From positions 1 through 64,000 of the forward strand of contig JAQWSQ010000071.1 of assembly GCA_029243145.1 (NCBI GenBank): 64,000 nucleotides of DNA, read 5' to 3'. The notes beneath the pieces are model-generated. The model was not told the DNA's origin, searched no databases, and saw nothing but the letters and a program-made list of their open reading frames with translations. The DNA comes from Planctomycetaceae bacterium (GTDB lineage Bacteria > Planctomycetota > Planctomycetia > Planctomycetales > Planctomycetaceae). This document shows, piece after piece, positions 1 through 64,000 of this stretch; the first letter of the stretch is position 1; each line of letters opens with the position of its first letter. The translations under genes and the position numbers were made by a program.

Positions 1-524
1 GCATCGAACGAGTTTTGATGCTCCGTGGGCATATCAAAATGAGTCCTTTCATAGAGGAATCACCAGATGGCGCAAATGGCGTGCCAAAGTTTATTGCTTC
101 GTGACGCCATGCCGAAGTAAGTCCCATTCGGCTATCGCCCAGCGGCTGATTAAGTGAAATAACAATTCAAGTTCAGAGTATATCCGACGATATCAGCGGA
201 AACGCGCTAGCGTCCGGTTTTAAACGAGCACTTCAATTCGATCTTTGGCAATTAGAATTCAGCATAACGTGCGTGCAAAGCACACCGGAGCATCGCTCCA
301 AGCCTGAAAGTCCCCAAGCCGTTTACAATGCTGAGGGAAATACTTCTTTTGAGGTGTGCATAACCAGAATGTTGCAAACTCAAAGACATCAACAACTTGC
401 TCAAGAGTATCGTCAAGAGTATGGCATTTCGTACTCTTGAGTCGCAGGCTGTTTCAAAACCGCAACACGCACCCAAGGGCCACCCGGACAAGAACCATCG
501 GATCAAGCCGATTCGGCGGGCTGC
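1..524. other. left-edge stretch without a supported gene
   Basis: No gene can be supported here. A + frame open from the left edge to a TGA at 155-157 encodes about 51 mostly basic residues and could be the tail of a gene cut by the window, but it shows no motif. The rest holds only short overlapping frames. It lies downstream of the minus-strand gene that ends at 525. One internal repeat is listed separately. Confidence 0.5.
400..441. repeat. nested direct and inverted repeat
   Basis: TCAAGAGTAT occurs at 401-410 and again at 413-422. Its reverse complement, TACTCTTGA, follows at 432-440. The outer arms (400-409 and 432-441) pair perfectly over 10 bp, and the inner arm (413-421) can pair with the same right arm over a shorter loop, so two alternative hairpins are possible. 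No T-run follows on either strand, so it does not look like an intrinsic terminator. Confidence 0.6.
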
Positions 525-1745
525 TTAATTGTTCTTGACCGCCGAGGTTTTTTGAGTCTCAGGTGGCTTTTGTTGTCGCGGAGCTTTTGCGTATGTGTCC
601 CACTCATCGTGACCAATGACACAGCGGAAGCCGCAATGGAATGAGCCGCTCACTTCGTCACCTTTCATGCGTGCAGACACTCGATAACCGGTGCAATAAT
701 TGTCGTTGCACATGAACGAGCCGCCGCGTTGGACTCGTTTGACATATTGAGGTTCGAGCGGATCATAACTCTCTGCCGGTCCGGGAGGATTTCGTTTTGG
801 GCTGAATCGGTAATAGTCTGGACGGTAATAATCTCCCGTCCATTCCCACACATTGCCCGACATATCGTACAGGCCGTAACCATTGGCGGGAAAACTGGCC
901 ACGGGGGCCGCATGCTTGAAGCCGTCTTCCACTTTTCGTTCAATCGGAAAGACTCCCTGCCACATATTGAACAACCATTTGTCATCCGGGTTTCGTTCGT
1001 TTCCCCAAGGATAGGATTGTGCTTTTAATCCTCCTCGCGCGGCGAATTCCCATTCCGCTTCTGTGGGCAATCTTTTGCCCGCCCATTTACAGTAAGCCAT
1101 GATGTCTTCGTAATTGACATGCACGACGGGATTTTTCTCTTGACCTTCGATGGATGACTCGGGTCCATGAGGATGTCGCCAATCGGCTCCCTGAACCAGC
1201 TTCCATACATGATACGGCCAAAGTGGATCGCTCAAATCAATTTCTGAAGCATCAAAATCGGGATTGAAACAAATGGATCCCGGCTCGAGATTTTCGTCGG
1301 GGATCACCGAAATGTCGGGGACTTGTCTTTTATATTCTTCACGAGAATGTTGCCTCTCGGCGTAAGTGATGTATTGGGTCTCTTCGACGAAACGAGCGAA
1401 TTCTTCGTTGGTCACTTCTGTCGCATCCATGAAGTAGCCGTCCAATTCGACTTCGTGGACAGGGCCTTCGTCCCGTTTGGTCTTGGCCAGTTCATCCTGG
1501 CCACCCATCATGAATGCTCCGCCGGCTATCCAAACCATTCCCGCGGGAGGTTGATGTTTTGTCTCGACGACCAACGGCACTGTTTCATCCGATCCAGGCA
1601 CTTCAACTTGAGACTCCGGTTCGGGTGTTTCGGCTAACGTGGGGGGATCGATCCGTTCGATGCGGTCGGGAAGAGTTGCCACGGCAACAATTCCACCGCA
1701 AATACCGACCGAGAGAACAAGCGCGAGTGTGGGACCACGATTCAT
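525..1745 (-). CDS. formylglycine-generating enzyme (SUMF1 family), membrane-anchored
   Basis: 406 residues. An N-terminal hydrophobic segment (about 7-24) acts as signal anchor, followed by a Glu/Pro-rich linker and the FGE-sulfatase fold from about residue 67 (GMVWIAGGAFMMG) to about 378. Unlike many SUMF1-domain paralogues, it carries the cysteine pair of genuine sulfatase-modifying enzymes: RGGSFMCNDNYC places Cys346 and Cys351 four residues apart, as in human FGE Cys336/Cys341. Family knowledge: the enzyme oxidises the sulfatase active-site Cys in CxPxR to formylglycine, using copper and oxygen. The leader implies it acts outside the cytoplasm. A matching CSPTR sulfatase lies about 9 kb away. 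Start is ATG at 1745. Confidence 0.88.
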   Translation of the reverse strand: MNRGPTLALVLSVGICGGIVAVATLPDRIERIDPPTLAETPEPESQVEVPGSDETVPLVVETKHQPPAGMVWIAGGAFMMGGQDELAKTKRDEGPVHEVELDGYFMDATEVTNEEFARFVEETQYITYAERQHSREEYKRQVPDISVIPDENLEPGSICFNPDFDASEIDLSDPLWPYHVWKLVQGADWRHPHGPESSIEGQEKNPVVHVNYEDIMAYCKWAGKRLPTEAEWEFAARGGLKAQSYPWGNERNPDDKWLFNMWQGVFPIERKVEDGFKHAAPVASFPANGYGLYDMSGNVWEWTGDYYRPDYYRFSPKRNPPGPAESYDPLEPQYVKRVQRGGSFMCNDNYCTGYRVSARMKGDEVSGSFHCGFRCVIGHDEWDTYAKAPRQQKPPETQKTSAVKNN

Positions 1746-1874
1746 GGTAATGAGAATCTGCAGAGTTAATGAGTCAGTCTGTTTGGGGAAGGACCATTTA
1801 TCTTACGCCTGAACGGAAAGAGGATCAAACGGTGTTTTCCCGATGTCCTTTGACATTGCGATAAACTCTAGCGG

Positions 1875-3368
1875 TTATTTGAGTTGTGAGACCGTTTCGA
1901 CGAGTGTGTGAACCATTTTTCCCGATCCGCCACCTTCCTGATGCGGTTTTGAACTTTCCGCAAACGCCGGACCGGCAATGTCGAGATGCACCCAAGGGGT
2001 CTCGTTGACGAAGTTTTCGAGGAACTTGGCTGCGGTGATCGCTCCCCCCCAACGGCCTCCAATGTTTTTGACATCCGCCAAGTCACTCTTCAATAACTCG
2101 TTGTAATCATCGAACATGGGCATCGGCCAGACAGGTTCTCCGCAAGTGTTCGCAGCCGCCTGAACTTTGGCCGCCCATTTGTCATGATTACTGAAGAGTC
2201 CTGTGACGTCTGTTCCCAGCGCTACGACGCAGGCTCCTGTCAGTGTGGCCAGATCGATGATGTAATCGACTTTCCGATCCGCCGCATAACAGAGGACATC
2301 GGCGAGCACCAGTCGCCCTTCTGCGTCAGTATTATGAACTTCGATCGTCTTGCCATTTCGGGCGGTCAAGACATCTCCCAGCTTATAGGCATTTCCGCTG
2401 ACGAGGTTTTCGACCATGCCCATCATGCCGATGACATTGGCTTTGAGTCCGAGTTCTGCGATGGCTGCCATCGCTCCCAAAACTGTCGCCGCACCGGCCA
2501 TGTCACATTTCATTGTGATCATCCCTTGCGATGGCTTGAGTGAATAGCCGCCGCTGTCGAAGGTCACACCTTTGCCGACCAGTGCAATCGTGGGAGCGTT
2601 CGGGCCACCATTGAGATATTCCATGACAATCAGTCTCGGTTCACGATCACTGCCCCGAGCCACGGCCAGTAACGATCCCATTTTTTCATCTTGGAGGCGT
2701 TTCTGATCCCAGATTTCGCAATTCAAATTGCTGAATTCATCGGCAACCTGTCGCGCTCGTTGAGCGAATGATTCGGGATAGATTTCGTCAGGAGTGCGAT
2801 TGACCAATTCGCGGGTTAAGTTGATAGCGTCACCTAGGACTCGACCCCGACCGACGGCTTGTTTTACTTCCGGTTCGACAGATGGTGATTCGATGAGAAA
2901 GGTCACATTTTTGATGGGATATCGATCGGTTTCGGCTTTGTGGAGTGCTTGTCCCGATCCACCAACAATGGTCGACTTCGCCCAGATTTCTGCTTGTGTT
3001 AATAGGTTGACGTCGTGTGTCGCTGAGGAGTTTAATACGATCCCCACAGAACGATATTCTTTATCGGTAATACTGCGAATTGCCGTCATGGTGGCTTTTT
3101 CAAATCCCGCCCGTGTCAGCTTTTCGGGATCTCCAAAACCGACCAGCAACAGTCGGGTCGCGGCAATTCCATCGGCATTCAGTAGTTTGACAACATCGCC
3201 AGATTTTCCAGTGAGATCGCCATTCTCTTTGAGACGAGTCAGTTGCCCGTTGAGGGCATCGTCAATTTTTTGAAGCTGTGGATGAAAATTCGCTTCCTCG
3301 GCAATTGTCACGATCAACCAATTGGTATCAACTTCTGCAGGTGAAATCGGGTCCACTTTGAATGTCAT
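1875..3368 (-). CDS. pepA: leucyl aminopeptidase (M17 family)
   Basis: 497 residues, the usual length for M17 cytosolic aminopeptidases. The C-terminal catalytic domain shows the signature NTDAEGRL at 346-353. The expected two-metal ligands are present: Lys266 and Asp271 in GKGVTFDSGG, Asp289 in KCDMAGA, and Asp348 and Glu350; Arg352 is the second catalytic residue. The N-terminal macro-like domain covers about 1-165. It removes N-terminal residues, preferentially Leu, from peptides in the cytoplasm. No signal peptide is seen. Neighbours on the same strand are FGE downstream (129-bp gap) and the CRTAC1 gene upstream (125-bp gap), so it may be its own unit. Confidence 0.95.
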   Translation of the reverse strand: MTFKVDPISPAEVDTNWLIVTIAEEANFHPQLQKIDDALNGQLTRLKENGDLTGKSGDVVKLLNADGIAATRLLLVGFGDPEKLTRAGFEKATMTAIRSITDKEYRSVGIVLNSSATHDVNLLTQAEIWAKSTIVGGSGQALHKAETDRYPIKNVTFLIESPSVEPEVKQAVGRGRVLGDAINLTRELVNRTPDEIYPESFAQRARQVADEFSNLNCEIWDQKRLQDEKMGSLLAVARGSDREPRLIVMEYLNGGPNAPTIALVGKGVTFDSGGYSLKPSQGMITMKCDMAGAATVLGAMAAIAELGLKANVIGMMGMVENLVSGNAYKLGDVLTARNGKTIEVHNTDAEGRLVLADVLCYAADRKVDYIIDLATLTGACVVALGTDVTGLFSNHDKWAAKVQAAANTCGEPVWPMPMFDDYNELLKSDLADVKNIGGRWGGAITAAKFLENFVNETPWVHLDIAGPAFAESSKPHQEGGGSGKMVHTLVETVSQLK

Positions 3369-3493
3369 CGATGTTTCTTTCTCGATTGGTAGATCGTGAG
3401 GTGACTGTCATCTCTGATGATCGACAGATTGCGCAACATTGTCAATTATGGGCGGAGAGATCGTGTGTATTTTGCCATGACGTTTTCAAATTA

Positions 3494-5323
3494 TTACGGT
3501 TGTTCAACTTCAAGTAACTGGTCAGCCTCGATGTTCTCCAGGATTTGTTCAGTTCCATCGGGCCAGCGAATCGTGAGTCGTTCTACGAGATCGGCATCGC
3601 CCAATCCGAATGTGACCGGTAATTCCATTTGCGAAAGATAGCCGCGAGTTGGCGAAACGGTGCGGAATTGTTGCCGGCCTTTGGTGGACATCGTGATTGT
3701 TGCCCCGATGCCTGCGAGGTTTTGTCCGTTTCCGGTCAGTTTGACGCGTAGCCAATGGTGATTGAGTTGTTGATCATTTCGTATCAAGCGGGCCGGTTGT
3801 CCCGTTGCCGTGAGTACCAAGTCGAGATCGCCATCGTTGTCGATGTCGGCATAGGCGGCACCTCGACCGACGAGAGGTTTTAAGAAATCATCCCCGGTTT
3901 TATTCGCGGGAAGTGCGACGAACTCCGTTTCGTTTTCAGGCCCTGAGTTCCAGAAGAGTTGGGGAGCCTGTTCGTAAGTTTGACTGGCCTGTACCTTATT
4001 GATCTGTTCTTCGAGATGTCCGTTTGTCTGTAATAAGTCGAGCCGACCATCGAGATCGGCATCGAAAAACAGCACACTGAATGAGAGTTGCATGCGGGTG
4101 TTGGAACCGAGCCCGTTCGAGACTGCTTCGTCATAAAATTGTAAGTTGTTGTCGCGAGTTACGTAGAGTGCCGTCATTTCATTCGCGAAGTTACCAATCG
4201 CCACCCCAATGGTCGGGTCGTTTCGGAAATGGGAGGTGTCTATTCCCATGGCACCGCGGGCGGCTCCTTGCAGATCAAACGCGACTCCGGCAAGAGTGGC
4301 CATCTCCACGAAGCGACCGTCTCCCTGATTGACAAAGAGGAAGTTCTGGACGGTGTCGTTCGAAACAAAAATATCGAGATCCTCATCCGTATCAAAATCT
4401 TCGAAGACCACACCCAACGATTTTGCGAGAGGCGTTTGCGTCGCGGGATTCAGAACGCGTAATCCGGCAGAATCTGAAACATCGATAAATTTTCCTCGCC
4501 CATCATTTCGATAGAGCGAAGGGAAGGTTCCTTCAAAATTTTGCGGTCGTCCATAAGCAGGGATGTTACCTAGAATTGTAAATTCCTGCGAAAGATCGAA
4601 GTCACGCGACCAGACGACATAGTGGGCAACGAACAAATCGAGGTCGCCATCTCGGTCGTAATCGAACCAGCCGGAAGAAGTGCTCCAACTCTCGGGCTCA
4701 CCACCGACGCCCGCCTGCTCGGTCACATCGACAAATTTGCCTTCGTCATTCCGTAACAGTCGATCTTCGCCGAGACACGAAATAAACAGGTCCACCCATC
4801 CATCGGCATCGAAATCGCCGCAGGCGACGCCCATGCCATACAAAGAAATATCGAGCCCGGCGAGAGACGTGACATCGGTGAAGTTTCCCGAACCGTCGTT
4901 CGCGTAGAGTTTCATCGTGGCAATGGACGATTCGTTTTGATCGGCCCAAGGCCAGCGTTGGGAGTTGATGAAAATCAGGTCCTGATCTCGGTCGTTATCG
5001 AAATCAAAAAAAGCACACCCTCCTCCCATTGTTTCTGGTAGTAATTTCTCGCCGGCTGCTCCATTCTGGTGGAGGAAATCGATCCCCGCGGATTTTGTGA
5101 TATCGGTCCACCGAATTTCCGGGAGCTTAATGTCTTCCGCTTCAGCAATGGAGGGAAGCTTGGTCGGGGTGTTGTCGATTTCGATCAATTCTTCCATTGG
5201 TTTCAGGTATTGAAACGCAAGAAATCCACCGATCCCCAGAACGGCAAAGACAATCAACGATCCCACAAACACGGTACCAATGATGGCATCGTCTTGTTCT
5301 GGTTGTTGATGAGTGTCGTTCAT
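3494..5323 (-). CDS. CRTAC1 family protein (FG-GAP/VCBS repeats plus ASPIC/UnbV domain)
   Basis: 609 residues. A single membrane segment (about 14-38) is followed by a large extracytoplasmic part. At least six acidic calcium-binding FG-GAP/VCBS motifs are visible, including DFDNDRDQD (107-115), DFDADGWVD (170-178), DYDRDGDLD (221-229), DFDTDEDLD (309-317), DADLDGRLD (421-429) and DIDNDGDLD (493-501); these should build a beta-propeller. Residues about 525-607 form an ASPIC/UnbV domain (GRQQFRTVSPTRGY...FGLG). The start codon overlaps the stop of the upstream cytochrome gene (ATGA), so the two are translationally coupled. The precise molecular function of the family is not established. Confidence 0.9.
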   Translation of the reverse strand: MNDTHQQPEQDDAIIGTVFVGSLIVFAVLGIGGFLAFQYLKPMEELIEIDNTPTKLPSIAEAEDIKLPEIRWTDITKSAGIDFLHQNGAAGEKLLPETMGGGCAFFDFDNDRDQDLIFINSQRWPWADQNESSIATMKLYANDGSGNFTDVTSLAGLDISLYGMGVACGDFDADGWVDLFISCLGEDRLLRNDEGKFVDVTEQAGVGGEPESWSTSSGWFDYDRDGDLDLFVAHYVVWSRDFDLSQEFTILGNIPAYGRPQNFEGTFPSLYRNDGRGKFIDVSDSAGLRVLNPATQTPLAKSLGVVFEDFDTDEDLDIFVSNDTVQNFLFVNQGDGRFVEMATLAGVAFDLQGAARGAMGIDTSHFRNDPTIGVAIGNFANEMTALYVTRDNNLQFYDEAVSNGLGSNTRMQLSFSVLFFDADLDGRLDLLQTNGHLEEQINKVQASQTYEQAPQLFWNSGPENETEFVALPANKTGDDFLKPLVGRGAAYADIDNDGDLDLVLTATGQPARLIRNDQQLNHHWLRVKLTGNGQNLAGIGATITMSTKGRQQFRTVSPTRGYLSQMELPVTFGLGDADLVERLTIRWPDGTEQILENIEADQLLEVEQP

Positions 5324-8163
5324 GGTGAATTTTCTTCAATATTGGAAGTAGAATCTTTTGTGCGATTTGTTAAACCCGAAGCTTCCGCTCGTTGCAACGG
5401 ATAAATGACGAGTGGTTCGGAGGCATGATTGGCGGCAGGATACTTCTCGCGGGCAAGCCGAATGGACCGGCTTTGAGCCGTATCATCGTCTTTATATTTC
5501 TGATGAAGCGTTTTGTGCTCCTCGGCACGTTCTGGTTTTTCCAGACGATCATAAATTTGTCCAAGATTGTAATGAGCCGAGACATTTTCTGAGTCGATCA
5601 CTAATGCCTTCTCAAATTCGATCGCGGCCTGGTGCAGTAGTTCGTTCCGATCCTCTTTCCTTTCGTTTGTCCGAATCTGTTGGGCACGATCAAACAGTGT
5701 CTGTCCGAGTAAGTTGATGACACGGTAATCGCGACTGAAATCGAATCCATGAGCAATGCGTTCTTCTGTCACTCCATAAAGTACGCTGCGGAAGTTTTCT
5801 TCGGCTTCGTTGAGTCGCAGTTGCTCTCGATTGATCAAACCGCTCAACCAGGAGAGTGTCCATTCGGGTGCGGCGGGATCGTCATATTTGGAGGCGCGGA
5901 CAATCGCTGCTGCGGCTTCGTCGGTTCGGCCTCCTTCCCGATGGAGGACTCTCGCAAGATTTAATGGCCCGTCGTATCGTCCCAGTTCTTCGACTTTACG
6001 AAATGCGGCTTCGGCTTGTTTGAGTTCCGCTTTGCCTTCGAGAAACAGGCCGATGCCGTAATCGTTCCAGCGTTGCCAAAGTGGGATTTTACGATCAGGT
6101 GTGACTGCGGGAATCGGAGCGCCTTCCACAGGCAAAGTTATAGAATCCTCGGCAAGTGTGAGGATCGGAAGATCGTCCGTCCGGTCGTTTTTGGTCTCGG
6201 CTTTAATGATGTCGAGATACTCGCGATCGAACTTACGGTAGTTTAGCTTGATGTTGATTTCGAGTGGTTGGTCGAGATTATCAGGCAGGGTGAATCCATA
6301 ATGGACAACTTGTCCGGCACCGGGAGGAATCTGGTGATTGTACAAGGGAGTAAAGATATCTTCTGCGTTACGGCGGTTAATCCGATTCCCGTCTTTATCG
6401 AGCATGAAGACATTCACGAAGTGAGACCAACGATCCACTTCACCGCGTTCGTCGAGAGCCCCGCTGCGACCAATCACGCGATCACCACTTTTCAAAGTCA
6501 CTTCCAGCCAGACTTCGTTCGAGTCGGCGGTCCCTTGCGTGAAGAGATGCCCCAATTTCAATGTGCGGATCACAGTTTCCAGCAGATAACTTTGCCCCGG
6601 TTTGAGTGTTGGGATTTCTGGACGAAGTGGTGCGATCAATTCATCATCGACGTTGCCGCCCGTCTTGATTCCAAAGATATCGACTCGCATGGTGTCGGCA
6701 AGAAATTCGCGATGCGCTTCGATCATTTTTTCGGGAGCATCGACCAGATGTAAGATTCCGGTGTTGCCCGCTGCGAATTGGTGATTGTGGATCATCAGTC
6801 GGTCATCGCCGTCCACTAACTTTCGAGCTCCAAAGTCATTCGAAACTTCCGGTGCCATATGGCATTTGTTGCAGTTATCAAAGGCGTTGGGAGGGTAATA
6901 AAAGCTGGACGCACCATGTCCTGAAACACCAGAAAGTAGCCAGGCATCGTAATGATTTTGGCCGCGAAGAAAATCCTTGTAGCCGGTGACTGCTTTGGGC
7001 AGATGGACTTTATGACACGTCGAACAAAACTCTGCCGAGCTGTGAAAGTCTTTCAGGAATGTTTTTTTATGGAAGGCCGGTTTGGCTTTGACGAGTTGTT
7101 CGTTGAGCCATTGCAGAGTTTCGTTTTGGCTGAATGCGAACGGATAATGGAGCGGTTCTTCAATCGTGTAGTCAGCATTACCGCGATTAGAATTGACATT
7201 GGAAATGGCATGGCAGGAAGTGCAAGTGATCCCGGCTTGTGCGGTCGGATGATGGACATCATCAAAGTTGGGATCGTCAAAAGCTCCACTGAAAAAGGGA
7301 ACCGGGTCGTGACAACCGGCACACCAGCGCGACGCACGCACATGACCGTCCCGTTTGAGACTCACTTCGCGAGTCTCCCGAATGGAAGTCAGATAAGCGG
7401 GGTTATTGAACGAACTGAAGTGATGGGCGCTATGAAACCACCCTTTGTAGGCATCTTCATGACATTTCAGGCAATACTGGTCGTTGTCCAGAACTGCGGC
7501 GGGGATGAAGTCTCCACTGGCTGTTCTCGCCAGTGATGGCTCAAAATATTTGACTCCCTCATCCGGTCCGATGCTGTTCCATTCACGCGGATCGGAAGTA
7601 TGAAAGGCCATCATGCTCCCCACGGCGACCGTCACGATGGCTCCATAGGCGAGTCCCAGCTTCCAGCGAATCTTTTGACCGACCAGCCTGTGGAGCCAAT
7701 ACAACCACCCGCTGACAAACGGTAATCCCACATGCAACCAATAAACCATGTCCCGAGAACCGGGATCACGAAGCTCGAGATCACCGATGCGTACCAATAA
7801 TAATCCACTGATCAGAACCAGCGAACTGACGATTAGTAGTGCATACCCAACGCGAATCGCCCGTTTATTTTTGCGTTTGCGAGATGTCAGCATATGGGTG
7901 AGGCCAAACGCAACAAACGGCACCAGCAGAATCAGCCCCAACACGACATGTCCCAGGAACATAAACAGATAGAACTGATTTTGATACGTTTGTTCGCGCG
8001 ACCATTCCATTAATGTGATGGCGGCGAGATAGAGAGAATTGGCTCCTAACAACGCGACCAGAAAAAAGACAATATTCAATAAAACTTTTAATCGCGGACC
8101 GATGGCAGGAACATATTTCCTGACGGGTCGCGAAGAGGATTTCTCTTCGGAAGAATTCGACAT
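5320..8163 (-). CDS. membrane multiheme cytochrome c with C-terminal TPR repeats
   Basis: 947 residues from ATG 8163 (a TTG six codons upstream is the alternative). Four or five transmembrane segments (about 24-190) precede an extracytoplasmic region with five heme-c motifs, CLKCH (231), CAGCH (281), CTSCH (314), CSTCH (380) and CNKCH (431), in the style of cytochrome c554/NrfA-like multiheme domains. A beta-rich segment follows (about 490-660), then TPR-like helices (about 695-890, for example HYNLGQIYDRLEKPERAEEH). The role is probably electron transfer at the membrane; the electron donor and acceptor cannot be read from sequence. Its 3' end overlaps the CRTAC1 gene by 4 bp, so the two products likely work together. 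Confidence 0.88.
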   Translation of the reverse strand: MSNSSEEKSSSRPVRKYVPAIGPRLKVLLNIVFFLVALLGANSLYLAAITLMEWSREQTYQNQFYLFMFLGHVVLGLILLVPFVAFGLTHMLTSRKRKNKRAIRVGYALLIVSSLVLISGLLLVRIGDLELRDPGSRDMVYWLHVGLPFVSGWLYWLHRLVGQKIRWKLGLAYGAIVTVAVGSMMAFHTSDPREWNSIGPDEGVKYFEPSLARTASGDFIPAAVLDNDQYCLKCHEDAYKGWFHSAHHFSSFNNPAYLTSIRETREVSLKRDGHVRASRWCAGCHDPVPFFSGAFDDPNFDDVHHPTAQAGITCTSCHAISNVNSNRGNADYTIEEPLHYPFAFSQNETLQWLNEQLVKAKPAFHKKTFLKDFHSSAEFCSTCHKVHLPKAVTGYKDFLRGQNHYDAWLLSGVSGHGASSFYYPPNAFDNCNKCHMAPEVSNDFGARKLVDGDDRLMIHNHQFAAGNTGILHLVDAPEKMIEAHREFLADTMRVDIFGIKTGGNVDDELIAPLRPEIPTLKPGQSYLLETVIRTLKLGHLFTQGTADSNEVWLEVTLKSGDRVIGRSGALDERGEVDRWSHFVNVFMLDKDGNRINRRNAEDIFTPLYNHQIPPGAGQVVHYGFTLPDNLDQPLEINIKLNYRKFDREYLDIIKAETKNDRTDDLPILTLAEDSITLPVEGAPIPAVTPDRKIPLWQRWNDYGIGLFLEGKAELKQAEAAFRKVEELGRYDGPLNLARVLHREGGRTDEAAAAIVRASKYDDPAAPEWTLSWLSGLINREQLRLNEAEENFRSVLYGVTEERIAHGFDFSRDYRVINLLGQTLFDRAQQIRTNERKEDRNELLHQAAIEFEKALVIDSENVSAHYNLGQIYDRLEKPERAEEHKTLHQKYKDDDTAQSRSIRLAREKYPAANHASEPLVIYPLQRAEASGLTNRTKDSTSNIEENSP

Positions 8164-8235
8164 CAGAATCACTTTCGTCAATACAGGATGTCCGGTGAGA
8201 CTCGATGAAGAATCAGCCGGAGAATAATCTGTCGA

Positions 8236-8661
8236 TCAGACGAAAGAGGCTTGGGGTGGTTTGTCGAGAGCAGCGATGAAGGGTGATGTTGGAGGTTGAT
8301 CATCACCCGGTCGATGAGTGGCAGGACTGGGAGTGGGTGAGTCTTTCCATGAACCATGAATTTCGTGAGAGAGGCGTATGTCTTCCAGAATGCGAGAATC
8401 TAAAGACGTTGCCGGGTCGATGGGAAGTTGGTCGCGTGATCGACAATTTCCGCTCGCACAAGGCGTGGGTTCAACCGGATGTTGGTGATCAAGATGCGAC
8501 TTTGTCTGATCTGTCTCAGCGAGAGAAACGGGCATTCCTTTGACATGCAGATAGTCACCACAAGAAGCGTCTGCTGATGACGCTCCTGCGCAACAAATCA
8601 GAGCGACTGTGAAGCACAGTCGCCAGTTTGAAAGACCAATTGTTGAGTACCAAAATCGCAT
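8236..8661 (-). CDS. small secreted hypothetical protein
   Basis: 141 residues. An N-terminal hydrophobic stretch (about 14-32, ending ASSADA) looks like a signal peptide. The mature part is Pro-rich, with cysteines in CGDYLHV and in TPCASGNC and a few His residues, and has no recognised domain. It lies 72 bp upstream of the cytochrome gene on the same strand and is probably the first gene of the operon. The CGDYL pattern after the signal peptide resembles short conserved secreted proteins of planctomycetes as I recall them; no function is known. Confidence 0.7.
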   Translation of the reverse strand: MRFWYSTIGLSNWRLCFTVALICCAGASSADASCGDYLHVKGMPVSLAETDQTKSHLDHQHPVEPTPCASGNCRSRDQLPIDPATSLDSRILEDIRLSHEIHGSWKDSPTPSPATHRPGDDQPPTSPFIAALDKPPQASFV

Positions 8662-8758
8662 TCAGAATTCGATAATAAGGTGATAACTACAATTACTTCA
8701 ACATACGCTCTGTCTTCTGAAACAGTCAAGAAAATCTCGAAAGTCCCGGCTAGATATC

Positions 8759-9721
8759 TTAAGAACTTGCTTTGTATCTGAGATTCCAACCGGGTTCTGT
8801 GGTTGGCTGTTCACCGGTCGATTCGGTCATTTTTCCGTACAGTTCCGGGCGACGAGCGCGGATGTAACGTCGACCGCCCGATTGTTCGATTTTTTCAGGA
8901 GTACACACAGCAGTGACGACATCATCACCCAGCCGACGACATTCGGCAATCACCTCACCGAACGGATCGAGAATCATAGATTGTCCATTACGGACTTCGC
9001 CATCATCGAGCCCCACGGGATTCGTGAAAACCGCATAGACTCCATTCTCATACGCGCGGGCCGGTAACCAACGCATCAACCAGCCACGACCTTTCGGCCC
9101 GTCGAATTCCTGTCGCAACCGGACAGGATCGTGAGCCCGATTTTTCCAAAGTTCGGGGTCAACGGTTCCGCGGCCCGGCATGACGGACGGCAAACAGCCC
9201 GTCACATGTGGCATGAAAATTACATCGGCTCCCAGGAGTGTTGTCATACGGACGTTCTCGGGGAGATTGTTGTCATAACAAATCAGCATGCCAAACTTGC
9301 ACCCCGACCATTCGAAGACGACATATTCCTCTCCCGATGAGAGATGAGGATTCACGAATGCATGTAATTTGCGGAAGCGTGCGAGGATGCCATCTTTGGT
9401 GACGAAGACATAGGTGTTGAAAATCTGATCGCCGTCCCGTTCGAAGAGTCCCGCAGTGATTGGACGATCAAACTCTCGGGAAATGTCGATTAGCGACTTG
9501 AGACTCGCGCTGTCATCAAGCGGTTCGGCGAGATCGAGCAGTTGTTCTTTGCCGAACGTCTGTGTGAACGAGTAGCCGTGAAGCGAGCATTCGTGAAAAC
9601 TGACGATTTCCGCATCTTGTTCGACGGCTGCCGCGGTCAATTTGTAAATGCGGGACAGATTGTATTCGGGATCTGCGTTTTTGTGTTCAAACTGAGCGGC
9701 TGCAATGCGAATCTGTCTCAT
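8759..9721 (-). CDS. carbon-nitrogen hydrolase (nitrilase superfamily)
   Basis: 320 residues, with the Glu-Lys-Cys catalytic triad of the superfamily visible as Glu44 (SFHECSLHG), Lys118 (RFRKLHAF) and Cys148 (GMLICYDNNLPE). The length and the Asp/Asn after the catalytic Cys suit the amidase/beta-ureidopropionase-like branches rather than true nitrilases; the substrate cannot be named. It is cytoplasmic, without signal peptide. The ferredoxin gene ends 18 bp upstream on the same strand, so both may be cotranscribed. Confidence 0.9.
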   Translation of the reverse strand: MRQIRIAAAQFEHKNADPEYNLSRIYKLTAAAVEQDAEIVSFHECSLHGYSFTQTFGKEQLLDLAEPLDDSASLKSLIDISREFDRPITAGLFERDGDQIFNTYVFVTKDGILARFRKLHAFVNPHLSSGEEYVVFEWSGCKFGMLICYDNNLPENVRMTTLLGADVIFMPHVTGCLPSVMPGRGTVDPELWKNRAHDPVRLRQEFDGPKGRGWLMRWLPARAYENGVYAVFTNPVGLDDGEVRNGQSMILDPFGEVIAECRRLGDDVVTAVCTPEKIEQSGGRRYIRARRPELYGKMTESTGEQPTTEPGWNLRYKASS

Positions 9722-9739
9722 GCTGCCGATCTTTCGTCA

Positions 9740-10105
9740 TTAGCCCCAGAATTTTTCGCCGTTCATATTGACGTCGGGATGAGTTTTGATTTCGCAATTC
9801 CCGGTGACTTTTGTCTGACAGGATAAACGAAGACTGTTCTTTTTCTCCGTTTCTCTGGCAAGGAACAAGTCGGGGCGGAACAACATTATGCTCAGTCGTT
9901 CCCAGAGTCCCGGTTTTTTGAGATTCTCTTCGCCTTTAGTGACTTCCACGTTACAACTGCCACACATTCCCAATCCGGGACAATGGAAGATCTTATGGGG
10001 ACCCCAGTAAACCTGAACACCGGCTTTGCGAGCTTCCTTGCGAAGATTAGAACCCGCAGGAACATCAACCGTCACTTTTTCGTTCACAAATTTAACTTCC
10101 GGCAT
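9740..10105 (-). CDS. [2Fe-2S] ferredoxin
   Basis: 121 residues from ATG 10105, chosen because AGGAAG lies nine bases upstream; an in-frame ATG at 10123 and TTG at 10126 are alternatives. The cluster ligands follow the spacing C-x5-C-x2-C (HCPGLGMCGSC; Cys42, 48 and 51) with the fourth Cys at 96 (LSCQTKV), as in adrenodoxin/plant-type ferredoxins. The segment between clusters of ligands (about 58-85) is longer than in plant ferredoxins and includes a hydrophobic stretch. It is probably a small cytoplasmic electron carrier; no reductase partner lies alongside. Confidence 0.88.
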   Translation of the reverse strand: MPEVKFVNEKVTVDVPAGSNLRKEARKAGVQVYWGPHKIFHCPGLGMCGSCNVEVTKGEENLKKPGLWERLSIMLFRPDLFLARETEKKNSLRLSCQTKVTGNCEIKTHPDVNMNGEKFWG

Positions 10106-10312
10106 CGTGAAACGCTTCCTCATCAAAGGGATTGCAAAAATGAAGCCTCATCTGCCAATAAATCATAAGCAGGCTGACAGAAATTTTCCAGATAACGCCC
10201 TACTCAGATTACCGGAAAAGGGTGCTTGAATCGTGGATTCGGACCGCTTTTACTAATGTTCGCCTTAAACAGTCCTCGAAATCACCACTCTTACGTCCGA
10301 AAGTCACCGCTC

Positions 10313-11710
10313 ATGCGACCACTTCGCCCCTTCTTAATGATGATTGCACTGTTCATCGGCCCTCCCTTGATGGAGGCAGCAGAACGACCCAATTTTCTCA
10401 TCTTTCTGGTGGATGACATGGGTTGGGTCGATCCCGAATGTTACGGAAATCCGTTTCATGAAACTCCCCACATCAACCGTTTGGCCAGCCAAGGGATGAA
10501 GTTTACCGATGCCTATGCAGCGTGTCCTGTCTGCTCGCCCACTCGCGCCAGCATTCTGACGGGCAAGTATCCAGCCACTTTGAATTTGACCGATTTCATC
10601 CCCGGTCATTGGCGTCCGTGGGAAAAATTGGTTGTCCCAAAAATGAATCTGAACCTGCCTCTTGCAGAAAAGACGTTCGCAGAATTGCTCAAGCCGGCAG
10701 GATATGTTTCGGGCTCCTTCGGAAAATGGCATCTCGGAGCTGCCACGCATTACCCTGGACAGCAAGGGTTCGATGAGTTCACTGTAACAGGAGGTCGGCA
10801 TTTTGCTCCCAAATTCAAAACCACTCCTCAAGAAGATGTTCCTGACGGAACTTATCTGGCCAATTATCTCACTGATAAAGCAGAAGACTTTCTGGAACGA
10901 CATCAGAGTGATCCGTTCGTTCTTTATCTGCCACATTATGCGGTCCACATTCCTCTTGAGGCCGAGGAAGAATTGATTTCAAAATATGAACAGAAGACAA
11001 AGACGGACAAGCGACGAGTGAACAACCCGACGTATGCGGCGATGGTGGAGCATATCGACCATAGTCTCGGTCGAATCATGAAGAAACTGGACGACCTTCA
11101 GTTAAGTGAAAACACGGTGGTGATATTCTTTTCGGACAATGGAGGCTTGTACCAACGGTTCGACAAACAGGGCGAACCAGTTATGGTCAATTTACCTTTG
11201 CGAGATGAGAAAGGTTCTCTTTACGAAGGAGGGATTCGTGTCCCGCTGATTGTGCGTTGGCCGTCAAAAATAGCGGCGGGCACCGTTTGTGATACTCCGG
11301 TCAGTAGTGTTGATTTTGTACCCACCATGCTGGAGTTGGCGGGAGTCGATCAATCGAAGGTTCAGATTGACGGACAGAGTTTAGTTCCCTTATTGACAGA
11401 GGCAGGAACTCTCAGTCGAGAAGGAATCTATTGGCACTATCCCCATTACCATCATACGTCACCTGCGGGAGCGGTTCGTGCGGGAGACTGGAAACTGATT
11501 GAATACTTCGATGAGGGTCGCGTCGAACTTTACAATCTGAAAGATGACATCGGCGAGTCAACAGATCTGGCACAACAACACCCGCAAAAAGCACAAGAAT
11601 TACAGCATCAGTTGGTCGCTTGGAGAAAACGTGTGGGGGCAAAAATGCCGACCGTTAATCCCGCTTATGATGCTGCCAAAGCGGATCAATTCAAGCGGCG
11701 CCCTCGTTAA
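10313..11710 (+). CDS. sulfatase (type I, secreted)
   Basis: 465 residues from ATG 10313, which places a signal peptide at the N-terminus (cleavage near MEAAERP). The frame extends upstream to a TTG at 10226, but that would bury the signal peptide. The catalytic Cys is at 74 in CSPTRAS, to be converted to formylglycine. Metal ligands of the alkaline-phosphatase-like fold are seen in LVDDMGW (Asp34, Asp35) and FFSDNGG, and the conserved GKWHLG is present. Family knowledge: it hydrolyses sulfate esters, in planctomycetes often of algal polysaccharides; the substrate is unknown here. Its stop shares the palindrome TTAA with the stop of the convergent gene. Confidence 0.93.
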   Translation: MRPLRPFLMMIALFIGPPLMEAAERPNFLIFLVDDMGWVDPECYGNPFHETPHINRLASQGMKFTDAYAACPVCSPTRASILTGKYPATLNLTDFIPGHWRPWEKLVVPKMNLNLPLAEKTFAELLKPAGYVSGSFGKWHLGAATHYPGQQGFDEFTVTGGRHFAPKFKTTPQEDVPDGTYLANYLTDKAEDFLERHQSDPFVLYLPHYAVHIPLEAEEELISKYEQKTKTDKRRVNNPTYAAMVEHIDHSLGRIMKKLDDLQLSENTVVIFFSDNGGLYQRFDKQGEPVMVNLPLRDEKGSLYEGGIRVPLIVRWPSKIAAGTVCDTPVSSVDFVPTMLELAGVDQSKVQIDGQSLVPLLTEAGTLSREGIYWHYPHYHHTSPAGAVRAGDWKLIEYFDEGRVELYNLKDDIGESTDLAQQHPQKAQELQHQLVAWRKRVGAKMPTVNPAYDAAKADQFKRRPR

Positions 11711-12717
11711 TCGAGTTCAGAAGTTTTTGGCAGTGTTTCTCGAGTTCGGAATCTTTCGGAGGCACGTTTTAGAAGCTTGCGATCATTTTGATTGAGAGAA
11801 TCCATCCCATCATCATGGACCTGGGCGAGAATTCGATCAAGGTTTTCGGAAACTTCCAGGTCGAGTTCCACTTCGCGAATCCGACGCTGTTCTTCCCGTT
11901 TTTCTTTCCAGCGTTGCACTAACGATTCCGGTTCTGAAGGGGTGGGATCACGATTCAGGCTCGTGTAACCTTCTGAAAAATCATAGCCCAGAAATGTTTC
12001 TTTGGGTTCGGAAGCAAAGCGTGTTGCAACTCGAGATTGCATCATCAGCGCCAACATACTCACGCCGGCAATAGCCACGACCATCGTTAATTCTAAGGTC
12101 AATCCTGTCAGCAGCAAAAGGGTTGCCAGGCACCAACTGCTGCGCAGCCAAATGATCTCGCCGTTCTCTTCGCTGAAAATTTTATGGGCGAGTTCTTTGA
12201 AGAGGACTCCCGATGTCATCGGTAATAACGGTAGTAGGTTGACCAACGTGAGAGTCCAGTTGATCGCGAATAAAAGATAGACGATGTTCTGCCCAGGAGA
12301 TTGGCTAAGTTGAAATTCGTCGAGCAACACAGGGTCGAGTGCCGTCCCGAGTCGTCCCGATTGATACAGAGGATATGCCGTTAGTAGACAGATTAACAAA
12401 TTCGCCGTCATCCCGGCGATTGCTCCGAGAACTCGTGTCCGGGGACGCGAAGCGGTCATCAAGCCACCCGCAGGCCACAAGATTGATTGAGTCGGCGGTT
12501 CACCGTGCCAATTACAAATCGCGATTCGTGCACACTCATGAATCACAGCAGAGAGCAGTAAGAGAGCAGAAATGGAACAGCCGAGCCGTAAACCGAACCA
12601 CAGACATAAAACAGGAGGAAGCAGAAAGAATATGAGATTAATCTGAATCCGAATTCCCAAGACAGAGCCTATGGGAATTGACCAAAAAGGGAGCCAGCCA
12701 CGATTGTCGCGCATCAT
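11707..12717 (-). CDS. M50-like membrane protein with degenerate active site
   Basis: 336 residues from ATG 12717 (GTG 12747 is possible). Five or six membrane segments in residues 20-230 follow the layout of short site-2-protease/M50 proteins in planctomycetes. The zinc motif HExxH is HECAR at 60-64, so the second His is Arg. The usual Nxx-PxPLDGG motif reads NLLPLLPMTSG (160-170), without the Asp ligand. The protein is therefore probably proteolytically dead or binds metal differently. A charged helical tail (about 260-336, LDRILAQVHDDGMDSL) is cytoplasmic. It converges with the sulfatase; the two stops overlap. Confidence 0.75.
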   Translation of the reverse strand: MMRDNRGWLPFWSIPIGSVLGIRIQINLIFFLLPPVLCLWFGLRLGCSISALLLLSAVIHECARIAICNWHGEPPTQSILWPAGGLMTASRPRTRVLGAIAGMTANLLICLLTAYPLYQSGRLGTALDPVLLDEFQLSQSPGQNIVYLLFAINWTLTLVNLLPLLPMTSGVLFKELAHKIFSEENGEIIWLRSSWCLATLLLLTGLTLELTMVVAIAGVSMLALMMQSRVATRFASEPKETFLGYDFSEGYTSLNRDPTPSEPESLVQRWKEKREEQRRIREVELDLEVSENLDRILAQVHDDGMDSLNQNDRKLLKRASERFRTRETLPKTSELD

Positions 12718-13233
12718 CCTGAAGCCCTTAACACATTCTCGAACCACGGCTGGTCAAATCGTATGACGCAAAAAAAGCGATCAACGCTCTGTATCCTGGG
12801 ATATGGCTCGCACCATGTTGACATGAAGACGACTCATCGTCTTCTCTATCGGTCATCCTAAGCGAGGATTATGGGAAGTTCAATTTCCGAATTTCAAATT
12901 CTCAATTGATTGAATTTGGAGTTCTCTTGATGATATTCCGTGGAAACAGCGAAGAAATGGGGTCGAAACTCTGCATGAACTTCAGGCATTTCTTCAGACC
13001 GGGAATTGCCTGAGAGCCCGCGATCAGCATACAATGGATTGTCACAATTGATGCAAGTCATGACGATGTCAGGATTTCCTGATCTGAGATCTCCATGAGA
13101 TACGCGAGATGTCAAAAGTACCGGTTCCGGGAACTTCTGAAGTCAGGCGGCGTCTCTGAGAGGACCTTTTCGGTAGCAGGCACGTTCTGTGTTCAGAGGT
13201 GTTTTCCGCGACTTTAATTTTGGAAACGAGCAA
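12718..13233. other. intergenic region with two inverted repeats
   Basis: No gene supported. A perfect 8-bp hairpin with a CTCA loop (GAAGACGA/TCGTCTTC) spans 12825-12844. A second imperfect AT-rich palindrome, CAAATTC/GAATTTG around TCAATTGA, spans 12895-12918. The region separates two divergent genes (minus at 12717, plus at 13234), so promoters for both should be here; no clear -35/-10 pair stands out. A 73-codon minus frame at 12894-13115 looks spurious. Confidence 0.5.
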
Positions 13234-15687
13234 ATGGATCTTCCTTCATGTCCTTCGTGCGGCCAATCGGTTTTGGACGAAAATCCAGAAACCTGTCCGT
13301 TTTGCGGCGCTGCGATGTCGTCAAGCGGGGGCAAAGCATCTGCGACTGAGAAGAAGGCAAAGAATCCACCGCAGAAGAAACAACTGACCTCCAAAGATGA
13401 AGACCCTTTTGCGATTGAGACGAGTACTCAAAAAGCCGCGGTTCGAGTTGCTTTGCGGAAAGCTCCCGGAAGAACTCACGCGGTCACTTGTCCTATGTGC
13501 GAAACTTCGGGATATGTCCCCGAAGCGGCTGCCGGGAAATCGGTGAAATGTGCCAACCCATCTTGTATGGTCCCCGTGTTTGAGGCCCCCAAGCTTGAGA
13601 AGGTCGAAGAGCCTAAGCCAGAGTCGTCTGGAAGCTCGTTATTTATGCTCATATTTGCCGTGATCTTTCTGGGTGCTGCTGGAGGAGCCGTCTGGTTCTT
13701 TGTTCTGAGAGAACCACCACAGGATCCCAACGAGATCGAGAATCTCGCCAATCAGCAAAATCAAAAACCTGTTGAGAAAATTGAATACAACCCCGTCTTC
13801 GAAAACGACAACAAGAACGAAAACGAAGAGGATAATAAACCGTTCGATCCAGTCGTTTATCGTCGGGAACTTTTGACGAATACCATCCCTACAATCGCGC
13901 GACAGCGAGAATGGAATTCACAAACCAATCGGCAAGCGGATTGCCGTCAGTTATTGGCAGAAGCATTCGCCCGAATCGGGCTACTCGATCCCGCCAAAGA
14001 GCAACTCGAAAAAATCGATCAATATCGGAAGGAAGCCTTTTTCAATAAAAGACTCATGCCTCTGGTCGAAATTGCCTGGAGAGAGAAAGATGCCACCAAA
14101 CGAAAAGAGTTGATTGCTGAAGCCGAAAAGGCCGCCGCAGAATCCCCCACAGCCGGACGAATTCGATTCGATGATCTCAGTGGTTTGGCGGCATTGTTAG
14201 TTTCGGAAGGGCGACAGGCAGATGCGATCAAATGGCTGGAAACAGCCGTGAAAAAGGCAAACATTTCTGATGAGCGGCAATTCGACCGATTACGCCAAAG
14301 CTCGTCACAGCTACGTGTTTTGAGGGATTTGGAAGGATATCCGATCTCGCCTTTAATCAGTCATTCTGCTCATAAATGGGCCCAACCTGAATGGGTGACG
14401 GTGACGATGTTGCTGTTGGCTCATGGCGAGGATGAAAAAGCCTTAGCCTGGATTCAAGGCGCGCCGACCGATCGAGTTCGTGCCGATGCATTGCTGGCCT
14501 ATACAAGGTGGAAAGCACTGACCGGAGAACTGACGGCAGATCAACTCGTGAAGCTGGTCGCTTCAGAACCTCCTGCTGCAAAAACGCGAATCTTGTCTGA
14601 TGCTGCGGTGTTCTTTGCCTCGGGAGGTCAAAAGGAAGACGCCAAAATAGTTTTGGATGTTGCCACCCAACAGTTGGACAATTTGCAAGGTGGGAACGAA
14701 TTTTTGATTCCGGCTCCTGCTGAGTTACTGAACTATGAGATCCCCGACCCTTCTGCCGTGCTCAATCAAATTTTAGCGTTGTTAGCGTTGGCCCGTGCTC
14801 AAGATGCGGTGGGAGAAAACGATGAAGCATGGAACATCATGCAGCGTGCTCTCACACTGGCGCGCTCAATCGGGCCAACTCCCTCTGCATTGGCGGCAAG
14901 ACCCCATGATCAGAATGATGTTGGAGCTGATGCCATCAAGTCGGAGTTGAGAGAAAAACTGGGGTTGGAAAATGAAAACACTCTTCGGATTCGATTTAAC
15001 AGTTACGTCAAAAAACTGACAGAACTGGAAGCCTCTGCTGATCTGCGCGTACAAACTCTCGAAACATTATTAAGTGAGGCACTGTTGTGGGGACAGGCCG
15101 TCAATGTTTGGGAAGAGATGCAGACCAGAATTGATCAGACCGACGAAGATTTGAAAGAGCCGTTTCTCAAATCATCCCTGTTACCGGAAGTCCAAGCCGC
15201 CCTTCAACAGGCGAACGCATCGAGTCAGTTGAATGAATTGAATCGACGAATTGGGGCGACCTTACCGGCACGCGACGCGCAGTTGGTCTTTCTCTTCGAG
15301 TTGGACCGGATGATTGCTGCCAAAGATTTCAGCAATTTGGAATCGGCCCTAAACACCAGCAAAATTGATCGCGAACGATTAGAGATGTCGTTGCTTGATC
15401 GATTGTTGCCGATTGCGAAAGTCGGTGATCTTGAGTTGACGGTCTCTGCGATTCAGGCACTCCCCAAGAGGATCAGCTCAACTCGCATGGACCTGACGGT
15501 GATGAAAGAAGAGTTAAATTATTTTCTGGGACGTATTGCCGGACAGATTGGTCAAGCGAAGTCGTTTCAGAAACTGGTGCAAAAGCAATTGCCGGCTCCA
15601 GTGGAAGAAGTTTCTACGTTGGCAGGTATTTGTGTCGGCGTGGAAATCTCACAACCTAATTCCGGCACCAGCGAAGTTGAGAAATAG
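13234..15687 (+). CDS. zinc-ribbon membrane protein with large helical-repeat domain, function unknown
   Basis: 817 residues from ATG 13234, which puts the zinc ribbon at the very N-terminus; a start 15 codons earlier is possible. Cys6, 9, 21 and 24 (CPSCG...CPFCG) form a double-CxxC zinc ribbon. A second Cys cluster (CPMC...CANPSC, about 84-107) resembles planctomycetal MJ0042-type zinc motifs. One membrane segment (about 132-155) follows, then about 640 residues of mostly alpha-helical, TPR-like sequence outside the membrane. The layout suggests cytoplasmic zinc fingers joined to an extracytoplasmic scaffold. The next gene (15971) is on the same strand. Confidence 0.75.
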   Translation: MDLPSCPSCGQSVLDENPETCPFCGAAMSSSGGKASATEKKAKNPPQKKQLTSKDEDPFAIETSTQKAAVRVALRKAPGRTHAVTCPMCETSGYVPEAAAGKSVKCANPSCMVPVFEAPKLEKVEEPKPESSGSSLFMLIFAVIFLGAAGGAVWFFVLREPPQDPNEIENLANQQNQKPVEKIEYNPVFENDNKNENEEDNKPFDPVVYRRELLTNTIPTIARQREWNSQTNRQADCRQLLAEAFARIGLLDPAKEQLEKIDQYRKEAFFNKRLMPLVEIAWREKDATKRKELIAEAEKAAAESPTAGRIRFDDLSGLAALLVSEGRQADAIKWLETAVKKANISDERQFDRLRQSSSQLRVLRDLEGYPISPLISHSAHKWAQPEWVTVTMLLLAHGEDEKALAWIQGAPTDRVRADALLAYTRWKALTGELTADQLVKLVASEPPAAKTRILSDAAVFFASGGQKEDAKIVLDVATQQLDNLQGGNEFLIPAPAELLNYEIPDPSAVLNQILALLALARAQDAVGENDEAWNIMQRALTLARSIGPTPSALAARPHDQNDVGADAIKSELREKLGLENENTLRIRFNSYVKKLTELEASADLRVQTLETLLSEALLWGQAVNVWEEMQTRIDQTDEDLKEPFLKSSLLPEVQAALQQANASSQLNELNRRIGATLPARDAQLVFLFELDRMIAAKDFSNLESALNTSKIDRERLEMSLLDRLLPIAKVGDLELTVSAIQALPKRISSTRMDLTVMKEELNYFLGRIAGQIGQAKSFQKLVQKQLPAPVEEVSTLAGICVGVEISQPNSGTSEVEK

Positions 15688-15970
15688 AATTCCATTCTCC
15701 AAGACGGTCGGTGTTGTTAGTTCTGGAAAAATAGTGGAATTAGGAGAATATGGCTCGTTTGATATCGATTTTGGACAGATTGAACTCAAACCTGTCTTCT
15801 TTGTTGGTCATTTTCCGTCTGAAACCTGCATTTTCGGACTTTCCATAACAAGCTGATAGTCTTAGTATTACGTCAACGTCTGAGATGTGATTTCTCTCAC
15901 ATCTGAGGATGTTTGTGATCGGATCACCCAGAAATACATCACGATTGATGAATCGAAAAAGGAGTTTCTT

Positions 15971-17794
15971 GTGAAACATCTCCTCCGGCTTACCGGATTT
16001 GCTCTTTGCCTTGCCTGCTTCCCGCTCGTCTCACTATTTGGTGAAGAGAAGGATCCCAAGATTTCAATCGTGCTTTCGAGCGCGGATGGGATTAAAGCCG
16101 ATTTGAAACTCATTTTGGAATTAAATCCCAACCTAGAGTTGGTGCGTGAGTTGAAAGGTCGTCCCAACGAAACTGAACAGCCTTGGGATGTGCTCAAACG
16201 ATATCTCGATGATGTGTTCCTGTTGGGAGTCGATCCAACTCGTCTGATTCGAGTGGATCTCGCTAATTCGGATGATGGCGTGAAATATCGTTCGTCATTT
16301 CCCATCGCGGAACTGAGTGACTTTCTGGAAAATCTCGAGCTGTTTGGCATCGAACCGAAACGTCGGACTCGAACTTACTACGAACTTTCGAACGCCTATG
16401 AAGGGATCCTCCGCGTCATTGATGATTTCGGTGTGATTGGTCCCGACCGCGAAGTTGTTCCCGCGCGTGGCTTCGTGCCCATCGATGATGATATCAAGAA
16501 ATACGCTCTCGATAAGAATGAAAAAACACTATTCGATGTTGTGTTCTATCTCTTGAATAAAAAAGGTTCGGCCAAAGATCGTCGCAAAGAATATGAATCG
16601 GTCAAAGAAGAATTGATGGCTGCCGTCAAGCAGAAAGAAGACGAAACCAAGGAAGATTTTGAATTGCGTCGTGCCGTTAGCGAGCTGCAATTAGACGAAC
16701 TGGCTCGTTATTTTGCCGATCCGAAAGAAGCCGTCATCGGTTGGTCAATCGACAACGAAAAAATGACCGGCAACCTATTGATCAATTTGGTCCCCGATAA
16801 GAAATCGATGCTGGCAGAAGCAGTGGAGCAATTGGGACAAATCCCTTCACGCTTTGAAGGATTACCGATTCCTGAAGGAAAGATTCTCCACGGCAGTATT
16901 AACCTTCCGCTCGACGAGCAACAAAAGTCAAACCTCGTCGGCATTATGGAACTTTACCGCGAAAGCGGATTGGCCGACGTGAAAAACTCCGACAAGCTCG
17001 ACGACAGCCAAAAAGAAGCGTATGACGAGATCGTTAAAATTCTGTCAGCTTCCATGATCGATACATTAAAAGAAGGTCGGTTCGACGGTTACTTTCTCGC
17101 AGCCCCTTCAGCCAATGGAAAGTTCACTCTGCAAGGGGGACTCGCTTTTAAGAATGCCAAAAGTGTCAGTCGGGCTATCGAGTTGGTTAAGAAAGGACGT
17201 CCCGATCGTGAAGTAAAATTAAATATCGAAACACATGCCGGTGTGACCATTCACTCATTTACAGCCTCAGCCGATATGAAGGCTGCGTACATGGATATGT
17301 TCGGTGGTGACACGCTGTACTTTGGAGTTGGCGAGCATGAGTTCTGGTATGCCATCGGGGCAAACGGAATTGAGGCCATCAAAACAGCAGTGACCAAAGC
17401 GAATGACACCAAGATTGAAAAGCCGTCCATGGAATTCGTCTCGTTGTTCCTGAAGTTGGGGCCTTGGGTGGAATGGCGGGGACGATACATCACCCTGGAA
17501 GACCCTGGTGCAGAAGAAAAAGTTGTTGTCAAAGAAACAACGACAGATGAAGAAGAAGACAACAAGCCCAAAGTAAGTCAGGATGAATTGAGGGCCATTG
17601 CCATCAGTTCCTTCAAATCGGGCAATGACATTCTGACCTTCTCACTGAAACGGGATGGAGATAATGTGACAGGAGGCGGGCAGCTCGACACGGGCTTGCT
17701 ACGTTTTGCCGGACATCTGTTGGCGAAGTTCACCGTCACACTCGCTGATCCCGGAACGGAACTCAAAAATAAAGAGGCAGCCGCGGCTAAGTAG
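15971..17794 (+). CDS. secreted hypothetical protein
   Basis: 607 residues. The start is taken as GTG 15971 because AAGGAG lies seven bases upstream and because it begins a clean signal peptide (VKHLLRLTGFALCLACF, cleaved near LFGEEKD); the open frame extends 28 codons further upstream without a leader. The rest alternates charged beta/alpha segments with an internal Lys/Glu-rich part (about 195-235) and a Glu-rich loop near 545. I recognise no domain. It follows the zinc-ribbon gene by 283 bp. Confidence 0.75.
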   Translation: MKHLLRLTGFALCLACFPLVSLFGEEKDPKISIVLSSADGIKADLKLILELNPNLELVRELKGRPNETEQPWDVLKRYLDDVFLLGVDPTRLIRVDLANSDDGVKYRSSFPIAELSDFLENLELFGIEPKRRTRTYYELSNAYEGILRVIDDFGVIGPDREVVPARGFVPIDDDIKKYALDKNEKTLFDVVFYLLNKKGSAKDRRKEYESVKEELMAAVKQKEDETKEDFELRRAVSELQLDELARYFADPKEAVIGWSIDNEKMTGNLLINLVPDKKSMLAEAVEQLGQIPSRFEGLPIPEGKILHGSINLPLDEQQKSNLVGIMELYRESGLADVKNSDKLDDSQKEAYDEIVKILSASMIDTLKEGRFDGYFLAAPSANGKFTLQGGLAFKNAKSVSRAIELVKKGRPDREVKLNIETHAGVTIHSFTASADMKAAYMDMFGGDTLYFGVGEHEFWYAIGANGIEAIKTAVTKANDTKIEKPSMEFVSLFLKLGPWVEWRGRYITLEDPGAEEKVVVKETTTDEEEDNKPKVSQDELRAIAISSFKSGNDILTFSLKRDGDNVTGGGQLDTGLLRFAGHLLAKFTVTLADPGTELKNKEAAAAK

Positions 17795-17802
17795 TTCACT
17801 GC

Positions 17803-18867
17803 TCACCGCTGGAAGATCGGCAAGAAGTTGAATGGCATCTCGAGTACGAGACATGCCATCGCGGTTGAGTATTCGGGGCAAATTATGTTGTCTCGCCATA
17901 ACCCGTTGTCGCGTTTCATTGAGAGAATTTCTTCGCTCACACTTTGATACCACAAGGGCCAATCGTCACCAGCACAATGCCACATCACTTGCACTGCATA
18001 ATAGTGGCCGTAAAAGTAGTTTTGAATTTGGAAATGTCTCGGTCCTTTGGTGCCGGGGCGATATCGTGCCAAAAAATTCAAGCCGTCTTCGATGGCCTTG
18101 CCTTCATAGATTCCCGCGGAGTTCAAACCGACCAGTGCGGCGGCAGAACGCGCAAATTCTGATTCTGGTTGACGCCCTTTTTGGTAGCGGAAACCACCGT
18201 CGGAGTTTTGACTGGCTTTCAGATAGCTGACCGCATTATCGATGGTTTCTTTGGGCACATATAATCCTGCGTTCTTTCCCGAACGCAATGCCATGATTTG
18301 GCAAACTGTGACAGAGACATCGGCATCAGATGGTTTGGGCTGGTAACGCCAACCGCCCTCTTTATTTTGGGAAGATAGAATCAGCTTGATCGAACGGTCG
18401 AGACAGTTTTTCAGGTTTTTTCGTTCGGTCATGCCGTAAATCTCTGCCAGATAAGTAACCGCAAATCCATGTCCGTACATGGGGCCGTGAGTGCGAGAAT
18501 TTGACTTTTGAATGAAACCGTTGGCGTCACAGTTTTTCACTAAAAAATCAGTGATTCGTTCTACGGTTTCACCATAAGGCCCGTTGCCGGGTGTATGGCC
18601 TCCGGCAAGATAGGCCAGGCCGACGAGTGCCGTCACGCCGATACTATGACTCTCGACAGTTCCCGATCCAAACGAGCCGTCTTGATGCTGCATGGAGGTC
18701 AGAGATTGTAAGCTTCGTTCGATGGTCTGACGGATTTCGGGAGTGACCAATCGGCGGGCATCATCATTCGTATCTTGAGCAACGAGACCGTGAGAGAGTT
18801 TCGATGCCGAAAGCCCTCCCGCTATGCAAGACAACAATAATTGGCGACGAGAAATGACATCGGTCAT
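17803..18867 (-). CDS. prenyltransferase/squalene-oxidase repeat protein, exported
   Basis: 354 residues. The N-terminus SRRQLLLSCIAGG is a plausible Tat signal. The body contains tandem alpha/alpha-barrel repeats with the QW-like pattern of this superfamily: QHQDGSFGSG, NKEGGWRYQP and SQNSDGGFRYQ, about 50 residues apart. Catalytic residues of squalene-hopene cyclase (DxDD) or of protein prenyltransferases are not seen, so this looks like the non-cyclase, terpenoid-cyclase-fold proteins common in planctomycetes. It converges with the 15971 gene eight bases away. Function unknown. Confidence 0.85.
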   Translation of the reverse strand: MTDVISRRQLLLSCIAGGLSASKLSHGLVAQDTNDDARRLVTPEIRQTIERSLQSLTSMQHQDGSFGSGTVESHSIGVTALVGLAYLAGGHTPGNGPYGETVERITDFLVKNCDANGFIQKSNSRTHGPMYGHGFAVTYLAEIYGMTERKNLKNCLDRSIKLILSSQNKEGGWRYQPKPSDADVSVTVCQIMALRSGKNAGLYVPKETIDNAVSYLKASQNSDGGFRYQKGRQPESEFARSAAALVGLNSAGIYEGKAIEDGLNFLARYRPGTKGPRHFQIQNYFYGHYYAVQVMWHCAGDDWPLWYQSVSEEILSMKRDNGLWRDNIICPEYSTAMACLVLEMPFNFLPIFQR

Positions 18868-18905
18868 CGGGCGGTATTCCTTCCCGATGAAGTATCATCG
18901 AGAGT

Positions 18906-19244
18906 TTATTGGGTCTGCACGGCTTCTGGGTAATCCCAACTCGTTTTGGGAGGCAAAGAGCCGGTTGGGGCTCCTTCCAAATTATAACCTCTCAGCATTC
19001 GATTTTCCGCAGCGCGTCGTGCCGGATCTCTTTGAGTCCGGAACGAGGGCGGTCGAATTCCCACGCCCGGTCCGATGTTTTCGTCAGGAAACGGGTCGTG
19101 ATACTGATAAGAGACGGCTTCTGCTTTTTGATTATAGATAAACGGCTGAGGAAAGCGCGTATTCAAGGGGCTGACACAGCCGGAAGCAAGGCAGGTCAGA
19201 ATTCCGAGAGAAAGACACAGTAATTTCGTGTGATTCAGTTTCAC
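18906..19244 (-). CDS. small lipoprotein, function unknown
   Basis: 112 residues from a GTG start. The N-terminus carries a signal peptide with lipobox LASGC, lipidated at Cys23. The remainder is rich in Pro, Arg and aromatic residues (FPQPFIYNQKAEAVSYQYHDPFP) and has no recognised domain. It lies 38 bp upstream of the prenyltransferase-repeat gene on the same strand, so the two may be one operon. Confidence 0.7.
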   Translation of the reverse strand: MKLNHTKLLCLSLGILTCLASGCVSPLNTRFPQPFIYNQKAEAVSYQYHDPFPDENIGPGVGIRPPSFRTQRDPARRAAENRMLRGYNLEGAPTGSLPPKTSWDYPEAVQTQ

Positions 19245-19495
19245 GGGATGAAATCGTTTTTGGGGTTCGAATACGCCCTCAATGTCTCATTGAGCGACCG
19301 GAATCGTAGCAGACGAGCGATTTTCTGCCCAGATTGAATTCAGAACACCTAAGTTCTTATGAAATCACGATTTTCGATCTGAAGATTTTGTGGGGAATGG
19401 CAATTGTGAGGTTCACTTCCTCACATCGAATACGCTCTGCTGCTAAAATATTGCTCAGCCAGACTATGAGCGACATCTTTTGAAGGACGTTTGAT

Positions 19496-20278
19496 ATGAG
19501 ATTTGAGGGCCGGACTATCATCGTAACGGGCGCTTCGCGCGGCATCGGTCGTGCTGTTGCACTTCAGCTTGCGTCCGAGGGAGCCAATATTGGGCTTAAC
19601 TACCGTTCGCATACTGAGGAGGCAGAAAGTGTCAAGCAAGAGATTGAATCACTCGGTCGAAAATGCCTGCTGCTTCAAGCCGATGTCTCTGTTCAATTGG
19701 CTGTCGAAGAAATGGTCGCCAAAACTGTCACAGATCTTGGCGAACTTTACGGTTATGTTTCTAACGCGGCGTATTCTGATCGAGAGTTAATGATCAATGC
19801 CGATATGGACGGTTTTCGACGCACAGTCGATGTCAGCATGTGGGGGGCTTTTTATGGAGTGCGAGCAGCTTCTCAACAGATGGTGAAGGCCAATACAAAA
19901 GGTTCGATTGTTGTCGTCAGCTCGCCGCATGGAGTGATTCCAATCCCAACGGCAATGGCTTATAACATGTCGAAAGCCGCCATTGACCATATGGCGCGAA
20001 CCGCGGCGATTGAATTGGCCGAGCATCGGATTAATGTCAATTTGATTCATCCTGGTTGGATTGATACTCCGGGAGAACGAAAATTTTTCACGGAAGAGCA
20101 AATTGAGGAAGGTTCAGCAAATTTGCCTTGGGGGAGAATGGGAACCCCCGAAGAGATGGCCAAAGGGATCGCCTTTATGCTCTCCGCCGACGCCGACTAT
20201 ATGACGGGAAGTACTGTGACGATGGATGGCGGTGTGAGTTTACCGTGGTGGAGTAATCGCGCTGATGGGCAGATGTAA
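19496..20278 (+). CDS. SDR family NAD(P)-dependent oxidoreductase
   Basis: 260 residues, classical short-chain dehydrogenase length. TGASRGIG (11-18) is the dinucleotide-binding glycine motif, with NAA at 90-92. The catalytic Ser142/143, Tyr156 and Lys160 (YNMSK) are present. The C-terminal DGG-containing segment is typical of glucose-1-dehydrogenase/FabG-like members. AAGGA precedes the ATG at good distance. The substrate is not predictable. The next gene starts five bases after the stop and is probably cotranscribed. Confidence 0.92.
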   Translation: MRFEGRTIIVTGASRGIGRAVALQLASEGANIGLNYRSHTEEAESVKQEIESLGRKCLLLQADVSVQLAVEEMVAKTVTDLGELYGYVSNAAYSDRELMINADMDGFRRTVDVSMWGAFYGVRAASQQMVKANTKGSIVVVSSPHGVIPIPTAMAYNMSKAAIDHMARTAAIELAEHRINVNLIHPGWIDTPGERKFFTEEQIEEGSANLPWGRMGTPEEMAKGIAFMLSADADYMTGSTVTMDGGVSLPWWSNRADGQM

Positions 20279-20283
20279 GAATA

Positions 20284-20673
20284 ATGAATGAATCTCTCCC
20301 CCAAACATTGCCAGACGTGGTGAATCGTTGTCAGCAAGTGATGGCGAACGCCTGGATGGTGCGGACTTTCATCAAGCATAGTGAAGAAGTGGAAGACTTT
20401 CCCGAGTTGATGGGAATCGTACGAGCCGTCTTTGATACGTCCCGAGCCTTGGAAACACGCATTGACGATCCTCCCGGTTATCTGCACATGCTGAGGAAGA
20501 AGATCGGAAAGCTCAAAACCGCCGCACGTCAATTTGAATCTGACGCGAAAGAAGCTTCCACTCATACCAATTTCCAGCAAGCTGTGATCGGTATGCATTT
20601 TTGTAATCAACAACTGGATGAATTACTTGCGATAGGGCAAACCCTGATATCGGCAAGTTCACCCGAGAGCTGA
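20284..20673 (+). CDS. hypothetical helical protein
   Basis: 129 residues, predicted almost entirely alpha-helical and without signal peptide or membrane segment. A short motif DDPPGYLHMLRKKIGKLK in the middle is the most distinctive part. It starts five bases after the SDR stop, so it is likely translated from the same message. I do not recognise the family. Confidence 0.65.
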   Translation: MNESLPQTLPDVVNRCQQVMANAWMVRTFIKHSEEVEDFPELMGIVRAVFDTSRALETRIDDPPGYLHMLRKKIGKLKTAARQFESDAKEASTHTNFQQAVIGMHFCNQQLDELLAIGQTLISASSPES

Positions 20674-20772
20674 GGTTGCAGAAAATCGCCCAAACTACGA
20701 CGATTTGTTTCTGAAATAGAATTCCCCTGAGAGGACCAGTCTTCTCGAACCAATTGCCCCGCAGGATGTCTT

Positions 20773-21786
20773 ATGTCGACTGCTGCACGCCCAGCCGTAA
20801 TCAGGCCGACAAAGCCACAAAGGTCTACCATCGATCGACGACCCGCTTGGGAATCTATCTCGCGCGGAGTGGGGGTCTTCTGGGGTATGCTTCTTCTCCT
20901 GCAAGTTTTTCTGTGGGGTGATTCTTACACTGTTTGGTGGCTGGGAGATCTACCGTTTCCTTCGACAGCACAACGTGGCGGGAGTGCTTTGTTCGGAGTC
21001 TTGTTACTTGTTTATGGTTTCACCGAGCGAGAGCCGAAGATCGTACGTGGTCTCACCTGGACTATGACTGGACTGCTACTAGGGTTTTCCTTACTGCAAG
21101 TTTGGAATTGGTATGCCGCGAAAGAGGCCGGCATGATCGATTCCCCCGTCAGGGTTCCGTTTGTCTTGCAGGTGACGGGAGTTTTGTCGGTCATCTTTGC
21201 CGGACTTTCTCAACCGGGTGAAATCGAACGTGGTCGGCAAGGGGGCCTGTTATTGGCGATCATTGCGTTTGATTTATGTCTACTGGTTGTTCCTCTGTCT
21301 CATTTTTATTGTCTGGGACAAACAACCGATGCGATTCCTTCACTAACAATTTTATTTTCCGTGGATGACTTATCAGATCCCTCAGCCGATGCCGCCCATG
21401 ATCTGAGTCGATATTTTTCGATCACCGAATCCACTCATCTGCTTCTGATCGGATCTGAAAACAAGACCGCAGCTTGGCAAGAAAATTTCCAACCTCTCAC
21501 TGATCAGCATGACTTGAAAATCACGATGACCGCGGGAACATCAACGGCCGGTCACCAACTACAAAGCCAACTGGAAAAATTCAGAGCAGAGGAGGAAGTG
21601 ACATCGGTTTTGCTAGTGGGCAGCCCGTTGCAAATCTCTCCGCTGCGAATTCGAACATTACGAGCGGGATTGAAACCGCGGCAACTCGTGATGGAACGCG
21701 AGTCACTGACGTTAGAATCTGCGTTACGTGCCATCCCCGAACTTTGGCTCACGTATTTACCCATTCGAAAACAGGATCGACTGTAG
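20773..21786 (+). CDS. multi-pass membrane protein, function unknown
   Basis: 337 residues. About five hydrophobic segments lie in residues 33-180 (for example GVFWGMLLLLQVFLWG and GLLLAIIAFDLCLLVVPL). A soluble C-terminal domain of about 150 residues follows, with alternating beta/alpha character but no motif I can place. AGGATG lies just upstream of the ATG. The gene converges with trkA, whose stop is 14 bp away. Confidence 0.7.
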   Translation: MSTAARPAVIRPTKPQRSTIDRRPAWESISRGVGVFWGMLLLLQVFLWGDSYTVWWLGDLPFPSTAQRGGSALFGVLLLVYGFTEREPKIVRGLTWTMTGLLLGFSLLQVWNWYAAKEAGMIDSPVRVPFVLQVTGVLSVIFAGLSQPGEIERGRQGGLLLAIIAFDLCLLVVPLSHFYCLGQTTDAIPSLTILFSVDDLSDPSADAAHDLSRYFSITESTHLLLIGSENKTAAWQENFQPLTDQHDLKITMTAGTSTAGHQLQSQLEKFRAEEEVTSVLLVGSPLQISPLRIRTLRAGLKPRQLVMERESLTLESALRAIPELWLTYLPIRKQDRL

Positions 21787-21800
21787 GAAGGTTCCCACGA

Positions 21801-22484
21801 TTATTCTTGCGGAAGTTTGGCGAGCGCGTCGTCGGAACCAACCAGCATTAAGACATCTTGATCGCAAATTGTTTCTTCGGCATCGAGAACGGCCATGATT
21901 TTTGTGCGAGTGACTTCGCCTTCCTCGGTCATTTCGGTCTTTTTTCTCATGAGCGCCACCAGGTTGACGCCGAAATCTTGTCGCAAGCGAAGAGTCGCGA
22001 GAGATTTGCCCTGAAATTGTTTGGGGGCATGCAACTCGATCAAGGAGAAGTCCTCTCCGAGTTTGATAAATTCATCCACGCGAGGGTTTGCCAGTTGTCG
22101 GCCCAGATGTTCTCCCGATTGTAATTCGGGTTGAATGACTTGATGGGCGCCGATCTGCTTGAATATTTCGGCGTGGAAGACCGATTGAGCGCGGCAGATA
22201 ATTTTTGGAACACCAAATTTCGTGAGAATCACCGTCGTGAGCAAGGCGGCTTCAAAATTTTCACCAATCGCCACCACGGCAACATCGACCGAATCGATGC
22301 TTTGACTTTTTAAGGCTAGGTTATCCGTGGAGTCGAGACGAACTGCCACAGGAACCTGGTCTTTGATCTCTTCCACAGATTGCTGATTAGCATCGATGGC
22401 AATCACTTGGGCGCCACTGACTGATAATTGACGCGCAAGTGCAGTTCCGAAACGTCCCAAACCAATAACGGCAATACGATGCAT
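21801..22484 (-). CDS. TrkA/KtrA-type potassium uptake regulatory subunit
   Basis: 227 residues with one RCK-N domain (Rossmann motif GLGRFGTALA at 8-17, acidic Asp at the end of beta-2 in VIAID) and one RCK-C domain (about 140-225). A single-RCK-pair layout matches KtrA of Ktr systems rather than the double TrkA. It is a cytoplasmic ring-forming gate that binds nucleotides and controls the membrane subunit. The gene lies 38 bp downstream of trkH on the same strand and should form one operon with it. Confidence 0.93.
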   Translation of the reverse strand: MHRIAVIGLGRFGTALARQLSVSGAQVIAIDANQQSVEEIKDQVPVAVRLDSTDNLALKSQSIDSVDVAVVAIGENFEAALLTTVILTKFGVPKIICRAQSVFHAEIFKQIGAHQVIQPELQSGEHLGRQLANPRVDEFIKLGEDFSLIELHAPKQFQGKSLATLRLRQDFGVNLVALMRKKTEMTEEGEVTRTKIMAVLDAEETICDQDVLMLVGSDDALAKLPQE

Positions 22485-22522
22485 GATTGTCTATCCGAAT
22501 AATATAGGAATCGGTAAGTCGA

Positions 22523-24370
22523 TTAACCCAGCGCAACTCGTTCTTCCGGGAAGTCGTAGGTGGGACGTTTTTGTTTGCCCGCCAATGCCAGTAACAAAGT
22601 CAGCGGACCGACCCGACCGATAAACATCGTCAATACGATGACGATCCGAGAGGGTGTCGTCAATTCTGCTGTGATGCCGGTCGATAAGCCGACGGTTGCA
22701 AAGGCACTGGTTGCTTCAAACAAATGATCGATTAGTTGTGCCGGTTTGGCTTCAAACAAGACGAGTAAAAAAGTGGTCACCATGACAATGAACAAACCCG
22801 AGGTGACGACAAGAAACGCTCGTTGAATCTGGCTTGCGGGAATACGGCGGTGTCCGACTTCCACTCGATCTTTTCCTTTGAGTAAAGAAAAAATCGAGAG
22901 CAGGACCAGTGAAATCGAGATCGTTTTGATGCCACCCCCCGTTGATCCTGGGGATGCCCCGATAAACATCATGCCGATGGCTAATAATTTGGTCGTGGTT
23001 TGTAACTCTCCGAGATCGACCGTGTTAAAGCCGGCTGTTCGGAAGGAGACCGATTGAAACCAGGCATCGCTCCACGCGACGCGAGTATAGTCTTCTCCCG
23101 TTGAAGCAAATGACTCCAACAAGACAAATCCCAGCGTCCCGATCACCAGTAGGCTGACTGACGAACAGAGGACCAATCGCGATGTCAGACTGAGCCGAGT
23201 TTGAGTGAAAAAATCCTCACGAATCGCGGACCGTTTTTCTGGACCGCGAATTCTGGTGTGGAGCACTCGATACAAGTTAAAGACCACGCCAAATCCTAAT
23301 CCACCAACAACGATCAATCCTGAAACGACAAACCAGATCTGCCAGCGATCGGCCATCCCGACAAAGCTGTCCTCCGTGAGTGAAAAGCCCGCGTTACAGA
23401 AAGCCGATACAGAATGAAAGATCGCTTGAAAGGCTTGTTCGCTCGGAGCGGCATTCGGCCACAATCCCGCCATCAAAAATGCACCCACGATCTCGGCGGT
23501 AAACGTGAAAATCAAGATGGTGATCAACAATTGTCGAACGTCTGCTAGTCGATCAGAATCGAGCAATTTTCTGAGTGTGGCTGTTTCTTGAACTTGCAGA
23601 TGCCGACCGGCCAACGCGATAAACAGCGCACCAAATGTCATGATGCCCAGTCCGCCGATCTGGAACAAAACCAGAATAACGGACTGTCCAAAACGACTCC
23701 AATACGTTCCCGTCGGTTCGACAATCAGTCCGGTCACACAACTGGCCGAGGTTGCCGTGAAAAGTGCGGTCGTAAACGGAGCACCCTCTGCGGCAGAAAC
23801 ACCGGGCATGACAGCGCGAGCACGAGGCAACATCAGCAGGAAGGTTCCAATCGTCACCAACACCACAAACGACCCTACCAACAAGAGAGCCGGGTTGATA
23901 CCTTTGGAAGCATAAGCCCGACTGACCGACAGACTCTGAAGTAACCCCAAGATCAGAATCAATCCTTCCGAATAGGCATACAACCATTCGAATCGTTGTC
24001 CTGCTGGTCCATCGATAAATGGCAATCGATGCGCCATTGAGAACACAAAAATCGAGCCGACGAAAAAGAGACCCGCAAAGCTCACCTTGGCCCAATGTTC
24101 TTTCAAAAACGAAGAACGCCGCAAGCTCCACCGATAGCGGGTGATGCATGAGACGGAAATCATCAACGACGCGATCACGATCAAAATTCCGAGTAAATCG
24201 GTTTGTTGATCGGAAGACTGTCGCAAGCCGTGTCGAATTGCGAGTGTTACGATGGCCGTGATCAGCGCAAACATCTCTATCTGCACGAGTCGAGTTGACC
24301 CGCGCTCGTGCTGGCTTGCTCGAAAGCGAAGAAATTCTGGAGTTTCTTCCGAAGGTAACATAACAATCAT
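22523..24370 (-). CDS. TrkH/KtrB-type potassium transporter membrane subunit
   Basis: 615 residues with about a dozen membrane segments, longer than typical KtrB (about 450) because of extra N-terminal segments (about 30-175). The four pore loops are recognisable: SASCVTGLIV, FCNAGFSL, FRTAGFNTVD and FATVGLSTG, each with its filter glycine. It should transport potassium, gated by the trkA product encoded directly downstream. Two in-frame ATGs (24370 and 24361) could start it. Confidence 0.93.
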   Translation of the reverse strand: MIVMLPSEETPEFLRFRASQHERGSTRLVQIEMFALITAIVTLAIRHGLRQSSDQQTDLLGILIVIASLMISVSCITRYRWSLRRSSFLKEHWAKVSFAGLFFVGSIFVFSMAHRLPFIDGPAGQRFEWLYAYSEGLILILGLLQSLSVSRAYASKGINPALLLVGSFVVLVTIGTFLLMLPRARAVMPGVSAAEGAPFTTALFTATSASCVTGLIVEPTGTYWSRFGQSVILVLFQIGGLGIMTFGALFIALAGRHLQVQETATLRKLLDSDRLADVRQLLITILIFTFTAEIVGAFLMAGLWPNAAPSEQAFQAIFHSVSAFCNAGFSLTEDSFVGMADRWQIWFVVSGLIVVGGLGFGVVFNLYRVLHTRIRGPEKRSAIREDFFTQTRLSLTSRLVLCSSVSLLVIGTLGFVLLESFASTGEDYTRVAWSDAWFQSVSFRTAGFNTVDLGELQTTTKLLAIGMMFIGASPGSTGGGIKTISISLVLLSIFSLLKGKDRVEVGHRRIPASQIQRAFLVVTSGLFIVMVTTFLLVLFEAKPAQLIDHLFEATSAFATVGLSTGITAELTTPSRIVIVLTMFIGRVGPLTLLLALAGKQKRPTYDFPEERVALG

Positions 24371-24549
24371 TCTTTGAAATAGACGGTCCTCAAAATACCA
24401 GAACCACTCTCTCTACGCACGGCAGTCGGACCGGATCATGAGAATTCGGGGGGAGGTTAGCGGATGAAACTTAACTATCCGAAGAGGGGCCTCATCAGTT
24501 ATCATCGTGCCGCTAGTAATTCTCCTGAGATTCACGACTGGAAGTCCTC

Positions 24550-25953
24550 ATGGTCCGCGATTTTGAGCTCGAAAGTCTCATCCACGATCCGATACACGGT
24601 TACATTCCCTTTGTCTCGAAAGCATCCTTACCGGAAGGTGAAGTTTCCGAGCAGGAAATTATTGATCACCCGTGGGTGCAGCGATTGAGGCAAATTCACC
24701 AATTACAGACGGCCTGGTGGGTATTTCCATCCGCCGAACATATGCGTTTTCAGCACGTTTTGGGAGCAATGCATCTCGCGTCCCGAGTCATCGAACATTG
24801 GTACGATTCGCTGGTTGAAGCGTGCGACAATGTTCCCTCTCGCGGTTACGTCGAGAGTTTGGTGAGAATGGCGGCGTTATTACACGATGTTGGACATGGT
24901 CCGTTCGGGCATTTCTTTGATGATCATTATCTCGACCAGTATGACCTGACACATGAAGACATCGGCGCTCATATCATTGAGCATGAATTAGGGGATTTGT
25001 TGCGACAGATCCGTCGGAACCCACGAGGAGAGTTACAGCCTCTAGAAGAACTCGAACCTCGACAGATTTCCTGGTTGATCCGTCGGCCCAAAAGCCGAGA
25101 TGATCACGAAGGGCAACCCGATTGGCTGCGGAAATTGCGCGCATTGTTCAGCGGTATCTATACCGTCGATAATATGGACTTTGTCTTGAGAGACGCCTAC
25201 ATGACAGGCTACTCGCTTCGTTCGTTCGATATTTCACGGCTACTTCATTACAGCTTCTTCACGCCTTCGGGATTAACAATCCATGTTCGTGGGTTGTCGA
25301 CTCTCATTAACTTTATCGAAACGCGTGCAAATCTCTTCCGATCCATTTATTTTCATCGCGCGGTACGCTCTCTCGATTTATCCTTGGGAGACATTTTCGG
25401 CGAGATCATGGAACATCTATTTCCCGGAAATCCCCTCGAGCATCTGGATGAATACCTCAAACTCACCGAATCAACCTTTCTTGTCGATGTGAAACGGTGG
25501 GCCGATAGTGACGATCCTCGAAAAAAAGAGATTGGCGAACGCTGGAATCGAATTCTCTGCCGGGAGCTTGGCTGGAAAATGGCGTGTGAGAAGTCGATGT
25601 TCTTTCACACAGGAGCAGCCGAGCAAATGTCGATCTTTTCCGAACCTGAAATTGTGGAAAAACGGGTCCGAGAACGATTGCCGAAAGCGATCAAAGACAT
25701 TCCGCTGAAAGTTGACGTCGCCCGCCATTATCATCGTCCAAGCGGGCGACTTCCCGCGGGTGGTCAGAATTATCTGATCGATCCGGCGTATGGAGACGCT
25801 CAAGAGTTGTTGGATGATGAACTGTTTCGGTCGGTTCCGACCAGCTTTCTGATCTTCCGCATCTATGCACAGAATCATGATCACGATGTTGCTTTGAACG
25901 ATTCTCTCGGAAAAATGCTGGGCGAGGCGGCTGACGCAAAAACAAACATGTAA
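24550..25953 (+). CDS. HD domain phosphohydrolase (dNTPase/SAMHD1-like)
   Basis: 467 residues. The start region HDPIHGYI and the HD motif are typical of this family. Metal ligands are His69 (FQHVLGAMH), His112-Asp113 (LLHDVGHGPFGH) and Asp207 (YTVDNMDFVLRD). Family knowledge: related proteins hydrolyse deoxynucleoside triphosphates in the cytoplasm; the substrate here is not shown. It is divergent from trkH and stands alone. Confidence 0.9.
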   Translation: MVRDFELESLIHDPIHGYIPFVSKASLPEGEVSEQEIIDHPWVQRLRQIHQLQTAWWVFPSAEHMRFQHVLGAMHLASRVIEHWYDSLVEACDNVPSRGYVESLVRMAALLHDVGHGPFGHFFDDHYLDQYDLTHEDIGAHIIEHELGDLLRQIRRNPRGELQPLEELEPRQISWLIRRPKSRDDHEGQPDWLRKLRALFSGIYTVDNMDFVLRDAYMTGYSLRSFDISRLLHYSFFTPSGLTIHVRGLSTLINFIETRANLFRSIYFHRAVRSLDLSLGDIFGEIMEHLFPGNPLEHLDEYLKLTESTFLVDVKRWADSDDPRKKEIGERWNRILCRELGWKMACEKSMFFHTGAAEQMSIFSEPEIVEKRVRERLPKAIKDIPLKVDVARHYHRPSGRLPAGGQNYLIDPAYGDAQELLDDELFRSVPTSFLIFRIYAQNHDHDVALNDSLGKMLGEAADAKTNM

Positions 25954-26076
25954 TCATCTTCAGATGACAGTCTTGCAGATTGTTTTCTCTGCTCGCATCG
26001 GATGTGACACAGCGGTATGATGTGAACTTCACATGGATTCATGTTTTAACGCTGAAGTTACAGAGGAGAAAATACG

Positions 26077-26799
26077 ATGTCGATACTCGCAGGAAAAGTT
26101 GCGTTAGTGACCGGGGGAGCGACGGGAATTGGAGCCGCCATTGCGCATGGACTGGCCGATCTCGGATGCCAGGTTGCTATTACCGGCCGTCGTGAAGCGA
26201 AGTTGAAAGAAACTGCCGAAGGGACCAACTTCAAATATCATGCCTGTGATGTTTCAGATCGCGAAAGTGTCAAAGAGTTGTTCACATGGGCGGCTGGCGA
26301 ACTTGGACACATCGACATTCTCGTTAATTCGGCTGGCACAAACATTCAAAAGAGACGAGTCTCTGAGCTTGATCCCGACGATTGGGACAAGCTCATCAAG
26401 ATCAATGCAACTGGTGCGTTCAATTGCGTTCAAGCCGTGTTGCCTTGGATGCGTGAGCGACAGGATGGCGTGATCATCAATATCTGTTCGATTTCAGGTA
26501 TCCGGTCGAATCCATTGGGTGGTCTCGCTTACAATGCTTCGAAGTACGCAATGCGTGCTCTTGGTATGACGGTCGGTGAGGAAGAGCATGAGAACAAAAT
26601 CCGCGTGACGAACATTCATCCGGGTGAAGTTGAAACTCCGATTCTGGATGACCGCCCGACTCCGGTTTCTGCCGAACATCGCGCCCGAATCTTGCAGCCC
26701 GAAGATGTGGCGGCAACAGCCGTTATGGTGGCCTGTCTACCAGCACGGGCTCGAGTCCCCGAATTGATTGTCATTCCGACTTCGGCTTCATTCATCTAA
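26077..26799 (+). CDS. SDR family oxidoreductase
   Basis: 240 residues, with TGGATGIG (12-19), NSAG (84-87) and the triad Ser138, Tyr152, Lys156 (YNASK). The ATG is preceded by GAGGAG eight bases upstream. The end of the protein lacks the DGG segment seen in the other SDR of this window, so the two belong to different branches. A VOC-fold gene follows 101 bp downstream on the same strand and may share a pathway; the substrate is unknown. Confidence 0.92.
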   Translation: MSILAGKVALVTGGATGIGAAIAHGLADLGCQVAITGRREAKLKETAEGTNFKYHACDVSDRESVKELFTWAAGELGHIDILVNSAGTNIQKRRVSELDPDDWDKLIKINATGAFNCVQAVLPWMRERQDGVIINICSISGIRSNPLGGLAYNASKYAMRALGMTVGEEEHENKIRVTNIHPGEVETPILDDRPTPVSAEHRARILQPEDVAATAVMVACLPARARVPELIVIPTSASFI

Positions 26800-26900
26800 C
26801 TCAGCAGTTTCAGGAACAAGATTGCGACTTGCAATCTGCTTTCGGTCGGAGCAAAATTGAGAGAATCCACACTCATTGAACATCTGGAAATGGCGAACTC

Positions 26901-27308
26901 ATGAACAAAATGACGACACCGATTCAGGTCAAGGCCCTCGATCACGTCACGTTGGTTGTGAAAGATCTGGAAGCCAGTAAAGACTTTTATTGCGGCTTAT
27001 TGGGAATGGAGGATGTCCCTCGCCCTGATTTTACGTTCGCTGGCAAATGGTTTCAGGCGGGAGACACACAAATCCATCTGATTCTCGAACACCCAGGATC
27101 AGGACCAGCCGGAGAGATTCGTCCCGGTGAGCCGACGACCCGCAATCACCACTTTGCGTTCCTTGTTGAGGACGTGCAGTTTTGTTTTGAGGCCGCAAAA
27201 GCGGAGTCTGCCACAATTATTTCCGAACCCAAATCACGCCCTGATGGAGCCGTCCAGCTCTTTTTGCAAGACCCGGATGGTTACATGGTCGAGCTTTGCC
27301 AACCTTGA
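26901..27308 (+). CDS. VOC superfamily (glyoxalase/dioxygenase fold) protein
   Basis: 135 residues, two beta-alpha-beta-beta-beta modules. Probable metal ligands are His at DHVTLVVKD, His in HHFAFLVED and Glu in YMVELCQP, and the ending DPDGYMVEL is the family hallmark. Members include glyoxalase I, fosfomycin-resistance enzymes and extradiol dioxygenases; which applies cannot be said. The gene follows the SDR at 26077. Confidence 0.88.
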   Translation: MNKMTTPIQVKALDHVTLVVKDLEASKDFYCGLLGMEDVPRPDFTFAGKWFQAGDTQIHLILEHPGSGPAGEIRPGEPTTRNHHFAFLVEDVQFCFEAAKAESATIISEPKSRPDGAVQLFLQDPDGYMVELCQP

Positions 27309-27341
27309 AAACCCCTGAAATCCGGTCCGGTTATAGGGACT

Positions 27342-27410
27342 GAATCAGTCAAGGGAACTGATTCGGACGTGTTTCTGGAATGCGGGGTGGATTCAACACC
27401 CCCGGGTGTT
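27342..27410. promoter_or_regulatory. hairpin and GC-rich palindrome in an intergenic gap
   Basis: GAATCAGT/ACTGATTC forms a perfect 8-bp hairpin (27342-27364, 7-nt loop). Some 30 bp on, AACACCC-cc-GGGTGTT (27395-27410) is a perfect 7-bp-arm palindrome followed directly by TATACT (27412-27417), which resembles a -10 box. No T-run follows either, so they are not standard terminators. The palindrome could be an operator for the gene at 27495; no matching -35 was found. Confidence 0.35.
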
Positions 27411-27494
27411 CTATACTCGTCCTCGTTGACGAAACATGTTGAGTTGACACGATTTGTAATAGTGATTTCGCCCGAAGACGATCGGAACGGCTGA

Positions 27495-27683
27495 ATGTCG
27501 AATGTTTCGAGATATCTAGTAATTGTTGCCCTGGTTCTGGCAGGTATTGTCGGTGTCAGCGCGGCTCTCGATATGGCCATTGCCATTCCTTATGGACGGC
27601 AGTTCCTGCTCGATATCATGTTTTTGATCGGTGCCGGTCTCATTGGCTACATGGGATATGAGACTTTCAAAGATTATTCGTAA
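27495..27683 (+). CDS. small membrane protein
   Basis: 62 residues with two hydrophobic segments (about 7-28 and 37-56) and a short polar C-terminus (YETFKDYS). It is too small for an enzyme and has no recognised domain. The frame, ATG and hydrophobic pattern look real. It converges with the kinase gene ending at 27739. Confidence 0.6.
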   Translation: MSNVSRYLVIVALVLAGIVGVSAALDMAIAIPYGRQFLLDIMFLIGAGLIGYMGYETFKDYS

Positions 27684-27738
27684 GCAGGTCTATTTTCTCC
27701 CTCTGCTACGCTGCTTTACTGTTGCAGACATTGCGCGA

Positions 27739-29418
27739 TCACTGCTGCGATTCATAATACTGGTTCAAGACGCGGACCCTCCGTACCTGTGCGGCGGTGA
27801 CGGCTCCCAGAATTCCGAGAGTGACCATAAAGATCACTCCGTAATGTGGCAAAGAGGGTTCTGTGGGATGCCATCGCCATAGACCTAGGTACCCCATGCA
27901 CGAAAGAATTGTCGAACAGACGACCACGCGCACATTGAAAAACATCCCCGATGCCACGACAACCATGGGATATCCAATGACCAGCGGCCCCAAATCTTCG
28001 GGGACTTTCAATAAAACAAACGTGAGTAGCAGCGCATCCGTCGCGGCCCAGGCATATTCCAGATAAGTTTTCACGGTTCGATTCGCCGCGAGGAATTGAA
28101 ATAACCCAATCACAATGGCCCACACGCCGAGAATCGTCATGACCTCATTATGATAGAGCTGGCTCTCGACACCACTGATCCAGTAACGTCCTTGCACGAT
28201 CGTTGCTACAGCGAGCACTCCAGCCCAGCGCGAAGAGGCGGCGGGAAAACGGCGAGACCAACGATTCATGCGGCTGAAGAGAGATGGAGAAGCGGCAAGG
28301 ACATGGTCGCCTCGTAAATAACGTTCCAGGTCATTTGCCAGTTCTTCGACTGTTGCGTACCGTTTGTCGGGATCTTTTTCGAGACATTTCAGACAGATTT
28401 TTTCCAGGTCACGAGGAAGCCCCGAGCGCAAGCGTCGAGGTAACAACGGCTCCTGTTCAATCACTTGGACAATCGTGTCGAGCGGGTGGTCTTTCTTGAA
28501 GGGTGGTTTCCCGGTCAACATTTCGTACAGGATCGCTCCCAGCGAATAGATGTCGCTGCGATTCGTGATTAGCTTCACGCGACCGGCTGCCTGTTCGGGA
28601 GACATATAACTGGGCGTACCGATAATCACTCCGGTTTGCGTCTGTTGGTCATCGTCGTTTCCAAAAATTCGGGCAAGCCCAAAGTCAGTCACCAATGGCT
28701 TATTGTTTTCATCGAGTAATATATTTGATGGTTTCAAGTCACGATGCATGACCTGATGTTCGTGGAGATAATGCACCGCCTGAGCGATGGGAATCAATAA
28801 TGTGGCCGCTTCCTCGATTTCCAGTGGTCCAGATCTCAACCGGTCGGACAACGTATCCCCGTTGACATAATCCATCGCAAAGTAGTGTTGCCCATCGACT
28901 TCACCAATCTCGTGAACGGCGACAATGTGGGGGTGCTTCAATCTGGCAGCAGCTTGGGCTTCGACTTGAAAACGCCGTAATTCTTCGTCATCAGCCAGTT
29001 GATGCGAGCGGATCACTTTGATGGCAACATCGCGTTTGAGATCTGTCTGACGTGCACGGAAAACGACACCCATTCCACCGCGGCCGAGTTCCTCTTCAAT
29101 CTCAAACTTTCCGAAGGTTTGGTTCGGTTTGAGCATGGATGAGCCAAACGAGGAATTCGATCCCGATCCACTGGAAATGATAGGTGCGTACTCAGGAAGA
29201 TTGATGTCGGCGAGTGAACGAGATCGGACGACGCTGAATTCATTCAAATTTCCCAGACACCCGATGAAGGGTTCGATCTCTGGTGATTCATTTAAGATGC
29301 GTTCGCAGGTGGTACGATCTCCCACCTGAAGCGCTTGGGTATAGGCTTCCAATTGCGCAAACAGCAATTCTTCGGACTCATCAGATGGGGTCGGACGGTC
29401 GCCGACATCATTCGACAT
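27739..29418 (-). CDS. membrane serine/threonine protein kinase
   Basis: 559 residues. A short N-terminal region (1-100) precedes a complete kinase domain: glycine loop GRGGMGVVF (112-120), beta-3 Lys134 (VAIKV), HRDLKPSN (225-232), DFG (245-247) and SPE (273-275). About six membrane segments lie in 398-542, so the kinase faces the cytoplasm with a polytopic C-terminal domain that may sense something. The start overlaps the end of the ECF sigma gene by 11 bp, a coupling that suggests the kinase acts on, or with, that sigma factor. Confidence 0.93.
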   Translation of the reverse strand: MSNDVGDRPTPSDESEELLFAQLEAYTQALQVGDRTTCERILNESPEIEPFIGCLGNLNEFSVVRSRSLADINLPEYAPIISSGSGSNSSFGSSMLKPNQTFGKFEIEEELGRGGMGVVFRARQTDLKRDVAIKVIRSHQLADDEELRRFQVEAQAAARLKHPHIVAVHEIGEVDGQHYFAMDYVNGDTLSDRLRSGPLEIEEAATLLIPIAQAVHYLHEHQVMHRDLKPSNILLDENNKPLVTDFGLARIFGNDDDQQTQTGVIIGTPSYMSPEQAAGRVKLITNRSDIYSLGAILYEMLTGKPPFKKDHPLDTIVQVIEQEPLLPRRLRSGLPRDLEKICLKCLEKDPDKRYATVEELANDLERYLRGDHVLAASPSLFSRMNRWSRRFPAASSRWAGVLAVATIVQGRYWISGVESQLYHNEVMTILGVWAIVIGLFQFLAANRTVKTYLEYAWAATDALLLTFVLLKVPEDLGPLVIGYPMVVVASGMFFNVRVVVCSTILSCMGYLGLWRWHPTEPSLPHYGVIFMVTLGILGAVTAAQVRRVRVLNQYYESQQ

Positions 29419-30025
29419 GCTGCATTTGCTCCTGCAATTGTTTGATGGCTCGCAACCACAACATCTGTATGGCCCCTTGAGATCGCTCCATTTTTTCAGA
29501 GATTTCTTTGAATGGCAGTTGCTGCATGTTTCTCAAATAGATCACTTCTTGATAATCGTCTGGTAGTTTCGAGAGAGCGTCTGCCAACAGAATTTCGTTC
29601 TCTTTCCGCATGATCACTTCGCTGGGAGTCTCTTCGTTGCCATCGGGTTCTGCCGCTCCTCGGAACAAACTTTGTGATTGCGATTGCGCAAACGAAACTT
29701 CACGATTGGCGTTTCGTTTTTCGGTCCCTTTGTATTTTCGGCAGAAGTCGACGGTGTTATGTTGCAGAATTTTCTTCAACCAACCGATCCATTCCGCTTC
29801 TGATTTTCCGCGGAACTGATCGAATCCTTGATGGGCGTCCATCATGGTTTGTTGAATCAGATCAGACGCATCGATTTTGGCATTCATCCATGTTTCCATC
29901 TGAGATCGTGCCATGAAGCCCACATACGCTCGACATTTTTCGAATAATTCATCACGCGCATGATCGTCCCCCTCTCGGGCTTGATTGAGCAGAGTAAAAA
30001 TTAGAGAGCCTTCATTCTCAGTCAT
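29408..30025 (-). CDS. ECF-type RNA polymerase sigma factor
   Basis: 205 residues. Region 2 (about 25-98, DLIQQTMMDAHQGFDQF) and region 4 (about 145-195, LPDDYQEVIYLRN, then a helix-turn-helix ending GAIQMLWLRAIKQL) are clear; the linker is Ser/Gln-rich. No anti-sigma factor is adjacent. The overlapping downstream kinase instead matches the planctomycete arrangement in which a serine/threonine kinase is the partner. The target promoter cannot be inferred. Confidence 0.92.
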   Translation of the reverse strand: MTENEGSLIFTLLNQAREGDDHARDELFEKCRAYVGFMARSQMETWMNAKIDASDLIQQTMMDAHQGFDQFRGKSEAEWIGWLKKILQHNTVDFCRKYKGTEKRNANREVSFAQSQSQSLFRGAAEPDGNEETPSEVIMRKENEILLADALSKLPDDYQEVIYLRNMQQLPFKEISEKMERSQGAIQMLWLRAIKQLQEQMQHVE

Positions 30026-30225
30026 AATTCATCGAGCTTTCTGGAATGATTTCCATTTCTAGCATAACCGAATCGGGACTCAATACGGATACATTTTTCT
30101 CTCACACTCATTTCCAGCGCGAATGGCTGACGAATTGTCAGGATTCCGTGTTCAAGGCTGGACTCTGAACCCGGTTCCTAGGAAAATCAAAAGGTCATTC
30201 TTTTTACATTCTACTGGCCGATTGA

Positions 30226-31935
30226 GTGACCATCGTGAAAACTGCGTTACCGGAATACGAAAAACTTGGCGCCTTCTATCTTGGCAAAGAATACGATTTG
30301 GAAGCCGGCGAGTGTCGGGATAATTTGATTCTCTATGATTCCAAAGACCTGACGACTCATGCGGTCTGTGTCGGGATGACGGGGAGCGGGAAAACAGGAC
30401 TCTGTCTGTCTCTACTCGAAGAGGCCGCCATCGATAATATCCCTGTCATCGCAATCGACCCCAAAGGAGATCTCGGTAACGTCTTTTTGACGTTCCCAGA
30501 CATGAAACCGCAGGATTATCGACCGTGGATCGATGAGAGTGAAGCGGCCCGCGAAGGGATGTCTCCCGATGAGTATGCCGAGAAGACGGCTAACATGTGG
30601 AAAGAAGGACTCGCTTCCTGGGGTCAGTCACCGGGAAGAATCAAACGGTTCCGTGATGCGGTCGACATGGCCATCTACACGCCGGGAAGCACTGCCGGCT
30701 TGCCGATCACGGTGTTGCGATCTTTCAATGCGCCAGCACAACAAATATTGGACGACCGTGAAGCGTTCCGGGAACGCGTGTCTTCGGCGGCGTCGGGACT
30801 ACTGGCACTCATTCGCATTGATGGAGATCCGCTCAATAGTCGTGAGCATATCTTGATCTCGAATATTCTCCAGACGGCGTGGCTCGCTGGTCGTGACATG
30901 GATATTCCCTCCTTGATTAAAGAGATCCAGAATCCGCCGTTTCATTCTGTCGGTGTGCTCGATCTGGAGACGTTTTATCCTCCCAAAGATCGCACCGAGT
31001 TGGCGATGACGCTGAACATCCTTCTGGCCTCTCCCACATTTGCCAGTTGGCTGGAAGGCGAACCGCTTGACATCAAACGGTTGCTGTACACGAAGGAAGG
31101 GAAGCCACGCCTTTCGATCATGTCGATCGCCCATCTCTCAGATCCAGAACGCATGTTTTTTGTGACAATCTTGCTGAACGAAATTCTCTCCTGGGTACGA
31201 ACTCAACCGGGAACATCGAGTTTGCGGGCAATATTGTACATGGACGAATTGTATGGCTACTTCCCACCAACAAAGAACCCTCCCTCCAAAACACCCATGC
31301 TGACGTTACTGAAGCAGGCCCGCGCTTACGGATTGGGATGCGTGTTGGCGACTCAAAACCCCGTCGATCTCGATTACAAAGGTTTGTCCAACACGGGGAC
31401 CTGGTTCCTTGGTCGATTGCAAACCGAACGGGACAAAGCCCGAGTGCTGGAAGGTCTCGAAGGAGCGTCAATTCAAGCGGGGCAGGAGTTTAATAAAGCC
31501 GAAATGGAAGCCACGCTTGCCGGTCTCGGACGGCGTGTTTTTCTGATGAATAACGTGCATGAAAACCGACCTGTCACTTTTCAGACGCGTTGGGCATTAT
31601 CCTATCTGCGCGGTCCCCTCACACGTCAGCAGATCAGGACCTTGATGGATCCGCTGCGTCCAAAAGTGGCCGAGAAGCCAACTCCGACCGCTCCCGGTCA
31701 CATTCCTTCAGCGACAAAAGCCAAAGCTCAACCCGCTCCCCAAATGACATCTTCGACGGCCACTGTACGACCTGTCATCCCCGATGACGTCAAAGAGACT
31801 TTTCTGGATCTCTCACAGCCGATCTCTGAATCGAGTCGCTTGGTTTATCGTCCCATGATGTTGGGAACGGGGGAATTACATTTTGTGCGTTCGACTTACA
31901 AAGTCGACGAGTGGAGAGAAACGGGACTGCTGTAA
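30226..31935 (+). CDS. HerA-like ATPase, N-terminal part (ends at an in-frame TAA)
   Basis: 569 residues from GTG 30226. The Walker A motif GMTGSGKTG is at 50-58 and the Walker-B-like hydrophobic stretch [12 protein letters not shown] at about 74-85, as in the HerA/FtsK-like ATP-binding family; [11 protein letters not shown] is a further conserved motif. Family members I know are single proteins of about 800 residues with a C-terminal coiled-coil part containing GALFGRK. Here the frame stops with TAA at 31933-31935, and the family's C-terminal part continues in the same frame right after it. It is either a truncated protein, a split gene, or read through. Confidence 0.85.
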
Positions 31936-32724
31936 GCCTTCAATGATGACATTACAGAACCGGATTGGGACGATGCGACTCCCGTCGATTCGCATCAGTT
32001 TCAATGGACATCCGAGCCTCACCCGAAAGCCGTGTTTGCCGATGTGCCATTGAAGTTGCTCAATAAGACAAACCTGAAACGGTGGACTTCGCGGTTGAAG
32101 GCTGAGTTTTATGAGACCCAACGTGTGAGTGTTTGGAAATGTACTGATTTGAAGCTCTATTCCGAACCGGGAGAAACGGAAGGCGATTTTCGCGTGAGGA
32201 TTCGACAAGCAGTGTCGGAACAACGCGATCTCGATGTTGAAAAGTTACGCAAGAAATTTGGCTCCAAAATAGCGACGTTGCAAGGTCGCATTGAAACGGC
32301 TGAAGCAGCCGTCAAACGGGAAGAGTCTCAATACGCGAAAGCCAAAAACGACTCGTATCTCAGCATCGGATCGACTTTACTGGGAGCATTGTTTGGACGC
32401 AAAATCGCTTCACGTACGAATGTTTCTAAAGCCACGACCTCAGCACGATCAATGGGGCGAGCGTCTGAGCAGGGAGATGATGTCGTACGTGCGAAAGAGA
32501 AAGTCTCCACACTCAAACAAGATAAAGATGCTCTCGAAAAAGAACTGAACGAGGAAGTTAAGTCTCTCGAAGAACATTGGGATCCTGAGAAGTTGGGTCT
32601 CGAAGAACTTGAAGTGACACCCCGCAAAAGCGACATCCGCACCGATGAGGTTCAGCTTGTGTGGACTCCCTGGTTGGTTGATGAGACAGGTATCGCCGAG
32701 CCGGCGTTCAATTCGGGGGAATGA
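31936..32724 (+). pseudogene. HerA-like ATPase, C-terminal part, in frame after the TAA
   Basis: The same reading frame as the upstream ATPase runs unbroken from 31936 to TAA 32724, encoding 262 residues (or 230 from GTG 32032, the earliest plausible independent start). The sequence continues the family: a Trp/acidic linker (EPDWDD), then FADVPLK, a coiled coil (about 80-165), GALFGRK and another charged coiled coil. I see no good ribosome-binding site at the GTG, so independent translation is doubtful. It may be a remnant, a separate polypeptide by reinitiation, or the second half by readthrough. Confidence 0.7.
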
Positions 32725-32747
32725 AATCTCAGATTCGGTGTGTCCAT

Positions 32748-32780
32748 AAAAAAACGCGAGGCCAATAATGACCTCGCGTT
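32748..32780 (-). terminator. intrinsic terminator for the coiled-coil gene
   Basis: AACGCGAGG (32753-32761) pairs perfectly with CCTCGCGTT (32772-32780) around a 10-nt loop. On the minus strand the stem is followed by a run of seven T (complement of 32748-32754). It lies 34 bp past the stop of the minus-strand gene that ends at 32814. On the plus strand no T-run follows. Confidence 0.85.
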
Positions 32781-32813
32781 CGTATGATTATCTGTCTGTG
32801 TCCGCCGTAAACT

Positions 32814-33518
32814 TTACTCTTCGGTCTTGTCGTCTTTGGAATCATCCGTTGATTCTTCTTTGACGCGGGCCGGCTCTTCTACTTTCGCGGGCGGAGTTTC
32901 CGGGACCGGTGCTTTTTTCTGTTCTTCTTCCTTCATCTTGTTTAGCTCTTGAGTGACGGAAGCGAGTTGAGCTTTCAACTCGGTCGTCTCTTTTTGAGCC
33001 GCCGCTTTTGCTTCTTCGACGGTCTTGGTCATCTTGGCGACTTGCTGCTGGGCAGACTTACTGACGGCTTCCGATTTTTCGGCACGCTCTTTGGCGGCTT
33101 TGGCGAGTTGAGCCTGTTTTTGAGCCGCCTGCTTCTGGTTTTGGGCCTGCTTACGGGCTGCATTGCGTTCTGTCTCAGCCTTTGCGAGCGACTGCTGCGT
33201 TGACTTCAACGACTTTTGTGACGAAACAAGTTTGGATTGCGTTTCGCTCAGTGACTTTTGAGTGGAGGCCAGTTGTGCTTCCAACTTTTCGAGCTTGGTC
33301 GCGAGTTCGGTATTCAAAGCCTCGGCTTTGTCGGCGTCATCGGCTCGTTGGAGAGCGATATGGTAAGGCAACGGATAGCGAAAGCTGGTGGTTTTCTGAG
33401 TGCCTGGAGTGCAGCAGGTTGGTTGAGGAGCACAACAATTTGGTTTGCCAGCATCGAGGCTTGAGCCCCCGAAATTCAACAGCAATGCGCACAATGTAAC
33501 GAGTGTAACACGAATCAT
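32814..33518 (-). CDS. secreted coiled-coil protein, function unknown
   Basis: 234 residues. A signal peptide (1-19) is followed by a Cys-rich patch with two CC pairs (NCCAPQPTCC), then a long Ala/Gln/Lys coiled coil (about 62-195, heptads such as KLEKLEAQLASTQKSL) and an acidic Pro/Glu/Lys tail (about 200-234). The repetitive sequence is consistent with a rod-like periplasmic or envelope protein. No domain name can be assigned. Confidence 0.75.
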   Translation of the reverse strand: MIRVTLVTLCALLLNFGGSSLDAGKPNCCAPQPTCCTPGTQKTTSFRYPLPYHIALQRADDADKAEALNTELATKLEKLEAQLASTQKSLSETQSKLVSSQKSLKSTQQSLAKAETERNAARKQAQNQKQAAQKQAQLAKAAKERAEKSEAVSKSAQQQVAKMTKTVEEAKAAAQKETTELKAQLASVTQELNKMKEEEQKKAPVPETPPAKVEEPARVKEESTDDSKDDKTEE

Positions 33519-33769
33519 GGAAACCTCTCTGAGTGTGGAAAAGGGGGCGTGGATTCATTCAACGACACAAGGTCGCACGGCGGGATGTGATCTCCTCTTA
33601 GACAAGCTAACCAGAGTCACACATGGGGTGGGAATCCTTCCTCTAATCGGCATTCTTTGCCACGTCTCTCTATTTTAGCAATCACATACCCGTTAATACA
33701 AGGAGACGCGTGGAGGATACTCGGGGTTCTATGTCCGGTTGTATCGATCTTTCGAGTCGTGCGGCAGAG
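33519..33769. other. intergenic gap, nothing recognised
   Basis: No gene or strong motif. Short frames on both strands look spurious. It lies between two minus-strand genes and should hold the promoter of the coiled-coil gene. Confidence 0.4.
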
Positions 33770-34648
33770 TCAGTCTTCAAAGATGAGTGTCTCGGCGGGG
33801 AAGACAGGGCCTTCGACGCAACTTCGTTTGTAATCCCAACTGCCGTCAGCTTGTCGAACGGGAACCACACAACTAAAACAAGCGCCGAAACCACACGCCA
33901 TTGGAGATTCCAAAGACAACCAGCAAGGCACGTTCTCCTGCAAACAGATCTTTTGCACGGCTTCCATCATCGGTTCAGGACCGCAGCAATAGACTTGATC
34001 GGGAGGTGTCTCAGAATGAATGGCGTTTTGGAGGAGTTCGGTGACGAAGCCGTGATGACCGAATGATCCATCATCGGTGGCGACTTGCAGATCGAGTCCT
34101 TCCATTGAGAACTGCTCGATCCCGGCCAGATAATCTTTTGATCGAACACCATAGGCGAGTGATAATTTCGCAGGCTTGGTGGCGAGTTCTCGCGGTGGAT
34201 TGCCGTAGCTTTTTAATCCCAGCGCTTCCCGAGCCACTGCCAAAAAGGGAGTCTGCCCAATTCCACCTGCGACCATCATCAAATGCCCATCACCCGGATC
34301 GGGAAATCCATTTCCTAACGGCCCCCAAATTTGTACGGGATCACCGGCAGACCAGTGTGTCATCAGGTTGGTGAGTTTACCGATGGAAACGTACCCGAAG
34401 TCAATTCCGACGGTGATGCCGTCTTCTTCATAAGTATCAAACAAAGCGAAGGGCCGACCGAGAAGGGGGTCGTTTGTGCCGGGCTCTTTCACCATGAAAA
34501 ATTGACCGGGACGAATTTGCCTCGCCAGTTCGGGGCATTTCAATCGTAACCGGTAGGTATTGGTGGCAATTCTTTCCTGTTCAACAACGACGGCCGATAT
34601 TTGTTGAGCAGTGGTAACCAGTCCTGGCAGATTGGTTTCAGCAGACAT
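33770..34648 (-). CDS. pyrK: dihydroorotate dehydrogenase electron-transfer subunit
   Basis: 292 residues. The N-terminal FAD-binding barrel (about 10-110, with RPFALFDTY) is followed by an NAD-binding domain ([12 protein letters not shown] at about 124-135). The C-terminal [2Fe-2S] cluster has Cys252, Cys257, Cys260 ([10 protein letters not shown]) and Cys277. Family knowledge: PyrK passes electrons from the type 1B dihydroorotate dehydrogenase to NAD+ in pyrimidine synthesis. PyrD is not in this window. Its start lies 12 bp downstream of the pseudouridine synthase stop. Confidence 0.9.
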
Positions 34649-34660
34649 GTCAAAATCCTG

Positions 34661-35500
34661 TTACTTGCGTCGAGTCGACTTTTTGGGATTGCTATTTTTT
34701 TGCTTACGAGGGCGCACGCGATGTTTTTCTTGACCACGTGGCTCTTTACCCGGCTTGCTGAATGCAAACTCCAGCAACTCATTGACTTCTTTATGTGTCA
34801 ACATTCGAAATTCACCGCTGGCCAATTTTTCCAGTTTAATGGGACCAAAGCCAACGCGTGTCAGCGTCATCACCTTATGACCGATGCGTGCGAGTAAGCG
34901 TCGGACTTCCCGGTTTTGCCCTTCACTGAGTTGCAGTTCCAGCAGGGTGCTTTTTCCCTGCTTCTTCAGTTTTTTCACATGGTGAACTTTGAAGCGGCCT
35001 TCGCGAAAGTACAAACCATCCTGCAATTGTTTGATCACAGAGTAATCGGGATCACCGGCGACTAACACACGATAGGTTCGTAAGACACGAAACTTCGGAT
35101 GCGTCATGCGGTTCGTCAGTTCCCCATCATTGGTGACAAGCAACAACCCTTCGGAATTCTCATCGAGACGACCGACGGTAAAAAGATGGTCAACTGCCGG
35201 GTTGTGAGGAATCAAGTCGATGGCACGCCTGCGTCCACCGGGATCTTCGTGCGTACACACGACTCCCGATGGCTTATTGAGCAGGTAATAGACTTTGGGT
35301 TTGAGTTTGACGATTTCTGTATCGACACGGACTTCATTTTTCCCAGGAACGACCTGTGTTCCCAGTTGTGTCACCACTTCGCCATCAACCTGCACGTGAC
35401 CTTTTGTGATCAACTCTTCACTTTTGCGGCGCGAGCTGACACCCGCAGCCGCTAAATAGCGTTGCAATCGCATCGGTTTTTCGTCGCCAGTGTTTGACAT
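34661..35500 (-). CDS. pseudouridine synthase (RsuA/RluB family)
   Basis: 279 residues from ATG 35500; the frame extends upstream but the N-terminus MSNTGDEKPMRLQRYLA is the normal one for the family. The S4 RNA-binding domain covers about 10-60. The catalytic Asp113 is in GRLDENSEGLLL, and the second motif is NREVRRLL. The C-terminus (about 250-279) is a Lys/Arg-rich tail. It converts uridine to pseudouridine in rRNA, probably 23S (RluB-like). PyrK follows 12 bp downstream. Confidence 0.93.
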   Translation of the reverse strand: MSNTGDEKPMRLQRYLAAAGVSSRRKSEELITKGHVQVDGEVVTQLGTQVVPGKNEVRVDTEIVKLKPKVYYLLNKPSGVVCTHEDPGGRRRAIDLIPHNPAVDHLFTVGRLDENSEGLLLVTNDGELTNRMTHPKFRVLRTYRVLVAGDPDYSVIKQLQDGLYFREGRFKVHHVKKLKKQGKSTLLELQLSEGQNREVRRLLARIGHKVMTLTRVGFGPIKLEKLASGEFRMLTHKEVNELLEFAFSKPGKEPRGQEKHRVRPRKQKNSNPKKSTRRK

Positions 35501-35698
35501 GGAAGGTCGTCTCGATAGATGGAATAGTGTGGAATATCCCTCATGATAGCAATTTTGCTCCCAAAAACAGAGTCCGACGCAGCGATGGACGTTTCTGTGG
35601 AATCTGCTCAACGGGAACAACCGCTAAGAATGCATTCGATGTTCTTCGACAATCAGGGTGCGTTTATTCTTTGAGGGAAAGGTTAGAGTGTCACAAAA

Positions 35699-36355
35699 TC
35701 ACTCTCGATCAGTGGTGGAAAGACGTCGGAAATATTCACGAATTCGGTCTTCGTAGGCGGGAAGATATTTTTCATCTGAAGCATTCAGCAATTTTTGACG
35801 GATACGGGGAGGCAATTTTCCCCACACTTCTTTCATAAGACGTTCTCGTTCTGCTTGGCGCAATTCGAGTAAACGACTCTGTTCGCGTTGACGGATTTCT
35901 TCGGAGGCCCGGTCCGCGGGCTCTTTCGATTCGTTGCCGGGAGCTTGTCCCTCCGCATCCCCCGAACTTTGTGGCTCTTGACCATTCTCGGGCATCGGCT
36001 GCTGACCCATAGGCTGTGTGGACTGCTGCTGAGAGGGATCCTGTTCTGGCGATTTCTCAGCGTCCTGGGGTTGTTCCCGTTGCGGTTGAGATTTGGGTTG
36101 GTTCTTTTGTTTTTGTTGATCGGCTTGATCGAGAAGTCGATCCCAGACGGTCAAGATTTCGCTTTGCAGTTGGAGTGTCAAATCATCGACGGTTCTTTCT
36201 TCCATTTGAATGCGATGAGCTTGCAGATCTTCGAATAGCAATTTGGCATCGCGCTGAATTTGCTCAACGTCAGGCGGTGGTGCCTGGCCATGCGCGAGAG
36301 TGAAAGAAGATGCGACATAAATCGCAAGGACGAGTTGCGGGATGGCATGACTCAT
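35699..36355 (-). CDS. secreted Gln/Pro-rich protein of the DUF4175 operon
   Basis: 218 residues from ATG 36355 (its A is shared with the TGA of the preceding gene; TTG 36358 is the alternative). A signal peptide (about 1-24) is followed by a helical part and a low-complexity Gln/Pro/Glu stretch (about 78-150). The last 70 residues are helical and charged, with VWGKLPPRIRQKLLN near the C-terminus. Similar short proteins accompany DUF4175-like genes in planctomycetes. Function unknown. Confidence 0.8.
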   Translation of the reverse strand: MSHAIPQLVLAIYVASSFTLAHGQAPPPDVEQIQRDAKLLFEDLQAHRIQMEERTVDDLTLQLQSEILTVWDRLLDQADQQKQKNQPKSQPQREQPQDAEKSPEQDPSQQQSTQPMGQQPMPENGQEPQSSGDAEGQAPGNESKEPADRASEEIRQREQSRLLELRQAERERLMKEVWGKLPPRIRQKLLNASDEKYLPAYEDRIREYFRRLSTTDRE

Positions 36356-39300
36356 CAAATGACCTCATCCACTGGTGATTGTGATTCTTGCTGGCGCGTC
36401 AAAATGTCTTGCAGCAATCGCAAAACTTCTGCTTGTTTTGCTTCTAGCCGTTTCCACTCATCCTGCGTTTGTTCGTTCGATCCCTCCGAAAACTCGCGTG
36501 TTGAAAGCTCTCGTGACTCTTCCTGAATTTGCTGCTGGACGGCCCGCAACAAGAGAAGTTCGACATAGATCGTTTGCTGTTTGCCCTGTTCGTCTTCGTC
36601 TCCAGCAGGTTGATCTGAGGGGTCGTTCTCGTTGTCTGCTTGTTGATCGTCGGCCATCCGCTTTAACACATTGAGAAGAATTTCGAGTTGACGAAGCGAG
36701 CGAGGCATGGAGTCTACCGCGGCTGTTTCAATCTCTCGGGAATCGAGCGTTTGATAGCTCTGTGTCATGGTCTCCAAAACATGATTGAGGGCCAATTCCA
36801 CAGCTTCGATTTCTCCCAAAGCCGTTCGTAATTCGTCCAATTCGTTGAGGAGGTTTTGCTGTTCGTAGCGAATGTCGTTGAGTTTTTTCAGTAACGAGCG
36901 ATTCCAACGCGATGTCTGAGTGAATTCTTCCAAGAGTAAACTGGCTGATTGATTCTGTTGTTTTTGATGGATGGCAATCTGTAATAGTCTCGGTAATAGC
37001 TCGGTTAATAGCTCGAGTTGATGGCTCGATTCGAGACTCTGTCGTTCCTGTTCGATGGCGTCTTGTGCGTCTGCCAGTTTCTGTTCGGCTTCTTGGGAAA
37101 TATCTTCAGTGGATTGATTCTCTTCGATCTGTTCCGAGAGCTTCTGCATGGGGCGTTCTGCCGCTTCCATAGCATCGGCCGACTTGGGGAGTTGCAGTCG
37201 ATCAAGCATGCGGCGAATACGACCGGCTTCCCGATTCAACTCGTCCTGGCGAGATTGGAGTTCGTTTTGCGTTTGTGGATCACCGTTGTTTTTAAGAAGT
37301 TCATCGCCGATCTGTTGCTGTTTGCGAGTGAGTTGATCGAGATTGCGAGATTGTTCGTCGAGCAATTGCATTTTTAATTCGGCATCGGTCACGGGGCGAT
37401 CATTGAGTTGATCGTCCCATTCCTGGAATTCTTGCAACAAAGACTGATTTCTCTCGATGGCTTCGTTCAAATGATTGTCGCGAAGTGACCGTTGATTGTC
37501 AGACATTTGTGTGGCGGCATTGGAAGCTTCGACGTTCTCGGATAAGTCTTTCACCATCGATTGAGGATTTTCTCCGTCCACCTCCTCTTGAATTGCTTCT
37601 TGAAATTCGCGCAAACGACTTTGATTACGAAGTTGGTCGGCAGAGAGTTTCTGAAGCTTGTTGCGTTCATCATCAGAGAGACGGTTTGTGGATTTTCCGA
37701 GTAAGCGAGAATTGAGTCGTCGTGTCTCGTCGGCAATCTCACGCTGATGTTCGATTAAGTCTGCCAGAGAATCCTGAATCGATTGTTGCTTTTTCCATTC
37801 CGAGAAAGACCCGGACATGTCTTTCAAGAGTGTTTCGATCTTGTTTTGTTGTCGCTCGGTGAGTTGAGCCAGCAACGCAGACTGCTGTCCCCTCGGCTGT
37901 TTTTTTAACCACTCGTCGACTTTCGCAGGATCTGCCAATGTTTGGTCATCTGGCAGAATGTGAGTTCGTGTGTCAGGCTGGGAGGTGAGTGATTGGCTGC
38001 TCAAGCGACCAAGATATTGATTTAATAGGGGGAATTCTCTAGCTTCCAACCGCTCAAAGTCTCGTTGCAAATCACTTAAACGCTTGCGAAATCGTGGTTG
38101 TTCGAGTTGATTAAGCTCTGTTTCATCTACCAATTGCTGGAGTTCTGCTTGCAGAGATTGTTCGTCGTCCACTAATTTCCGTTCGAGCCGTTTTTGGTCA
38201 GACATCAACTTGGGTACGGATTCTTTCTCCGCACCCGATTCTTCAAACGTCTCCTTCAATATTTCTTGGCGGTCGGCAATGCGTTCAATCTGATCGACCA
38301 GTTCTTGTAAGCGCTCAGCCAGTTCTCGTTGCTTTTCTGTTGATGAGATCAACGTCAACAACCGCTCATCGATGCCGATGTGCTCCTCTTCGAAAGAAAG
38401 ATGATCGCGACCGACAAGACTCAAACGCAGCACATCACCTTCCTGAAATCCGAGTTCTCGTAAACTGATTGTGAAGTGGGATTGGAAATTCTTCTGGGGA
38501 TCGTCGGACAGTTTGAGTAACTCTTGTCTCCAGGTCTTATCTTCTACTTGGTCGTTTTGAGGACTGAGAGAGAGTTCCAAGTAGGTGATGACCACATCAT
38601 CATTCGCCGATACCGAAATGTCGACACGTGCGTCGGGAGTTACGAATTGATCGGTTTCGGGAGAAACAATTTGAACTTGGGGTGAGGCATCGGCGATTCC
38701 AATGACTTCCAATCTCAATGCCGAGTCGTTGGAAATCCCCAATTCATCGGTCAGTTGCAGACGATAGAATTGGCTCCCCGCGGTTGTGATTGGCAAAACC
38801 CCCGAAAATTGGGCGGTCTCCCCCGATATTTCCAATGGATTAGAATCACTTTCGGACGTGACAAGATTCGCGCTTCTCAAAGGGACATTTGCCGTTCCGG
38901 TGATCAATAGTTGCGAACCAATGAGGGCTTGGACGAATGATGGACCCGCAGAGATTTGTTCCGATTCACGCTCAGAATATTCCGGCGAAATCAGTTCCAT
39001 TTGCAAGTCAGACAGCATCGGAGGAGGGACGACTTTAACGCGCATCCAGGGGAACTTAGTATCATCGCCACCCGTTATCCGAAACTCAAATGAGTCTTTC
39101 AGTGGCAAGAGGATTTGTCCCACAGCCGCCTGTCGATCATTCCCCGAAATTCTCGGCACTGCTTCGCGGCGAATCTCTCCCTTCGCATCTCGTATCGTGA
39201 GTTCCAAATCATCGGGAAGATCGCCACGTAGATTGGTGACATGAAATTCCAAGGTCGTTCCTCGCGGAAACAACCGATTTTCAAAGTCGTCTTGTTTGAT

Positions 39301-39909
39301 CTCTTCTCCGTCAACAGTGTCGATTTGCAAGATGACTTCGCGTGGCCACTCAATGGGTTGCCAAGGCAGCGCCAAACGTTGCAGGGAAGTCACGGCATGT
39401 GAGGGAAAAACCATGCCGATGATTGCGGCCAGCAACACGCAGCTTGTTGCCAAATATGTTCTTAATCGGACAGGACGCAGATCGATGACATGCAGAAGAT
39501 CGAGGGTCAGAAGTTTTCGAATGGTTCGATCCGCACTTTTGCGTTGCAACGACTCCGAGCCGAAGCGTGCATGATATTGTTCGGAAGTGAATTCCACGGT
39601 ACTCGTTAACTGACCACCCAATTCGGGGATTTTTCGTTCGATCCGTTGCGCCAACCAACGATCAGAAAGCGGGTGTGACAAAGGCTTCCACAATTCGCGA
39701 ACCAGCACCCACAAGCAGAATCCAAAGGCCGATGCGGATAATACCAATCGACCGCTCAAACTATTACCGATGACCAACCAGTCGAGCAGTCCTGAGACCA
39801 GCAGAATCAATACGACACCGGCGATCAATGCGCAGATCCCACCCCTCCACAACGACGAGCGAAGACGTCGTCGGACGGCAGTCAGTTTCAGACGCAACAC
39901 TTCAGGCAT
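36355..39909 (-). CDS. large DUF4175-like membrane protein
   Basis: 1184 residues. Two membrane segments near the N-terminus (about 22-46 and 53-72) and one at about 150-168 resemble the DUF4175 layout. A beta-rich extracytoplasmic part (about 175-510, Ig-like) follows, then a very long Gln/Glu/Leu-rich coiled-coil region (about 530-1184). The gene sits between the VWA gene (43 bp upstream) and the Gln-rich gene (stop and start overlapping), so the three form one operon, probably for an envelope complex; the actual role is unknown. Confidence 0.82.
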   Translation of the reverse strand: MPEVLRLKLTAVRRRLRSSLWRGGICALIAGVVLILLVSGLLDWLVIGNSLSGRLVLSASAFGFCLWVLVRELWKPLSHPLSDRWLAQRIERKIPELGGQLTSTVEFTSEQYHARFGSESLQRKSADRTIRKLLTLDLLHVIDLRPVRLRTYLATSCVLLAAIIGMVFPSHAVTSLQRLALPWQPIEWPREVILQIDTVDGEEIKQDDFENRLFPRGTTLEFHVTNLRGDLPDDLELTIRDAKGEIRREAVPRISGNDRQAAVGQILLPLKDSFEFRITGGDDTKFPWMRVKVVPPPMLSDLQMELISPEYSERESEQISAGPSFVQALIGSQLLITGTANVPLRSANLVTSESDSNPLEISGETAQFSGVLPITTAGSQFYRLQLTDELGISNDSALRLEVIGIADASPQVQIVSPETDQFVTPDARVDISVSANDDVVITYLELSLSPQNDQVEDKTWRQELLKLSDDPQKNFQSHFTISLRELGFQEGDVLRLSLVGRDHLSFEEEHIGIDERLLTLISSTEKQRELAERLQELVDQIERIADRQEILKETFEESGAEKESVPKLMSDQKRLERKLVDDEQSLQAELQQLVDETELNQLEQPRFRKRLSDLQRDFERLEAREFPLLNQYLGRLSSQSLTSQPDTRTHILPDDQTLADPAKVDEWLKKQPRGQQSALLAQLTERQQNKIETLLKDMSGSFSEWKKQQSIQDSLADLIEHQREIADETRRLNSRLLGKSTNRLSDDERNKLQKLSADQLRNQSRLREFQEAIQEEVDGENPQSMVKDLSENVEASNAATQMSDNQRSLRDNHLNEAIERNQSLLQEFQEWDDQLNDRPVTDAELKMQLLDEQSRNLDQLTRKQQQIGDELLKNNGDPQTQNELQSRQDELNREAGRIRRMLDRLQLPKSADAMEAAERPMQKLSEQIEENQSTEDISQEAEQKLADAQDAIEQERQSLESSHQLELLTELLPRLLQIAIHQKQQNQSASLLLEEFTQTSRWNRSLLKKLNDIRYEQQNLLNELDELRTALGEIEAVELALNHVLETMTQSYQTLDSREIETAAVDSMPRSLRQLEILLNVLKRMADDQQADNENDPSDQPAGDEDEQGKQQTIYVELLLLRAVQQQIQEESRELSTREFSEGSNEQTQDEWKRLEAKQAEVLRLLQDILTRQQESQSPVDEVI

Positions 39910-39952
39910 GTTTGAAAAACTTTTCGATAACCAATATTGATCGACACAATGA

Positions 39953-42352
39953 TTATATCAGTTGATGGCGTTTGCGAAGTATCCATTCTGCTGTTAAGAG
40001 ACCAAAAAGCAGAACCAAAAGTTCCCACCGATTCCATAAAGGTCGTGGTGCCAACGCCTCCAGCAGTATTTTTTGCCCGGGAGGGATTAATTCAGGAATT
40101 CGTTTTGCGGTATCAATTGACGCATATCGACCTCCCGTTATTTCAGCCACTTCCTGCAACTCTTTTTGATTGAGATTTCGATCCTTGAGTTCTTGTTGTG
40201 CGAGTTCAATCCGAAAATCGGTTGTGAGGGATTGATTGGTCTCGGCAGATGTCCAAGCGATTTGATAGGTTCCCTCCGGCAGACCGGTGAGTTCTGTGGT
40301 GAAGAGTTCGGGGTGCAAATCCGAGGCAATTAATGGTTTGCGAAACGATTCCGGGCCCGTGAGAGTGATTTGAGGAGAGTTTGCCTCATTGACGAGTGAC
40401 GATTTCAAGCGAACTTGAACGGCCTCACCTCGTTCGTAGATTCGACGGTCCGTCGTGAGCTCTCCCAACTGATCGGTTGCGGAAGAACGAGTCAGATATC
40501 TGAGTGTTTGTAACCAGAAGCGACCGTAGAACTTGTCCTGCGTCAAAAATCTGAGCCGCCACATTTCATCAGTCGCATGAAATAGCACTTTGCCAGTTCC
40601 GAATCGTTGTTCGACCAACATGGGGAGTCCTGGTCGGTCTTCTCCCAGTGGTTCGGTTGTCAACCAGGTCACAGCTCCCGGTTTCAAATGGGGATAAGCC
40701 TGAAAGCGATACCACGGACTCAATTCATCCCAATAAGACGAAGTTCCGGGTTGGTCATCTCCCCAGCGAAATGCGGGTGTGGTTTGTAGACCGGCAATTG
40801 TGGGTCGTGGCTGGAAGCCGCGGTCTTGCCATCGTAGTGGAGGGGCAAACGAAGCTCGTTCGATCTCGATGGGAAAGAGGGATTCGAATGCAGAGCCTTT
40901 CCAGGACTGGGGATTCTTTTGGGGTCCACCGATCAAAATTATGGACAAGCCCTCAACTTCCACAGCCTCTTTCAATAAATTGACAACCCCCGGGCCAACG
41001 TCCTGTGGACCAAGGTCACCCAGAATGATCACGTCGTAAGTATCGATTTGGTCCTTCCGAACGGGGAAACGTCCGGCCAGTTTTTGACCGGAGGGATCTT
41101 GCAAGGATTGCTGCAAGTCTCCACCCAGTAAAACGGAGTCGAGATCAACGCTCGGCTCGCGCTCTAGAAAATGCTTCAGATAGCGATATTCATAGCGAGG
41201 ACGATCTTCGGCCAACAGCACTTTTAAGGGTTGGTCGCGAATGAGAACTTTGCGAATCAATTGGTTGTTGTCTCGGTCTGTCTCATCCGTGAGCGGTGTC
41301 GCTCGAATGACGAATTCGATCTCGCCGGTTAAATCGGGTTGCCATTCGAGAGTGATTGTCTGAGGCTCTTTGCTATCCGAGAAGGTCACATTGTCCGAAA
41401 CAATGACTTCTTGATTCTCTCGAATTTCGATAATCAATTCTGTGGTTTCGCCTTTGAATCCCACATGATCAAGGAGGCATTCAAAGGTGATCAAATCATC
41501 GAGGAAGGCAATCTCGGGGACTCTCACTTCGGCAAGCCGAATGTCGCGAGCAGCCGTCTCACTGCCAATACCTATCGTCCATGCCGAAACACGATCTTTC
41601 TTCAAATCTTCTATCGCGTCGCTCAAACGTCCCATACCAGACGAAGTGTGACCGGTTGCTATCCCGTCACTGACAAGAATGATCGATGAAGGGGGGGTTG
41701 CCTTTAATTCCGAGAGAACCTGTTTAACGGCATCGCCAGGTTTCGTCTCCTGACCCGATGATTCGAGCGTCCGCAACGTTTCCAGTAATTCGGGGAGTTC
41801 CTGCTCGGTTGTGAGTTCACCAGCATGCAGTGAGATCGCTGTCTCGGAAAATCTGTAAACTTTGATTTTGTGAGATTTCAGCAGCGTTTTCAAAAAACGG
41901 GCATCATCGGCCAATAACAGTCCACGACCTATGTTGAGACGTGTCGGCAAATTGGAATTGATAGCATCGAGAGACTGTTTTGCGGCTGCTTGAAGATTGC
42001 GTTGCTTGTATTCATCTTTGAGAGACATGCTTTCTGAGGTATCTACTAAAATCACGATGAGCGGATCGATGGTGCGGTTCACCGAAAGCACGGGCCGGCA
42101 GATCAGTACCAACAGAATAATCAAAACTGCCACACGCAAAGCCATCAACGTGATGCGAGATGATCGTGCTAATTTTCCTGCATCTCGACTGATCACAAAC
42201 AGAATTAAGCCCACCACGCAGACACACGATAACCAGCCGAACCAGTCGGGCATCCAGACTGGCCAAGGAGATTCCCATAGAATCCGCCAAGCAGTCCCCT
42301 CACCCCCGTCAGAAGGTGGGATATCGAGATATCGTTGGAGCCAGACCGGCAA
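39953..42352 (-). CDS. membrane protein with von Willebrand A and GATase-like domains
   Basis: 799 residues from TTG 42352. Two membrane segments (about 38-55 and 68-88) precede a VWA domain with the MIDAS motif DTSES (104-108). A later part (about 385-560, for example VIILGDLGPQDVG) resembles the class-I glutamine-amidotransferase-like fold used in BatA-type and planctomycetal VWA proteins, and a membrane segment ends the protein (about 775-795). It heads the DUF4175-like operon. Function unknown. Confidence 0.82.
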   Translation of the reverse strand: MPVWLQRYLDIPPSDGGEGTAWRILWESPWPVWMPDWFGWLSCVCVVGLILFVISRDAGKLARSSRITLMALRVAVLIILLVLICRPVLSVNRTIDPLIVILVDTSESMSLKDEYKQRNLQAAAKQSLDAINSNLPTRLNIGRGLLLADDARFLKTLLKSHKIKVYRFSETAISLHAGELTTEQELPELLETLRTLESSGQETKPGDAVKQVLSELKATPPSSIILVSDGIATGHTSSGMGRLSDAIEDLKKDRVSAWTIGIGSETAARDIRLAEVRVPEIAFLDDLITFECLLDHVGFKGETTELIIEIRENQEVIVSDNVTFSDSKEPQTITLEWQPDLTGEIEFVIRATPLTDETDRDNNQLIRKVLIRDQPLKVLLAEDRPRYEYRYLKHFLEREPSVDLDSVLLGGDLQQSLQDPSGQKLAGRFPVRKDQIDTYDVIILGDLGPQDVGPGVVNLLKEAVEVEGLSIILIGGPQKNPQSWKGSAFESLFPIEIERASFAPPLRWQDRGFQPRPTIAGLQTTPAFRWGDDQPGTSSYWDELSPWYRFQAYPHLKPGAVTWLTTEPLGEDRPGLPMLVEQRFGTGKVLFHATDEMWRLRFLTQDKFYGRFWLQTLRYLTRSSATDQLGELTTDRRIYERGEAVQVRLKSSLVNEANSPQITLTGPESFRKPLIASDLHPELFTTELTGLPEGTYQIAWTSAETNQSLTTDFRIELAQQELKDRNLNQKELQEVAEITGGRYASIDTAKRIPELIPPGQKILLEALAPRPLWNRWELLVLLFGLLTAEWILRKRHQLI

Positions 42353-42649
42353 GAGATTCGCCTAACAGTTGAAGAGTTATGAGTTTACAAAGAATGATTG
42401 TGGAAAATGTCTCGGGTAGTATGTCACTCTTCCAAGACGATTCAGCAGCTTGTCTCCCACGGAAACTGTTTCCTGCACAGGATTTCGAGCCCTCAGCGTT
42501 GCAATTTTCCTCTCCGCCTAGAATAATCCCTCTCTTGCTCTATCGCGAGAGGAGCTTATTGGTGAAAGAAAATTTCACCAAGTTCGACGCTGCCGACAAT
42601 TGAGTCAGGGAGCGATATTCCACTCGAACCCGTATTGAGAGAATCAACG
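42353..42649. other. divergent intergenic region
   Basis: Holds the leaders of the minus-strand VWA gene and of rpsR. A 74-codon plus frame at 42379-42603 has no motif and is not called. No clear promoter pair or palindrome was found. Confidence 0.4.
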
Positions 42650-42928
42650 ATGCCTACCGTTTCAAAATCCGATCTCCGCAAATTGCGGAAAAAACGTTCA
42701 CGACTTAAGAAGAAGGTGAAATGCCGCTTCTGTCCCGATGGTAAACCGGTTCGCCCGGTCTACATCGACTATAAGGACGTAAACCTGTTGAAGTCCTTGG
42801 TTGACCGTGAAGGCAAAATTTTGCCTCGTCGCAAAACCGGAACTTCTGCTTTGTATCAACGAGCCGTCCGCTCGGCCATCATGCGTGCCCGCTTCATTGG
42901 TATGCTGCCGTTCGTTTCGGAAGACTGA
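42650..42928 (+). CDS. rpsR: 30S ribosomal protein S18
   Basis: 92 residues from ATG 42650 (GAGAG eight bases upstream; the frame extends five codons further to a TTG). The core matches bS18: [37 protein letters not shown] and GMLPF. A CRFC pair at about 24-27 lies where many bS18 proteins carry a CRF motif. It binds 16S rRNA beside S6. The usual neighbours rpsF, ssb and rplI are absent, so the gene is isolated here. Confidence 0.96.
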
Positions 42929-42964
42929 ATCACTTCAAACAACAGACGTTTGAAACAATGTGAG

Positions 42965-42999
42965 AACCGGTTTTCATTTCAGAATGAAAGCCGGTTTTT
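42965..42999 (+). terminator. intrinsic terminator after rpsR
   Basis: A 14-bp stem with one G-U pair (42965-42978 with 42983-42996), loop TCAG, followed by TTTTT. It lies 36 bp past the rpsR stop. On the opposite strand no T-run follows. Confidence 0.9.
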
Positions 43000-43016
43000 G
43001 CTTGCGCGAAACTGGC

Positions 43017-44306
43017 TCACACTTCCGGTAGTTCGAATCCTTTGCGGTAGGTGCGACCGAGAAGTTGATTGGCTTCGACATCATTAGTGATCTGTTCTTT
43101 TTCGCCGTCCCATTGCAGTGTCTTCTGAGTTCTCCAGGCGATGTTTGCCAGATGACACAACGAGGTACTGCGATGATTGATTTCGACATCCGCATTCGGA
43201 GGCTCGCGCGTCTCCAGACAATCGAGAAAGTTACCCAGGTGAGCGAGTTCTCGTTCGGCACCCGGTTCTTTTTCGATCTCTTTTGTCCCGCGATAAATTT
43301 TGTAGCCGCTGCTACCAAGAACGAGTGAGGCTTCGGAGCCGTAAAAAGCGATCCCGAAGCTTGAGTCTTCGATGCCTCGTCGGCACCAAGTGCGATGCTC
43401 CCATTGAATGACGCCGTCGTCAAAATCGAATTGGGCCAATTGTGTATCGGGTGTTTCCTGATCGTCATCGAAGAAATATTTTCCGCCACCGCACGAAATG
43501 CGAGTGGGTGCATTCATCCCCATTCCCCAGCGTGCGATATCGAGGGCATGGATGCCGTTGTTGCCGCATTCACCCGTTCCGTAATCCCAGCGCCAATGCC
43601 AGTGGTAAGGAATGAGGTTTTCTTTGTAATCGTTTCCAGGTCCGGGTCCGGCCCACAAATTGAAATCGAGAGATGAAGGTGGCTCGGTCACGTCTTTATA
43701 GCCAATGTTTGGTCGCGTGCTATTGATCCAACAGCGCGCCATGTTCACATCGCCCAAACGACCAGATTTGACGGTTTCGATGGCCTTCTGAAAATCAGCA
43801 CCACTGCGGCGTTGTGTCCCAGTGCCGACAATCCGTTTGTATTTGCGAGCTGCATCCACAGCGCGTCGGCCTTCAATGACATTATGAGAGACGGGCTTCT
43901 CGCAATAGACATCTTTGCCCGCTTCACACGCCAGAATCGTCGCTAAAGAATGCCAATGATCGGGAGCCGAACAAACGAGGACATCCCAGTCGTCCTGGTC
44001 GAGGACTGTGCGGAAATCGTCGATCACTTTTGGTTCTTCACGACCTCGATCGGTCACCATTTTGACTGCCGAAGCGGTGACGTTTTTGTCGGGGTCGGCG
44101 ATATAAGCGATTTCGACATGATTGAACGTAAGAAACCCTTTGATCAATTGTTTGCCGCGACCGTTAACACCCATCACGAGCATCCGAACCGGTTTTCGTC
44201 CGGCAGCGGTTGTTTCCGTTTCTGCTTGTGCAGACCGATTGAGGATCAATGCGGATGAGGCTGCGGCAGACGTTGTCAGAAAATGCCGTCGATTTTGTTC
44301 AGACAT
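43017..44306 (-). CDS. Gfo/Idh/MocA family oxidoreductase, exported
   Basis: 429 residues. The N-terminus QNRRHFLTTSAAASSALIL is a Tat-type signal, so it is exported folded, usual for planctomycetal members. The NAD-binding Rossmann motif is VMGVNGRGKQLI (about 44-55), and EKP (136-138) is the family dinucleotide motif. The C-terminal domain (about 165-420) is the beta-sheet substrate-binding part. The substrate is probably a sugar or inositol derivative, not inferable here. Confidence 0.9.
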   Translation of the reverse strand: MSEQNRRHFLTTSAAASSALILNRSAQAETETTAAGRKPVRMLVMGVNGRGKQLIKGFLTFNHVEIAYIADPDKNVTASAVKMVTDRGREEPKVIDDFRTVLDQDDWDVLVCSAPDHWHSLATILACEAGKDVYCEKPVSHNVIEGRRAVDAARKYKRIVGTGTQRRSGADFQKAIETVKSGRLGDVNMARCWINSTRPNIGYKDVTEPPSSLDFNLWAGPGPGNDYKENLIPYHWHWRWDYGTGECGNNGIHALDIARWGMGMNAPTRISCGGGKYFFDDDQETPDTQLAQFDFDDGVIQWEHRTWCRRGIEDSSFGIAFYGSEASLVLGSSGYKIYRGTKEIEKEPGAERELAHLGNFLDCLETREPPNADVEINHRSTSLCHLANIAWRTQKTLQWDGEKEQITNDVEANQLLGRTYRKGFELPEV

Positions 44307-44372
44307 GAGTGTTCCTTTTGAAGACGGGTTGTCGTCGTCGTGAGTACGGGCGAACGCACATCGATCAGAGAT

Positions 44373-45467
44373 TTATTTCAGTCCGCGTTTCCAGTCCGCG
44401 ATAAATAATTGAGCCGATCCATCTGGCCCACGTTTGGTGGCAGTCCACATCAGTTTTGTGCCGTCGGGGCTGAAGACCGGAAGCACGTCGGCGGCAATAT
44501 GATCGGTCACTTGTGTGATCTTGCCACCTTGGAATTCGGTATCTGTCCAACTTGTTTCCATCATCCAAAGATCGAAGTTGGCTCCGCGAGGACCGCGGGA
44601 ATAGTCGGCTCCCGACCAGATGATGTAATCGCCACTGGGATGGAAGTACGGACACCAGTTGACTTGCTTCAAGTTATTGGTGAGGCGAATGTCATGTTTT
44701 CCATCAACAGAAACCGCCCGCACTTGAAGCATGTCTTCTTCTTCTCGGTCACTGCGGAAGATCACCCATTTATTATCGGGAGAGAAAAATGGTCCGCCGT
44801 CGTAACCGGGTTGATTGACGATTTGCTTCACATTGCCACCATCGGCATCCATGATGAAAATGTCGGGGTCACCATCGCGAGTTGAGGTAAACACAATTTG
44901 CTTTCCATCGGATGAGTAACTTCCTTCGGCATCGTATCCGGCAGATTCCGTCAGACGCGTCAAACCGGTCCCGTTGATTTTTGTCACATAAATTTCCATA
45001 TGAGGATCAAAGTCCCATTCGTAACGGCGTCGGCCACCGGCAGCGGCCAATTCTCGGGCTTTCAATTCTGTCGCATCGATTTCAGGATCGGAATGGGACG
45101 AGGCAAACATGATCGATTTCATGTCGGGTGTGAAGTAGGCGCAAGTTGTACGTCCTCGACCAGTGCTGATGCGACGGGGAACCCGTTCGTCCAATTTTTG
45201 AACATAGATTTGATAAAACGGATAACCAACGGGATACGCCTGATAGACCACCCATTCGCCGTCGCTTGAAAAATAACCTTCACCCGCGCGTGGGAGCCCC
45301 ATGGTGACCTGTCGCAAGTTGGTCATGTGTTCGGACTCAAGCTCGGACAATTCGAGATACTCTACGGCAGGGCTCTGCTCTTTTTCGGCGGGAGGTTGTC
45401 CCCATGCTGAAAGATTCAGGAGCAGAACAGGGAGGCAGTAAATCGCAGGAATCAAGCGGGCAATCAT
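44373..45467 (-). CDS. TolB-like PD40 beta-propeller protein, secreted
   Basis: 364 residues from ATG 45467, where a signal peptide begins (MIARLIPAIYCLPVLLL); the open frame runs 45 codons further upstream. Five or six WD40-like PD40 repeats are visible (GYFSSDGEWVVYQ, AYFTPDMKSIMFAS, GSYSSDGKQIVFTS, PFFSPDNKWVIFRS, VFSPDGTKLMWTA), forming a propeller. It follows the kinase-caspase gene by 68 bp on the same strand and may belong to the same operon. The ligand is unknown. Confidence 0.88.
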   Translation of the reverse strand: MIARLIPAIYCLPVLLLNLSAWGQPPAEKEQSPAVEYLELSELESEHMTNLRQVTMGLPRAGEGYFSSDGEWVVYQAYPVGYPFYQIYVQKLDERVPRRISTGRGRTTCAYFTPDMKSIMFASSHSDPEIDATELKARELAAAGGRRRYEWDFDPHMEIYVTKINGTGLTRLTESAGYDAEGSYSSDGKQIVFTSTRDGDPDIFIMDADGGNVKQIVNQPGYDGGPFFSPDNKWVIFRSDREEEDMLQVRAVSVDGKHDIRLTNNLKQVNWCPYFHPSGDYIIWSGADYSRGPRGANFDLWMMETSWTDTEFQGGKITQVTDHIAADVLPVFSPDGTKLMWTATKRGPDGSAQLFIADWKRGLK

Positions 45468-45535
45468 GATGGTGTGTCCCGAGTGGAATGATTGGAATTG
45501 ATACAAAATTATAACAGAAATACCAATGTGGGCTG

Positions 45536-48217
45536 TTAAGGGGATGGCTGATGGATTGTGGGGGTTTGAGTTTTTCCGGCGGGTGTTTTGCTGGGCAGAC
45601 AATCAGTCAGAAACTTGTCAAGTTCTTCGGCGGTCAATCGAAGGTCGTGATTGCTGTCCGCGGAACCTCGAAAAGCCTCTGCGAGACACAGTGCAAACAA
45701 GCCGTATCCTTCGTCGGGATGTTCGAGACTTTTCTGATCGGCCTGGCAAGCAGCGATCAAAGTGGTCGACTTGGCTCCCGGCATCAAATACTTGAGTGCC
45801 TCTCCCGAAGATGGTTGGCTTTGCAGACCTTGTTTGGCTTCATCGCTACAAACTTCCAGAAACAAAAACTTATTGGTTGAACTGGAATTTTCCAGAGGCT
45901 CCAAAAGTTTCAGTAATGATAGACCTGTCTCGGCCAGGTTGTCTCGATGGGTATCTTTGACCGCCAGGTAAATATTCTGATCCTGAGTTTGATAAGCGTG
46001 TCCTTTGACGAACACCAGAACTTGTGAATCACGGCGTGAAAACGAGACCGTTTCGTTGATCACCTTCGTGATTTCGGCTTTGGTTTCGTCGATGAGCACC
46101 ACGACACGATCTGCTGCAAACGCATAACGACTGACTAAAGCGGTTTTCAATAACTCGACATCGCGAACCGCGTTACTCGCTGGGGTCAATGTTTGATCGG
46201 TGTAAGATTCATTGGCAATAAGAATCGCCCAGCGATCATTGAGGATGGGACGTTTGGCGTCGACGGCCACTGGTCGAGGGGGACTTGCAGAATCGTCCCA
46301 AGAGATGATCAATCGATCAAATTGTCGAAGATCACCGGGGGTTGCTTTGCTGCTGTTCACGGTGACTTCGCTGGAGTCGTCCAGCGAGAACGAAATTTTT
46401 TGTCGGTCATCCTGCGTCAACGAAAACTGGCCATCCTCAATCGATTGAATGACTCCACCAGTTTGACGTTCTTCGCGAGTCACCAGAATTTCGCGAATTT
46501 CCACATCATAAACGATTCGGATGCGATCCCCTTCTTCAAGATCGGCAACATCCATATTCAGTTTTTCAGTGCCAGAACCGTTTTGTTGAATGAGCACGTC
46601 TTCAGCAAGAGGCAATATTGTGGCGGTTCCCGAAGATTCTGAACGACCGAAACGGACCGTCAATTCGGGCGGGGAAGACATTTTGATTTGTGAAATGTAT
46701 CCAGTCATCTCTTCTGGTCGCAGTGAAACCAACTCGCTCATCATTCTTCCGCTACTTCCGGTGACATCGGGAAGATGCCGCACGCGTACCATGTCGCCGT
46801 CTTTGAGTTCGACGAGTTGCTTTTGTTGGTTATTGATTTTGATTCGTGGACGTTCCGGGACACGCAAAGAGAGAGAACCTCGTTCGGGGCCTTCTTCAAT
46901 CTCAATGGTGATGCGTTTACGCTGCATGTCTCGCGACACCAATCGACCGTAGGTTACTTCCGGGCGATCAACGGTGATCGACAATTGAAACTTGCCTTCC
47001 CCCACTTCGCGTTTCTCAATAATGACACGGTCAAGTTTCTCAATTTCTCTCAGCAAAATGTTTTCGTCGTTATTACGAAAATAGATCAGCGGTGATTCCC
47101 CGACTTTGATTTCTTCAACTCCTGTGAAATGAACATCGTTATAAATAATCACGTTGTTCTCGAGATCAATGTCCCTCACATATCCCACCAAGCGGGGTGC
47201 TTTCGATTGCTGACCGTCTGCTGAATCATCATTTCCTCCCATGAAAAACATCGAAAGTGAAATGATCATGGAAAGCGCAAATGCTCCACCAATGATCATC
47301 AGCCTTTTTTTCTCGGCGGGAGTTCGGTTGCCTTCTCCGTCGTTTTCCTGATCAAGAGATTCCGAGGCGTCTAGTGCCGGTCGAACACTTGTCAGGTTGG
47401 CATCAATATTCAGATCGGAAAGTGCTTCATCGGCCGATTTGTATCGGTTCTTTTGATCTTTTGTGGTGAGTTTCTGGATCACGTGCTGAAGGTCTTCGGG
47501 GACACCCTCTAACACACGATTGATTTCGGGCAACTTTCGGTCGGGAGCCGCATGCCACATCATCCAGGCAATTTGTTCGTTGCTTCCAAAGGCCGACAAG
47601 CCAGGAAACAGACTGTCAAAATTGGTTCCACACAATAATTCGTACGCGCTGAAACCGAGCGAATATAAATCGCTAGCAGGTCCAATCTCACCGAAATCGT
47701 CCGAAACGGTTTCGGGTGCCATGTATTTTGTCGTTCCCTTGAGCAACTCTCCTTCGGAGTCGCTGGCACGTCGCGCCAATCCAAAGTCACCCAGTTTGAT
47801 ACGACGGCGGGCATCGAGCATCAAATTGGCCGGTTTGATGTCTCCATGAACAATTCCTTGCGAATGGAGATACTTAAGGGCTCGTAAACTGTGAGCAAGC
47901 GTCGTTCGCAACGATTTTAAATCCATCTGTCGACCGCTGATTCGGTCTCGCAGATTGGCTTGCATCAATTCGAGGATCACCCAGCCTTTCTCGCGATCCA
48001 AGTCGAACAAAGTGACGATGTTCGGGTGTTGCAGAGAGGCGAGAAGTTGCGATTCCTGCCAATACCGTTCGAGATGCTGAGGTTCGTCCAAAAACTTTTC
48101 GTTAATTTGACGAATAGCCACCTCGCGACCGAGTTCGAGATCGCGGGCGCGAAAGACGGTCGCATACGATCCCGTGCCGATCTTTTCCAATAGCTGGTAG
48201 CGATCTTCCAAACTCAC
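45536..48217 (-). CDS. serine/threonine kinase - beta-repeat - caspase-fold fusion protein
   Basis: 893 residues from GTG 48217, chosen over the upstream frame start because AGGAG lies seven bases before it. Kinase domain (about 5-270): GTGSYATVF, beta-3 position reads VAIR (Arg36 instead of Lys), HGDIKPAN (Asp126), DFG (144-146). One membrane segment (about 306-326). Then four similar beta-rich repeats (about 343-402, 424-492, 506-583, 588-653), three ending in GDxV/I or close variants. The C-terminal caspase fold (about 662-870) keeps a His740 (KGHAYQ) and Cys790 (LEVCSDE) 50 apart, as the catalytic dyad. The kinase faces inside; the caspase part is predicted outside the cytoplasm. Confidence 0.85.
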   Translation of the reverse strand: MSLEDRYQLLEKIGTGSYATVFRARDLELGREVAIRQINEKFLDEPQHLERYWQESQLLASLQHPNIVTLFDLDREKGWVILELMQANLRDRISGRQMDLKSLRTTLAHSLRALKYLHSQGIVHGDIKPANLMLDARRRIKLGDFGLARRASDSEGELLKGTTKYMAPETVSDDFGEIGPASDLYSLGFSAYELLCGTNFDSLFPGLSAFGSNEQIAWMMWHAAPDRKLPEINRVLEGVPEDLQHVIQKLTTKDQKNRYKSADEALSDLNIDANLTSVRPALDASESLDQENDGEGNRTPAEKKRLMIIGGAFALSMIISLSMFFMGGNDDSADGQQSKAPRLVGYVRDIDLENNVIIYNDVHFTGVEEIKVGESPLIYFRNNDENILLREIEKLDRVIIEKREVGEGKFQLSITVDRPEVTYGRLVSRDMQRKRITIEIEEGPERGSLSLRVPERPRIKINNQQKQLVELKDGDMVRVRHLPDVTGSSGRMMSELVSLRPEEMTGYISQIKMSSPPELTVRFGRSESSGTATILPLAEDVLIQQNGSGTEKLNMDVADLEEGDRIRIVYDVEIREILVTREERQTGGVIQSIEDGQFSLTQDDRQKISFSLDDSSEVTVNSSKATPGDLRQFDRLIISWDDSASPPRPVAVDAKRPILNDRWAILIANESYTDQTLTPASNAVRDVELLKTALVSRYAFAADRVVVLIDETKAEITKVINETVSFSRRDSQVLVFVKGHAYQTQDQNIYLAVKDTHRDNLAETGLSLLKLLEPLENSSSTNKFLFLEVCSDEAKQGLQSQPSSGEALKYLMPGAKSTTLIAACQADQKSLEHPDEGYGLFALCLAEAFRGSADSNHDLRLTAEELDKFLTDCLPSKTPAGKTQTPTIHQPSP

Positions 48218-48310
48218 GCACACTCTCCTGCGAGGCAATGATGACAGTCTTTCAGGACTGTTTCGTAACTCCCTCTCAACGACGAATTTGCGAAGAGAGC
48301 TTCTGCCATT

Positions 48311-48790
48311 CTACGGAGAGTCTTCGCCCGAAGAAAGTCGCGATTTCAGATTGTCGACGGTCTTTTTGTCAGACGGGTAGACCAGACTCGTCGGTTTCGC
48401 GTTGGGGTGGAAGCTGAGCGGAGTAATTTGAGTCGATTCTGCCGACAGAAAGAGTGCCGGGACGACCCAGTTTTCCCCTTCCACAACCTGATTCGGTTTG
48501 AAGCCACTGACCAGAATCGTTTCTTGATCCCATTCTCCCTTGAGCAGTTCTTTTAACTGGAACTCAACCGTCGATTCCCCGACTTCCAGAACTTGTCCTA
48601 CAAACACGAGTTGGGAGTTTTCAATTTGTCGTGCGTTAATCAAAACCGGGTTGGCGGTCGCGAAGGCTAATCCCATCAGGAAGCATGCGTAGAAAGCAAA
48701 GAGGCCGATCACAATCCAGAAAGGACCAAGCTGTGATGAGTTCACGCCAGTCTGCTCGGGAGAATTGATTTTGGTGGTTGAATCATCCAT
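48311..48790 (-). CDS. membrane-anchored hypothetical protein
   Basis: 159 residues from ATG 48790 (a TTG five codons earlier is possible). One membrane segment (about 22-44), then a beta-rich extracytoplasmic part (ENSQLVFVGQVLEVGESTVEFQLKELL) of about 115 residues. It is 93 bp upstream of the kinase-caspase gene on the same strand and could be cotranscribed. No family recognised. Confidence 0.7.
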   Translation of the reverse strand: MDDSTTKINSPEQTGVNSSQLGPFWIVIGLFAFYACFLMGLAFATANPVLINARQIENSQLVFVGQVLEVGESTVEFQLKELLKGEWDQETILVSGFKPNQVVEGENWVVPALFLSAESTQITPLSFHPNAKPTSLVYPSDKKTVDNLKSRLSSGEDSP

Positions 48791-48832
48791 GAAAAACCCG
48801 GTCAAACAGAAAACCCCGACACCTGTTTCAAC

Positions 48833-49216
48833 TCAAACCTCAAAGGCGGTTGATGTGCTGATGAGGTATTTGTGATCAAATTCTTCTTCGAACGAGTAGA
48901 GACCACAAAAGTCGGAGAGAGAATCCGATTCGTTCTTTTTCATCTCGCCACGTTCGATCAACTCGAACACGAGCCGTCCGAAGTCTTCCGTGGACTCAAT
49001 GCCCCATTGGTGGAAGACGGTGCAAGCCATCAAACCGAATTGTTTGAGGGCCAATTCGCGGATTCCTTCGAGAAGCTGGGACCCGCTGATGTGTGTTTCT
49101 TCTTCCTCATTGGCTTGTTGAGCGTGAATCCGCCGTTGCGTTTGATGCAACGCATCGAACACAAACTTGTAAGCGCTTCGAGGATATTGATGCCGACGTA
49201 ACGAGGACGTTGTCAT
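48833..49216 (-). CDS. Minf_1886 family protein
   Basis: 127 residues. The pattern YPRSAYKFVFDALHQTQR at the start and HISGSQLLEGIRELALKQFG in the middle match the small Minf_1886 family found in planctomycetes and Verrucomicrobia. It is soluble and cytoplasmic. Function unknown. It lies 42 bp upstream of the membrane-anchored hypothetical gene. Confidence 0.8.
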   Translation of the reverse strand: MTTSSLRRHQYPRSAYKFVFDALHQTQRRIHAQQANEEEETHISGSQLLEGIRELALKQFGLMACTVFHQWGIESTEDFGRLVFELIERGEMKKNESDSLSDFCGLYSFEEEFDHKYLISTSTAFEV

Positions 49217-49446
49217 AATTTCACGCTTTATGTAAACCCATGTGATCGTTGAAGATCGGGTGGGAAAGTCTCAACTTTCAATACAGGCAGACGAATGAGC
49301 CTGTCTGTGCAGTATAGATTTTGAAACGGCAACTGAAAAGTGGGAATTCGTATCTGTCACAAAAACGAGCCAATTTTGATCTCTCGATACGTTAATCTCC
49401 CCAGAATCGGACCTGTTTTCCCAGAGCAGATTCACTGGGTGAGAGT

Positions 49447-50286
49447 TTAAGATTCGGAAGGGTTTTTTGATTTTCCAGACACAACCGTCACAATATCACT
49501 CGCGTCGGTCATTTTTGTCGTCCCGCCCTCATAGTTGACCAATACTTTCTGAGCCAAAATCTCTTGAGCGACAACACGCCCCTGACCCTCTCGGGTCATG
49601 ACGGTGGCGCCCACTTTGGGCAGCTCGCGTTGATACTCTTTGTAAGTATCGTACTCGTACCGCAAGCAGCATTTCAGGCGTCCGCAACGTCCCGAAATTT
49701 TATTGGGATCGAGAGTCGCTTTCTGCATCTTGGCCATCTTCATCGAGACGGGAGGCATTTCGTTCAGATGAGTATTGCAACAAACTGGCTTGCCACAATC
49801 GCCATAATCGGCAAGTAGTTTGGCTTCATCCCGAACTCCGATCTGACGCATCTCAATACGAGTATTGAATTCACGAGCGAGATCTTTGACCAATTCTCGA
49901 AAGTCGACACGATTCTCGGCCAGGTAATAAAAAATGATTCGTTCCCCACCGAACACGTGTTCAACATCCACCAATTGCATTTGCAATTTGCATTCGGCGA
50001 TCATATCTCCGCATCTGGAAAATTCGCTACGCTCTTTGCTTTCGAGTTCATCACGAGACTTGAGATCCTGTTCGTCGGCGACGCGCAGAACCCGCCCCGC
50101 ACTTTTTTTGGAGTTGAGATACTTTCGCGTCATCTCACTCGCTTCGGAAAGTACCTCTCCCCATTCGATACCTCGATCAGTGCGAACGAGAATCTGTTGA
50201 TTCCTGAGGAATTGATCGCTGGGGCGAGCGGAAAACTCACCGATGGATCGCATCGATCCATAACGCACAATGAATGAATTGGCCAT
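49447..50286 (-). CDS. ricT: PSP1/YaaT family protein (RicT)
   Basis: 279 residues from ATG 50286; a start ten codons upstream would add a nonconserved leader. The PSP1 C-terminal domain follows the N-terminal segment containing RTDRGIEWGEVL. Six cysteines in two clusters, Cys164, 169, 170 (DCGKPVCC) and Cys201, 206, 207 (CGRLKCC), are the iron-sulfur ligand pattern described for RicT in the RicAFT complex of Bacillus subtilis, which affects RNA processing. RicA and RicF homologues are not in this window. Confidence 0.9.
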   Translation of the reverse strand: MANSFIVRYGSMRSIGEFSARPSDQFLRNQQILVRTDRGIEWGEVLSEASEMTRKYLNSKKSAGRVLRVADEQDLKSRDELESKERSEFSRCGDMIAECKLQMQLVDVEHVFGGERIIFYYLAENRVDFRELVKDLAREFNTRIEMRQIGVRDEAKLLADYGDCGKPVCCNTHLNEMPPVSMKMAKMQKATLDPNKISGRCGRLKCCLRYEYDTYKEYQRELPKVGATVMTREGQGRVVAQEILAQKVLVNYEGGTTKMTDASDIVTVVSGKSKNPSES

Positions 50287-50418
50287 AAGAATTGGAGTAT
50301 ATGTTGATCCCCGCACGAGAAGTGGGAGAATTGATATAGGATAAGTACGGAATCTTTGTTCGATTCCATCCGCGCCTGTTCTACAACAGAACCAAGTATA
50401 ACCAGAGATTGACCCCCG

Positions 50419-51708
50419 ATGCGAGTTGGATTTTCAGTAATCAAAACTGTCAAAACAACCTCGAACTCTTTCAGACTGAAGGTCGTTCGAGCGGCGATAA
50501 TGACGTTTCTGGCCGTGCTCTGCGGCTGTCGGGCCGAAAACGCGGCTTCACCCACTCGGGAAGAAACGGATACTTCCGCAGAGAAATCCTCGATATCTGA
50601 CGCCGATACCAAAACTTATGACGGTTTGACGGCTGAGGAATGGCGAGCTCGATTGAAAATGCTCGGCCCCGATCTTCCGGGAGCCTCTGCGGCAATTCCT
50701 GGACTCACACAATTGGTCGCCGACAGGACTGTTGACCTCATAATTCGTCGACGAGCCATAATCATGATCGGCCGGTTGGGCCAGCCCGGTCTGGAGAGCT
50801 TATCGACATTGAAAACACTGCTGAAAGAAGACGCGCGAAAAGGACATCCACCGGCTGCATGGGCCGCCAAAGCGATCGCATTGCTGGGTCCGGCTGCTAA
50901 GGAGGCGACTCCCGAATTGATCACGCGCTTAAATGCTCCTTCGGCACATTTGGAATCTCGACTGGCGTGTCTTGAAGCGCTGGCACGCATCGGGGGAGTC
51001 CATGCCGATGTGATTCCCGCAATTCTTGAGCAACTGAAGTTTCCGTCTTCGAAGCTTGATGTTCATCAGCAACTGGAGATCAGAAGGGGAGCCATCGACG
51101 CGTTGGCTTTGATTGGTCCCGATGCTTCCATCGCAGTGCCCGTGCTCATGGATTACTTATATGATTCGAATGATCTATTGAGGGCGAAAGTTGTGATCGC
51201 GTTGGGGGCAATTGGGCCTTCTGCAAGTCCCGCGTCATCGGCAGTGGCGGAGAAACTCTTGTTTGATGACGCTGAAGAAGTCCGACGTGAAGCAGCTTTA
51301 GCGCTTGCAAAACTTGGCACTGATGGCGAGCGATTGTTGACAGGATTAACACGCGATGAAGAGCCTCTGGTCAGAGAATTCTGCCTCATTGCCTTGGGGC
51401 AAAACTCTTCACTCTCGGAAGAGGCAGTGACTGGTTTGACCTCTTCTCTCGATGACGAGAATGATCGTGTTCGCTTGGTTGCTGCCAAAGCTTTGGCAAA
51501 ACACTCGCAGCAAAGAGCGCAGGTCGTCTCGACCTTAATCGATTTGCTGATAGGCTCCGAGCGGAAAACTCGGCGTGAAGCCGCCGATCTTTGGGTTGTG
51601 ATTAAACCTGATGCAGAAGAATGGTCCCGGTTGGAGCGGATGATGAAATCCACCATGGACGAGTATTCGCGTCGAATATGGAATTCGATGCAGAGGTCTC
51701 GTCCATAA
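50419..51708 (+). CDS. HEAT-repeat lipoprotein
   Basis: 429 residues. The N-terminus ends in a lipobox-like LCGC with the lipidated Cys at 37. From about residue 80, some eight alpha-helical HEAT repeats follow (for example LLRAKVVIALGAIGPSA, EVRREAALALAKLG, RVRLVAAKALAKHS), a fold for protein-protein contacts. It converges with csrA; a shared terminator lies between. Confidence 0.85.
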   Translation: MRVGFSVIKTVKTTSNSFRLKVVRAAIMTFLAVLCGCRAENAASPTREETDTSAEKSSISDADTKTYDGLTAEEWRARLKMLGPDLPGASAAIPGLTQLVADRTVDLIIRRRAIIMIGRLGQPGLESLSTLKTLLKEDARKGHPPAAWAAKAIALLGPAAKEATPELITRLNAPSAHLESRLACLEALARIGGVHADVIPAILEQLKFPSSKLDVHQQLEIRRGAIDALALIGPDASIAVPVLMDYLYDSNDLLRAKVVIALGAIGPSASPASSAVAEKLLFDDAEEVRREAALALAKLGTDGERLLTGLTRDEEPLVREFCLIALGQNSSLSEEAVTGLTSSLDDENDRVRLVAAKALAKHSQQRAQVVSTLIDLLIGSERKTRREAADLWVVIKPDAEEWSRLERMMKSTMDEYSRRIWNSMQRSRP

Positions 51709-51745
51709 AAAAAGCACCACTTGGATGATCAAGAGGTGCTTCTTT
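51707..51745. terminator. bidirectional intrinsic terminator between the HEAT gene and csrA
   Basis: 51712-51723 pairs with 51730-51741 (11 of 12 bp, one A-A mismatch) around a 6-nt loop. On the minus strand a run of seven T (complement of 51707-51713) follows, ending csrA; on the plus strand TTCTTT follows, ending the HEAT gene less strongly. Confidence 0.85.
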
Positions 51746-51761
51746 ATGATTAGGAAATTCG

Positions 51762-51974
51762 TCAGCAGGTCATTAGCTCTGCTTCCGATTTTTCTTCTTC
51801 GAGTTCAAATTCAATAATCTCGTGTTCCCAGAGTATTTCATCTCGCACAATACGGCATTCTTGCGGAGCTTCGATGCCGAGACGCACTCGATTACCTTTG
51901 ACAGAAACCACTGTCAGCGTCACATCATTGCCGATTTGAATCCGTTCACCAGCTTTTCGACTAAGTACGAGCAT
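51762..51974 (-). CDS. csrA: carbon storage regulator CsrA
   Basis: 70 residues, the usual size. The N-terminus MLVLSRKAGERIQIG and the RNA-binding VRLGIEAP segment are diagnostic. A strong ribosome-binding site (GGAGGA) lies six bases before the ATG. CsrA is a dimeric RNA-binding translational regulator, in flagellated bacteria often controlled by FliW; fliW is not in the window. It ends at the terminator between it and the HEAT gene. Confidence 0.97.
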   Translation of the reverse strand: MLVLSRKAGERIQIGNDVTLTVVSVKGNRVRLGIEAPQECRIVRDEILWEHEIIEFELEEEKSEAELMTC

Positions 51975-52305
51975 TTCTAATCCTCCTTGAGTTAGGTCAA
52001 TTCATCTCCTGTACCAATTGCGATACTTGATGGCGGCTAAAATACGGGTTGCCGCTCAACTGGTCGAATTTTACGTGTGAAGAAGAGAACGTCAAGATTC
52101 TCTCACACAGGGAAAACCCTTAAGGTTGTTTTAGAATCACTCTTGGACCAAAATTAGTTTGCTCCCTAACTGTAACGATAACAAGGACTTTCGTTCACTA
52201 TTAAGTCCAAAGTAGTAAGCTTCGTTGGGTTGAAAAAGGCAATAAATTTTCAAAACACTTTGGTTTTTGAAAGGTTATGCTCAAGTTCCGAGATATTGGA
52301 CACTT
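51975..52305. other. intergenic region between bcp and csrA
   Basis: No gene. An AT-rich hairpin, TTTCAAAA/TTTTGAAA (52248-52255 with 52265-52272), lies 33 bp past the bcp stop and may be a weak terminator for it, followed on the minus strand by ATTTATT. The csrA promoter should also lie here; no clear elements seen. Confidence 0.45.
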
Positions 52306-52788
52306 CTATTTAAGGTTATTGACGGCTTCTGCGACTTCATCAATGTGTCCATCGACTTTCACTTTCGGCCAGATTTGGGCGAGTTTTCCATCGGCTCCAA
52401 TCAAGAAGGTCGCCCTCTGGATGCCCATCGATTTCTTTCCATACATGTTCTTCTCCACCCAGACGCCGTACTTCTCACAAATCGCATGATCGGTGTCGGC
52501 AAGCAGGGGAAAGTTCAGCTCATATTTGGCAGCAAACTTCTCGTGGGATGCGACATCGTCAGTGCTGACGCCAAAGATAGTTGCTTTCAGTTTTTTGAAA
52601 CGTGAAAGGCTTTCCTGGAATCCACACGCCTCTTTGGTACATCCCGGCGTATCATCGCGAGGATAAAAATACAGAACAACGGGTCCCTCTTTTAATGCCT
52701 CGCTGAGACGATACTTGGCATCCGGGTAACCGGGCACCGTGAATTTTGGGGCCGACTTTCCAACTTCAAGGTGGGTCTTGGCAGGCAT
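52306..52788 (-). CDS. bcp: thioredoxin-dependent thiol peroxidase (peroxiredoxin, Bcp type)
   Basis: 160 residues from ATG 52788; an upstream in-frame start would add 32 nonconserved residues. The peroxidatic Cys50 and resolving Cys55 are in DTPGCTKEACGFQES, the atypical 2-Cys spacing of Bcp/PrxQ. It reduces hydrogen peroxide and organic hydroperoxides using thioredoxin in the cytoplasm. Stands alone. Confidence 0.94.
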   Translation of the reverse strand: MPAKTHLEVGKSAPKFTVPGYPDAKYRLSEALKEGPVVLYFYPRDDTPGCTKEACGFQESLSRFKKLKATIFGVSTDDVASHEKFAAKYELNFPLLADTDHAICEKYGVWVEKNMYGKKSMGIQRATFLIGADGKLAQIWPKVKVDGHIDEVAEAVNNLK

Positions 52789-53154
52789 GAGATTGTTCTT
52801 TCTGATCAGGCGATGTGATTTGAGGAGAGTATAGAACACAAGAATAAAGAGTCGACAATCAGTTTTACCGTAGGGTCGCATCAAATTGGCGACAATTTTA
52901 GAGAGTTATGCTAGGCATTTTGTCTGCTTCCGGCAAACATCAAATACTTCTCAAATTATGTTATAAGATGAATTATGATAAGGAGATACGGGTATCATAA
53001 TTCTTTCCAGATTGCTGGAAAAAGACAGCAGTCGAAGTGAGGTCTGGTTCCGCGACACGGGATAGCTTCTTGACCCGCGCGAATGGTCGCTTCATAATGT
53101 CCACCTTTCCCGAATATCATTTCCTCTGGAAACTGCTGAGTCAAAGAGATTTCG
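52789..53154. other. intergenic region upstream of the dksA-like gene
   Basis: No gene. The region holds the leaders of bcp (minus) and the dksA-like/lspA operon (plus) and the palindrome listed separately. No further motif recognised. Confidence 0.45.
52970..53003. promoter_or_regulatory. 11-bp inverted repeat, operator-like
   Basis: GAATTATGATA (52970-52980) and TATCATAATTC (52993-53003) are perfect reverse complements around a 12-nt spacer, located 152 bp before the dksA-like start. No T-run follows, so a transcription-factor site is more likely than a terminator. Which regulator binds is unknown. Confidence 0.55.
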
Positions 53155-53547
53155 ATGAACAAAAAAGAATCTGCAAAATACAAAGAGATGTTGCTGAGCA
53201 TCAAAGCACGAGTGCGTGGAGATGTCGAACAACTGACGGATGAAGCATTGACGGGTCACGATGGTGCTGCGGGACAAAATAGCCCGACGCATCTTGCTGA
53301 GCTCGGCACGGATGCTTACGAGCAGGATTTTTCCTTAAGATTCGTGGAAAATGACCAGGAAATCCTCGCTGAGATTGATGCTGCTCTTGAGCGGATTGCG
53401 GAGGGATCCTATGGTGTCTGCGAAAGCTGTAAAGAAGCAGGTCGTGCTCCTTCCAAATCACAGATTCGCAAAACGCGGCTGAAAGCGATTCCCTACGCAC
53501 GAAACTGCATCGAATGCGAACGGAAACGTGAAGAACTTTCGATATGA
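53155..53547 (+). CDS. TraR/DksA family zinc-finger regulator
   Basis: 130 residues. A helical N-terminal hairpin (about 1-85) is followed by a C4 zinc finger with Cys89, Cys92, Cys118 and Cys121 (GVCESC...NCIEC). DksA-type proteins bind the secondary channel of RNA polymerase and alter promoter response to ppGpp. The DxxDxA tip motif of true DksA is not evident, so TraR-like is the safer label. Its stop overlaps the lspA start (ATGA), so the two are translationally coupled. Confidence 0.92.
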   Translation: MNKKESAKYKEMLLSIKARVRGDVEQLTDEALTGHDGAAGQNSPTHLAELGTDAYEQDFSLRFVENDQEILAEIDAALERIAEGSYGVCESCKEAGRAPSKSQIRKTRLKAIPYARNCIECERKREELSI

Positions 53548-54161
53548 AATCAGTTCCCGCCAGCAGGCAACTGCTATTTTGGGTGATTGTTATTGCGACC
53601 TGCGGGTGGGATCTCTATTCCAAACACACGGTCTTCACCAAACTCGGGTTCCCGGATGGAATCAGCCCGTGGGTGAAAACATTCTTTAATGGCGGCGTTC
53701 GCTATCGCCAGCACACAACATTTAATCATGGTGCGTTGTGGGGTGTGGGGCAGGGTCTCTCGTTGGGTTTTGCGGCACTGAGTTTGGTTGCCGTTGTTGC
53801 CGTTCTGTATTGGTTATTTATTAAGGGTCACGCGAAAAGCTTGTGGCTGACCCTCTCGCTGGCTTCCATCATGGGAGGAACGCTGGGCAATTTGTATGAC
53901 CGCTTGGCATTACATGGGTGCCGAAATGCAGCCGGTGATCTCGAATACGCAGTCCGCGATTTTCTGCGATTTGAGCTTTGGGGTTATCATTGGCCGGTGT
54001 TCAATTACGCCGATGTGTTTCTCGTGACGGGAGCCGGTATGCTTTTCGTTTACTCATTGCTCTACGCGGAAGAACACGAAGAGGCGAACAGTAGCAAAGA
54101 GTCCTCCAATGTCTCGCCTGATTCTGAAGAATCGCTCACTTCGAACGCGACTTCTACTTAA
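53544..54161 (+). CDS. lspA: lipoprotein signal peptidase
   Basis: 205 residues with four membrane segments. The catalytic aspartates are Asp119 in GNLYDRL and Asp157 in FNYADVF. The protein is somewhat longer than usual because of a Ser/Glu-rich C-terminal tail (about 175-205). It cleaves prolipoprotein signal peptides in the cytoplasmic membrane; the window encodes a substrate candidate at 18906 and one at 50419. Its end abuts the end of tatC without a gap. Confidence 0.95.
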   Translation: MKSVPASRQLLFWVIVIATCGWDLYSKHTVFTKLGFPDGISPWVKTFFNGGVRYRQHTTFNHGALWGVGQGLSLGFAALSLVAVVAVLYWLFIKGHAKSLWLTLSLASIMGGTLGNLYDRLALHGCRNAAGDLEYAVRDFLRFELWGYHWPVFNYADVFLVTGAGMLFVYSLLYAEEHEEANSSKESSNVSPDSEESLTSNATST

Positions 54162-55280
54162 TCAGGATTCCGCTTGATACGGGTTGATCTTTGGGCTCAT
54201 TCGGCAGAAATAGATCCCTAATTCATACAAGATGATTAGCGGGACCATCATCATGATCATGCTCATAGGGTCTGCGGGTGTCAGAAACATCGAAAGCGTC
54301 GCGATGATTAAAATCGCCAATCGTCGTTTTTCTCGAAACGCTTTTACGCTGACAAATCCCATGCGCTCCACGAAGTACATGACCAGAGGTAATTGAAAGC
54401 TGATGCCGAACATCACCGGTAATACGAGTGCAAACGAGATCCATTCGGAGAGCCGAAGCTGTGGAGAGACCCCGATCTTGGCATTAAATTCGAGGAGAAA
54501 TTCCAGGACAAACGGGAACACGGCAAAGTAACAAAAGACGGCTCCCAGCGAGAACAGAAACATGCTCGTCGGCAGAAAGACAAAGACATACCGCTTCTCA
54601 TGTTCGTAAAGGCCGGCCGCCACAAATAACCACATCTGATAGGCAATCCAGGGAAAAGCGAACACCAAGCCAGACACAACGGCGACCTTGAGATAGATCA
54701 TGAATGCTTCTTGTACATTCAACGTGATCGGTCGATTGGAGTTATCGATGGTCTGTTGAAGATCGAGAAACGCAGGTGATTTCAATCTCAAAGTAAATTC
54801 TGTCGATTCGGTCGCTGCTTCATTGTCGTCTGATTTTGGTTCTTCCGCCTTATCGGGAAGATCGAACGAGATCTCTGCCTCGGGATCGATTTCGTAAATC
54901 AATTTTGCCAAATCAGCGCGCGAAAATGTGACATCGATCTCGCTGCGTTTGGGGGCTTCGGGAGCATTGTCTTTCGGAACCGCAAAAATTTCCCCACTCA
55001 GTAAATAGTCCCAATACTCCGTGAGTCGTTCCCAGACCGGCTTGCTCTGAAGATTCTCGGCGTCCTCATCGAATTGTAGGGCCTGCTGGCTGTGATGGTC
55101 GCGAAGTGCTTTGTCGATCGGTCGGCGAATAATATCGACCACAGAATCCGCAAAAAACAGCATCACCGACACACTGACGATTAAACCCAGCAAGCTTTTG
55201 AACAGATGCACTCTGAGCGTTTCGAGGTGATCCCCGAAACTCATTGTGGCGTCGTCAAATAGGTCGATGGATTTGGGCAT
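54162..55280 (-). CDS. tatC: twin-arginine translocase subunit TatC with large periplasmic insertion
   Basis: 372 residues against about 250 in most TatC proteins. Six membrane segments are present. Functional residues are conserved: Glu20 near the N-terminus (HLETLRVHL) and Glu227 in the first cytoplasmic loop (YEHEKR). Between the first segment (about 28-48) and the second (about 193-215), residues about 57-188 form a predominantly acidic, soluble insertion, where E. coli has a short loop; this loop faces the periplasm and helps recognise TatA/TatB. It forms the Tat export channel core. tatA and tatB are not in the window. Confidence 0.92.
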   Translation of the reverse strand: MPKSIDLFDDATMSFGDHLETLRVHLFKSLLGLIVSVSVMLFFADSVVDIIRRPIDKALRDHHSQQALQFDEDAENLQSKPVWERLTEYWDYLLSGEIFAVPKDNAPEAPKRSEIDVTFSRADLAKLIYEIDPEAEISFDLPDKAEEPKSDDNEAATESTEFTLRLKSPAFLDLQQTIDNSNRPITLNVQEAFMIYLKVAVVSGLVFAFPWIAYQMWLFVAAGLYEHEKRYVFVFLPTSMFLFSLGAVFCYFAVFPFVLEFLLEFNAKIGVSPQLRLSEWISFALVLPVMFGISFQLPLVMYFVERMGFVSVKAFREKRRLAILIIATLSMFLTPADPMSMIMMMVPLIILYELGIYFCRMSPKINPYQAES

Positions 55281-55618
55281 GATGCTTCGTCTCAGCGGCT
55301 GGAAGTTCCCGCTGAATAGGGCAGGTCGTGTGGAGGAGTGTCGAAGAGTTCCGTTCAGCGTCTTGTCAAAGCACAGAGAATCTCAATAACACCTTGTGGA
55401 TAAAGAGTTTGAATCTTTATTAGGCAATTCCAAGTCGTTCCTGTCAACAGTCTCACAGCCATGCACGCACGGTTTCTCCAACTGAAAGCGATTTTCTCTG
55501 CGAAATTCTCTTTCTAGCGTTTATCATAAATGTCGTGAAAACCACCCATCGCCAAGACAGACAGCGTTATTCGCGCAATCTCGACAGGATTTCGTCTGGC
55601 ATTCTGCAGGAGAAGATC
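55281..55618. other. intergenic region, nothing recognised
   Basis: Divergent leaders of tatC (minus) and the gene at 55619 (plus). No convincing promoter pair, palindrome or RNA motif was found. Confidence 0.4.
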
Positions 55619-56524
55619 ATGCTTACTCAACGGTTGGCGTTTGGATCGGCAATGGTTGCGATACTCACGCTGTTGATTCTTTCGGATCAGGCGAGTGCCG
55701 AGAGAATCCCCAAACTCTTGATCACTCAGGACAATTGGCCGATCAACATTTCTTATTACCCTTCTGCTGAAGGAAAAGAATCCCCCGTTGTTGTTTTTCT
55801 TCATGGCGAGGGAGAACATCGCGGCTACTGGGAGGCGAAGGACAAAAACTGGCCCGAAGATTTACAAAAGAAAGGCATCGCCTGTCTCACCGTCGATCTG
55901 CGAAAGCAGGGTGAGAGCAAGCCTCCCGGAACCAGCTCCCTCAAATTGACAGCCGCTGATTACCGGGCCATGACCACTTCAGACATGTCGGCCGTCAAAG
56001 AATTCATTTTCAAAGAGCATCAGGCCCAGCGTCTCAATATGCGAAAAATGTCGATTGTGGCCTCCGAAGAAAGCTGTTCGGTGGCTTTGATCTTTGCTGT
56101 CATCGATTGGGCCAAAAAGCCTTGGCCCGATTCTGCCGTGTTTTCGGCGAGAACGCCGCGTGGTCAAGACGTACGATCACTGGTCCTCATTTCCCCAGTG
56201 AAGAAGGTTCCCGGCTTACCACTTGGTGACGCCATCGCGTCCCTTCGTCAGCAGGAGAAAGATCTCGCCGTCCTGACCCTCTCCTCAGTGGATGACCAAG
56301 AAGACAAAGGGTTTACAGATGCTGTCTATCAGACTTTCAAGTCAGCCGAGCAACGACCTCGAGTTTTCAAATTGGAACTCAACGGAGATTCACGAGGAAT
56401 TGAAATGGCGGTTCAGGACTCTCGAGCAGCATCCGTATTCTCGAATTTCATCGATAAATATCTGGTTGATCGAGAAGGAGAATGGGTTGACCGAAAGGCG
56501 CCAGGAGGCAACCGTTTCGATTAG
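55619..56524 (+). CDS. secreted alpha/beta-hydrolase-fold protein lacking the catalytic serine
   Basis: 301 residues from ATG 55619, where AGGAGAAG and a signal peptide (cleaved near ASA-ERIP) are in place; the frame extends 28 codons upstream. FLHGEGEHRGYW is the oxyanion strand motif. The nucleophile elbow GxSxG reads ASEES, with Glu at the Ser position, so esterase activity by the usual mechanism is unlikely. It is probably a noncatalytic member. Function unknown. Confidence 0.8.
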   Translation: MLTQRLAFGSAMVAILTLLILSDQASAERIPKLLITQDNWPINISYYPSAEGKESPVVVFLHGEGEHRGYWEAKDKNWPEDLQKKGIACLTVDLRKQGESKPPGTSSLKLTAADYRAMTTSDMSAVKEFIFKEHQAQRLNMRKMSIVASEESCSVALIFAVIDWAKKPWPDSAVFSARTPRGQDVRSLVLISPVKKVPGLPLGDAIASLRQQEKDLAVLTLSSVDDQEDKGFTDAVYQTFKSAEQRPRVFKLELNGDSRGIEMAVQDSRAASVFSNFIDKYLVDREGEWVDRKAPGGNRFD

Positions 56525-56808
56525 TGGTTGTTTTCTGCGGAATGAGAGACCCTGAACACCTATTGTCAAATCATTTGCGGATGATCTATCATTCTGGAAG
56601 GTGAGGGTAGGGTACCGCGTGTGACGACGATTGTTCTCTACCTCACAGACTCTTTTGGCAATGATGTCGATACTTACCAGACTTAGCGACATGATTCCGT
56701 TTTATCGCTTTGCCCCACATAATGGTTTTCTGAAACGTAAGAATTCAAGCCATGTTAATCGGCTTCAGAATTCGATTTATCCCACCGCGAAAACATTCAG
56801 GTTTGAGC

Positions 56809-59262
56809 ATGAGAATCTTCTTCAGCATACTTTCTGTCACCCTGATTCTATCGGGTTCATTACTTGCGCAAGAGGACCAGCCACCTCAGAAGTTACCGGG
56901 ATTATTCCAACTCGGTCAACCGGACAGCAAGCTTGACCTGAATTTGAATCTCGGTGGAGGACCTCCTTTACTCTTGGACAGCAATTCTGGCCCGGTCTTT
57001 TCCTCAAGTCTGGAAGCACCAGAAGCTCCCAAAGCTGGCGACATTGTGACGCTCAATTTAGCCGTCAAGATTCCTAGAGACTCTTATACATACTCCCAAA
57101 GCGATTCGTTCTCCGGTAGGACATCCATCAGTTTGAGTGATGTCTCGGGTCTGGTCCCCGTCGATAAACAGTTTGTTCCCGATCACGCTCCCAAGAAAGC
57201 CTTTGATCCCACGCTCGAACAAGACCTCGAAAAATTTACCAAAGACGTGACATGGTCGCGCAAGTATCGCATTCTTCCCGGGGTCTCTTCGATCAAACTC
57301 GCGGGTAAGATTCGTTTTCAAATCTGTAACACGCAGTGCATTCCCTATAACGAATCGATTGAAGAATCGTTGGTGGTTGAGCCGTCTTCAGAACCATCGA
57401 TGTTGACGACTTATTCGCTACACGGTCGTCCTCAGAATCTTGGAAAGCCGGGCCCCGTTGTCATCACCTTCAATTTATTGCCGGCCGATGCACAACCGGG
57501 AGAAGAAGTCACACTCAGCGTCAAAATGAAACTCGATAAAGGTTGGCATGCGTACGCACAGTCGCAAGAAGAAGGCCCCGGTGGGACACCCACCGAATTC
57601 GATCTTCAAAGTTTTCAGGGGTTGATCGCCGTTGATGCTGCGTTTGTCCCGAATCAAGAAGCCGAGGTGAAACAAAATGAACTCGCCAAAGATTTAACCG
57701 TCGAACAACATCTCTTCCATGACACCATCACCTGGAGTCGCCTGTTTGTGGTTGACGAGTCGGCTGCCGAAACGGGATACGGAGTTCAGGGAGCACTGTT
57801 GTATCAAACCTGTACCGACAAAAAATGTTTGTCTCCTCAAGAGCTTCCCTTCGCACTGGGAACATTATCGGCGGCTCAACCGATCTCACAGCTTACAACA
57901 TTTGAGCCAATCGATTTTGAGACTTTCGAACTCGAAGAAGATCAGGGTGGCTTAGGATTATATCTCGTCTACGCATTTTTGGGTGGTCTGATTTTGAATG
58001 TCATGCCGTGCGTTTTGCCGGTGCTGGCCATTAAAATTCTCAGCTTCGTCAAACAAGCCGGCGAAGATCGGATGCGAGTCTTGCAATTGAATATTGCCTA
58101 TTCGGCGGGAGTCATTCTTGTTTTCCTTTGTCTGGCGACTTTAGCGGCGTTTCTGGAAATGGGTTGGGGCTCTCTCTTCCAACATTCCGAGTTCAACCTC
58201 TTCATGGCATGTCTGGTGTTTGTCATGGGGCTGAGCCTGTTGGGAGTCTTTGAGATTCCGATCCCCGGACTGGCCGGAGGCGGGGCTCAAAAAGAAGGAC
58301 TGCCGGGTGCATTTTTAACCGGAATCTTCGCCACTTTTTTAGCCACACCTTGCAGCGGTCCATTTTTAGGAGCGACGCTCGGCTGGTCAGTCAAACAGCC
58401 AACCCACATCATTTACTTGATCTGGGCAGTGATGGGGTTGGGGATGGCTTCACCTTATCTGATGGCAGGTTTCTTTCCCGCCACGATTCGTTGGTTGCCT
58501 AAACCGGGAGCCTGGATGGTTCGTTTCAAAGAGCTTTCCGGCTTTGCACTGATGGGAGCCGTCATTTGGATTATCTCTTATACGAGTACTGATCTGATTG
58601 TGCCTTCGATGATCATGATGATGGGCCTGGCGTTCGGTTTGTGGATGATCGGAAACCTCTATGATGTTGCGACTCATATCAATCATAAGATGCGAGTGAG
58701 AGTGATCGCGACTCTAGTGACTACCGTCATTGTCTATTTTGGTTTCAGCCAGATTCCCAGTGGGGCATCACAAGTTGCCAAAGTCGATACTGATCGTGGT
58801 CCAGTGACAAATACGGTCCAAGATAACACGGCTCTGAATTCATCCGAACAGACCACTAAGGACCCACTGAACCACGGCGAACACGGGTTGCCTTGGCAAG
58901 ACTTTTCGGAGTCGGCATTGCAAACCGCGTTGCGTCAAAAGAAAACCGTACTGGTTGATTTCACGGCTGATTGGTGTTTGATCTGTAAACAAAATGAGCG
59001 CGAGGCTTTGAATACACCGGAAACATTGGAAGTGATTGAGAAAGCCGGGATCGTCACTCTCTATGCAGACTTCACGAACGAAGATGAATTTTTGAAATCG
59101 TGGCTGAAAAAATTTGACAGCATCAGTGTTCCACTGACGGTGATCTTTCCCGGCGATAATCCCAAGCAGCCGATCATTATTCGGGATAAGTACAGTCAAA
59201 GTCATTTACTCGAAAAGTTGGAAGATGCGACTTCAGCTTCCAAAACGGCGATGGCTGACTGA
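56809..59262 (+). CDS. dsbD: thiol:disulfide interchange protein DsbD with doubled N-terminal domain
   Basis: 817 residues from ATG 56809, giving a signal peptide ending near LLAQ. Two N-terminal nDsbD-like domains carry CNTQC (Cys173, 177) and CTDKKC (Cys335, 340). The membrane part (about 380-660, eight segments) has the two redox cysteines Cys401 (VMPCVLP) and Cys515 (TPCSGPF). A C-terminal thioredoxin domain has the CLIC motif (Cys723, 726). It carries electrons from cytoplasmic thioredoxin to periplasmic partners. Most DsbD proteins have one N-terminal domain. Confidence 0.93.
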   Translation: MRIFFSILSVTLILSGSLLAQEDQPPQKLPGLFQLGQPDSKLDLNLNLGGGPPLLLDSNSGPVFSSSLEAPEAPKAGDIVTLNLAVKIPRDSYTYSQSDSFSGRTSISLSDVSGLVPVDKQFVPDHAPKKAFDPTLEQDLEKFTKDVTWSRKYRILPGVSSIKLAGKIRFQICNTQCIPYNESIEESLVVEPSSEPSMLTTYSLHGRPQNLGKPGPVVITFNLLPADAQPGEEVTLSVKMKLDKGWHAYAQSQEEGPGGTPTEFDLQSFQGLIAVDAAFVPNQEAEVKQNELAKDLTVEQHLFHDTITWSRLFVVDESAAETGYGVQGALLYQTCTDKKCLSPQELPFALGTLSAAQPISQLTTFEPIDFETFELEEDQGGLGLYLVYAFLGGLILNVMPCVLPVLAIKILSFVKQAGEDRMRVLQLNIAYSAGVILVFLCLATLAAFLEMGWGSLFQHSEFNLFMACLVFVMGLSLLGVFEIPIPGLAGGGAQKEGLPGAFLTGIFATFLATPCSGPFLGATLGWSVKQPTHIIYLIWAVMGLGMASPYLMAGFFPATIRWLPKPGAWMVRFKELSGFALMGAVIWIISYTSTDLIVPSMIMMMGLAFGLWMIGNLYDVATHINHKMRVRVIATLVTTVIVYFGFSQIPSGASQVAKVDTDRGPVTNTVQDNTALNSSEQTTKDPLNHGEHGLPWQDFSESALQTALRQKKTVLVDFTADWCLICKQNEREALNTPETLEVIEKAGIVTLYADFTNEDEFLKSWLKKFDSISVPLTVIFPGDNPKQPIIIRDKYSQSHLLEKLEDATSASKTAMAD

Positions 59263-59276
59263 ATCGTGGTTTGTTT

Positions 59277-61424
59277 CTAATTCGATTTGGGTTCTGTTGG
59301 TTTGCCTCGACGGAAGTAGCGATCCACCAATGATTCTTCGGGTGGTGGCGTGAAGGATGCGACCACAAATGCACTCACAAACGAAACAAGCAATCCGATC
59401 ACAATCGGATCAACTCCCATCGGTCTCCACGGAGTAAAGAACGAACCGTTGATCGACATGCCTGCCGCGTACATGGAAAAATGTGCCGCAAAACCGGCCA
59501 GCATCCCACCGTACATGCCTTCCCGATTCATGCGTGGCCAGTACAAGGCAAAAACAACCGGCGCGAGAAAACAGGCCGAGAGGCCGCTGCCCGTATAGAC
59601 GATGATGTCTTGTAGAAACCGTGGAGGATTGATGGCGCCTGCCATCGCGATCACGCCGATCACGAGCGTCGTGAGATAGCTCATATATTTGAGTCGGTTT
59701 TCTGAGGCATCCGGGTTAATGTTTCGTTGATAGATATCGCGGACAACGGCTGATGAAATCATCAGTAGAAAACTATCAACCGTCGACATGATTGCCGCGA
59801 AGGGTGCCGCCACTAACAGACCCGCCAACCAAGCTTGTCCCGCATTGGCGGTCAGTTCGATAGCAATTCGGGGCATGATGCTGTCTGGATCGAGTTCCAA
59901 ACCGGGCAGTAAAATTCGTGCTGAGCAGAAGATCAACACGAGTGGAAAGTAAATCATTGAATAGTACATGGCGACGGTAAAGATCGACTTCTTCAAAGTA
60001 ACGGAGTTATTAAATGCCATCAAACGAACCATATTGCTCGGTTGACCGCTTCCAGAAATAGCCCACATGAAGAAGAACGAGACGGCTACAGAAAAAGGCA
60101 AAAAGCCCAACGAAGTCAGCAACGAGGCTTCATCTTTTTTCAATTCCTCTGCGGAAGTCTGCGCCAAATCTGGCCCGCTAGGACCGGGCCCCAGTGCGTA
60201 CACACCCGGCTTGTCGGCTCCGTAAGCATCTTCACGTTCCACTAGAATTTCGAATTCAAGATTCATACCGGGGATGTTATTCAGAATCGCCGTATCAAGC
60301 TGTTCGAGTTCTTGTGAGGCGGTTTTGATCTCTGAGGTCTCTTCCGTGGCAAGGCTTGCTTCCAGAATCGATTTGATGTCGTTGCGGAATGTGGCAAGTT
60401 CATCGTTCTCTTTCAGTCGTTGTAACTGCCGTTCAATTTCAGTTGGTGTCGTCAATTGAACAAATCGAATTTCTTGCGATGTTACGGCTGATTCGCCGAC
60501 CGACTGAGCAGGAAGAACCACAGGTGTGTTCAGTCTTAGAAGTCGAATTCCGTCTTCGTCATCAGAATCGAGTACGACCCAGCGGGCATTCAAAGTTTGC
60601 GGCTGAGATAACGGCACTGAGGACGTGATTTTCACAAACCCCACTTTTGGCGGTGTCATTTCCTTGAATTCACTGGCAAGTTTCCCTGTGCCTCCCACCT
60701 GATATAACGCCAATGGCAGCATGATGACCACACCAATCACCATCACGATCCCCTGCATCACATCGGTCCACACGACGGCATGAAAACCGCCGTAAGTTGT
60801 GTAGGCAATCACGGCCACCGCAAAGAGCGACAAGCAGAGGAAGTAATCGGGAGCGACACCTTCAAGAAATCCCCAACCCGAAGTGATGGATTGTGTCCAG
60901 GCGACACCTTGCTTAAAGAGGTCATTGTCTCCCAGCAGGGTAATCAAAATTTTACTTCCCGCTTTGAATTGCGCCACCAGATTAAAAGACATGAAGAACA
61001 CAATCAGCGAGACAGACAGTAATCCCAAGCCGGGTGATCGAAATCGATCCCGAATGACATCCGGGACCGTGATCGCCTCAGAAAGTCGGGCAACTTGATT
61101 GATACGCTTCCCGAGAAAACCCATCGTGCAGATCGGTACGACCATGTAGCTCGCAATCCACAATGCGAGGATCCAGCCATGAGAATAAATTCTTGCCGGG
61201 AATCCTGTGAAACTTCCTCCCGAGGCGCTGGTTGCTGCAAATGTGAGCGCAAATGCCCAGACACCTAGCGACCGGCTTCCCAAGAAATATTCACTGACAA
61301 AGCTTTTACTCTTCATTAAATAGTTTGATAACGCGGCCAAGCCAAACACGGCCAACGTGTAAATGAGAAAGACGATCAGAGCGGTGGAGGATTGAGCGGC
61401 CGCCAATGGGAAAAATGGAATCAT
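59277..61424 (-). CDS. sodium:solute symporter, PanF-like, with large soluble insertion
   Basis: 715 residues against about 480 in PanF. About 13 membrane segments of the SSS fold are visible, with PFAAIMSTVDS (about 541-551) typical for PanF. Between about residue 245 and 435 there is a 190-residue soluble segment rich in Glu and Ser, where the E. coli protein has a loop. A small partner gene lies directly upstream with overlapping stop and start. The transported solute, pantothenate in PanF, is not certain here. Confidence 0.88.
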   Translation of the reverse strand: MIPFFPLAAAQSSTALIVFLIYTLAVFGLAALSNYLMKSKSFVSEYFLGSRSLGVWAFALTFAATSASGGSFTGFPARIYSHGWILALWIASYMVVPICTMGFLGKRINQVARLSEAITVPDVIRDRFRSPGLGLLSVSLIVFFMSFNLVAQFKAGSKILITLLGDNDLFKQGVAWTQSITSGWGFLEGVAPDYFLCLSLFAVAVIAYTTYGGFHAVVWTDVMQGIVMVIGVVIMLPLALYQVGGTGKLASEFKEMTPPKVGFVKITSSVPLSQPQTLNARWVVLDSDDEDGIRLLRLNTPVVLPAQSVGESAVTSQEIRFVQLTTPTEIERQLQRLKENDELATFRNDIKSILEASLATEETSEIKTASQELEQLDTAILNNIPGMNLEFEILVEREDAYGADKPGVYALGPGPSGPDLAQTSAEELKKDEASLLTSLGFLPFSVAVSFFFMWAISGSGQPSNMVRLMAFNNSVTLKKSIFTVAMYYSMIYFPLVLIFCSARILLPGLELDPDSIMPRIAIELTANAGQAWLAGLLVAAPFAAIMSTVDSFLLMISSAVVRDIYQRNINPDASENRLKYMSYLTTLVIGVIAMAGAINPPRFLQDIIVYTGSGLSACFLAPVVFALYWPRMNREGMYGGMLAGFAAHFSMYAAGMSINGSFFTPWRPMGVDPIVIGLLVSFVSAFVVASFTPPPEESLVDRYFRRGKPTEPKSN

Positions 61425-61777
61425 GCGTCACCCTCTCTTTCTTGCGCTCTGGGAGTCATTTCTGTGGGAGTCATTGTCGATTCGGGCGGTTCGAGATCGT
61501 CCGCAGAGAAGTAAAAGAAGCAAAACCAGACGGTAATCAGGTTTGCAACCATCCAGGGAAGTCCAACTCCCCAGAAGACCCAGCTCGGCATTCCCCAGAT
61601 AAAGGTGACCTGTTCGATCTCAATTTGGGAGTCGAAGCCGTTGTAATAGCTGACGGGTAACGTCCAAAGTAAGGCAAGAAACCAGACTCCCAAAATCAAC
61701 ATCGCTTCTTTACGAGCGTGCAAATAAACGGGATCCCATTGGGGATCAGGTAACTTTTCTTGTGGTGTTTCGGGCAT
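61421..61777 (-). CDS. YhdT-like small membrane partner of the symporter
   Basis: 118 residues from ATG 61777 (GTG 61783 also possible). Two membrane segments (about 26-46 and 66-90) and a short acidic tail. It corresponds to the DUF997/YhdT proteins that accompany PanF-type transporters and overlaps the symporter gene by 4 bp (ATGA). Probably a subunit that supports the symporter. Confidence 0.82.
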   Translation of the reverse strand: MPETPQEKLPDPQWDPVYLHARKEAMLILGVWFLALLWTLPVSYYNGFDSQIEIEQVTFIWGMPSWVFWGVGLPWMVANLITVWFCFFYFSADDLEPPESTMTPTEMTPRAQEREGDA

Positions 61778-61960
61778 AATCACATTCTCAGTTTAGACAC
61801 ATCAATGAGCATTGATTGAAAGATGACGATTGTAGTGGTGATGAGAGACAGAAGCAAAACCCGTTCCAGCAACTCGCTGCAGAAGTCATAAATCATTGAG
61901 AGATCAACAGTTTGTTCGCTATAATTTCTGTATCTTTCCTGCTGTTAAGAAAGCTTTTTC

Positions 61961-62788
61961 ATGTCAAAGATCTCCGCAATCGATTGCCGTATTGGATTTA
62001 TTGGTGCTGGAAAGATGGCCTCTGCATTAGCGGCAGGAATGCTCAAGGCCGGTGTCTTCGAACCGGATCGTGTCTCGGCAACTGATGTTTCTGCGGACGC
62101 TTTGAAGGCGTTTGCGGAACTGACGGGCGGTCAGATCTGGAAGAGTCCCACTGAGGTGCTACAAAACTCTGATGTCGTGATTATTGCCGTGAAACCGCAG
62201 CATCTTCCGCACCTGCTGACTGATATGCAGTCGGGGATCTCCGATAATTTGTTAGTCATTTCCATCGCGGCAGGAGTCACACTTAACACCTTGGAAAAGG
62301 GGTTGAACAATACCGGTCGTCTCATCCGAGTGATGCCCAACACGCCTTGTTTGGTAGGTGCGGGTGCCAGCGGTTACAGCTTGGGAACCAAAGCCACCGC
62401 CGAAGATGCCAGCTTGCTAGAGAAGTTGTTAACGACAGTGGGAGTAGTGAGACGGGTGGAGGAATCTTTGCTGGATGCTGTTACGGGTCTTTCGGGAAGT
62501 GGACCCGCTTATGTGTATCAATTCATTGAGGCATTGTCTGATGGGGGAGTCCGTATGGGTCTACCTCGACAGACGGCCACAGAACTGGCCGCACAGACAG
62601 TCTTGGGAGCTGCCAAAATGGTTCTCGAAACGGGCCAACATCCGGGAGTTTTAAAAGATGCTGTGACATCGCCCGGTGGGACCACAATCGCCGGGTTGCA
62701 TGCTCTGGAAAATGGGCAGTTTCGAGGGATTGTGATGAACGCCGTTCAGCAGGCGACAGAACGGTCTCGTGAATTAGCCGACCATTAA
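61961..62788 (+). CDS. proC: pyrroline-5-carboxylate reductase
   Basis: 275 residues. The Rossmann motif GFIGAGKMA is at 12-20, and the family signature DAVTGLSGSGPAYVY at about 170-184. It reduces 1-pyrroline-5-carboxylate to proline with NAD(P)H in the cytoplasm. It stands between divergent transporter and PAS genes, apart from other proline genes. Confidence 0.95.
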   Translation: MSKISAIDCRIGFIGAGKMASALAAGMLKAGVFEPDRVSATDVSADALKAFAELTGGQIWKSPTEVLQNSDVVIIAVKPQHLPHLLTDMQSGISDNLLVISIAAGVTLNTLEKGLNNTGRLIRVMPNTPCLVGAGASGYSLGTKATAEDASLLEKLLTTVGVVRRVEESLLDAVTGLSGSGPAYVYQFIEALSDGGVRMGLPRQTATELAAQTVLGAAKMVLETGQHPGVLKDAVTSPGGTTIAGLHALENGQFRGIVMNAVQQATERSRELADH

Positions 62789-62956
62789 AAAACTTAATCA
62801 TGTGGCGAACGAACCCGTTGATCAACAGACTGTTAGGTTAATCGTTAGAACCCGCATAAAGCTCTTTCGCTCTCTGTCTTATCTGACAAATTTCTGTGAC
62901 CATAATCAGCCTGTAATTTGACTCCCTCTGTCTGCGTAGTACCTTTTTCTATATAC

Positions 62957-64000
62957 TTGGGGGCGGCCGCATTCAATTTCGCCAATTTGTTTGATGCCGT
63001 TCGACATCGAAAAGATGGTCAACACGATGTCGCTGAGATTCTTGCGGGATTGAAAACACTCGCAGAAATTCCTGAAGAACATCGCGTTCTAGAATCATTG
63101 GAAGAATGGCTATCCGGTCGCGATCAGCAGGTCGAGAAATACGATGTCTTGCTGTTGCAACAGCAAGATCTCGGGATGGATGAGGAAACATTGAATATCG
63201 TTCACGCGACGTTCCTCGAGATTTTATTCGAGTTACATGACCTGGAAGAACATTGTCAGGGCTTTTTCATTCTCGATGCCACGGGACGTTTTCTGCTCTG
63301 GAATTACGGGTGTCAAAGTCGGCTTGGTCACTCAATGAGGGAAATGCGGAACAAGCACTGGACGAACCAACTGATGGGATATTGCAACGAAGAAGGGCTT
63401 GCCTTCTCCGACTCGCAGACGCCACTGTATCAAACACTCGAATCCGCCAAGCCGGCACACCTCACGCTTTATCTCAAAAACTCCGCCGACAAGATGATTG
63501 AAACCGAAGTGAATTCGGTTCCCATTATGGGTCGTGATGGATTGTTACTGGGGATTGTAGAAGTTCACCGAGGGCTTGGCGATCAGAGCGAAGCTTCGAA
63601 GCCTGAATTGATGCTGACTACCGCATGGATCGGCGATTTAGTCGACACAATCCACGAGCTGGATGACGATGCAGAACCCCTCTCTGAAGTCCCCGAACTC
63701 GATAATTCCTATTTGATTGCCATCGAAGAGCAACTTGGCATTACAGGGTTGACCGTGCTGCCGAGTGCTGTGGAGAATTCGGTGGCTGCGGTCATCGAAA
63801 AGGCAGAAGAAACGGTCTCCAATGATTCGGCAGAGATCGATATTGAAGACGCGATGGCTACGAGTTCAGAAGAAAGTGTTGAAGCGCATGAGGTTTCGGA
63901 AATCGTCGAGGAGCAGTCCGAAACTGACATTCTCGAAGAACCCATGGAAGAGAATCTGACCGACGATTTCATCGAACAAGACATCTACCAACAATCTATC
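62957..64000 (+). CDS. PAS-domain protein, cut by the right edge
   Basis: At least 348 residues, open to the window end. The frame is open from 62906 and has no ATG before 63176, so the start is a guess; TTG 62957 gives MGAAAFNFANL. An N-terminal helical part (1-95) is followed by a PAS-like domain (about 100-206: FFILDATGRFLLWN and GIVEVHRGL). A Glu/Asp-rich low-complexity segment (about 240-348) runs to the edge. The output domain, perhaps a cyclase or kinase, lies outside the window. Confidence 0.7.
   Translation, partial: MGAAAFNFANLFDAVRHRKDGQHDVAEILAGLKTLAEIPEEHRVLESLEEWLSGRDQQVEKYDVLLLQQQDLGMDEETLNIVHATFLEILFELHDLEEHCQGFFILDATGRFLLWNYGCQSRLGHSMREMRNKHWTNQLMGYCNEEGLAFSDSQTPLYQTLESAKPAHLTLYLKNSADKMIETEVNSVPIMGRDGLLLGIVEVHRGLGDQSEASKPELMLTTAWIGDLVDTIHELDDDAEPLSEVPELDNSYLIAIEEQLGITGLTVLPSAVENSVAAVIEKAEETVSNDSAEIDIEDAMATSSEESVEAHEVSEIVEEQSETDILEEPMEENLTDDFIEQDIYQQSI

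Follow-up and report, generated by a model that had tools for sequence, protein, structure and literature searches.

A protein of 893 amino acids, encoded on the minus strand at positions 45536 to 48217 of the window (the whole 64,000-nucleotide stretch of planctomycete DNA analyzed here), is best read as a receptor-like kinase member of the planctomycete Tad (type IVc) pilus system that would act in the fashion of PpkA, a reading that draws on analogy and to which we assign a probability of about 0.62. The Tad pilus is a thin surface fibre; the protein is probably a controlling sensor of this pilus, and its kinase is a candidate kinase for the FHA-bearing form of the ATPase CpaF. In the proposed mechanism, in which pilus regulation, signalling direction, substrates, and residual activity are what we infer, four OB-folds and a mostly dyad-less caspase fold would bind a periplasmic or pilus component. 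The extracytoplasmic half would sense this pilus or envelope component and relay its state to the cytoplasmic side, and the cytoplasmic kinase would set the activity of the pilus motor via the FHA domain of CpaF and may act also via the membrane adaptor protein of the operon. In the genus of the window, the gene has moved out of the Tad operon and arginine has replaced the catalytic lysine; for this reason, the kinase domain would there most likely be a weak kinase or nucleotide-binding scaffold in the same system, with output through binding more than phosphorylation. A fuller proposition, which we put forward tentatively and at somewhat under even odds, is that the Tad pili of planctomycetes may have a receptor-kinase pathway of their own, in which a kinase-OB-pseudocaspase sensor makes the marks that the FHA domain of CpaF reads, and that in one genus a fixed lysine-to-arginine pseudokinase, its gene relocated, may still serve the pilus.

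Domain architecture and membrane topology

The gene starts with GTG at position 48217, with AGGAG upstream, and stops with TAA at 45538 to 45536; this and all features below lie on the minus strand. From N to C terminus, the protein consists of a Hanks-type Ser/Thr kinase domain (residues 7 to 266, 47420..48199; Pfam Pkinase, E = 2e-48), one transmembrane helix (residues 306 to 328, 47234..47302; N-in; Kyte-Doolittle, 2.16), four homologous OB-fold repeats, and a caspase-like Peptidase_C14 domain (residues 655 to 880, 45578..46255). The original prediction had described a fusion of kinase, membrane segment, four similar beta-rich repeats, and caspase fold; this is borne out by Pfam, NCBIfam, hhalign, and an AlphaFold2 model of repeat 3, and the gene, Arg36, His740, and Cys790 had all been placed correctly. 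The closest named records are metagenome-assembled genomes (MAGs) of Planctomycetota (93% identity) and Planctomycetaceae (72% identity). We found sixty-odd homologues spread over four families of the class, and the repeats and caspase fold recur among them; more than 40 have the identical domain order, and the fusion is therefore not a chance one. Near-full-length homologues of the repeat-plus-caspase half occur in about one-quarter to one-third of 170 family genomes (the order-level search covered the identical 170 genomes), and a search with the repeat profile added members from another three families of the class. A 2583-aa open frame in L060 proved to be a run of N and was discarded. Homologues from other families (L133 to L142 and L144), and also L049, L056, L059, and L075, carry an extra domain of ~240 residues C-terminal to the caspase-like domain, which is apparently helical and is absent from the window protein and most family members. 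The form with this domain appears to be ancestral, the domain apparently having been lost in the window and most of the family.

The transmembrane segment stays hydrophobic throughout the 65 aligned homologues (lowest Kyte-Doolittle value, 1.56), and positive charge is greater on its kinase side in 59 of the 65. This conservation and positive-inside pattern support placing the kinase in the cytoplasm and the C-terminal half outside it, in line with the single membrane pass that had been predicted to leave the protease-like domain outside the cytoplasm. Such a placement had been called unusual for a caspase homologue, but it is less so than claimed, since inside-TM-outside metacaspases were tabulated earlier (PMC4933709).

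The four repeats (residues 342 to 657) are homologous to each other, with pairwise hhalign probabilities of 97 to 99%, confirming the similarity noted from the sequence. Repeat 1 (residues 342 to 420, 46958..47194) and repeat 4 (584 to 657, 46247..46468) align to the other repeats at 97 to 98% and repeat 2 (420 to 502, 46712..46960) at 97 to 99%; repeat 4 also has a DUF5666 match in a relative. Repeat 3 (502 to 585, 46463..46714) is modeled by AlphaFold2 as an OB-fold (pLDDT, 83), and the structural matches of this model are OB-folds (best Z, 8.7; CusF, 7.3), scores that support a shared predicted fold and not a shared function. A PDB search with the repeat profile returned nothing below an E value of 0.27, and an AlphaFold2 model of residues 338 to 893 built from three sequences (pLDDT, 35) was set aside. 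The repeat unit resembles the small OB-fold proteins CusF and DUF5666 in fold but differs in the conserved columns, none of which holds CusF-type His/Met/Trp metal ligands; His144 (region numbering) is the only near-invariant residue of the region. Copper binding by CusF-like repeats is not supported, as the conserved columns lack this His/Met/Trp set.

Linkage to the Tad pilus operon

In relatives, the kinase gene closes an operon with the order CpaB, CpaF with an FHA domain, TadB, TadC, membrane protein, and kinase (Pfam: FHA plus T2SSE, two T2SSF proteins, and an FHA-type membrane protein). Of 12 loci belonging to three other families, 11 show this order, one of the 11 (L134) being cut by a contig end after TadC. 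Within the window's own family we inspected 53 kinase loci, five of which have less than 0.6 kb of upstream sequence and are uninformative. The kinase directly follows the operon membrane-protein gene in 17 of the 48 informative loci, mostly in the same orientation and no more than about 150 bases away, and where upstream sequence suffices, the membrane-protein gene usually closes the run CpaB, CpaF, TadB, TadC (in the linked loci L040, L063, and L064, TadC alone of this run was detected nearby). The gene lies apart from the Tad operon in the other 31 loci, the window's genus included, and the linked loci are dispersed across the kinase tree. The window genome has a single gene bearing the repeats, and its complete Tad operon, on contig C231, ends in the membrane-protein gene with no kinase behind it. 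Because linkage is near-universal outside the family, with polarity taken from these outgroups, the gene's ancestral position would most simply be the Tad operon and the window gene a relocated copy. With a kinase fixed in last place in the Tad operon, how FHA-CpaF pili switch becomes a directly testable question.

The kinase and FHA-CpaF also occur together. Among the 170 family genomes, 57 have the kinase and 54 have FHA-CpaF; 53 of the 58 genomes with either have both, four have the kinase alone, one has FHA-CpaF alone, and 112 have neither (Fisher P = 5e-38, a value inflated by the shared ancestry of the genomes and thus not to be taken at face value). Counted by genus, 32 have both, one has the kinase only, one has CpaF only, and 24 have neither. 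The four genomes with the kinase alone comprise three incomplete ones and G142, which is rated 99% complete, and in the lone CpaF-only genome a contig edge holds a short stretch matching the caspase end of the protein. More telling than the overall P value is the co-absence of the two within genera g5 and g51.

The FHA phosphothreonine motif GR..SRRH..N is intact, or nearly so, in nearly all outgroup CpaFs. It is variable across the window's family and partly eroded in many members; in the window genus, SRRH has eroded to AKRQ, which makes phosphothreonine reading by the window's CpaF doubtful. The FHA domain of the operon membrane protein lacks the canonical binding residues, and the domain is absent from three outgroup sequences aligned. 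This membrane protein (L107:13747-14796 and relatives) carries a near-invariant AKFITDxxGxxLVxLGEDGxLPELxL motif ahead of its transmembrane helix, and the outgroup proteins L141 and L137 have a CxxC...CxxC stretch in place of the FHA domain.

The gene's neighbours in the window had been proposed to form a signalling/protease module with it. Synteny with the flanking membrane protein, beta-propeller, and PSP1 genes holds in the same genus alone, amid a wholly conserved stretch, and we therefore rejected a module with any of them; the putative partner system, the Tad pilus, lies outside the window. Two genes upstream, at window positions 48833 to 49216, is a Minf_1886 family protein (TIGR04138; model name, Plancto_Ver_chp).

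Arginine at the catalytic lysine position

The kinase domain has H124-G-D126, D144-F-G146, and the alpha-C glutamate E55 intact, but homologue alignment places Arg36 (codon CGT, 48110..48112) at the position of the beta-3 catalytic lysine. Arginine, always encoded by CGT, occupies this position in three of three species of the genus, versus lysine in 62 of 62 other homologues; the catalytic beta-3 lysine of Hanks-type kinases is thus missing from the window protein and from its genus. CGT is at least two base changes away from any lysine codon, and the recurrence of arginine in three assemblies makes a sequencing error unlikely. As judged from these alignments, Arg36 is real and confined to one genus, a narrower finding than the arginine-for-lysine exchange first noticed in the window.

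Within the genus, the kinase domain is the most constrained region of the protein. Between the two closest species, dN is 0.006 and dS is 0.546 (dN/dS, about 0.01), and just three or four of the roughly 95 near-invariant kinase positions are altered in the genus. Given this very strong purifying selection despite Arg36, the genus kinase is probably attenuated or scaffolding, not decaying; the combination of Arg36 and constraint is what a retained domain with apparently altered chemistry would show. Another lysine had been suggested as a possible substitute for the one lost. Comparison of the genus with the homologue alignment revealed no replacement lysine near beta-2/beta-3, and the lysines gained in the genus (77, 101, 228, 256, and 260) all sit away from these strands, so this suggestion was dropped. 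The genus-specific exchange is a natural experiment on the need for catalysis.

Caspase-like domain, rival explanations, and known systems

The extracytoplasmic caspase-like domain matches Peptidase_C14 (PF00656) at an E value of 7.8e-15 when scanned alone, although it was not listed in a Pfam scan of the whole protein. It also matches the NCBIfam caspase model, which is a model of EACC1-associated caspases (E = 1e-22), and a PDB search with the caspase profile found MALT1 at 2e-5. His740 (45998..46000; motif KGHAY) and Cys790 (codon TGT, 45848..45850; motif EVCSD) align with the catalytic positions, and the caspase fold with a formal dyad therefore stands as predicted. Caspases typically have GHG around the histidine and DxCHSG around the cysteine; measured against these, the window genus has alanine for the glycine after the histidine (GHAY) and EVCSDE in place of DxCHSG. 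Among the 57 homologues with the domain, His is present in 44, Cys in 12, and both in nine, and on the tree at least nine changes fall on Cys and at least ten on His. Across homologues the domain thus looks mostly degenerate, and it is best read as a reused fold, that is, a protease fold with a repeatedly lost dyad that would serve in the periplasm as a probable binding module. Eight homologues (L076 to L082 and L086) have the kinase, transmembrane helix, and OB repeats and lack the caspase-like domain entirely; at least six of these (L076, L078, L079, L080, L082, and L086) are still inside the Tad operon, L081 is unlinked, and L077 lacks upstream sequence. Another homologue, L083 (G034:C29), is a 1007-aa protein with two caspase-domain matches and has another caspase-domain gene nearby on its contig.

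These counts bear on the original view of an active periplasmic caspase-type protease under cytoplasmic kinase control, a signalling/protease module with a His740/Cys790 dyad. The window genus has both dyad residues and shows purifying selection on the domain (dN/dS, about 0.1), as such a protease would have it, but the motif surroundings are off, some relatives do without the domain, and the protease reading loses its support because the dyad is missing in 48 of the 57 relatives that have it. We consider peptidase activity of the window-genus domain unlikely and the regulated protease improbable. Somewhat less improbable, though still doubtful, is a free-standing envelope-stress or general sensor kinase that in this genus is unconnected to the pilus, the linkage to Tad genes in relatives being ancestral and functionless here. 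This would fit a gene outside the Tad operon, a lost kinase lysine, and an eroded CpaF FHA motif. However, the window genome and all three species of the genus retain both kinase and FHA-CpaF, unlinked genomes retain both as strictly as linked ones, and the FHA serine is also missing in lineages whose kinase has its lysine, which weakens the idea that kinase lysine and FHA motif were lost as one linked event. Very improbable is a role in conflict or defence, in which the protein would be a caspase-type effector like those of EACC1 systems and the kinase would trigger it. This would account for the NCBIfam match, PADLOC kinase models do match the protein, and some conflict systems commonly have caspase domains that are inactive (PMC7159879); against this, the protein is widely conserved in a recurrent pilus-operon setting and in no island, the PADLOC matches are limited to the kinase domain and its close flank, and the operon membrane protein matches no PADLOC family.

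The preferred reading, a pilus-associated receptor-like kinase, is modeled on PpkA, which has an N-terminal kinase, a transmembrane helix, and a periplasmic domain and controls type VI secretion system (T6SS) assembly upstream of Fha (PMC12607579). The two share a cytoplasmic N-terminal kinase, a single membrane pass, a periplasmic C-terminal part, and an envelope machine with an FHA reader. They differ in that the protein described here is tied to the Tad operon, carries OB-folds and a caspase fold outside, lacks the kinase lysine in one genus, and has only putative phosphorylation. Relatives have Tad genes beside the kinase and the window has unrelated ones, with no T6SS genes among them, and we therefore say that the protein works like PpkA, not that it is PpkA. 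In the partner operon, CpaF is arranged as FHA-T2SSE, like the class III CpaF motor ATPases of Tad pili, as FHA-bearing CpaFs have been named (PMC12019362). In Myxococcus, Kil is a Tad-like, FHA-protein-rich system for which a place of the FHA proteins in a signalling cascade was merely suggested (PMC8460266). A term search of these two papers found no kinase partner for either system; here, the operon comes with a fixed kinase gene. Caspase domains go unmentioned in the main text of a survey of planctomycete kinases (PMC11032199), and we found no paper on a kinase-OB-caspase protein or a Tad-operon kinase among open-licence literature, which is weak evidence of novelty.

Inactive caspase domains as such were described earlier (PMC6426788, PMC7159879). 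Pseudo-orthocaspases are bacterial caspase homologues without the His-Cys dyad and, like the domain here, have a caspase p20-type fold with the dyad substituted in most members (PMC6426788). Unlike them, the domain is here fused behind a kinase, transmembrane helix, and OB repeats, and it mostly keeps His and loses Cys (to Ser/Thr), versus the Tyr-Ser and similar dyads common in published pseudo-orthocaspases. The arrangement of kinase, single transmembrane helix, and extracellular repeats is also that of Stk1/PknB-type receptor kinases, and PknB_PASTA_kin is the best NCBIfam match to the full protein; the repeats, however, are OB-folds and not PASTA, and the score is 187 bits against a cutoff of 450. 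The window contains a second kinase gene on the same strand (positions 28228 to 29109; open frame of 597 aa), with 32% identity in the kinase domain.
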